From IMG/VR virus record IMGVR_UViG_3300037493_002429, positions 1-27,142 of that record: a stretch of DNA of 27,142 bases, one strand, 5' to 3'. Source of the DNA: a virus. Of this stretch, positions 1 through 27,142 are shown in pieces (position 1 is the stretch's first letter; each line of letters begins with the position of its first letter). A program made the translations under genes and the position numbers. The notes under the pieces were generated by a model. That model saw only the letters and a list, made by a program, of their open reading frames with translations. It made no database searches and was not told the origin of the DNA.

Positions 1-42
1 CCTATTTCTCTCGTCGTAAAATTTGCTTTGACTCTGAGGCCC

Positions 43-180
43 CTAGGTGGCCGCTGGTGCGACGATCTTGTTGCATGCTTCGCACCTTAGTCTGTGTTTT
101 GGTGCTTCTGCTGGATCGTGGTTGATGTGGCGGATTCCTAGTGCGTAGCCGTTACATTCGGCGTGTTATGATCTGGTCAT
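43..180 (-). pseudogene. Interrupted small zinc-ribbon-like reading frame
   Basis: On the minus strand an ATG at 180-178 opens a 45-codon frame that runs to a TAG at 45-43, but codon 5 is TAA (168-166). After the TAA the frame looks protein-like: HAEC, a short basic stretch, then RCEACNKIVAP, which could be a His/Cys and CxxC metal site. An AAAGGAGA-like motif lies about ten bases upstream of the ATG, although it also falls inside the coding sequence of the + strand gene. No other start follows the TAA. It may be a decayed gene end, a gene needing readthrough, or chance. Its first codons overlap the start of the + strand prim-pol gene head to head. Confidence 0.3.
167..172 (+). promoter_or_regulatory. 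-10 element for a leaderless transcript
   Basis: TATGAT matches the actinobacterial -10 pattern TANNNT and ends six bases before the ATG at 179. With normal -10 to +1 spacing, transcription would start on the A of that ATG, giving a leaderless mRNA. The gene has no Shine-Dalgarno motif upstream, which fits. No good -35 hexamer is seen at 17-bp spacing. Confidence 0.45.
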
Positions 181-775
181 GCGTTCTTGTCTCCTTTGTC
201 ATAGCTCTTTGTCTCCGTTTGTGCGGAGCGATGCTCGGTTCTGTTCGGCTCGGTGTCGTGTCCAGTCGCATCGTGTGAATGCTCGGCCCGTGTTCCCGGT
301 TGAGCTGCTCAAGTTGTCCAGGTGGATACGTCGCTCGGTTGACAAGGTTCCTCTTCAGGTGTCGGGTCGTAATGCTTCTTCGACTGCGCCTCAGACTTGG
401 AGTAGTTATGCAGCAGCTTCGTCGAGCAGTGTTGGCGCTGGTCTTGGGTTCGTGCTTAATGGTGACGGCATTGTCTGTGTGGATCTCGATCATTGTCTTG
501 TTGAATCCTCCGTCGTTGCGGACTGGGCTCGACAGATTGTGGGTCAGATACCAGGTACGTTCGTGGAGGTGAGTCCGAGTGGTGATGGTCTTCACGTTTG
601 GGGTCGTTCTAGTTTTGTTGGCGGTCGGCGCTTTTCTGTCGATGGTGGGCAGGTCGAGATTTATGGGACTGCTCGCTATTTGACGATGACGGGTAAAAGA
701 TTTCGGGGGTCTAAGGATCGGCTTGCTGATCTTGATGGCTTTATAGAGTTTCTGTTGGGAGGCAGCAATGGTTGA
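179..775 (+). CDS. Small prim-pol (archaeo-eukaryotic primase-like) protein with N-terminal zinc finger
   Basis: A 198-residue protein. Residues 4-26 hold CLLC and FCSARC, a four-cysteine zinc-finger pattern followed by basic residues. Residues 45-190 resemble the bifunctional DNA primase/polymerase N-terminal family: a W-R-K-P-type opening, the acidic VDLDH pair (D102, D104), VSPSGDGLHVWG with H139, then VEIYG and RYLTMTG. These motifs normally form the metal- and nucleotide-binding site that makes primers or extends DNA. The protein has only the catalytic-type domain; no helicase domain follows. It probably starts a leaderless transcript and overlaps the next gene by 8 bases, just upstream of the terminase genes. 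Family assignment is good; the role is inferred. Confidence 0.75.
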   Translation: MRSCLLCHSSLSPFVRSDARFCSARCRVQSHRVNARPVFPVELLKLSRWIRRSVDKVPLQVSGRNASSTAPQTWSSYAAASSSSVGAGLGFVLNGDGIVCVDLDHCLVESSVVADWARQIVGQIPGTFVEVSPSGDGLHVWGRSSFVGGRRFSVDGGQVEIYGTARYLTMTGKRFRGSKDRLADLDGFIEFLLGGSNG

Positions 776-1085
776 GAAGAAAGTTCCTGCGAAGCGGGTC
801 CGTAAAGTCCCGGCTCCAACGTATGGCCGTAATCGGAGTGCTGTCGAGTTGATGCTTGAGGCGTTGCGTGATGCGGGTAAGTTGGAGAAGGTTGATGCTG
901 CGAGGGCGACGGCGGCCCAGGCTCTCGCAGATGCGGTCGATAGTGACCCGACGAATGCCAGTCTTTGGCGAGAGTATCGGGCCTCTCTAGAAATGTTGAG
1001 GCTTCTGTCTGATGGCAGCGTTGATGAATTTGCCAAGCTCCTCGAGTCTTTGTCTTCCGAGATGGGCGACCCAGCGAAGTCTTGA
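768..1085 (+). CDS. Terminase small subunit (probable)
   Basis: A 105-residue, mostly helical, charged protein directly before the large terminase. A basic N-terminus (KKVPAKRVRKVPAP) is followed by YGRNRSAVELMLEAL, an Ala-rich helix and WREYRASLEMLRLL, a layout common in actinophage small terminases, which recognise the packaging site and load the large subunit. The start ATG follows GGGAGG with five bases between and overlaps the end of the prim-pol gene by 8 bases. The call depends mainly on position and general composition; no unmistakable DNA-binding motif is visible. Confidence 0.65.
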   Translation: MVEKKVPAKRVRKVPAPTYGRNRSAVELMLEALRDAGKLEKVDAARATAAQALADAVDSDPTNASLWREYRASLEMLRLLSDGSVDEFAKLLESLSSEMGDPAKS

Positions 1086-1107
1086 GCGTAAGACTCTAGG
1101 TAGTGAG

Positions 1108-2433
1108 GTGAGTCTGTTGGCCCGCCAGTTGGGACAACCGTTGATGCCGTGGCAGCAACAGGTCGCTGATGTTGGACTCGAGTTGGATCTGGCTACTGGC
1201 CTTCCGGCTTATCGTGAGATTGTGGTTACGGTTCCTCGCCAGTCGGGTAAGACGACTCTTGTGCTTGCTTGGGAGTTGCAGCGGGCTTTGAGGTGGGCTA
1301 CTCCTCAGCGTTGTGCTTATACGGCACAGACTGGGTGGGAAGCTAAGCGTAAGTTGATTGAGGATCAGGCTCCGATGTTGATGGGTTCTCCGTTGAAAGT
1401 TGCGGTTGACCGGATCTATCGGGGTGCGGCTAACGAGTCAATCATCTTTAAGAATGGTTCACGGGTCGATGTGTTGGCTTCGACTGAGTCGGCTGGTCAC
1501 GGGCGCACGTTGGATCTTGGTGTGATTGATGAGGCGTTCGCCGATACTGACTACCGCAGGGAGCAGGCGTTGTTGCCTGCGATGGCGACTCGTCCTGCGG
1601 CTCAGATCTTGGTGGTTTCGACTGCGGGGACTGAGGCTTCTGTCTTTTTGAAACATAAGGTCGATACGGGTCGGGCTGCTGCGACTGCTGGAGATTCTAA
1701 AGGGATCGCCTATTTTGAGTGGTCGGCTCCGTCTGATGCGGATATTGATGATCCTCGAGTGTGGGCTGCGTGTATGCCGGCGCTGGGTCATACGATCTCG
1801 GTGAAAGTTGTGGAGCATGCCAGGGCGACGATGTCTGAGGGTGACTTCCGGCGTTCGTATTTGAATCAGTGGACTGCGTCTGATGATCGGATTATTCCGG
1901 CTGTCGTCTGGGATGCGGTTGTGTCTCCGAGTGTGAAGCCGGATGGCCGGTTGGTGTTTGCGGTTGATGTGGCCCCGGATCGGAGTTCGGCTTCGATTGG
2001 TGTTGCTGATGAGCAGGGCCGGGTCGAGCTCGTGGAGTCTCGTCCTGGTGTGGGTTGGATTGTTGATCGGGTTGTCCAGTTGTCTGCGAAGTTTGAGTGC
2101 CCGGTCGTTCTTGATGGTTATGGTCCTGCTGGGAGTTTGTTCGATCAGCTTGAGGCTAAGGGTGTCCGTGTTGAGAAGTATTCTTCTCGGCAGGTCGCTC
2201 AGGCTTGTTCGACGTTTTTTGATGCGGTCGCTGATGATCGGATCAGGGTACGGTCGTCGAGTTTGTTGGATGATGCGGTGGCGGCTGTGCGTCGTCGAGT
2301 GTCTGGCGATACTTGGTCGTGGTCTCGGTCGGATACGGCTGTGGATATTTGTCCGCTGATGGCGGTGACGTTGGCTTTTGATAAGGCTACGTCAGCGAAA
2401 AGCACTGGAGATTTGTGGGTTTCATGGGACTGA
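1108..2433 (+). CDS. terL: Terminase large subunit
   Basis: The DNA-packaging motor: an ATPase that pumps DNA into the prohead, with a nuclease that cuts the concatemer. Numbering from GTG 1108 (442 residues), Walker A is VPRQSGKT (about 42-49), Walker B is VIDEAF (about 139-144), and the coupling segment VVSTAGT follows. The C-terminal nuclease half has acidic metal-binding candidates in FAVDV (about D287) and VLDGYG (about D336). The frame is open back to an ATG at 1012, but that would overlap the small subunit by 74 bases. GTG 1108 follows an AGG motif and gives the usual family start near LARQLGQPLMPWQ. The stop overlaps the next small gene by 10 bases. Confidence 0.95.
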   Translation: MSLLARQLGQPLMPWQQQVADVGLELDLATGLPAYREIVVTVPRQSGKTTLVLAWELQRALRWATPQRCAYTAQTGWEAKRKLIEDQAPMLMGSPLKVAVDRIYRGAANESIIFKNGSRVDVLASTESAGHGRTLDLGVIDEAFADTDYRREQALLPAMATRPAAQILVVSTAGTEASVFLKHKVDTGRAAATAGDSKGIAYFEWSAPSDADIDDPRVWAACMPALGHTISVKVVEHARATMSEGDFRRSYLNQWTASDDRIIPAVVWDAVVSPSVKPDGRLVFAVDVAPDRSSASIGVADEQGRVELVESRPGVGWIVDRVVQLSAKFECPVVLDGYGPAGSLFDQLEAKGVRVEKYSSRQVAQACSTFFDAVADDRIRVRSSSLLDDAVAAVRRRVSGDTWSWSRSDTAVDICPLMAVTLAFDKATSAKSTGDLWVSWD

Positions 2434-2591
2434 CGAAAGATAGATGGGCTCTACTGTTAGAAGTTTTGGGTGGCCTGTTCTTGGTTGTTGGTGCTGGGCT
2501 CTTATTCGTGTGGCTTGGCGTAATCGTCGCCGGGCTTGTTTTGATTCTTTTTGGGGTCGCTCTGGAGCGGCTGAAGGATGGTGACTTGTAA
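2424..2591 (+). CDS. Small two-helix membrane protein
   Basis: A 55-residue protein starting inside the last codons of the large terminase and ending with TAATG shared with the portal start. After a short charged N-terminus (MGLTKDRW) there are two hydrophobic stretches, about residues 9-31 and 32-46, separated only by a Gly/Trp-containing turn, then a charged tail (ERLKDGDL). It reads as one or two transmembrane helices. A membrane protein between terminase and portal is not a core head part. It could anchor assembly to the membrane or act on the host envelope, but there is no direct evidence for either. Confidence 0.65.
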   Translation: MGLTKDRWALLLEVLGGLFLVVGAGLLFVWLGVIVAGLVLILFGVALERLKDGDL

Positions 2592-3865
2592 TGCTGGCAC
2601 GCATCCTTGGCGGTCGTGAATCTGAGGTCCGTGACGCTTCCCTGTCGTGGCCCGACTACCAATCTATGTTTAATAGTCTGTCGTATAACGGGATCCAGTA
2701 TTCGACTGCTGGTAGTGCTTATGCGGCGATGAGTGCTTTGAATGGTGCGAAGAATCCGATCGTTGCTGCGTGTATCCATGTTAGGACGCTCGTATTCTCC
2801 GAGGCTCGTTTTACGTTTCAGCGTTATTCGGCTAGTCGTCCTGGCGATATGTTCGGAGATCCGACGCTCAGTATTTTGGAGAAGCCATATCCGAATGCGA
2901 CGACTGGCGATCTTCTTGCTCGCATGGAGGTCGATGCGAGTCTGTATGGGAATTCGTATTGGATTGTCAAAGATGGCTCGCTGGTGCGGCTCGATCCTAC
3001 GAAGGTGATGATTGCTACGGGTTCGGTGTCTGATCAGATCACGGGCCAGCAGGTTGGTTCTCAGCTTGTTGGGTATCATGTCTTGGACGATAACGGTTCG
3101 ACGTTAGCTTCGTTTGAGCCTTCTCAGGTTGCCCATTATCGGCCTCTTCCAGATCCGGCGCATGCTTTCCGTGGTGTTAGTTGGTTGAATGCTGTGATGC
3201 CTGATGTGTCGGCTGATAGCGAGTTGACTGCCTATAAGCATGCGTTCTTGTCTAATGCTGCGACTCCGAACATGGTCGTGTCGTTTGATCCGACGATCAC
3301 TCGGGAAGCTTTCGACAAGTTCAAAGACTCGATGGATGCCCGACACCGTGGCACTGGTAATGCCTATAAGACGATGTATCTTGGTGGCGGTGCCGACGTG
3401 AAGGTTGTTGGTAGTAACTTTGAGCAGATCGCTATGAAAGCGGTGCAGGGTGCCGGGGAGACTCGTATTGCTGCAGCTGCTGGAGTACCGGCCTCGATCC
3501 TTGGTATCAGCGAGGGGCTCTCGGGTTCGAGTTTGAATGCGGGTAACTATACGGCTGCTCGTCGTAGGTTCGCCGATGGCACGTTACGTCCGTTGTGGCG
3601 TAGTGCTTGTGGAGCGTTACAGAATCTGGTGCCGCCTCCTGATGGTGGGGCTCGTCTCTGGTATGACGATAGGGACGTATCTTTCTTGCAGGAAGATGTT
3701 GCTGATGGTGCTGATATTCGGATGAAGGATGCCCAGACGATGCGTACTCTTGTCGATGGTGGTTTTGAGCCGTCGAGTGTTGTTGCTGCTGTGACGACTG
3801 GCGATATGGCTAGATTGGTTCATACCGGTTCGGTGTCTGTGCAGTTGCAGCCACTTGTCCCATAA
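2591..3865 (+). CDS. Portal protein (HK97 type)
   Basis: A 424-residue protein with the order and motifs of the HK97-like portal family, which forms the twelve-subunit ring through which DNA enters and leaves the head. Visible family features include the N-terminal segment on vertex assembly (AALNGAKNPIVAACIHVRTLVFSEA), the YGNSYWIV segment, the long wing region with DPAHAFRGVSWL, and the C-terminal GETRIAAAAGVPASILGISEGL block typical of these portals. Its ATG is fused to the preceding stop (TAATG), so its translation is probably coupled to the upstream small gene; an AAGGAT motif lies further upstream. Length is normal for the family. Confidence 0.93.
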   Translation: MLARILGGRESEVRDASLSWPDYQSMFNSLSYNGIQYSTAGSAYAAMSALNGAKNPIVAACIHVRTLVFSEARFTFQRYSASRPGDMFGDPTLSILEKPYPNATTGDLLARMEVDASLYGNSYWIVKDGSLVRLDPTKVMIATGSVSDQITGQQVGSQLVGYHVLDDNGSTLASFEPSQVAHYRPLPDPAHAFRGVSWLNAVMPDVSADSELTAYKHAFLSNAATPNMVVSFDPTITREAFDKFKDSMDARHRGTGNAYKTMYLGGGADVKVVGSNFEQIAMKAVQGAGETRIAAAAGVPASILGISEGLSGSSLNAGNYTAARRRFADGTLRPLWRSACGALQNLVPPPDGGARLWYDDRDVSFLQEDVADGADIRMKDAQTMRTLVDGGFEPSSVVAAVTTGDMARLVHTGSVSVQLQPLVP

Positions 3866-3885
3866 TCTGTGATAATGGAGTGAAG

Positions 3886-4623
3886 ATGAGAGAACTTTCA
3901 AGAGATGGTCTGGTCCGTAAGGTCGAGTTTCGTGCGACCCCGTCTGCTGACGGTCTGACCCTTGACGGGTATGCGGCTGTCTTTAACGAGTGGACAACGA
4001 TTGACAGTGCTGAGGGTTCGTTCCGTGAGCAGATAATGCCAGGAGCATTCAAGCGCACTCTTGACCATCGGATGCCGGTCTTACAGTTTGATCACGGTTC
4101 GCACCCGTTGATCGGGTCGATCCCGTTGGGTCGTATCACTTCTATCCAAGAAGACAGTCACGGGCTCCGGGTGAAGGCTCGTCTTTCTGATAATTGGCTT
4201 GTGCAGCCTGTCAGGGATGCGATCCGTGATGGTGCTATTGATGGGATGTCGTTTCGTTTTTCGGTGAATGCCGACAAAGTTATCGAGGGCCGTGATGGTG
4301 TCCTCGAGCGTTCCATTACTGAGATTGCGCTCTACGAGGTTGGCCCTGTTGTGTGGCCTGCGTATGAGCAGACAAGTGTGGGTGTCCGTAGTCGTGAGGC
4401 TGTGGATGCTCTGCAAGACCCCGAGGTTCGTTCCGAAATTGCTCGGATCTTGGCTTTTGGCACCGATCTACCTACTAGGTCGCCCGCCCCTGACTCTGAC
4501 CCGCAGCCAGTGTTGCACTCAGAGCCTGAAACAGTTTCAGCCCCGCAGCCCGAAGTGGTGCACGTTGAAAGTCCTGTAAGAACTAAAGCCCAGCGCGAAG
4601 CGCTTGTGGCCCTATATCTCTAG
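3886..4623 (+). CDS. Prohead maturation protease (HK97/U35 family)
   Basis: A serine-type capsid maturation protease that cleaves scaffold segments during head maturation. Visible blocks are GYAAVFNEWT, the FREQIMPGAFKRTL segment, LQFDHG with the catalytic-type His, and DGMSFRFSV with the nucleophile Ser, then a trailing Pro/Glu-rich tail that may be linker or scaffold. ATG 3886 is chosen because GGAG (3877-3880) sits five bases upstream; a GTG at 3880 is in frame but overlaps that motif. Encoded between portal and major capsid protein as expected. Length from ATG 3886 is 245 residues. Confidence 0.93.
   Translation: MRELSRDGLVRKVEFRATPSADGLTLDGYAAVFNEWTTIDSAEGSFREQIMPGAFKRTLDHRMPVLQFDHGSHPLIGSIPLGRITSIQEDSHGLRVKARLSDNWLVQPVRDAIRDGAIDGMSFRFSVNADKVIEGRDGVLERSITEIALYEVGPVVWPAYEQTSVGVRSREAVDALQDPEVRSEIARILAFGTDLPTRSPAPDSDPQPVLHSEPETVSAPQPEVVHVESPVRTKAQREALVALYL
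4526..4540. repeat. Perfect palindrome inside the protease tail
   Basis: CTGAAAC-A-GTTTCAG is an uninterrupted inverted repeat with 7-bp arms, about 90 bases before the capsid gene. It encodes part of the low-complexity Pro/Glu tail, where the protein places little constraint on the bases. It may be a protein-binding site, a small RNA hairpin or chance. Confidence 0.35.
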
Positions 4624-4631
4624 GAGAGATT

Positions 4632-6020
4632 ATGAACCTGAGCGAACTACGCTCAAAGGTCGCGGAAGTGCGTGACGAGATCGTCACCCTTTCAGCGATT
4701 GAAGAAATAACTGTCGAAGACGACGCAATTCTCACAGAGAGTCTCGCAACTTTTGAGACTCTCAGCGCTGAGCTTGCTGACGTTGAGGCCCGTTCGGCTC
4801 GTATCGAGGCTGCTAAGGCAACCATCGTTGAGCGTGCATCTGGTGTTGACAGTGTCCAAATCATGAAGCCAACCGAGACTGCCCTAGACATGCGTACTGC
4901 TACTCGTATGCAGATCAAGGATGCAGCTCTCAAGGTGCTCGAGCTTGACGGTAGCGACCTTTCTGCCCGTGCGGGTGACAGTGTCGAGTCGTTGATTCGT
5001 GCCCAGAATGCGAACGTCGATGGGACGCTTATCGCCAAGAGAATTCTTGCGACTGAAACTCCTGCCTACCGTTCAGCTTTCGCTAAGGCTCTTACTTCTA
5101 GCCAGCCTGCCTGGACTTCAGAAGAGGCTCGTGCGATCTCTGAGTATCGTGCCGCTTCTGAGGGTACTGACTCTGCTGGTGGTTTTGGTGTGCCGGTCTT
5201 TATTGACTCGTCCATCATTCTCACTTCGGGTGCTGCTGCTGCTCCGGTCTACAACCTTGCTCGCAAGGTATCGGTCACAAACGACGAGTGGAAGGGTGTT
5301 AGCTCCGCTGGAGTTACGTTCTCCTATGACTCTGAGGCTGCTGCAGTTTCTGACGATGCTGCGACACTCGCACAGCCAACCATCACCGTCTACAAGGCTG
5401 CCGGTTTTATTCCGTTCAGCCTCGAGGTCGGGGACGACTACCCAGCGTTCGCCGCTGAGATGCGTCGCCTCCTAGATGGTGGTTTCATGGATCTCGTAGC
5501 GAGTGGAACTGTTGTTGGTTCTGCTCCTATCGGTATCTTCACTGCTCTTGACGCGAACACCAACGTTGAAGTATCGGTCACAACTGACGGTGCTTTTGGT
5601 GCGGTTGACGTTCTCAAGTTGTGGAAAGCACTCCCAGAGCGCTCCAAGGCTAACGCTTCGTGGATCATGTCCACCGGTGTTGAGAACGAGATCCGTAAGT
5701 TTGCTGCGTCTTCGGATGGTGCTTACTACACGGTGAACCTTGCTGAGGGTGGTCTCGGTAACCTGTTTGGCCGTCCGGTCTACACGACTGACTATGCGCC
5801 AGACTTCACTGCGACAACTGGTGCAGCGAACATCTGTGTTGTTGGAGACTTCTCTAACTTCGTAGTTGCCCAGCGTGCCGGTATGACAGTTGAGCTTGTG
5901 CCTCATCTCTTTGATGTCACAAACAACCGTCCTACAGGCCAGCGTGGTTTCTATGCAGTAGCTCGTCACGGATATGACTCTGTGAACGACAACGGTTTCC
6001 GTCTGCTACAGAACACCTAG
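4632..6020 (+). CDS. Major capsid protein (HK97 fold)
   Basis: A 462-residue capsid protein that builds the icosahedral shell. Residues 1-75 are heptad-like and charged (ELRSKVAEVRDEIVTLS and similar), matching the delta or scaffold domain that the upstream protease removes. The mature part begins roughly after residue 100-140 and carries HK97-family blocks such as the E-loop and spine region (FSYDSEAAAVSDDAATL), WIMSTGVENEIRKF and NLFGRPVYTTDYAP near the A-domain. The start follows AGGAGAG. It uses more C-ending codons than its neighbours, as expected for a very highly expressed gene. A strong hairpin follows the stop. Confidence 0.95.
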   Translation: MNLSELRSKVAEVRDEIVTLSAIEEITVEDDAILTESLATFETLSAELADVEARSARIEAAKATIVERASGVDSVQIMKPTETALDMRTATRMQIKDAALKVLELDGSDLSARAGDSVESLIRAQNANVDGTLIAKRILATETPAYRSAFAKALTSSQPAWTSEEARAISEYRAASEGTDSAGGFGVPVFIDSSIILTSGAAAAPVYNLARKVSVTNDEWKGVSSAGVTFSYDSEAAAVSDDAATLAQPTITVYKAAGFIPFSLEVGDDYPAFAAEMRRLLDGGFMDLVASGTVVGSAPIGIFTALDANTNVEVSVTTDGAFGAVDVLKLWKALPERSKANASWIMSTGVENEIRKFAASSDGAYYTVNLAEGGLGNLFGRPVYTTDYAPDFTATTGAANICVVGDFSNFVVAQRAGMTVELVPHLFDVTNNRPTGQRGFYAVARHGYDSVNDNGFRLLQNT

Positions 6021-6043
6021 TAACAAGTAACAATCGTTGAGTA

Positions 6044-6073
6044 GGGAGGCCGGTCCGAAAGGGCCGGTCTCCT
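6044..6073 (+). terminator. Hairpin after the capsid gene, possible attenuating terminator
   Basis: GGAGGCCGGTCC (6045-6056) pairs with GGGCCGGTCTCC (6061-6072) around a GAAA loop, a 12-bp stem with two G-U pairs, plus an outer G-U pair. There is no clean T-run after it, so it may be a partial terminator or an mRNA stabiliser that keeps capsid mRNA more abundant than that of the downstream genes. Confidence 0.6.
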
Positions 6074-6087
6074 CTCTCACCTAAATA

Positions 6088-6105
6088 TGCAATGGAGGCA
6101 TTGTG
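6088..6105 (+). promoter_or_regulatory. Small hairpin presenting the ribosome-binding site of the 6103 gene
   Basis: CAATG (6090-6094) and CATTG (6099-6103) can pair, with GAGG in the loop and two further wobble pairs outside. The loop is the Shine-Dalgarno core and the stem includes the first base of the GTG start, so the fold could tune initiation. It is short and weak. Confidence 0.25.
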
Positions 6106-6330
6106 AACGAAGATCTAGTTTTTGCGGCATCGACTTGTACGACTGCCGATGCACAGGGTGTGCTTGTGCGGTTGACGGCTAATGAGCCGTGGGCCGCTAA
6201 CGATCCTCTAGTGTTGGCTCGCCCTGGACTGTTTGTTGCGGCTCCTACTGTGGTCCGTCGGACGGTTGCAGCCTCAGCTCCGGTGAAGGTGGAGAAGGCT
6301 ACGAAGGCTCCTGGTGAGAAGCGTGCCTAA
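6103..6330 (+). CDS. Hypothetical small protein downstream of capsid gene
   Basis: A 75-residue protein starting with GTG after a clear TGGAGG motif. It is Val/Ala-rich with a Lys/Ala C-terminal tail (PVKVEKATKAPGEKRA). The middle segment WAANDPLVLARPGLFVAAP resembles short phage proteins encoded near head genes that carry a 'D-P-x-V-x-A-x-P-x-L-F' phrase; their function is not established. Position right after the capsid gene suggests a head-associated or decoration role, but no domain can be named. The stop overlaps the start of the following glycosyltransferase. Confidence 0.7.
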   Translation: MNEDLVFAASTCTTADAQGVLVRLTANEPWAANDPLVLARPGLFVAAPTVVRRTVAASAPVKVEKATKAPGEKRA

Positions 6331-7057
6331 GCCTGATCTGGTTTCTATTGGCTATATCCACGGCAACGAGGTCACTCATTCTTGGCATCAGTCAATGTTG
6401 AATCTGATCCAGTGGGATATGGGCCATGATCAGCATGTTCTTGCTGCTGGTTGGTATGCCACGCGTTATGGGACTGGTGGGATTGTCCAGGCTCGTAACG
6501 ATACGGTCATCCAGTTTTTGAAAGGCCCCGGAGAGTGGCTCTTTTGGATTGATACCGATATGGGGTTCGCTCCAGATACGGTCGATCGCCTGTTGGCTAG
6601 TGCCGATAAGAAGGAGCGTCCGGTGGTTGGGGCTCTCTGTTTTGCGATGCGTGAGGTTGCGGTTGATGGGATGGGTGGCTTTATTGTCCAACCGGCTCCG
6701 ACTGTGTTCGATTGGGTTGAGTTGCCTGACGGGCGGCAGGGTTTTCATACTCGCCTCGAGTACGAGAAAGACCAGGTGTTGCAGGTCGCTGGTACGGGTA
6801 GTGCTGCGATCTTGATCCACCGTTCTGTATTTGAGAAGATCCAAGAGGAGCATGGGAACACTTGGTATTCGCCAGTGTTCAACAAGTCCATGAATCTTCA
6901 TGTCTCCGAGGATCTGTCTTTCTGCTCTCGTGTCGGCGCTATGGGCATTCCAGTCCATATTGATACTGGAGTAAAGACCTCTCATTTGAAGCAGCTCTGG
7001 CTAGATGAGCGGGTCTATGACCGGCTCGAGGTTGTCGGGATGGGGGAGAAGATCTAG
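6323..7057 (+). CDS. GT-A-type glycosyltransferase
   Basis: About 244 residues. The segment GEWLFWIDTDMGFAP carries the DxD motif (DTD, about 77-79) that binds the metal and nucleotide-sugar in GT-A enzymes, following VQARNDTVIQFL, a helix seen in phage and bacterial transferases of this group. Downstream are GSAAILIHRSVFEKI and SEDLSFCSRVGAMGIPVHIDT, the usual acceptor-side acidic and C-terminal blocks. GTG 6323 is favoured because a GGTGAG motif lies four bases upstream; GTG 6314 is also in frame. It overlaps the methyltransferase gene at TAGTG. Donor and acceptor are unknown; a virion protein or DNA base are both possible, with capsid the simpler guess from position. Confidence 0.85.
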   Translation: MPKPDLVSIGYIHGNEVTHSWHQSMLNLIQWDMGHDQHVLAAGWYATRYGTGGIVQARNDTVIQFLKGPGEWLFWIDTDMGFAPDTVDRLLASADKKERPVVGALCFAMREVAVDGMGGFIVQPAPTVFDWVELPDGRQGFHTRLEYEKDQVLQVAGTGSAAILIHRSVFEKIQEEHGNTWYSPVFNKSMNLHVSEDLSFCSRVGAMGIPVHIDTGVKTSHLKQLWLDERVYDRLEVVGMGEKI

Positions 7058-7548
7058 TGCATGCTGAGGCGAGTGCATGGGTTGCAAGGTTCGCTACGGA
7101 TGAGGCTCTTGTGGGTCTCGAGTTTGGGAGCCGGGATATTAACGGCAGCATTCAGGGCCATTTTCCTAATACAACGTGGACTGGTGTGGATATTGCTGAG
7201 GGTCCGGGTTGTGACATTGTGGCGGATGCGAGCACCTATCAGCATTTTGAGCCTGTCGATCTAGTGGTCTGCTGCGAAGTTTTTGAGCATACGGCTCTGT
7301 GGCCGGAGATTGTGGCTAATAGTTTTTTGCAGTTGAAGTCTGGTGGGGTGGCGATTTTTACGGCTGCTGGTCGGGGTCGTGGCCCTCATTCGGCTGTTGA
7401 TGGGTGTGCTCTCCGTGAGGGCGAGCATTATGAGAATGTCGATGAGTACCGCTTCGATCAGACGTTGGTGTTGGCTGGGTTTGTTGATATTGAGGTCGAT
7501 TGGATTGCGAACCCTGGGGACGTTAGGGCGTTCGGTCGTCGTCCGTGA
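7057..7548 (+). CDS. Class I SAM-dependent methyltransferase
   Basis: A 163-residue Rossmann-type methyltransferase. Motif I is LEFGSRDINGS (about 21-31), the acidic end of the second strand is VDIAEG (44-49), and motif IV-like VVCCEVFEHT (71-79) follows, as in small-molecule or sugar methyltransferases related to Methyltransf_11/23. No DNA-methylase DPPY/NPPF motif is present. The GTG start shares its G with the preceding TAG stop, and its own stop overlaps the next GTG (GTGA), so the three genes are translated as one block. Flanked by two glycosyltransferases, it most likely methylates a glycan or glycosylated residue; that is inference. Confidence 0.85.
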   Translation: MHAEASAWVARFATDEALVGLEFGSRDINGSIQGHFPNTTWTGVDIAEGPGCDIVADASTYQHFEPVDLVVCCEVFEHTALWPEIVANSFLQLKSGGVAIFTAAGRGRGPHSAVDGCALREGEHYENVDEYRFDQTLVLAGFVDIEVDWIANPGDVRAFGRRP

Positions 7549-8204
7549 ATCTGTTGGTGGCGATCCCGACCAGGTCTAATTGGGTGATGTTGGCTCCCTT
7601 GTTGGAGCAGCTCGCTGGCGTTGAGGTCATCCTCTACGATAACGGGCATGACAGTCCAGAAGGGCAAGCCCTGCTAGCAGCCCAGGAGAACGTCGTCAAT
7701 GCTCGTGGCTGGCCGTTCTACAAGATGTGGAATAATGCTTGGGAGTATTCTGCGGAGCGAGGATACGACAGTGTCGCACTGCTGAATGACGATATCCTGC
7801 TGCATTCTGACAGTCTGAAGATTGCTTTTGAGGCGTTGATGGGTGGCTCACGGATCGGGATTGTCGGCCTTAACTATGAGCGGCGTGTCTCTGAGGGTGC
7901 CGATGCGAGTCTTGGTCTTCGGTTTGCTCGAGGGGCTCGTCGGAATCATGGGATCGGCGGGCAGGCGTTCTTGTTGAAGTCGAGTCTCTGGGGGGTTGTT
8001 CCTCCGATTGATGAAGAGTATGTGATCTGGTTTGGTGACGACGAGCTCTTCTATAGCGTTGAGGCTGCCGGATATTGTCTACGAGTCGCTATTGGGGCTC
8101 CGGTCGATCATGAAGAATCGACGACTCTGAATCAGCATCCCGAGTTGCTTGCTCGTACTGGCGAAGACGCCGAAAGGTTTCGCCGTAAGTTTGCCCAGTC
8201 CTGA
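7545..8204 (+). CDS. Second GT-A-type (family 2-like) glycosyltransferase
   Basis: A 219-residue protein beginning MNLLVAIPTRSN, the usual first strand of a GT-A nucleotide-binding fold. SVALLNDDILLHSD (about 77-89) contains the NDD motif equivalent to DxD. Further on, GIGGQAFLLKSSLWG and YVIWFGDDELFYSVEAAGY give the acceptor-binding and catalytic acidic region (GDDE) typical of family-2-like transferases. The GTG start overlaps the methyltransferase stop. Only distantly similar in visible motifs to the first glycosyltransferase, so the two probably add different sugars or act in sequence. Confidence 0.83.
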   Translation: MNLLVAIPTRSNWVMLAPLLEQLAGVEVILYDNGHDSPEGQALLAAQENVVNARGWPFYKMWNNAWEYSAERGYDSVALLNDDILLHSDSLKIAFEALMGGSRIGIVGLNYERRVSEGADASLGLRFARGARRNHGIGGQAFLLKSSLWGVVPPIDEEYVIWFGDDELFYSVEAAGYCLRVAIGAPVDHEESTTLNQHPELLARTGEDAERFRRKFAQS

Positions 8205-8223
8205 TCTATGAAAGGTTTTACAG

Positions 8224-8838
8224 ATGACGATCACTAATGGTCTGTGCAGTCTCTCCGATGTGAAGTCGGCGATGAATATCTTTGACTCTACCGACGACCC
8301 GAGAATTAGTCTCGCTGTTGAGGCTGCGTCAAGAATGATCGAAGCAGACTGCAACCGGCGTTTCTATCAAGATTCGACGGTATCTGCTCGGGTGTTTACT
8401 CCGTTGTCAGGTTTTCTCTGCTTAACAGATGACATTTCAACAACGACGGGCCTGATCGTTAAGACCGATACAGGTTTCGATGGGAACTTTACCCAGACTT
8501 GGACTAGCGCTGATTATCAGTTGGAGCCGTTGAATGGCATTGTTGATGGTCAGTCGTGGCCGTTTACGCAGATTCGTGCGGTTGAGAGTCTCACGTTTCC
8601 GTATTCTCGGACTCGAGCAGTTGTCCAAGTAACAGCGAAATGGGGTTGGAGTGCGGTGCCTACTGCTGTTAAGCAAGCTGCGATCATCCAGTCGATCTCT
8701 GTATTCAAGTCAGTTGAGGCTCCGTTTGGTGCTCTCGGGCTGGCTGATACGGGGATCCTCAGGATTCGTAGTGGTTTGCATCCTTCGGCTGCGATGTTGG
8801 TGGCTCCGTATCGTCGTGATGCGGTGCTTGTAGCATGA
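8224..8838 (+). CDS. Head-tail connector protein (HK97 gp6-like)
   Basis: A 204-residue protein whose first part (LCSLSDVKSAMNI, DDPRISLAVEAASRMIEADCNRRF) matches the helical N-terminus of gp6-type connectors that bind under the portal and seal it. The middle is beta-rich with SADYQLEPLNG and a WPFTQIRAVESL segment. The C-terminal helix has AAIIQSISVFKS, also usual for this family. AAAGG lies eight bases before the ATG. It is the first gene after the glycosylation cassette and overlaps the tail terminator gene by four bases. Confidence 0.8.
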   Translation: MTITNGLCSLSDVKSAMNIFDSTDDPRISLAVEAASRMIEADCNRRFYQDSTVSARVFTPLSGFLCLTDDISTTTGLIVKTDTGFDGNFTQTWTSADYQLEPLNGIVDGQSWPFTQIRAVESLTFPYSRTRAVVQVTAKWGWSAVPTAVKQAAIIQSISVFKSVEAPFGALGLADTGILRIRSGLHPSAAMLVAPYRRDAVLVA

Positions 8839-9242
8839 CTGCGAAGATCAGCGAGATCTCTGAGGCGCTCGCTAATAGCCTGACGTTGATCCCTGGGCTC
8901 CGAGTTGTCCAGTATGTGCCCGACCAGTTGAATCCTCCCGTCGCGTATGTCGCTATTGACAGTGTGACGTACCATCGTGCGTTCGGTGGTGGAGATGCGA
9001 CTCACGAATATACGGTCACGGTGATCGTCGGACGGGCTAACGAACGGTCTGCTCAGGGCCAGTTGGATGACTTTCTTTCTTACGATGGTGCTCGGAGTGT
9101 GCGAGCTGCTGTCGAACTAGACCCAACATTGGGTGGCCTCGTCCAGACGTTGATTGTCTCCGGGGGCGGTAATATTGCACCAGTGTCTATTGGTGACAAT
9201 GTTTATATCAGTGTCGAGTTCAATATCTCTATCCACCCATAG
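8835..9242 (+). CDS. Tail terminator / head-tail joining protein (probable)
   Basis: A 135-residue protein with a single alpha/beta domain: N-terminal helix, VAYVAIDSVTYHRAFGGG, a beta strand EYTVTVIVGR, and the block LDDFLSYDGARSVRAAVELDPTLGG that is shared with tail terminator proteins in actinophages. It caps the tail tube and joins it to the connector. Its ATG overlaps the connector stop (ATGA). The position immediately before the tail tube genes supports the call; a head-closure role is the main alternative. Confidence 0.7.
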   Translation: MTAKISEISEALANSLTLIPGLRVVQYVPDQLNPPVAYVAIDSVTYHRAFGGGDATHEYTVTVIVGRANERSAQGQLDDFLSYDGARSVRAAVELDPTLGGLVQTLIVSGGGNIAPVSIGDNVYISVEFNISIHP

Positions 9243-9251
9243 GAGGGCGTT

Positions 9252-9413
9252 ATGGATTACAAGATTGTCGGCCCTCTCCGAGTGGCAGATAAAGACCCTG
9301 GCGAGATCGTCACATCAGAGGATCTAGCGGGAAATAACATCTCAGCTCTCATCGAGGCTGGGCATATCCAACCAATCAAGGCTGCTAAAGCCACGAAAGA
9401 GGAGCAAGAATAA
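9252..9413 (+). CDS. Hypothetical 53-residue protein before tail tube gene
   Basis: Starts at an ATG after a strong AGGAGGG motif. The N-terminal part (YKIVGPLRVADKDPGEIVTSEDL) looks like a small beta domain, followed by NNISALIEAGHIQPIK and a charged tail KATKEEQE. Similar short proteins with an 'ALIEAGHI' phrase occur beside phage head or tail genes, without assigned function. Stop and next start overlap as TAATG, so expression is coupled to the tail tube gene. Confidence 0.7.
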   Translation: MDYKIVGPLRVADKDPGEIVTSEDLAGNNISALIEAGHIQPIKAAKATKEEQE

Positions 9414-9820
9414 TGGCACGACTTGTGCTCACAAACCCAGGAATCACGATCAACGCTGTTGATCTTGCTAACCATATTGCCAGCGTCACGATCGATACTT
9501 CAGTGAATGAGGTTGAGGTCACTGCGTTTGGCGATTCAGGCCAGAAGCGTGTCGGCGGGTTGCAAGACAACTCGATCACACTTTCTTTTCACCAGGACTA
9601 CGCGACTTCATCGGTTGAGCAGACCATCTATCCGCTGATCGGGACTACCACTTCGATCATCATCAAGCCTGTATCGGGTACAACGACAACCACGAACCCT
9701 AGCTACACGGCTGAGGTTCTTGTGACTGGTTGGAACTCGGTGAACGGTAGCGTCGGCGATCTCGCATCGGCTGATGTCACGTGGCCTGTGAATGGTCTGA
9801 TCACGAAGAGCAACAGCTGA
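9413..9820 (+). CDS. Major tail protein (tail tube)
   Basis: A 135-residue beta-rich protein: ITINAVDLANHIASVTIDTS, VEVTAFGD, and ITLSFHQDYATSSVEQTIYPLIG are characteristic of tail tube subunits of siphoviruses of actinobacteria, which polymerise as rings around the tape measure. The C-terminal part (YTAEVLVTGWNSVNGSVGD, DVTWPVNG) completes the sandwich. GAGGAG lies eight bases upstream of the ATG. Position before the frameshifted chaperone and tape measure is the standard order. Confidence 0.85.
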   Translation: MARLVLTNPGITINAVDLANHIASVTIDTSVNEVEVTAFGDSGQKRVGGLQDNSITLSFHQDYATSSVEQTIYPLIGTTTSIIIKPVSGTTTTTNPSYTAEVLVTGWNSVNGSVGDLASADVTWPVNGLITKSNS

Positions 9821-10104
9821 TGCAAGGGTGGTCGGTTAAGGTCATCAAGAACGATGGCGTGGAGGCCACTTATCCGGTCACTCCTCGTGTTATTGTTGCT
9901 TTCGAGCGGACACATAAGATTGGCATCGGTAAGGCTTTTGCTGATGGCCAGAAGATGAGCGACTTGTATTGGCTGGGCTGGGAGTCGGAGAGAGCAGCAG
10001 GTAATATCGTGCCTCTCTTCGACGCTTGGCTGGACGATGTTTTCGCTGTCGAAATGGGCGACGATGATGTCCCTTTAGTCGAGACTCCTACAGTTACCTC
10101 CTAG
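9820..10104 (+). CDS. Tail assembly chaperone, short (unshifted) form
   Basis: A 94-residue protein starting at ATG 9820 (TGATG overlap with the tail tube stop). It carries YPVTPRVIVAFERTHKIGIGKAF, a helical WLGWESERAAG and an acidic tail. This is the usual G-type chaperone, made in excess, that coats the tape measure until the tube forms. The TAG at 10102-10104 ends this form; about 25 bases earlier a slippery site diverts some ribosomes into the -1 frame. Confidence 0.85.
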   Translation: MQGWSVKVIKNDGVEATYPVTPRVIVAFERTHKIGIGKAFADGQKMSDLYWLGWESERAAGNIVPLFDAWLDDVFAVEMGDDDVPLVETPTVTS

Positions 10105-10223
10105 CGTCGATCGCTGTCGAGTGTGGCATTAGCCCTCAAGAGTTGCTTGATGCTCCTCCAGGGTTCTTACCGTTGATGCATGACTATCTGGTACAGCGTG
10201 CGAAACAAGCAGCGAAAGGCTAA
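9820..10223 (+). CDS. Tail assembly chaperone, long form made by -1 frameshift
   Basis: A shift at 10071-10077 joins the first 86 codons to the -1 frame starting at AGT 10077, which stays open for 48 codons to the TAA at 10221. The extension reads SRDSYSYLLASIAVECGISPQELLDAP and then FLPLMHDYLVQRAKQ, a compact helical domain matching GT-type fusion partners, and lacks a good start of its own. The predicted product is 134 residues. The base at 10077 is read twice. This arrangement is conserved in long-tailed phages; here it is read directly from the sequence, but the efficiency is unknown. Confidence 0.82.
10071..10077 (+). promoter_or_regulatory. -1 ribosomal slippery heptamer CCCTTTA
   Basis: In the zero frame the bases read GTC-CCT-TTA, so C-CCT-TTA fits X-XXY-YYZ; both tRNAs can re-pair on CCC and TTT one base back. 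It sits late in the short chaperone frame, as in other siphoviruses, and the -1 frame downstream is long and protein-like. Confidence 0.8.
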
Positions 10224-10226
10224 ACG

Positions 10227-10781
10227 ATGGCTAAGTCTCCGAAGCCGATGCGGATCAAGGGCGCTGGTGTTGAGGTCCAAGGAATGAAACAGTTCCGTAA
10301 AGACATCAAGAAGATGCAGGCTGGTGGTGGTCCTGATGGTCGTGACTTGTTGAAGGATGCTAACCGTAAGGTTGCACAGCACGTTAAGGATCGTTCTGAG
10401 AATCGGGCTAGTGCTGCTGGCAAAATGCAACATTTAGCCTGGGCTTCAATGAAGGTTGGTAACGCCCAGAATAAGGCGACCCTGACGGGTGGTGCGATCT
10501 CTCAACCTGTTGGCCGTAAGAAGAAGAGCGGTCCGGTGTTGTTCTTCTCTGGTGCTGAGTTTGGTGCCTACTCGAACATGAGCAGGTTCACTACGGGTCG
10601 AAGCGGTAAGAGTGTCACCTATCTAGGGTGGGGACAGTTCAAAGATTGGAAGAAACCCGGCTCCGGCAATACGGGCTATTTCTTGTTTCCGACGATGCGT
10701 GCTGAGACAGAAGAGATCAAAGAGATCTGGGGTCGTGAGTTCGATTCGATCTCTTCTAAAGTTTTTCCTGACGGGAGATAA
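10227..10781 (+). CDS. HK97 gp10-like tail completion / minor tail protein (tentative)
   Basis: A 184-residue basic protein. The start (PMRIKGAGVEVQGMKQFRKDIKKM) and the end (GYFLFPTMRAETEEIKEIWGREFDSI) are typical of the gp10-like family, which joins tail tube and head; the centre is a Gly/Lys/Phe-rich stretch with VLFFSGAEFGAYSN. The start follows GAAAGG. In most genomes this gene lies with the other connectors before the tail tube gene; here it lies between the tail chaperone and tape measure, so a different tail-tip or tape-associated role is possible. Confidence 0.55.
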   Translation: MAKSPKPMRIKGAGVEVQGMKQFRKDIKKMQAGGGPDGRDLLKDANRKVAQHVKDRSENRASAAGKMQHLAWASMKVGNAQNKATLTGGAISQPVGRKKKSGPVLFFSGAEFGAYSNMSRFTTGRSGKSVTYLGWGQFKDWKKPGSGNTGYFLFPTMRAETEEIKEIWGREFDSISSKVFPDGR

Positions 10782-10783
10782 CG

Positions 10784-12550
10784 GTGGCTAAGACCAGAAA
10801 ACTGATTGTCGATGTTCTGGCCGATGCGAGCCGGGTTACGTCCGAGTTCGGGAAGATAGGTAAGAGCTCTGGGACGCTCGAGGACAAGTTCAAGAAACTC
10901 GGTAAGAGTCTTGCGCTCGGTATGGGTGCTGCTGCTGCTGGAGTTGCTGTCCTCGGTAAAGGTGCGATTGATGCTGCGGTGGAGGCACAGAAAGTCCAGA
11001 AGGGTGTGGAAGCATCGATCAGGAGTAGTGGTGGGGCTGCGAATGTAACTGCTAAAGAGATCGATAAGTTCGCTAGTGCGATGCAATTCAAGACTGGCAT
11101 CGATGATGAGGCGATCAAGACTTCTCAGACCCTGTTGCTCGGTTTTCGGAATGTTCGTAACGAGAGCGGTGATGGTAACAAGATATTCAACCGGGCTAGC
11201 GTGGCGATGCTCGATCTGGGTAAGAAGATGGGCTCCACCGATGCTGCCGCTAAAGCCCTCGGTAAGGCTCTCTCTGACCCTGTAGGCGGTCTTAAAGGCT
11301 TGAAGGGCGCTGGAGTGGCTCTCACTGACCAGCAGAAAGAACAGGTCAAAGCGTTTGTCAAGTCTGGAGATCTGCTCTCGGCTCAGAAGATCGTTCTCGA
11401 TGAGGTCGCTAAGGCGACTGGCGGGTATGCCGAGTCGACTACGACTGCTGGCGATCGTGCGAAGTTGGCGTTCGGTGAAGTCCAGGAGAAGATCGGTGGC
11501 GCACTATTGCCAATCGCCGAGAAACTCTCAAAGTGGTTCGTCAACGATCTGATCCCTGCGGTCCAAGATTTTTGGAAAACTCACGGTCCTAAGATCAAAG
11601 AGATCTTTGAGAAGGTTCGTGAGGTTCTTGAGAAGGTGCGAGTCAAGCTGGTGAAGGTTGCCGCATTTTTGGCAGAGAAACTTCCCGAGGCGTTTAAGTC
11701 TTTAACCAAGTTTGTAAAGAACAACAAAGAAGCCATTATTGCGGTTGCTGCGGCTTTTGGTGTTCTTGCTGCTGCACTGGTTATCGCTAAGGGTGTGGCG
11801 CTGGCGATGACTATCCAGACCGCATTGTTGAACATTCAAGCAACAATCCTTGCTATGAACCCGCTGACCTTGACGTTTATTGCGATCGCTGCTGTGGTCG
11901 CTATCGTGGTCGGGGTTTTTGTTCTGTTGTATCAGAAGTTCCAAATCGTTAGAGATGCTTGCACCGTTTTAGCGACCGTCTTTGGAATAGTGTTTAGTGG
12001 TATCGCTTGGGCTGTCGGCAAATATTTTGGGCTAGTAAAGTTACAGTTCGAGATTCTTGCTACCGTCTTTGGGTGGTTGTGGGAGAAAACTGAAGGCCTT
12101 CGTGAAGGTATGGTCGATATCTTCCAAGGAGTTTTTGAGGGTATTAAGACTGCGTTGCGTCTCGGTTGGAATGGGCTAGTCGCAATGATCAATCCGATTA
12201 TCAGGAAGCTGCATAGCCTTCCTGGCTTGTCTTGGCTTCCGGCTGATGGTCTTCCTGAGTGGCCTAGCGGTGGCAGTGGTTCTCAACGTGAGCAACGATT
12301 CCGCAATGGTGATGTGACTCGGTTTGCTGCGGGTGGAATTGTCACTAAGCCGATGATTGGTATGGTCGGCGAGGCGGGCCCAGAGGCAATTATCCCGTTG
12401 TCTAAGTTTAATGGGATGGGTTCCTCGACGATTAATATCACGATCAATGCTTCGCCATTGTCGAGTCCTGCCGATGTGGGTTCTGCTGTGGTCGATGCGT
12501 TGAAAGCATACGAACGACGCAACGGTTCGCTCCCACTTAAGGTTGCCTAG
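10784..12550 (+). CDS. Tape measure protein
   Basis: A 588-residue protein that sets tail length. The N-terminal part is helical and Ala/Lys-rich, with VSEFGKIGKSSG-like coiled coil and an internal conserved block (KALGKALSDPVGGLKGLKGAGVAL). About residues 310-450 contain four or so hydrophobic segments (for example LAAALVIAKGVALAMTI and AIAAVVAIVVGVFVLLY), usual in tape measures that enter the membrane. The C-terminus has the shared AAGGIVTKPMIGMVGEAGPEA signature. GGGAGA precedes the GTG start. At about 0.15 nm per residue the predicted tail is near 90 nm, relatively short. Confidence 0.92.
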   Translation: MAKTRKLIVDVLADASRVTSEFGKIGKSSGTLEDKFKKLGKSLALGMGAAAAGVAVLGKGAIDAAVEAQKVQKGVEASIRSSGGAANVTAKEIDKFASAMQFKTGIDDEAIKTSQTLLLGFRNVRNESGDGNKIFNRASVAMLDLGKKMGSTDAAAKALGKALSDPVGGLKGLKGAGVALTDQQKEQVKAFVKSGDLLSAQKIVLDEVAKATGGYAESTTTAGDRAKLAFGEVQEKIGGALLPIAEKLSKWFVNDLIPAVQDFWKTHGPKIKEIFEKVREVLEKVRVKLVKVAAFLAEKLPEAFKSLTKFVKNNKEAIIAVAAAFGVLAAALVIAKGVALAMTIQTALLNIQATILAMNPLTLTFIAIAAVVAIVVGVFVLLYQKFQIVRDACTVLATVFGIVFSGIAWAVGKYFGLVKLQFEILATVFGWLWEKTEGLREGMVDIFQGVFEGIKTALRLGWNGLVAMINPIIRKLHSLPGLSWLPADGLPEWPSGGSGSQREQRFRNGDVTRFAAGGIVTKPMIGMVGEAGPEAIIPLSKFNGMGSSTINITINASPLSSPADVGSAVVDALKAYERRNGSLPLKVA

Positions 12551-14391
12551 TGGCTGCCGGATTGCCTACTCTCGTCGTCGAGGTTGCTTTTACTAGCGAT
12601 AGCCTGGACACAACTCCAACGTGGGTTGATATCACTTCGTATGTGCGTTCGGGGTCTGTCAGGTCGGGACGTAGTAACGAGCTTGACGAGTATCAGACTG
12701 GCAGTTGTGCGCTGACATTGGATAACCGGACTCGACGCTTCGATCCGTTATATAGCGCAGGTCCTTACTATGGGAATTTGAAAGCCAGGAGGCAGTGTCG
12801 GATTCGGGCGACATATTCGGCTGTCACCTACGACCTCTTTTATGGCTTCGTTTCAGGCTGGACATTGTCGCCAGATATCTCGGGAGACAGTGTCTGCCAG
12901 ATTGAAGGGTACGACGGACTCGGATATCTAGCCGGCGTTGATCTGCCTATTGATCTTTATACTTGGACTTGTAACGGGATCGTTGGTATTCCGATTGCTT
13001 ATTGGCCGTTAGGTGCCTCGGACAGTCTTGCTATTGACAAGATCGGGACCTATAACTGGACCTATACGACTGCGACTCCCTCAACGGGTGATGCTCCATC
13101 TAAGTGGATGGGTGGAAGCTCTACTGCGTTCGATGGGTCTTATGGTGTGATTGGTGCGGCTGTCGCAACGGTTGCATCTGCGTGGAGCGTGACCGGATTT
13201 TTTAACACAGACACTCTGGGACCTGCGGGCTATGTGAATCCGATTATTGCTAATGCTGGTCCCGATAATGCGACGATCGGTATTGATGATAGTGGGCGTC
13301 TAGTCTTTCGTAACTCGAGTGCTGGTGCTGTGAACAGTGGGTTCTCTGGCGCTGACGGCAAGTGGCATCATTTTGCTATTACTTATCCGGGTGGTGGTGC
13401 TAGCCCGAAGTGTTATGTCGATGGTTTTGATCTGTCTTTTGGTCAATCTGGGAGTGGCGATAACGGGTCAGGCTGGCAGCTGATTAGTGGGTCTAATCAT
13501 GCTGGAGACGCTACAGCGTTCACTGGAAGCCTGGCACATATTGCTTGCTGGGATAGTGAACTTCCATTAGCGAACATTCAAGATCTAGCGAAGGCTGGGC
13601 TGCGTGGAGTTCCGTTTTCAGATGTTGATAGTAGCGATTGGGTTGGTTCGGTTTCGTCTGCGGCTGGTTGGCCTGGCGACTGGATCACTTTAGAGACGGG
13701 AAGCATTAAACCTGGTGGGATGAAGTGGGGCCAGAATGCGTTGACAGTTATGCAGCAGCTCGCTCTTACTGAGGGTGGGCGAGTGTTTGTTGATCAGGCT
13801 GGTGAGCTCCAGTTTTATAACCGGTCTCACGATTTTACGGCTACGAGATCGACGACTTCGCAGGCTACCTATTCGGATAGCGGTCTTGCTGCTGTTGTCC
13901 CGTTTAACTCGGTTGGGGAGATCAGTTATTCGGATGCTTATCTGGCGAACAGTGTGACGGTTACGACTGCTGAAGGGTTGGCGTTTACTTCTACTGATGC
14001 TACGTCGATCACTGCTTATGGGACTGTCGCTAAGCAGATTGACACGCTTCTTGATTCGCAGGCTGATGCACAGACTCATGCGGATATCTATCTGTATGCT
14101 TATAAGGATCCGAGTCTTCGTATTCAAGAATGGAAAGTGTCACCACAGGCGAAAGGTTCGATAGCGTTCCCTAAAATATTGGATGCTCGACTCGCTGACC
14201 GTGTGACGTTTGAGATCTTACCTAATAGTTTGGGATCACGGATTTCAGAACAGTTAATTGTGGAGCAGATCGCACACGACTTTACGCCCAACACTTGGAC
14301 CACAACTTTCAGTGGCAGCCCAGCATCGGCTGCTTGGCTTCTTGAAGATGCAACCTATGGGCTCTTAGAGTCCACAACGATCCTAGGATAA
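12550..14391 (+). CDS. Baseplate minor tail protein with inserted LamG-like domain
   Basis: A 613-residue protein after the tape measure. Residues 1-140 look like a distal tail / tail-associated start (VDITSYVRSGSVRSGRSNELDEYQ, CALTLDNRTRRFDPLYS, GFVSGW). From about 150 to 350 there is a probable concanavalin/LamG-type domain (AYWPLGASD, AWSVTGFFNT, GKWHHFAITYPGG, FTGSLAHIACWDSELPL). Residues 370-613 resume a tail-hub-like part (MKWGQNALTVMQQLALTEGGRVFVDQAGELQFYNR, then LIVEQIAHDFTPNTWTTTFSGSP). The inserted domain probably binds a sugar or surface ligand. GTG start overlaps the tape measure stop (TAGTG). Confidence 0.8.
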   Translation: MAAGLPTLVVEVAFTSDSLDTTPTWVDITSYVRSGSVRSGRSNELDEYQTGSCALTLDNRTRRFDPLYSAGPYYGNLKARRQCRIRATYSAVTYDLFYGFVSGWTLSPDISGDSVCQIEGYDGLGYLAGVDLPIDLYTWTCNGIVGIPIAYWPLGASDSLAIDKIGTYNWTYTTATPSTGDAPSKWMGGSSTAFDGSYGVIGAAVATVASAWSVTGFFNTDTLGPAGYVNPIIANAGPDNATIGIDDSGRLVFRNSSAGAVNSGFSGADGKWHHFAITYPGGGASPKCYVDGFDLSFGQSGSGDNGSGWQLISGSNHAGDATAFTGSLAHIACWDSELPLANIQDLAKAGLRGVPFSDVDSSDWVGSVSSAAGWPGDWITLETGSIKPGGMKWGQNALTVMQQLALTEGGRVFVDQAGELQFYNRSHDFTATRSTTSQATYSDSGLAAVVPFNSVGEISYSDAYLANSVTVTTAEGLAFTSTDATSITAYGTVAKQIDTLLDSQADAQTHADIYLYAYKDPSLRIQEWKVSPQAKGSIAFPKILDARLADRVTFEILPNSLGSRISEQLIVEQIAHDFTPNTWTTTFSGSPASAAWLLEDATYGLLESTTILG

Positions 14392-14395
14392 GACA

Positions 14396-14956
14396 ATGGC
14401 ATTCAGTGCAGGTACTACACGATCAAGTGGCTATAAAGTTTTAGCAACTGACTACAACAACTGGATCAATAACATCAACTATCTCGGGTCAGGTACTGCC
14501 GGTACTGGCCGTCCAGCGGTCATGGCGACGAGCGTTCTTGACACTTCGCTGACCGCTGCAACGTGGACAAACATGTTGTTTGCTTCGGAAGAGTACGACA
14601 CTGGAGCGATGCATTCAACGGTAACGAACACGGGTCGTCTTACCGTCGTTGATGCCGGTCTCTATCAGGTGACCGCTAGCGTCTTCTTGAATTATCACGC
14701 AGGTAACAAACCTTGCGGTTTGATGTTGCGTAAGAACGCTGCTGGCAGTTCGAGCGGTGGAACATTGATCACACAATCGACGACGATCCTGTCTAACAAT
14801 GCTCTTGTAATTACTGGTGCTGAGTTGAACACTCATCTTAGGCTTGCTGCCGCCGACTATCTAGAACTGTTCGTGCTACAAGATTCGGGTGGCGCTCTCG
14901 TTCTTACAGGTTCTGTCAATGCGCACCGTTTTGGTGCGCTCTGGTTGTCTGCTTAG
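14396..14956 (+). CDS. C1q/TNF-like jelly-roll tail protein
   Basis: A 186-residue protein. After an N-terminal attachment stretch (SAGTTRSSGYKVLATDYNNWINNINYLGSG) the rest looks like a C1q/TNF-type beta sandwich: EYDTGAMHSTVTNTGRLTV, AGLYQVTASVFLNYHAG, LMLRKNAAG and AAADYLELFVLQDSGG, ending in a strand NAHRFGALWLSA. Such domains are common at phage tail tips as receptor-binding or trimerisation heads. Transcribed right after the baseplate protein with a four-base gap. The domain call is reasonable; receptor-binding is an inference. Confidence 0.7.
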   Translation: MAFSAGTTRSSGYKVLATDYNNWINNINYLGSGTAGTGRPAVMATSVLDTSLTAATWTNMLFASEEYDTGAMHSTVTNTGRLTVVDAGLYQVTASVFLNYHAGNKPCGLMLRKNAAGSSSGGTLITQSTTILSNNALVITGAELNTHLRLAAADYLELFVLQDSGGALVLTGSVNAHRFGALWLSA

Positions 14957-14960
14957 TCCG

Positions 14961-15356
14961 ATGAATTTTCTTGACTGGTCAGCGAATGGCACTATCGCCG
15001 ATGAAGCGTTATGGCTTTCTGCTATGGGCGGCATCCTCGGCACGTTACTAACGATCAGGTTCCGTCAAGGCAAAATCTCTAACCGGATACAACGCATCGA
15101 CGACACATTGAATCATGTTGGCGAACCTGAACCCAATAGCGGTCCCACGCTCGGACAGCGGGTAGCGAAAATAGATCGCCACGTAGATCGTCTTGACGAG
15201 AAGATCGATGGGCTCCACGAAGATGTGAGGTCGTTATCGAGATCTATGCTCGCCCATATCACGGATGAGGGACGAAGGATGGAAAGGCTAGAAGTCCAGG
15301 TGTCTGATATCTCAAAAACTGTGGAGGCAATTGATGGGCAAAGGTCAGAGTCTTAA
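14961..15356 (+). CDS. DUF2746-like membrane coiled-coil protein
   Basis: A 131-residue protein with one transmembrane helix (about residues 16-34, ALWLSAMGGILGTLLTIRF), then a basic stop-transfer stretch and a long coiled coil (RIQRIDDTLNHVG ... RVAKIDRHVDRLDEKIDGL). The phrase PNSGPTLGQRV resembles actinophage DUF2746 proteins, which carry an N-S/G-x-S-L-R-x-x-V phrase and are found near lysis genes. The function of that family is unknown; roles in lysis or membrane attachment have been proposed. ATG 14961 lies four bases after the previous stop; no clear ribosome-binding motif. Confidence 0.65.
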   Translation: MNFLDWSANGTIADEALWLSAMGGILGTLLTIRFRQGKISNRIQRIDDTLNHVGEPEPNSGPTLGQRVAKIDRHVDRLDEKIDGLHEDVRSLSRSMLAHITDEGRRMERLEVQVSDISKTVEAIDGQRSES

Positions 15357-15567
15357 AGAGTTTGCTGCGAGCGATCGTGGCCCTAGACGTGGATCGTCTC
15401 CGTGGGTGGAAACACTCCCAGAGTGGCCTGAGATTTTGGAGGCCTATAAGGCGGGTGTGAAACTCTACCAGATCCGTTGTTGGCTGATCTCTGAGCGGGG
15501 CTATCAAGCCCACGAGGTGACTCGTAGCCGTATTGCCTATCTGTCGAGGAATCATTCTGATGGCTAG
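15334..15567 (+). CDS. Small helical protein, possible helix-turn-helix
   Basis: A 77-residue protein with a basic Gly/Pro-rich start (RGPRRGSSPWVETLP) followed by EWPEILEAYKAGVKLYQIRCWLISERGYQAHEVTRSRIAYLSRNH. That segment looks like three helices with a turn (G-Y-Q-x-x-E-V-T-x-S-R-I), compatible with HTH DNA binding. GGAGG lies six bases before ATG 15334, which overlaps the previous gene. It also overlaps the metallophosphoesterase start, implying a translational pair. A regulator or a packaging accessory protein are both possible. Confidence 0.6.
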   Translation: MGKGQSLKEFAASDRGPRRGSSPWVETLPEWPEILEAYKAGVKLYQIRCWLISERGYQAHEVTRSRIAYLSRNHSDG

Positions 15568-16777
15568 TCCAGAGGATCGGCTTCTTTCGTTGCGACAGTT
15601 TTCTGCTGATGAGAAGGTACGTCAAGCTGCTCCTCCTAAGGGGTGGTCTCCTGGCTTGAAGTGGGATGGCACTCGAGGACAGATAACTACCGAAACGTTA
15701 GAGCAGGAGCCGTCCGATTGGGGAGCTCTTCTAGCGAGTCGTGGTCTTGATCCTGAGAAGTATGAGATCGTCGGCGACAGTATCAAGTGGTGCAGTTATG
15801 ACGGTTGGAAGCGTGATGAGGCGGGCGAGGATGCCTATTCGACGATCTGCTACTCCTATCGGGCTGATATCCGGTTGCGTCGATCTGATGCACCGGATCT
15901 TGAAGCGTTGTATTTGGAGGCACGAAAACTAAAACGGAAGCCTGCGACCATAACTGGCGATCGGGCTCTAGTGATCTTGGTCTCAGATTGGCAGGTCGGA
16001 AATGCTGACGCTGGTGGTATTGGCTCTCAGCTCGAAAAAATTGCAGCACTCCCGGGGCTCTGTGTGGAGCGACTTCGTCAACTTCGCAAGAGTGGTATCC
16101 AGATCGGCGAAATAGTTCTCGCCGGTATGGGAGATCTCGTCGAAGGCTGTACCGGTTTCTATCCAGCACAACAATCAATGGTCCAGTTAGATCGGCGAGA
16201 GCAGACACGGGTCGTCAGGCGTGGCCTACTAGATCTGGTGAAAGCCCTGGCACCGTTGGCTCCGAAGGTCACGGTTACGGCTGTTGCTGGGAATCATGGT
16301 GAGAACCGTCAGAACGGTAAAGCAATTACGAGCCCGAACGATAATGATGACGTTGCAGTCTTTGAGCAGGTCGCTGAGATCTGTGCTGAGAATCCGACGG
16401 TCTTCGGCCATCTATCTTGGAGGCTCCCAACCGATCGGATCGCTGTCTCGCTCGAGGCTGGTGGTTTGCATATCGGGTTCACTCATGGTCATCTGGCGAA
16501 ACCTGCTGGGGATCCTGCTTCGACACTTTGGAAGTGGTGGACTGCTCAGGCTATGGGCCGAGAGTATGAGGGCATAGCTGATGCACAGATACTCTGTAGC
16601 GGCCATTACCACCATTTGAACGTACGCAGCCAACAGGGTCGAGTCTTGTTTATTGCTCCTAGTCTTACGGCTGTCGGGGATTGGTGGGCGAACTCGACAG
16701 GGATGCGAACAGACCCAGGGACCCTAACCTTTGTAGCAGGGCCCGATGGTTGGTCAAATTTGGAGATACTCCGATGA
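15560..16777 (+). CDS. Calcineurin-like metallophosphoesterase
   Basis: A 405-residue protein. The N-terminal 130 residues (KGWSPGLKWDGTRGQITTE, DWGALLASRGLDPEKYEIV) form a separate domain seen with phage phosphoesterases. The catalytic part has the metal-binding set in order: SDWQVG (D143), GMGDLVEG (D192), AGNHGE (N245, H246), FTHGHL (H309, H311) and SGHYHH (H349, H351). The first motif has Gln in place of the His often seen after D; some phage homologues share this. Such enzymes cut phosphodiester or phosphomonoester bonds; the substrate, nucleic acid or nucleotide, is unknown. It sits unusually amid tail genes. Confidence 0.85.
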   Translation: MASPEDRLLSLRQFSADEKVRQAAPPKGWSPGLKWDGTRGQITTETLEQEPSDWGALLASRGLDPEKYEIVGDSIKWCSYDGWKRDEAGEDAYSTICYSYRADIRLRRSDAPDLEALYLEARKLKRKPATITGDRALVILVSDWQVGNADAGGIGSQLEKIAALPGLCVERLRQLRKSGIQIGEIVLAGMGDLVEGCTGFYPAQQSMVQLDRREQTRVVRRGLLDLVKALAPLAPKVTVTAVAGNHGENRQNGKAITSPNDNDDVAVFEQVAEICAENPTVFGHLSWRLPTDRIAVSLEAGGLHIGFTHGHLAKPAGDPASTLWKWWTAQAMGREYEGIADAQILCSGHYHHLNVRSQQGRVLFIAPSLTAVGDWWANSTGMRTDPGTLTFVAGPDGWSNLEILR

Positions 16778-17022
16778 CTAGCCCAGAGAATGAGGATGTC
16801 GATCCGCAGGTACTCCCAGATCTTCGGGTCGTATCAGTCATCCACGATAACGATCTCGACGGATTGAAGATCAGTTATGACGATGACACGATCGGCGGAT
16901 TTGAGGCATTGGGGATCTTGATCGCTGGAGCGTTCAAACATCTCGCGTATCTTGCGGATGTTAATATCGACCTCGATGTCGATAACTATTTTGAAGACAC
17001 TGAGGCGGAAGAAGATGAGTGA
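16774..17022 (+). CDS. Small acidic hypothetical protein
   Basis: An 82-residue protein with ATGA overlap to the phosphoesterase. It has an Asp-rich segment (VSVIHDNDLDGLKISYDDD), a hydrophobic helix-like stretch (GFEALGILIAGAFKHLAYL) and a strongly acidic end (NYFEDTEAEEDE). No family is recognised. The hydrophobic stretch is too polar at its ends for a sure membrane helix. Its stop overlaps the start of the zinc-ribbon gene. Confidence 0.65.
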   Translation: MTSPENEDVDPQVLPDLRVVSVIHDNDLDGLKISYDDDTIGGFEALGILIAGAFKHLAYLADVNIDLDVDNYFEDTEAEEDE

Positions 17023-17204
17023 TCTTGATCAGATGCGAACAATGCAGCCAACAGATCGACCTGATCGCAGGCTGCTGTCCTAATTGTGGATGGCTAACCA
17101 GAGAAAGAGATAACAATGTTCACGAAACTATTGCTCGAGCGCATGGTGCGTGCGTTTATTGCAGCGGCAACAGCAACTCTCGCTGCGGGTGCCGTCAACG
17201 CTGA
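17019..17204 (+). CDS. Small zinc-ribbon protein overlapping the holin gene
   Basis: A 61-residue frame opening at a GTG that overlaps the previous stop (GTGA). It begins MILIRCEQCSQQIDLIAGCCPNCGWL: C6, C9, C20 and C23 form a clear two-knuckle zinc ribbon. The second half, from 17116 on, overlaps the membrane-protein gene in another frame and contains CVYC and CGC; these cysteines may simply be Ala codons of the other gene read out of phase. The first 30 residues, outside the overlap, support a real gene. Role unknown. Confidence 0.55.
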   Translation: MILIRCEQCSQQIDLIAGCCPNCGWLTRERDNNVHETIARAHGACVYCSGNSNSRCGCRQR

Positions 17205-17325
17205 CACCTCCATTCCAGCATTGAAGGCGCTGATCGTTGGCGCTATTGCTAGTGGCATCTCCGCTTGTATCTCTATGATCTCCCAATTTGTTGGAGATCC
17301 CGACTCAACCTCATTCGTCAAGTAG
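17116..17325 (+). CDS. Holin-like two-helix membrane protein
   Basis: A 69-residue protein with a short charged N-terminus (MFTKLLLERMVR), two membrane segments (about 12-30, AFIAAATATLAAGAV; and 36-58, LKALIVGAIASGISACISMI) with a loop containing NADTSI, and a polar tail with the actinophage holin-like ending GDPDSTSF. Holins open the membrane so the endolysin can reach the wall. The endolysin lies 4 kb downstream in the same transcription unit. No strong Shine-Dalgarno is seen before ATG 17116, so translation may couple to the zinc-ribbon frame. Confidence 0.7.
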   Translation: MFTKLLLERMVRAFIAAATATLAAGAVNADTSIPALKALIVGAIASGISACISMISQFVGDPDSTSFVK

Positions 17326-17332
17326 GAGATTC

Positions 17333-18217
17333 ATGGCCGATAACCTCACCACTCAATCCACGACTCTGGCAACTGTCCCCGATGCATCTGTTATCGCTAC
17401 AGATGAGGTCGCTAGCGCTCACTATCAGAAGATAAAACTTGACGTAGGTGGCGACGGTGTTTCTATCCCAGCAACCGGTGACGCAACAAACGGCCTAGAC
17501 GTTGACGTAACTCGAGTCCAAGGCACAGTAACGGTCAGCGGTACCGTCACCGCTACACCCACCGGTACGCAAAACGTCGACGTCACAGCAAACACAGTCG
17601 GGCTTGCTACTGGTGCCGGTCAGACAACCGCTAACAACAGTCTTAGCAGCCTAGATACTAAGACTCCTGCTCTCGGTCAGGCTCTAGCGGCAGCAAGCGT
17701 ACCGGTGATCTTGCCTAGCGCTACGATTACAACGCTGACTCCTCCAGCGGCGATCACAGGTTTCGCTACCGAAACGACGTTGACATCGCTTAACGGTAAA
17801 GTCACCGCAGTGAACACTGGAGCAGTGACAATCTCCGCAGCACTCCCAGCGGGTACCGCTCTTCTGGGGAAGACTGGCATAGATCAGACAACCCCAGGGA
17901 CAACAAACAACACCACAAACAGGGATGTCACTTACGCCAAGTTTGTTTGCGACGCCGGAACTTTGGTAGCCAACACCTTAGAGACGGTGTCCTTGACAGT
18001 CTCAGGGTTCACAGCAGTTGAAATTGAGATCACAAACATCAACGGTGCGTCGACGATCTACTACACCTTTGACAACACGACACCTTCCTCGACGAACTTC
18101 TCTGGCATATTGCCCGCCACTCCCAGCTCGATAGTGCTCCCATGTAACGGGACTCCGACGTTAAAACTTATTTCCGCTGGGACTCCACTTTGGGGCGCAG
18201 TAGTCAGAGGAGTCTGA
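17333..18217 (+). CDS. Virion structural / tail fibre-like protein
   Basis: A 294-residue Thr/Ala/Val-rich beta protein starting at an ATG after GTAGGAG. Near the N-terminus, ATDEVASAHYQKIKLDVGGDG is a phrase common in phage and prophage surface proteins. The centre has repeated beta elements (TVTVSGTVTATPTG, LDTKTPALGQALAA, ETTLTSLNGKVTAV), then a C-terminal domain with AVEIEITNINGASTIYYTFDNT. It is probably part of a fibre or appendage outside the baseplate. Its stop overlaps the next start (TGATG). Confidence 0.7.
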   Translation: MADNLTTQSTTLATVPDASVIATDEVASAHYQKIKLDVGGDGVSIPATGDATNGLDVDVTRVQGTVTVSGTVTATPTGTQNVDVTANTVGLATGAGQTTANNSLSSLDTKTPALGQALAAASVPVILPSATITTLTPPAAITGFATETTLTSLNGKVTAVNTGAVTISAALPAGTALLGKTGIDQTTPGTTNNTTNRDVTYAKFVCDAGTLVANTLETVSLTVSGFTAVEIEITNINGASTIYYTFDNTTPSSTNFSGILPATPSSIVLPCNGTPTLKLISAGTPLWGAVVRGV

Positions 18218-18672
18218 TGACTACCTTAAAAACTGGATCAATCCTTACGACCGGAACAGCAGTCGGTGACACTGCTCCTGGGATGACGTTGACCTTCGGA
18301 GCGACAGCTGTTTATGCTCAAGCGTTTCAGATAACAGACTTTATCAATGCTCCAATTTTTGCTGTCCCTAGAAGATTCTTAGAAGTTTTATACTGTTACG
18401 GCGACTATTTTGGGGCAGCCAATAACTTGCTCAAGGGTGTCTCTATTGCTTCCGACGGAAAACGTAACCCTGGTGCGCTTCGAATGACCGACGGAACGTC
18501 TAACGGGTTACACATTTGGAGTGGTACTGGCGCTCCTTCTGCAACTACCGTCAATGGACCCGTCAATGTTGGTGATCTTTATATCCGTCTTGATACTCCA
18601 TCAACGTCTTCTCAACGAGTTTACCAATGCACGGCTGGCGGCAGCGTAGGGACATGGGCTGGCAGGCTATGA
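18217..18672 (+). CDS. Fibre-family protein 1 with shared C-terminal module
   Basis: A 151-residue protein. The C-terminal 60 residues hold a module that recurs in the next two genes: LHIWSGTGAPSATTVNG, VGDLYIRLDTPS and YQCTAGGSVGTWAG. The N-terminal half is a different beta domain (TTGTAVGDTAPGMTLTF). The ATG overlaps the previous stop, and its TGA overlaps the ATG of the next gene. The module probably forms a trimeric tip or attachment knob. Function is an inference from context and repetition. Confidence 0.65.
   Translation: MTTLKTGSILTTGTAVGDTAPGMTLTFGATAVYAQAFQITDFINAPIFAVPRRFLEVLYCYGDYFGAANNLLKGVSIASDGKRNPGALRMTDGTSNGLHIWSGTGAPSATTVNGPVNVGDLYIRLDTPSTSSQRVYQCTAGGSVGTWAGRL
18569..18584 (+). 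repeat. Repeat of module DNA (copy 1)
   Basis: TTGGTGATCTTTATAT occurs here in the 18217 gene and again at 20691-20706 in the 20315 gene, at the same place in the shared module (V/I-GDLY-I/M). It supports descent by duplication or exchange of the module. Confidence 0.7.
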
Positions 18673-20318
18673 GCATTCGACGGTCAAAACGCTTCAATGC
18701 TAAACCAGATCTAGTATCAACAACTCTTGTCTATCCTTTCACGTTGACAACCGAAACCGAAGTTTTAGATGCGGGACTGCACATTACTGGTGCATCTTCT
18801 GCACCTGCTGGGCAAGGCCTGTTTCAGGTACAAAACTCCGCCGGAACGATTCTTTGGTACGTCGGAGTGGTCGGCGGGCCAGTTACCAACGCTACAGATG
18901 TTCGGTCATATAACACGGCTGGCACAAAATATGTTGCAATGAGTGGAGTGACCGCTCAACAGTATTACGAATATCATGACGGAACTACAAGTTTCAAAAT
19001 GTGGTCTGGAATAGGTGCGCCTTCAACAGATACAGTCGGAACCGCTGCCGCTGGCGACTATTATCTCCGTCGAGCGACCTACGATTTTCCAATAATGGTC
19101 GGAAAATCTGTGACGATCGGTAACGTCACGGGAAACAGATTCCAATCTATTGCGCCACCTCATGACCAGTCGAACAGCAGTTCTGAAGCCGATGTTGAAT
19201 CTATTGTCCCAGCAAAAGCATTATTCAGTAATTTCAAAATGGTTCTCGCTACAGCACCAGGCGCTGGATCTACTAGGACAGAAACTTTAAGATATGCAAA
19301 TGCTGCTTCGTCGCTGACTTTTACTATTGCCAACCCTGCAACATCCGGTAGCGATACTACGAACACTGCTATCACCTACTCGGATAATGCGACAAATAAA
19401 ACTGTTGCAATCGTATCATCTGCGAATATTGCTCCAGCAGGGTCTCTAGCCAAATGGCGACTGTTGCAGACAGCACCACACCAACACTTGTATGCAACTT
19501 CAGAATCGGGCGCATCTACAACCGCTGTCAGATATATGGGTATTCAAGAATCGGGAGTTGAAACAACGGCAGCAGCTGCGGCACAAATCTTTCCAGATAC
19601 AGGAACTCTCATAAGTTTTACTGCCACGTTATCTACCTCTGCTGGTGCAGGTTCTTACGCTTTAGAACTGTTTAAAGGTACCTACGGTTCTGAAACTTCC
19701 ACCGGCATCAGTTTTACTTTGACCGGTACCACGCCAACACTGTTTTCGCCGGTAGAAACTACGGTGAGTGTCGCTCCAGATGACAGCCTATATTGGAGAA
19801 TCACTCCAAGTGCGACGGCTCCATCTGCTGCGACAATACAAGTTTCTATGGAGTATGCGTCCTCGACCGCTGGCAACTATGTTCTCTTCGGTGGAGACGG
19901 TGGAGCGAACGCTGTTAACAGTGCTGTCCGATATAACAACTGGTATGGCAACGCCGCTTGGAACGCTACGGAAGCAAACGTACAAGCTCTCGCCTATGCG
20001 ACGACCCTTGTTGCTCTTTACGCACGGGTTTCTGTTGATACTGGTGCAGCTAGAACCCGTACTGTCGCATTCAGAATTGGTGGAGCAAGCAGCGCAGCAT
20101 CAGTGGTGTTCAACAATACGGGCCTCACCAAAAACTGGACAGGTTCGGTCGCTATCGCTACCGACAACAACATCAACATTATCCACACTCCAGCGGGCAC
20201 TCCTACTGCTGCGAATGTCCGCTACGGGATATGCCTGAACACTCCCATTACTTCCACCGCTTGCTGGTATGTGTGCACGACCGGCGGTACTCCTGGCACT
20301 TGGAGTCAAATCATATGA
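18669..20318 (+). CDS. Large fibre-family protein 2 with two module copies
   Basis: A 549-residue protein translationally coupled to its neighbours at both ends (ATGA). It begins with a basic tail (MSIRRSKRFNAKPD), then a first domain ending in WSGIGAPSTDTVG and GDYYLRR. A long Ser/Thr/Ala-rich beta region follows, with ETTVSVAPDDSLYWRITPS and RYNNWYGNAAWNATEANVQAL. It ends in the module CWYVCTTGGTPGTWSQII. It is the largest protein of the fibre cluster and the best candidate for the main side or tip fibre. No enzyme motif is seen. Confidence 0.7.
   Translation: MSIRRSKRFNAKPDLVSTTLVYPFTLTTETEVLDAGLHITGASSAPAGQGLFQVQNSAGTILWYVGVVGGPVTNATDVRSYNTAGTKYVAMSGVTAQQYYEYHDGTTSFKMWSGIGAPSTDTVGTAAAGDYYLRRATYDFPIMVGKSVTIGNVTGNRFQSIAPPHDQSNSSSEADVESIVPAKALFSNFKMVLATAPGAGSTRTETLRYANAASSLTFTIANPATSGSDTTNTAITYSDNATNKTVAIVSSANIAPAGSLAKWRLLQTAPHQHLYATSESGASTTAVRYMGIQESGVETTAAAAAQIFPDTGTLISFTATLSTSAGAGSYALELFKGTYGSETSTGISFTLTGTTPTLFSPVETTVSVAPDDSLYWRITPSATAPSAATIQVSMEYASSTAGNYVLFGGDGGANAVNSAVRYNNWYGNAAWNATEANVQALAYATTLVALYARVSVDTGAARTRTVAFRIGGASSAASVVFNNTGLTKNWTGSVAIATDNNINIIHTPAGTPTAANVRYGICLNTPITSTACWYVCTTGGTPGTWSQII
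20286..20303 (+). repeat. Repeat of module DNA (copy in the 18669 gene)
   Basis: GGTACTCCTGGCACTTGG is identical to 20762-20779 at the end of the next gene; both encode GTPGTW. The identity at silent positions suggests recent duplication or gene conversion. Confidence 0.75.
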
Positions 20319-20794
20319 GTAAATCTACGATTATTGGGACAAACCAGACTACGCCCGGGGCGGCTACTGCACCATCAAGCTTGCTGACCGATGCAACGAC
20401 CACTACAGGATTAACGATTAAACAAGGTGCCGGAGCTCCTGCAACTCAAGTCCCATTCAGGATCATAGACACCGACGGTTCCACAATTTTAGAAGTCACG
20501 AACGCCGGGCACCTTGCAGCCTACGGGGTGAAACTGGGCGCAACAAACGGAGTCTTTAACTCTGGAGCGAACATTAATGGCGTATTAGATATTCCTTGTC
20601 TTGAACTTCCCGATGGGGTCACCAACAATGGAATTAAGATCTATATGGGTTCGGGTGTGCCGTCTGGTACGACTGTGAACCCTGGCAGGATTGGTGATCT
20701 TTATATGCGTAAAGACACTCCTAGCATTGCGAACCAGCGTATGTATATGTGTACGGTTGCGGGTACTCCTGGCACTTGGGTTGGGATCGCCTAA
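20315..20794 (+). CDS. Fibre-family protein 3 with shared C-terminal module
   Basis: A 159-residue protein. An N-terminal phage-fibre-like beta segment (GLTIKQGAGAPATQVPFRII, GSTILEVTNAGHLAAYG) is followed by the module IKIYMGSGVPSGTTVN, IGDLYMRKDTPS, MYMCTVAGTPGTWVGIA. Start overlaps the previous stop (ATGA) and its stop shares bases with the next start (TAATG). Likely a small partner or alternative tip of the larger fibre encoded upstream. Confidence 0.65.
   Translation: MSKSTIIGTNQTTPGAATAPSSLLTDATTTTGLTIKQGAGAPATQVPFRIIDTDGSTILEVTNAGHLAAYGVKLGATNGVFNSGANINGVLDIPCLELPDGVTNNGIKIYMGSGVPSGTTVNPGRIGDLYMRKDTPSIANQRMYMCTVAGTPGTWVGIA
20762..20779 (+). repeat. Repeat of module DNA (copy in the 20315 gene)
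   Basis: Second copy of GGTACTCCTGGCACTTGG, identical to 20286-20303. Together with the other shared 16-base stretch it marks exchangeable module ends in the fibre genes. Confidence 0.75.
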
Positions 20795-21006
20795 TGAGTC
20801 TCTTGCTCTTGCTGGCGGGCGGGCAAGTAAGCGGTCCTCCACCGGTTCCACAACTGCCACGCATTGTCACACTAAAGACACGATCTACAGTCCGTATTGC
20901 GACAGAATCCACAATACGAATCTCTGGACGCTCAACGCTCTCTTTGGCGCAACCTTCGACAATACAAATCCCTGGCCGTAGCACTCTGAAACTTCCAAAG
21001 GAATAA
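20794..21006 (+). CDS. Octapeptide-repeat protein
   Basis: A 70-residue protein starting at an ATG fused to the previous stop. It opens with a short hydrophobic stretch (MSLLLLLAGG) and a Pro-rich linker, then holds five successive eight-residue units: TRSTVRIA, TESTIRIS, GRSTLSLA, QPSTIQIP, GRSTLKLP. The pattern x-x-S-T-hydrophobic-x-hydrophobic-x predicts a small repetitive beta structure. Similar short repeats lie near fibre genes of other actinophages. Function is unknown; a structural spacer is plausible. Confidence 0.65.
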   Translation: MSLLLLLAGGQVSGPPPVPQLPRIVTLKTRSTVRIATESTIRISGRSTLSLAQPSTIQIPGRSTLKLPKE

Positions 21007-21008
21007 AC

Positions 21009-21320
21009 ATGGCAACCTCAATCGAATATATCGCCGGAGCAGAACGGCCAGCACTGTTAATTGAGATCCTCGACGAGGACAATGCTGTCATCGACTTGAC
21101 CGGCTATACCTGCTCGCTCAAACTCGGCCTCGACACGACTACGACTGCTCTCTCGAAGTCGAGTGGGTGTACGGGATCAACTACTGGAGTGAACGTGGTT
21201 TGGAGTGCCGGAGAATTAGCCCTCACCCCGGGGAACTATATCGGCGAAGTCATAGCAACCAGTGGTGGTCTTGACTACCGTCGCCAGTTCAACATGGTCA
21301 TCAAAGCAGCGCTCGCATGA
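21009..21320 (+). CDS. BppU/Ig-like baseplate domain protein (tentative)
   Basis: A 103-residue protein with YIAGAERPALLIEILDEDNAVIDLTGYTCSLKLG, then WSAGELALTPGNYIGEVIATSGGLDYRRQFNMVI. The 'D-L-T-G' turn and the order of strands resemble the small N-terminal domain of phage baseplate upper proteins, which attaches receptor-binding parts. AAAGGA precedes the ATG. It sits between fibre genes and the endolysin, where it overlaps the next start (ATGA). Confidence 0.6.
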   Translation: MATSIEYIAGAERPALLIEILDEDNAVIDLTGYTCSLKLGLDTTTTALSKSSGCTGSTTGVNVVWSAGELALTPGNYIGEVIATSGGLDYRRQFNMVIKAALA

Positions 21321-22024
21321 TCATCAAAAGTCGAGCCGATTGGGATGCTCGACCACCATTGTCGCCACCATCGAAATGGTCGGACGGGCCACATGATCTG
21401 GTAGTCCACTGGGTAGGCGGCACTGGCACGATGGGACTCACTAGCCCAGACAAAGTCCCCCAAGCGATCCGTAACATCCAAGCCTACGAACAGTCCAAAG
21501 GTTATAGCGATATCGCCTATAACCTGATTGTCGATCCGTTTGGTGGAGTCTGGAACGGTCGGACGCTCGCTTTTGCTGGAGCAGCGAACGGACCCGCCAC
21601 GAACGGCACAAAACCGTCAGTCTGTCTGCTACTTAACAAGGCCGATCAGATGACTGTCCAGATGAAAGATGCTGTCCGCCAGATCCGTCGAGAGCATTGC
21701 CCTGGACTACTTCTCGGACATCGAGAAGTGAACGTCACGTTCTGTCCGGGCGAGGATGTGATGCGCTGGATCCAATCCGAGCGCATCGTACCGAATCCTG
21801 TACCACCATCACCACTACCCAAGATTGAGGATGAGATGACCAAACTGATCAGAGGCTCGAGCACTCCTTCGGTGTTTATTACGAATGGGATCGTGAAACG
21901 TCATGTGACAGCAGCTGCCTATCCGGGTTGGCTGATTGTGGGCGCTGGTGTGCCTGGCATGTTGTCGAGTGGTAAAGAGTGGGTTTGGGATCAGGCGTTT
22001 GTAGATTCGATCCCTACCGTCTAG
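21317..22024 (+). CDS. Endolysin: N-acetylmuramoyl-L-alanine amidase (Amidase_2/PGRP)
   Basis: A 235-residue lysin that cleaves the amide bond between muramic acid and the stem peptide. The Zn site is H31 (VVHWVGG), H135 (GHREV) and C143 (FCPG); Y68 in IAYNLIV is the usual catalytic-side Tyr. After a Pro-rich linker (PNPVPPSPLP, about 159-168) comes a C-terminal 60-residue domain (MTKLIRGSSTPSVFITNG, VKRHVTAAAYPGW) found at the end of actinophage lysins and probably a wall-binding part. No signal peptide, consistent with holin-dependent release. The last gene of the late operon, 38 bases before its terminator. Confidence 0.92.
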   Translation: MIIKSRADWDARPPLSPPSKWSDGPHDLVVHWVGGTGTMGLTSPDKVPQAIRNIQAYEQSKGYSDIAYNLIVDPFGGVWNGRTLAFAGAANGPATNGTKPSVCLLLNKADQMTVQMKDAVRQIRREHCPGLLLGHREVNVTFCPGEDVMRWIQSERIVPNPVPPSPLPKIEDEMTKLIRGSSTPSVFITNGIVKRHVTAAAYPGWLIVGAGVPGMLSSGKEWVWDQAFVDSIPTV

Positions 22025-22062
22025 GTCGGGCGCACCACCGATATAGTGTGGTCGTCGCCTAC

Positions 22063-22099
22063 GAGAAAGCCCCGCCCCGCCTCCGGGCGGGGCTTTCTC
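22063..22099. terminator. Strong hairpin terminator of the late operon
   Basis: GAGAAAGCCCCGCCC (22063-22077) pairs perfectly with GGGCGGGGCTTTCTC (22085-22099) around a 7-base loop. The outer part of the stem is A/T-rich, so the right arm ends in CTTTCTC. The symmetry lets it act on either strand. It follows the endolysin and precedes the early promoter region. Confidence 0.9.
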
Positions 22100-22226
22100 A
22101 CGTCCTAGGGCATAAAACCTAGCCACGGGCCATATAGAGGGCTCTCCGAGGATTCTAGGCCATAACTGCTCGGGCCGGTCACTACTGAGGAGGGCACCAA
22201 AAAACAGGCTAAAAAGAAATCCCAAA

Positions 22227-22239
22227 CAATCTTAAATTG
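22227..22239. promoter_or_regulatory. Candidate operator 1 (CAAT-N5-ATTG)
   Basis: CAATCTTAAATTG is an inverted repeat with CAAT/ATTG half-sites, within the longer shared string AAACAATCTNNNATTGA. It lies just upstream of the -35 hexamer at 22244. The binding protein is not known and no obvious repressor gene is in the window. Confidence 0.5.
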
Positions 22240-22243
22240 ATAC

Positions 22244-22272
22244 TTGACAAACTAAACAATCTCGTATTGAAT
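22244..22272 (+). promoter_or_regulatory. Promoter of the right operon
   Basis: TTGACA (22244-22249) is a perfect -35. At 17-bp spacing the -10 would be TTGAAT (22267-22272); a weaker alternative is TATTGA (22265-22270) at 15 bp. Either overlaps operator 2. Transcription would begin near 22279, just before a leader hairpin, and feed the operon beginning at 22318. Confidence 0.6.
22257..22269. promoter_or_regulatory. Candidate operator 2 (CAAT-N5-ATTG)
   Basis: CAATCTCGTATTG repeats the half-sites of operator 1, with centres exactly 30 bp apart (about three DNA turns, so both on the same face). It overlaps the likely -10, so a protein bound here would block RNA polymerase. Confidence 0.5.
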
Positions 22273-22280
22273 GATCTCTA

Positions 22281-22299
22281 TCAGCGGAGAGGCCGCTGA
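22281..22299 (+). promoter_or_regulatory. Leader hairpin of the right operon
   Basis: TCAGCGG (22281-22287) pairs with CCGCTGA (22293-22299) around AGAGG, near the predicted 5' end of the mRNA and ending shortly before the GGAAGG ribosome-binding motif. It could protect the message or influence initiation at 22318. Confidence 0.5.
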
Positions 22300-22315
22300 G
22301 ATCTCGGAAGGATCA
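22299..22315 (+). repeat. 17-bp repeat at the first start of the right operon (copy 1)
   Basis: AGATCTCGGAAGGATCA includes the ribosome-binding motif of the 22318 gene and is identical to 25242-25258, just upstream of the WhiB-like gene start. Two exact 17-mers in 27 kb are unlikely by chance, though both contain a constrained GGAAGG. Confidence 0.6.
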
Positions 22316-22317
22316 AC

Positions 22318-22494
22318 ATGAACTACTCAGAAGATAGATGGTCAGTCGAAGACGCAGCTGCTCGACACGACGCACTTCAGTGCCACATGACAGACCCATC
22401 AGAAGATGCCTACTACGACTCACTCAACGCTGCTAACGGTTCAGCACCAGTCGCACGCAAGGTCGAAGTCTCTACCGGAGAGGAGCCCTTCTAA
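22318..22494 (+). CDS. Hypothetical acidic 58-residue protein, first gene of right operon
   Basis: Starts at an ATG six bases after the AAGGA of the repeated leader motif. The sequence is polar and acidic (NYSEDRWSVEDAAARHDALQ, DPSEDAYYDSLN), with no membrane segment, no cysteines of interest and no family I recognise. As the first gene after the operator-flanked promoter it should be made earliest and at high level, which is typical for small phage host-takeover or regulatory proteins; that is an inference from position only. Stop and next start overlap as TAATG. Confidence 0.65.
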   Translation: MNYSEDRWSVEDAAARHDALQCHMTDPSEDAYYDSLNAANGSAPVARKVEVSTGEEPF

Positions 22495-22793
22495 TGAGTC
22501 TCGCAGAGTCCCATCCAGTCGAGGTCGGCAAAGGTCGACTCCCGAAAAAAGCACAAGACTCCGCCTACCTACGACTCGCTGACGTGAATCTTCAAGTCCA
22601 AGTAGCAACTCGGAGACAATGGACTCCTGGAGAGCTTTATGGTCTGCTCGCCGATATGGGAGCAGAGATCGTCACCAAGCGAGGCCGCAACAATCCTTAC
22701 TATGGGAGTGATGCTCTAACCCTCGACGAATGTAACTCGCTAGTTGACATGCTTATAGCCCATCGGAAGACACAACAGGAGGACACCAAATGA
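22494..22793 (+). CDS. Hypothetical 99-residue protein
   Basis: A basic, mixed alpha/beta protein: AYLRLADVNLQVQVATRRQWTPGELYGLLADMGAEIVTKRGRNNPYYG, then DALTLDECNSLVDMLIAHRK. GAGGAG precedes the start. The Arg/Lys-rich middle might contact nucleic acid. No known domain is recognised. It is part of a chain of overlapping small genes (TAATG upstream, ATGA downstream). Confidence 0.65.
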   Translation: MSLAESHPVEVGKGRLPKKAQDSAYLRLADVNLQVQVATRRQWTPGELYGLLADMGAEIVTKRGRNNPYYGSDALTLDECNSLVDMLIAHRKTQQEDTK

Positions 22794-23104
22794 CCTACGA
22801 ATATAAGGCAAGCGAGTTCGATGAGATGCTCTGCGTCCGAGATGCGATGCGTTTCGAACGTCAACTACTCGGAGATCTGGACGACATCGACATCCGTTAT
22901 AACACGGGCTATATCGATGGGGTCGTAGCGACGATGGCAGGTGAGGATCCGTTCCTCGAGGACGCTGGCGACGTAGCCTTGATGAGAGAGATTGTCCGAG
23001 ATCAACGGTTGAACACGAATGGCTATGGCGACCGGAAACACGCCTACCTTTCTTATGTCAGGATAGTGGCAGCCATACAGGAGGCCCCAGATGCGAAAGT
23101 TTGA
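22790..23104 (+). CDS. Hypothetical 104-residue protein
   Basis: An acidic helical protein (FDEMLCVRDAMRFERQLLGDLDDIDIRYNTGYIDGVVATMAGEDPF) with a second helical part ending in YLSYVRIVAAIQEAP. AGGAGG lies upstream and the start overlaps the previous stop (ATGA). No family recognised. The end overlaps the small membrane gene by 14 bases. Confidence 0.65.
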   Translation: MTYEYKASEFDEMLCVRDAMRFERQLLGDLDDIDIRYNTGYIDGVVATMAGEDPFLEDAGDVALMREIVRDQRLNTNGYGDRKHAYLSYVRIVAAIQEAPDAKV

Positions 23105-23219
23105 CAGCGTCCAGCTCTTCTTCAGGATGCAAGACCGCTGGGACCAAGCAGCCCCATATGTTCTCGCCGTCTCAGCGTTCTTCATCCTCCCAGCTTTAGC
23201 CGGTTGGATCAGCCGATGA
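23091..23219 (+). CDS. Small single-pass membrane protein
   Basis: A 42-residue protein with an excellent ribosome-binding site (GGAGG, six bases spacing). The N-terminal half is amphipathic and charged (MRKFDSVQLFFRMQDRWDQ) and the C-terminal half is one hydrophobic helix (YVLAVSAFFILPALAGWI) ending in SR. Such tiny membrane proteins in early phage operons often act on host envelope functions or superinfection. No direct evidence for its role. Its stop overlaps the next start (ATGA). Confidence 0.65.
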   Translation: MRKFDSVQLFFRMQDRWDQAAPYVLAVSAFFILPALAGWISR

Positions 23220-23419
23220 GACTTGAGCCGACAATCTCAATGCAACGAGGCGACGGGTTCGTCAGTCAATGTAATAACTGTGGCGTTCTAGTCGCAGTAC
23301 CAGGCTCGGCGACCGGCCATCGGAGGCTGGCCGGTTGCCCCAGCTGCGACAAACAATCATGGCATCGAGTCGAACTCCCAGTAGGCCCATTCAAAGGGGA
23401 CGACATTGAAGCAGTATGA
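23216..23419 (+). CDS. Small zinc-ribbon protein
   Basis: A 67-residue protein with one CxxC pair (QCNNCGVLVAVPG) and a second (AGCPSCDKQSWHRVEL) about 20 residues later, a standard four-cysteine zinc ribbon. The spacing and the small size recall nucleic-acid-binding ribbons in phage early operons. The ATG at 23216 overlaps the previous stop; no strong ribosome-binding motif, so coupling is likely. Specific target unknown. Confidence 0.65.
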   Translation: MRLEPTISMQRGDGFVSQCNNCGVLVAVPGSATGHRRLAGCPSCDKQSWHRVELPVGPFKGDDIEAV

Positions 23420-23717
23420 GATCTATCTCACAGACCGTCAGGCTGATGCGCTAATGGCAGAGGCCGAGTCGATCGCTTTCTTCCAAGATCAGAATCTGCC
23501 TAAAGGTGAGGTCAGCACTCCCTCGAGGGAAGCCCGACGGTGCATATATGCTCACATCTTCGAGCAGCTCAGGAACTCAGGCTGCTACGGGCTGAACGCT
23601 ATCCTGCATGTCACTTACGATCGGGAGTCCGGCGATCGTGTACCCTTAACCTGTTGCCCACATGGCAATCTGATTACTATCCACTGTGTGGATTGTGAAG
23701 AAACACCCGAAGGATGA
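23406..23717 (+). CDS. Hypothetical protein with C-terminal Cys/His site
   Basis: A 103-residue protein that appears to start at TTG 23406, a few bases after AAAGGGGA; no ATG or GTG fits in frame. The N-terminal part is helical (DRQADALMAEAESIAFFQDQ, ARRCIYAHIFEQL) and the C-terminus has LTCCPHGNLITIHCVDCEE, where C, H, C and C could bind a metal. The start overlaps the zinc-ribbon gene by 14 bases. Function unknown. The TTG start is an oddity. Confidence 0.6.
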   Translation: MKQYEIYLTDRQADALMAEAESIAFFQDQNLPKGEVSTPSREARRCIYAHIFEQLRNSGCYGLNAILHVTYDRESGDRVPLTCCPHGNLITIHCVDCEETPEG

Positions 23718-23747
23718 GCGCCATGAGCCTCAATCCTCGCCACAAGA

Positions 23748-24272
23748 GTGGCCGTCCTATCCTCGACCGGAAGCAGACCCTTGCGCCTATCTCGACTCGC
23801 CATAATCTTCACGCTGTTCCTATTCGTCAGCTGTTCCAGTGGTACCGAAACAGCCTCGATACCGGAACGAGCGTCTACTACAACATCCACGACCCTCGCC
23901 CCGACAACGACGACAATTTATATCGAAACGACAGTATTACCTCCCGTAACGTCATCAACTTCGACAACTACCGTAAGACCGCCAACCTCGAGCGGCTGTC
24001 CGCAAGAAATAGTGGATCTCATCCATCAACACTTCGACCCACTCGGAGCCGGCGACTGGGCAGTCGCAATAGCCTGGCGAGAGAGCAACTGTCGGCCAGA
24101 CGTCGTCTCACCGACAGACTGCAAAGGACTATTTCAACTCGCTCTTCCTCTCCACGATGGGCTGTTCTATCGGACTGGTTCCGACCCGACCCAGTGGGCC
24201 AATCCATCAGCGAATATCAAAGCCGCAGCGAGTCTCTACGCCGGATCCGGGAAACAACCCTGGACACTCTAA
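23748..24272 (+). CDS. Secreted lipoprotein with lysozyme/transglycosylase-like domain
   Basis: A 174-residue protein. It has a bacterial lipoprotein signal: basic RPLRLSR, a hydrophobic core (LAIIFTLFLFV), then a lipobox-like FVSC with Cys at 29. A Thr/Pro-rich linker (about 40-82) leads to a domain with AWRESNC (E112 as the likely catalytic acid), TDCKGLFQ (125-130), and NPSANIKAAASLY, typical of SLT/Rpf-like muralytic folds. C115 and C125 could form a disulfide. The start is a GTG with no ribosome-binding motif, nested in another open frame. It would act on peptidoglycan outside the membrane; whether it serves release, entry exclusion or wall remodelling is unknown. Confidence 0.8.
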   Translation: MAVLSSTGSRPLRLSRLAIIFTLFLFVSCSSGTETASIPERASTTTSTTLAPTTTTIYIETTVLPPVTSSTSTTTVRPPTSSGCPQEIVDLIHQHFDPLGAGDWAVAIAWRESNCRPDVVSPTDCKGLFQLALPLHDGLFYRTGSDPTQWANPSANIKAAASLYAGSGKQPWTL

Positions 24273-24291
24273 ACAGAGGCGGAGGCTGGCG

Positions 24292-24492
24292 ATGACCAGT
24301 GACTATGAGCAAGCCCTCAAAGACATACGAGAACTCATCCTCATCAACGGAAGCCACGACGAATGGCTAGCAACCCAAATAATCTTAGTCATCGAAGGAT
24401 GTCTTCCGATGAGCAAGATGGAAGCAGCCAACACAGAATGGCAGAGACTGACCAACCACTGCACCCGCAAAAGCGGGGAGGCTAGCGAGTGA
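24292..24492 (+). CDS. Hypothetical helical 66-residue protein
   Basis: Begins at ATG 24292, six bases after a perfect GGAGG. All-helical and charged (YEQALKDIRELILINGSHDEWLATQIILVIEG), followed by AANTEWQRLTNHCTRK. No domain recognised. One of three consecutive small helical genes that overlap by four bases each and could form a complex or regulate in trans; only the arrangement supports this. Confidence 0.6.
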   Translation: MTSDYEQALKDIRELILINGSHDEWLATQIILVIEGCLPMSKMEAANTEWQRLTNHCTRKSGEASE

Positions 24493-24704
24493 AAGAGCTT
24501 GAGCCGGGAGTCCAGGCGACACTTGACCAGATATCCTCCACTCTGCGGGATCTCTATGATAAACATCTGATCGATCTTCACGACGTCAAGATCAAGCAAG
24601 CGATTGTGATGACCGCGAACCTGTTAATGGATGCGAAAATCACTAGCGACGGAGTGTTCCACTGGACTCTCCGAGGACTGATACAACTTATGGAGGCACC
24701 ATGA
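24489..24704 (+). CDS. Hypothetical helical 71-residue protein
   Basis: GTG start with GGGGAGG upstream and GTGA overlap with the previous stop. The sequence is helical and amphipathic (ATLDQISSTLRDLYDKHLIDLHDVKIKQAIVMTANLLMDAK), with a C-terminal FHWTLRGLIQLMEAP. It may be a coiled-coil dimer. No family recognised. Confidence 0.6.
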   Translation: MKELEPGVQATLDQISSTLRDLYDKHLIDLHDVKIKQAIVMTANLLMDAKITSDGVFHWTLRGLIQLMEAP

Positions 24705-24922
24705 GATATGAGACAGTGAGCGGACTCCAATCTGAGAATGCGATCCTCAGAGCCGAGATAATGAAAACGAACATCAGCCTCAGACGGGTGATAGTGCTAC
24801 TCAATAAGAAGCATCTGGCACCCTCAGAGCGTCGCACCCTCGAACTAGCCATGACCGTCGCCGGGATCAGCCAGGAGAGTGTCAACAAGATCATCAAAAA
24901 CGAACTCCCGTGGCCCGCATAA
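24701..24922 (+). CDS. Hypothetical coiled-coil 73-residue protein
   Basis: ATG overlaps the previous stop and has GGAGG five bases upstream. The N-terminal half is coiled-coil-like (LQSENAILRAEIMKTNISLRRVIVLLNKK), then APSERRTLELAMTVAGISQESVNKII, which could be a short helical DNA-binding or dimer region. No domain is sure. Its TAA shares the A with the ATG of the nuclease-like gene. Confidence 0.6.
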   Translation: MRYETVSGLQSENAILRAEIMKTNISLRRVIVLLNKKHLAPSERRTLELAMTVAGISQESVNKIIKNELPWPA

Positions 24923-25278
24923 TGGCCGAGAGTGCAGCCTCGAGGCAAGGCCGGTTGAACCGTCAGAAAGGCAAACGGAAACAAGCAGCCGTCCGTCGAG
25001 AGCTAGAAATTATCTTCGATAGTCCGTGTATCTGGGAGCAGAACAAGAGAGACGAAGAAACATGGCTCCACCTCCCGTTGGCCTGCGAAGTAAAATCGGG
25101 ACTTGAAGCCAAGCCGATCCACACTCGCTATACGAATGCTCGAGCACAACACTTCGCAGCGATCCCCAACGAACACAGGCCCTTTATCTATGTGGCCTGC
25201 CCCGATCAGCTCGCAGACAGTTATATCGTAATCAAACTTTCAGATCTCGGAAGGATCATCAATAATGGACATACCTAA
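24922..25278 (+). CDS. PD-(D/E)XK nuclease-like protein (possible Holliday junction resolvase)
   Basis: A 118-residue protein. A basic N-terminal part (RQGRLNRQKGKRKQAAVRREL) precedes an acidic candidate E28, WEQNKRDEETWLHLPLACEVKSG with E56-V57-K58, the E-x-K core of PD-(D/E)XK nucleases. After it, ARAQHFAAIPNEHRPFIYVACPD forms the next helix and strand. Several phage resolvase-type proteins are this size. The first acidic residue of the motif is not certain, so the call is moderate. ATG 24922 is preferred over GTG 24910 because it forms a TAATG junction with the previous gene. Confidence 0.55.
   Translation: MAESAASRQGRLNRQKGKRKQAAVRRELEIIFDSPCIWEQNKRDEETWLHLPLACEVKSGLEAKPIHTRYTNARAQHFAAIPNEHRPFIYVACPDQLADSYIVIKLSDLGRIINNGHT
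25242..25258 (+). repeat. 17-bp repeat upstream of the WhiB gene (copy 2)
   Basis: Identical to 22299-22315 although here it lies inside the end of the nuclease-like gene. It includes GGAAGG, seven to fourteen bases before ATG 25265, and probably acts as the ribosome-binding region of that gene; it might also be a shared regulatory element. Confidence 0.55.
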
Positions 25279-25759
25279 ATTTGAATCGACATTCTGTGAG
25301 CGGAACGCCAACATCTGCCGGTGTAGTGCCTGCCTCGAATATAACGCCTACCGCAGGCGAGCTGCTCGAGCCAAAATCAAAGGCATCCCAGTACCAGCAG
25401 CACGAGGCGAACAACCCACCAGAAAATATGTGCCCGCACGCTGGACCGAATATGCCCTATGCAAAGGACTCGACAGCAACTGGTTCTTTGGAGACGACCG
25501 GGGCAACAGTCCCCACGTCACCAGAGCCAAAAAGATCTGCCATAACTGTCTAGCCAAAGATGAGTGTCTCACCCTCGCGTTAGAAACAGGAGAACGACAC
25601 GGTATCTGGGGAGGGATGACCGTCGGCCAACGCAGACGGCTCGGAAACCAGAACACACCGATGGAAGACCGGCTTAAACGGGCACAACAGTTACGAGACC
25701 GGTTCGCAATAACACAAATCTACGGAGGCAAATATGACAAGTCCAGTCTTAGCGAGTAA
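25265..25759 (+). CDS. WhiB-family Fe-S transcription regulator with N-terminal Cys-rich extension
   Basis: A 164-residue protein. Residues 60-125 form the WhiB core: WTEYALCKG (C66), WFFGDDRG, KKICHNCLAKDECL (C92, C95, C101) and GIWGG (113-117). The four Cys bind a 4Fe-4S cluster and the GIWGG loop contacts host sigma factor in known members; the family is limited to Actinobacteria and their phages. Residues 1-40 add a second Cys group (C11, C18, C20, C23) plus an Arg/Lys stretch, outside the usual domain. Phage WhiB proteins can act on host gene expression (TM4 is an example), so this may be a regulator of middle genes or host sporulation/septation. It overlaps the exonuclease gene by 26 bases. 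Confidence 0.92.
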   Translation: MDIPKFESTFCERNANICRCSACLEYNAYRRRAARAKIKGIPVPAARGEQPTRKYVPARWTEYALCKGLDSNWFFGDDRGNSPHVTRAKKICHNCLAKDECLTLALETGERHGIWGGMTVGQRRRLGNQNTPMEDRLKRAQQLRDRFAITQIYGGKYDKSSLSE

Positions 25760-26768
25760 AGGCCCAGGAGGGCGTTGGTATGAGATCCCCGACCCAATCA
25801 TCGAAGGAGGATGGAGAGGCCCATCAGTCACAACGATCCTCAGCAACGGGGTTCCAGCACCGGCGTTAAAGGTTTGGGGAGAACGTCAGGTAGCAGAATG
25901 GGCATACGAGAATCGGGACAAGTGGGCACTCCTCGACAAGCAGGACGCTGTCAAACTGTTAGCTAGGGCTCCATATAACACGATGACGAGTGCTGGGAAC
26001 CGTGGGACCGATATACATCAGATCGCAGAACGCATCCTCGAGGGAGTCGCACCCGACAGTTGGGAAGGCCAGTTATACGGCAAGTTTGGTCAGTATGTGC
26101 AGAACTTTCTAGCAGACTTCCAAGTCAAACCTATTGGCTGGGAACGTACTGTGGTCAATATCGAAGACGGCTACGCAGGCTCCTACGACCTGTTATGTGA
26201 GATCGATGGCGAAACATGGCTCTTAGACTGGAAGACGTCTAAAGGTGTTTACGGCAAGTTTGGAGTCCAACTAGCTGCCTACGCCGAGTGCCAATATCAG
26301 ATCGTCGATAACCAGCTCATCGAGATGCCCACGGTAGATCGGTTGGGGGTTGTTCACTTATCCGAGTCAGGTTACCGCCTCGTTCCCATCGTGGCAGATA
26401 CTGGCGAAATGTTTGAGACATTCCGGGCGATGCAAGTCGTCGCCGGATTCACTGTCACCGGAGAACGCACAATCCTCGGAGAGCCGATAGATCCAATCGT
26501 CTCCCAGGAAGTACGCCAAAACCTGATAGACAGAATCTCGGCCCTCGACGACCGAACATGGCTCGCAGAGAACTGGCCCCACAACACGCCCGGCCTAAAA
26601 GAACCAGGGCACGTTCGCTGGCAGATCACAGCCATAGAACGAGTATTAGTCATAGCCGAGCAACACAAACCCGGCCTAGATTTCGACGCTATAGAAATAG
26701 AGCGTCGCAAAAGATCTGCAACAGCAGAGAAACAGACAAAACAAAACAAAGAAAAGAGCAAAACATGA
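25734..26768 (+). CDS. RecB/Cas4-like PD-(D/E)XK exonuclease
   Basis: A 344-residue nuclease of the PDDEXK group used in phage recombination or DNA end processing. Motifs appear in order: GTDIH (H95), GWER (E137), AGSYDLL (D152), LLDWKTSK (D165, K167) and QLAAYAEC (Q179, Y183), the set of RecB-type nucleases. The N-terminal 80 residues and a basic C-terminal tail (ERRKRSATAEKQTKQ) are outside the core. No four-Cys iron-sulfur cluster as in Cas4 is seen. Strong GGAGG precedes its ATG. It overlaps WhiB and the following ssDNA-binding-like gene (ATGA), forming a recombination pair with it. Confidence 0.88.
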   Translation: MTSPVLASKGPGGRWYEIPDPIIEGGWRGPSVTTILSNGVPAPALKVWGERQVAEWAYENRDKWALLDKQDAVKLLARAPYNTMTSAGNRGTDIHQIAERILEGVAPDSWEGQLYGKFGQYVQNFLADFQVKPIGWERTVVNIEDGYAGSYDLLCEIDGETWLLDWKTSKGVYGKFGVQLAAYAECQYQIVDNQLIEMPTVDRLGVVHLSESGYRLVPIVADTGEMFETFRAMQVVAGFTVTGERTILGEPIDPIVSQEVRQNLIDRISALDDRTWLAENWPHNTPGLKEPGHVRWQITAIERVLVIAEQHKPGLDFDAIEIERRKRSATAEKQTKQNKEKSKT

Positions 26769-27142
26769 CAACCGAACATCCATTCAACAACCTGACAGCA
26801 ACCGGAGGCGGCGGCCTCTTCGTCAAATGGGAAGAAGTCGGACAACAAGTAGTCGGAATCATCACACAGATGGACGTAGTCCGAGACCACTTCGCAGCCA
26901 TCGACGACAAGAACGCAGCAATGCACCCCCGCTTGACAATTGATACGGAGATGGGCGACCAGATCGTCACCTGCAGCCAAGCACAACTCCGCTCAAAAAT
27001 CATCGAGGCACACCAGACCACCGGCCTAGAAGTCGGCGACAAAATCGCCATCGTCTACACCGGCATCGAAGGACTCGCAGGCGGCAAAACCATGAAAACC
27101 TTTGACGTAGTAGTCAAAACTCCAGAAGCACCAACCGCACCA
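26765..27142 (+). CDS. OB-fold single-stranded-DNA-binding-like protein, incomplete at the window end
   Basis: 126 codons are visible with no stop before the window ends. LFVKWEEVGQQVVGIITQMDVVRD, RLTIDTEMGDQIVTCSQAQLRSKI and GLEVGDKIAIVYTGIEG match the strand pattern of OB-fold ssDNA-binding-type proteins common beside phage recombination exonucleases. It probably coats single strands exposed by the nuclease encoded just upstream (ATGA overlap). The C-terminal tail, where acidic partner-binding residues would be expected, is outside the window. The specific family is unproven. Confidence 0.65.
   Translation, partial: MTTEHPFNNLTATGGGGLFVKWEEVGQQVVGIITQMDVVRDHFAAIDDKNAAMHPRLTIDTEMGDQIVTCSQAQLRSKIIEAHQTTGLEVGDKIAIVYTGIEGLAGGKTMKTFDVVVKTPEAPTAP

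Follow-up and report, generated by a model that had tools for sequence, protein, structure and literature searches.

Gene content of the insert

The window, meaning the whole stretch of DNA analysed here, is a 27,142-base virus record, and coordinates given without a locus name are positions in it. Three plus-strand open reading frames, GT1, MT and GT2 in that order, are sited between the capsid gene with its follower g75 and the gene for the head-tail connector:

4632-6020, plus strand: major capsid protein, HK97 type (Pfam Phage_capsid, 5.6e-33; phrog_10, 4e-39; 39 relatives in IMG/VR)
6038-6079, plus strand: strong RNA hairpin behind the capsid gene, with a 13-bp stem (MFE -34.6, z -5.4)
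6103-6330, plus strand: g75, small head protein of 75 aa (phrog_9538, 5e-4; synteny)
6323-7057, plus strand: GT1, predicted GT-A glycosyltransferase of 244 aa with a GTG start (phrog_34859, 6e-21; alignment; AF2 model; PDB fold matches)
7057-7548, plus strand: MT, predicted class I SAM-dependent methyltransferase of 163 aa (phrog_32762, 8e-15; Pfam Methyltransf_23, 1e-4)
7545-8204, plus strand: GT2, predicted GT-A-type glycosyltransferase of 219 aa (phrog_22332, 5e-5; hhalign to the GTx family)
8224-8838, plus strand: head-tail connector, gp6-like, the right border of the island (Pfam Phage_connect_1, 3e-5; phrog_442, 1e-15)

The three genes lie where an initial annotation of this DNA had placed them and are as tightly coupled as it described: the start of GT1 (6323) overlaps the 3' end of the preceding g75, and stop and start codons overlap within TAGTG at the GT1/MT junction and within GTGA at the MT/GT2 junction. 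Its remark that the insert breaks the usual capsid-to-connector order also holds, the more distant capsid relatives Gordonia Zirinka, Rhodococcus Shagrat and Mycobacterium Sbash running from capsid through a small gene to the adaptor without any insert.

The hairpin behind the capsid gene recurs at equivalent places in about 80 relatives, with and without GT1, its structure kept while its sequence changes. It is probably an attenuator or a processing site and may set how strongly the capsid is expressed relative to the genes downstream; control specific to the cassette was considered and rejected, because comparable hairpins occur in relatives that lack GT1 as well. Elsewhere in the window (18190-20794), three successive tail-region open reading frames have similar ends (VGTWAG, PGTWSQ and PGTWVG), which suggests duplicated fibre or tip modules behind them.

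A gene for a WhiB transcription factor is located at 25265-25759 (Pfam, 5e-19). One paper describes WhiB as confined to Actinobacteriota (PMC10202952), and together with the mostly actinobacterial relatives that are borne as prophages this gene points to an actinobacterial host.

Enzyme families of the trio

Although the Pfam matches of the three enzymes are weak and below curated cut-offs, their PHROG matches (6e-21 for GT1 and 5e-5 for GT2, both to glycosyltransferases, and 8e-15 for MT, to a SAM methyltransferase) exceed chance, so that the enzyme calls hold. Two transferases and a SAM enzyme, as initially annotated, are thus borne out by these matches, by the motifs and AF2 model of GT1, and by a profile alignment of GT2 with the GTx family, whose members occupy the position behind GT1 in many relatives. 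None of the three products contains a predicted transmembrane segment.

The AF2 model of GT1 is confident (pLDDT 85, pTM 0.86) and gives 174 matches in the PDB at E<=0.001, the top ones being GT-A enzymes. As modelled, GT1 is itself a GT-A enzyme, with the fold, a DxD metal site, an acidic catalytic pair and a C-terminal His; the alignment shows no variation among 20 homologues at the ARN, DTD, ED and C-terminal H positions. Its structural neighbours include LH3, GalNAc-T2, COLGALT1, Mnn9 and SpsA, of which LH3, GalNAc-T2 and COLGALT1 are protein-directed; as these are generic GT-A matches with TM-scores of only 0.5-0.58, they do not fix the acceptor of GT1.

By its SAM motifs and family match, MT is assigned to the class I SAM methyltransferases. 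SAM-motif-like residues are conserved in an alignment with 15 homologues, the first motif being atypical, and the Pfam matches are confined to Methyltransf_23/12/11; in the PDB, MT matches UbiG-type and phosphoethanolamine methyltransferases at 2e-7 to 6e-7. The TylF/Methyltransf_24 profile, which does match Che8 gp108 and Wildflower gp33, gave no match in the window MT. Its substrate is probably a sugar or glycan.

GT2, which carries the motifs IPTR, DNG, NDD, DDE and H, seemed at first a protein without relatives, an impression that profile searches overturned. Homologues were found in L106 (2e-10), in L092 (1e-9) and as gp109 of KimJongPhill (8e-4), and hhalign aligned the full length of GT2 with the GTx family (97% over 204 columns; 99.9% with an expanded profile). 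Judged by its glycosyltransferase profile match and DxD-like motif, GT2 is a divergent member of that family and would probably add a further sugar; its single-sequence AF2 model (pLDDT 51) was too poor to use.

If the enzymes instead glycosylated or methylated phage DNA as protection against nucleases, they would resemble phage transferases for which DNA glycosylation is known, a role also proposed for freshwater actinophages (PMC10202952). The GTx family moreover matches phrog_2675, named DNA methyltransferase; we rejected that name as a functional label, since the match covers the glycosyltransferase part and the name need not apply. Against a DNA target, MT resembles small-molecule methyltransferases. 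A hydroxymethyl base is made by the thymidylate-synthase kind of enzyme, and PF00303, which detects that type, was found in 1 of the 18 records searched, which may be incomplete, and not in the window. We regard DNA modification as the least probable of the explanations considered here.

Inheritance of GT1 with the capsid

Capsid searches of IMG/VR returned 39 relatives, and in all 30 loci whose sequence extends 1000 bp or more beyond the capsid gene, some of them near-duplicates, GT1 lies right behind the capsid gene and g75. A search with GT1 itself found 446 relatives in IMG/VR contigs, 80 of which were kept, so that similarity to GT1 was the route to many of the loci; with that proviso, the order capsid-g75-GT1 is seen in 85/85 GT1 loci in which the capsid gene is present. 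Fusions of g75 with GT1, apparent in some long open reading frames, were dismissed, the two being in different frames there.

On a quick, midpoint-rooted capsid tree of 107 rows, the presence of GT1 requires only four changes, consistent with a single gain and with three losses, in the Planobispora, Promicromonospora and Acidimicrobiaceae prophage lineages. Pairwise distances correlate with those of the capsid at r=0.84 for GT1, 0.91 for portal, 0.80 for protease, 0.88 for connector, 0.69 for MT and 0.34 for GTx, values that rest on related sequences and are therefore used only for their relative size. The divergence of GT1 thus follows that of the capsid as closely as the core head genes do, whereas that of GTx does not. 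GT1 thereby appears to be an ancestral partner co-inherited with this capsid type and is the core gene of the island, probably adding the first sugar. In cellular genomes it is rare, the previously known case being the only one among 395 sampled genomes of the class; prophages in culturable hosts carry the locus (L056, L061), the one in Spongiactinospora rosea (L056) with the order capsid-g75-GT1-GTx-MT2-epimerase.

Co-inheritance with the capsid can also come about through hitch-hiking within a compact module, and one could regard the genes as accessory sugar-enzyme cargo without a fixed target that is kept in the head operon in this way. The high variability of the slot behind GT1 would suit such cargo, as would the lack of GT1 in the three prophage lineages of the capsid clade. 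Its near universality and apparently ancestral status in the clade do not, nor do the retention of catalytic-type residues and the purifying selection on GT1 (dN/dS of 0.09 against L002), and we consider mere cargo very unlikely. We did not retain a dN/dS value computed for the capsid gene with L002 as reference, as the ungapped comparison proved unreliable.

A variable slot behind GT1

Rather than the isolated compact trio of the initial annotation, the window presents one state of a variable island. Among loci that include the connector, the slot behind GT1 holds GTx-MT (20 loci), X3 (10), GTx-epimerase-MT2 (8), GTx-epimerase (5), GTx alone (1) or, in the window, MT-GT2 (1); three have no recognised gene, and in two of these GT1 directly precedes the connector. 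GT1 and GTx/GT2 are joined in one open reading frame, as a real fusion, at 27 loci. Proteins with Methyltransf_13/14 domains (L121, L126), families of C-methyltransferases of activated deoxysugars, also occupy the slot, as do additional transferases and, in L130, a GDP-mannose dehydratase. The slot epimerase is a nucleotide-sugar epimerase whose best NCBIfam match, GDP-L-fucose synthase, is far below cut-off. With an epimerase, the dehydratase and the Methyltransf_13/14 proteins in the slot, a sugar pathway that includes sugar methylation is the natural reading, and a methylated sugar is plausible.

Behind the sugar genes of L110 (7857-9587), L112 (9530-11578) and L117 (2642-4372) lie long open reading frames of 576-682 aa, one of which has a CBM96 carbohydrate-binding domain, the others being without a family match.

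In the window, MT-GT2 appears to stand in place of X3, a polytopic membrane protein that fills the slot in most of the nearest relatives. A homologous MT-GT2 pair is also adjacent in Streptomyces phage KimJongPhill and Pontimonas phage phiPsal1, so that the pair may move as a unit. The second transferase can also sit in another gap between head genes: in L092 a GT2 homologue (309-1010) is found upstream of the prohead protease, and GT1 is then followed directly by the connector.

X3, seen between GT1 and the connector in L003 (3671-4498), L072 (6707-7561), L073 (3145-4014), L079 (6522-7346) and L037 (2312-3133), has many invariant residues, yet no match in Pfam, PHROG or NCBIfam, and a simple virion model leaves it unexplained. 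Its presence behind GT1 in close relatives would suit work at the membrane, and the cassette might accordingly alter a glycan on the surface of the host cell at a late stage of infection, for receptor masking, superinfection exclusion or progeny release; partner exchange could then follow host glycan types, and a cell-wall role has been proposed for freshwater actinophage glycosyltransferases (PMC10202952). However, GT1, MT and GT2 are themselves without membrane segments, the genes are in the late head module and not among early or lysogeny genes, and GT1 tracks the capsid gene. Moreover, GT1 occurs in 0/394 other sampled genomes of the class and is thus not a common prophage serotype-conversion gene. 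The trio differs from gtrABC-type serotype conversion, with its membrane-bound glycosyltransferase and flippase, in having no transmembrane protein; the relatives that bear X3 do have a membrane protein. On balance we judge a host-surface role unlikely, albeit deserving of consideration.

A candidate virion-glycosylation locus

With GT1 inherited along with the capsid type and the other genes swapped, the most likely product of the cassette is a sugar coat on the virion, variable and probably methylated. We consider it probable that the trio is the variable part of a virion-glycosylation locus in a clade of actinobacterial tailed phages, specifying lineage-specific and often methylated glycans. 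GT1, expressed with the late head genes, would put the first sugar, taken from a host nucleotide sugar, on a virion protein, most likely the neighbouring capsid protein; GT2 would add a further sugar and MT would methylate the glycan. The genes behind GT1 would be exchanged between lineages, so that different lineages would display different glycans.

This proposal builds on features read from the sequence, namely enzyme families, gene coupling, conservation, co-inheritance and partner exchange. A virion protein as target is suggested by the late head position, the link between GT1 and the capsid clade, and precedents in other phages; synteny within the head module by itself speaks for co-expression and not for a target. 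The initial annotation had proposed stepwise building of a methylated glycan, of which the glycan pathway stands as the likely role and the methylated sugar as plausible; we infer the acceptor, the sugar, the order of steps, the methylation site and the benefit, which may be shielding of the particle or altered adsorption or decay.

As candidate acceptor tails, C-termini of capsid and tail proteins were compared and set aside: capsid C-termini show no clear difference between lineages with and without GT1, TS-type tail-protein ends are also present where GT1 is absent, and the comparison of these ends yielded no acceptor site or signal.

More tentatively, with somewhat less than even confidence, GT1 could be a protein glycosyltransferase dedicated to the capsid, having evolved alongside a single HK97 capsid clade, the exchangeable genes giving each lineage its own particle glycan. 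Such a system would be the counterpart, among phages, of the surface-polysaccharide islands of bacteria, and these viruses are not confronted with adaptive immunity. If the locus does glycosylate virions, glycosylated particles would be the norm across a large and mostly uncultured set of actinobacterial viruses, raising the question of what selects variable particle glycans outside animal hosts.

Comparison with known systems

In the Streptomyces phages Zuko and KimJongPhill (gp107-gp109), a GT-MT-GT run likewise has its MT (34-40% identity) beside a GT2 homologue, but it is not part of the head module, being located alongside tRNA genes close to the right end of the genome. Pontimonas phage phiPsal1 (MG835450), whose host is an aquatic actinobacterium, has GT-MT-GT exactly between the capsid gene and an HK97 gp6-type neck gene, with homology to the window in MT (2e-54) and GT2 (1e-9); it differs in that its first transferase belongs to GT-B group 1, its MT is on the opposite strand, its capsid is distant and GT1 is absent.

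Glycosylated virions are reported for the mycobacteriophages Che8, Corndog and Myrna, such modification having been shown, in the literature surveyed, in a few mycobacteriophages, and one report describes Che8 gp110 and Corndog gp38 as essential for capsid glycosylation (PMC12363180). The window trio has the same hallmark as these systems, multiple glycosyltransferases and a methyltransferase in one gene run. Che8 gp108-gp110 comprise glycosyltransferases with a methyltransferase domain (gp108 combining a GT2-type domain with TylF), although they are encoded at the far right genome end and belong to different enzyme families; searches of GT1 against Che8 gp110 and its cluster O homologue gave no hmmsearch hit and an hhalign probability of at most 20%. 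Cluster O phages (Corndog and relatives, of which Wildflower gp33-36 were examined) resemble the window in having a compact methyltransferase and glycosyltransferase cassette inside the head module, an O-methyltransferase with three glycosyltransferases, enzymes to which modification of the capsid and the tail tube is ascribed (PMC11600133; PMC12363180). That cassette is instead situated between portal and protease, its O-methyltransferase is of the TylF type, and neither its enzymes nor those tested from Che8 have detectable homology to GT1, MT or GT2.

The closest precedent for the slot itself is the insertion of 8-10 genes between the capsid and head-tail connector genes of the cluster J mycobacteriophages Omega, LittleE and Thibault, described in 2013 by authors who left the targets open (PMC3706429). 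As in the window, several glycosyltransferases and SAM methyltransferases are involved: Thibault gp11, which comes first after the capsid gene, is remotely homologous to GT1 (hmmsearch 2.3e-8; hhalign 96% over 161 columns), as gp13 is to MT. Thibault gp11 (L149 4423-5076) is annotated as a hypothetical protein. The cluster J insert is far larger, with kinase and peptidase-like genes and a capsid only remotely related to that of the window, and no GTx/GT2 homologue or g75 match was detected in it.

A cassette of this kind near the capsid gene, which the initial annotation had thought notable, is therefore familiar from cluster O, cluster J and phiPsal1, and the insertion of transferase and methyltransferase genes in the gap from capsid to connector was already known (cluster J, PMC3706429). 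What is new, within the literature and databases searched, is a core GT1 present throughout the clade and inherited together with the capsid, along with an inventory of the modules that can be exchanged and the prophages in culturable hosts. The prophages of Spongiactinospora, which is in culture, and the tractable phage Thibault with its remote GT1 relative put the proposed virion glycosylation within reach of experiment.
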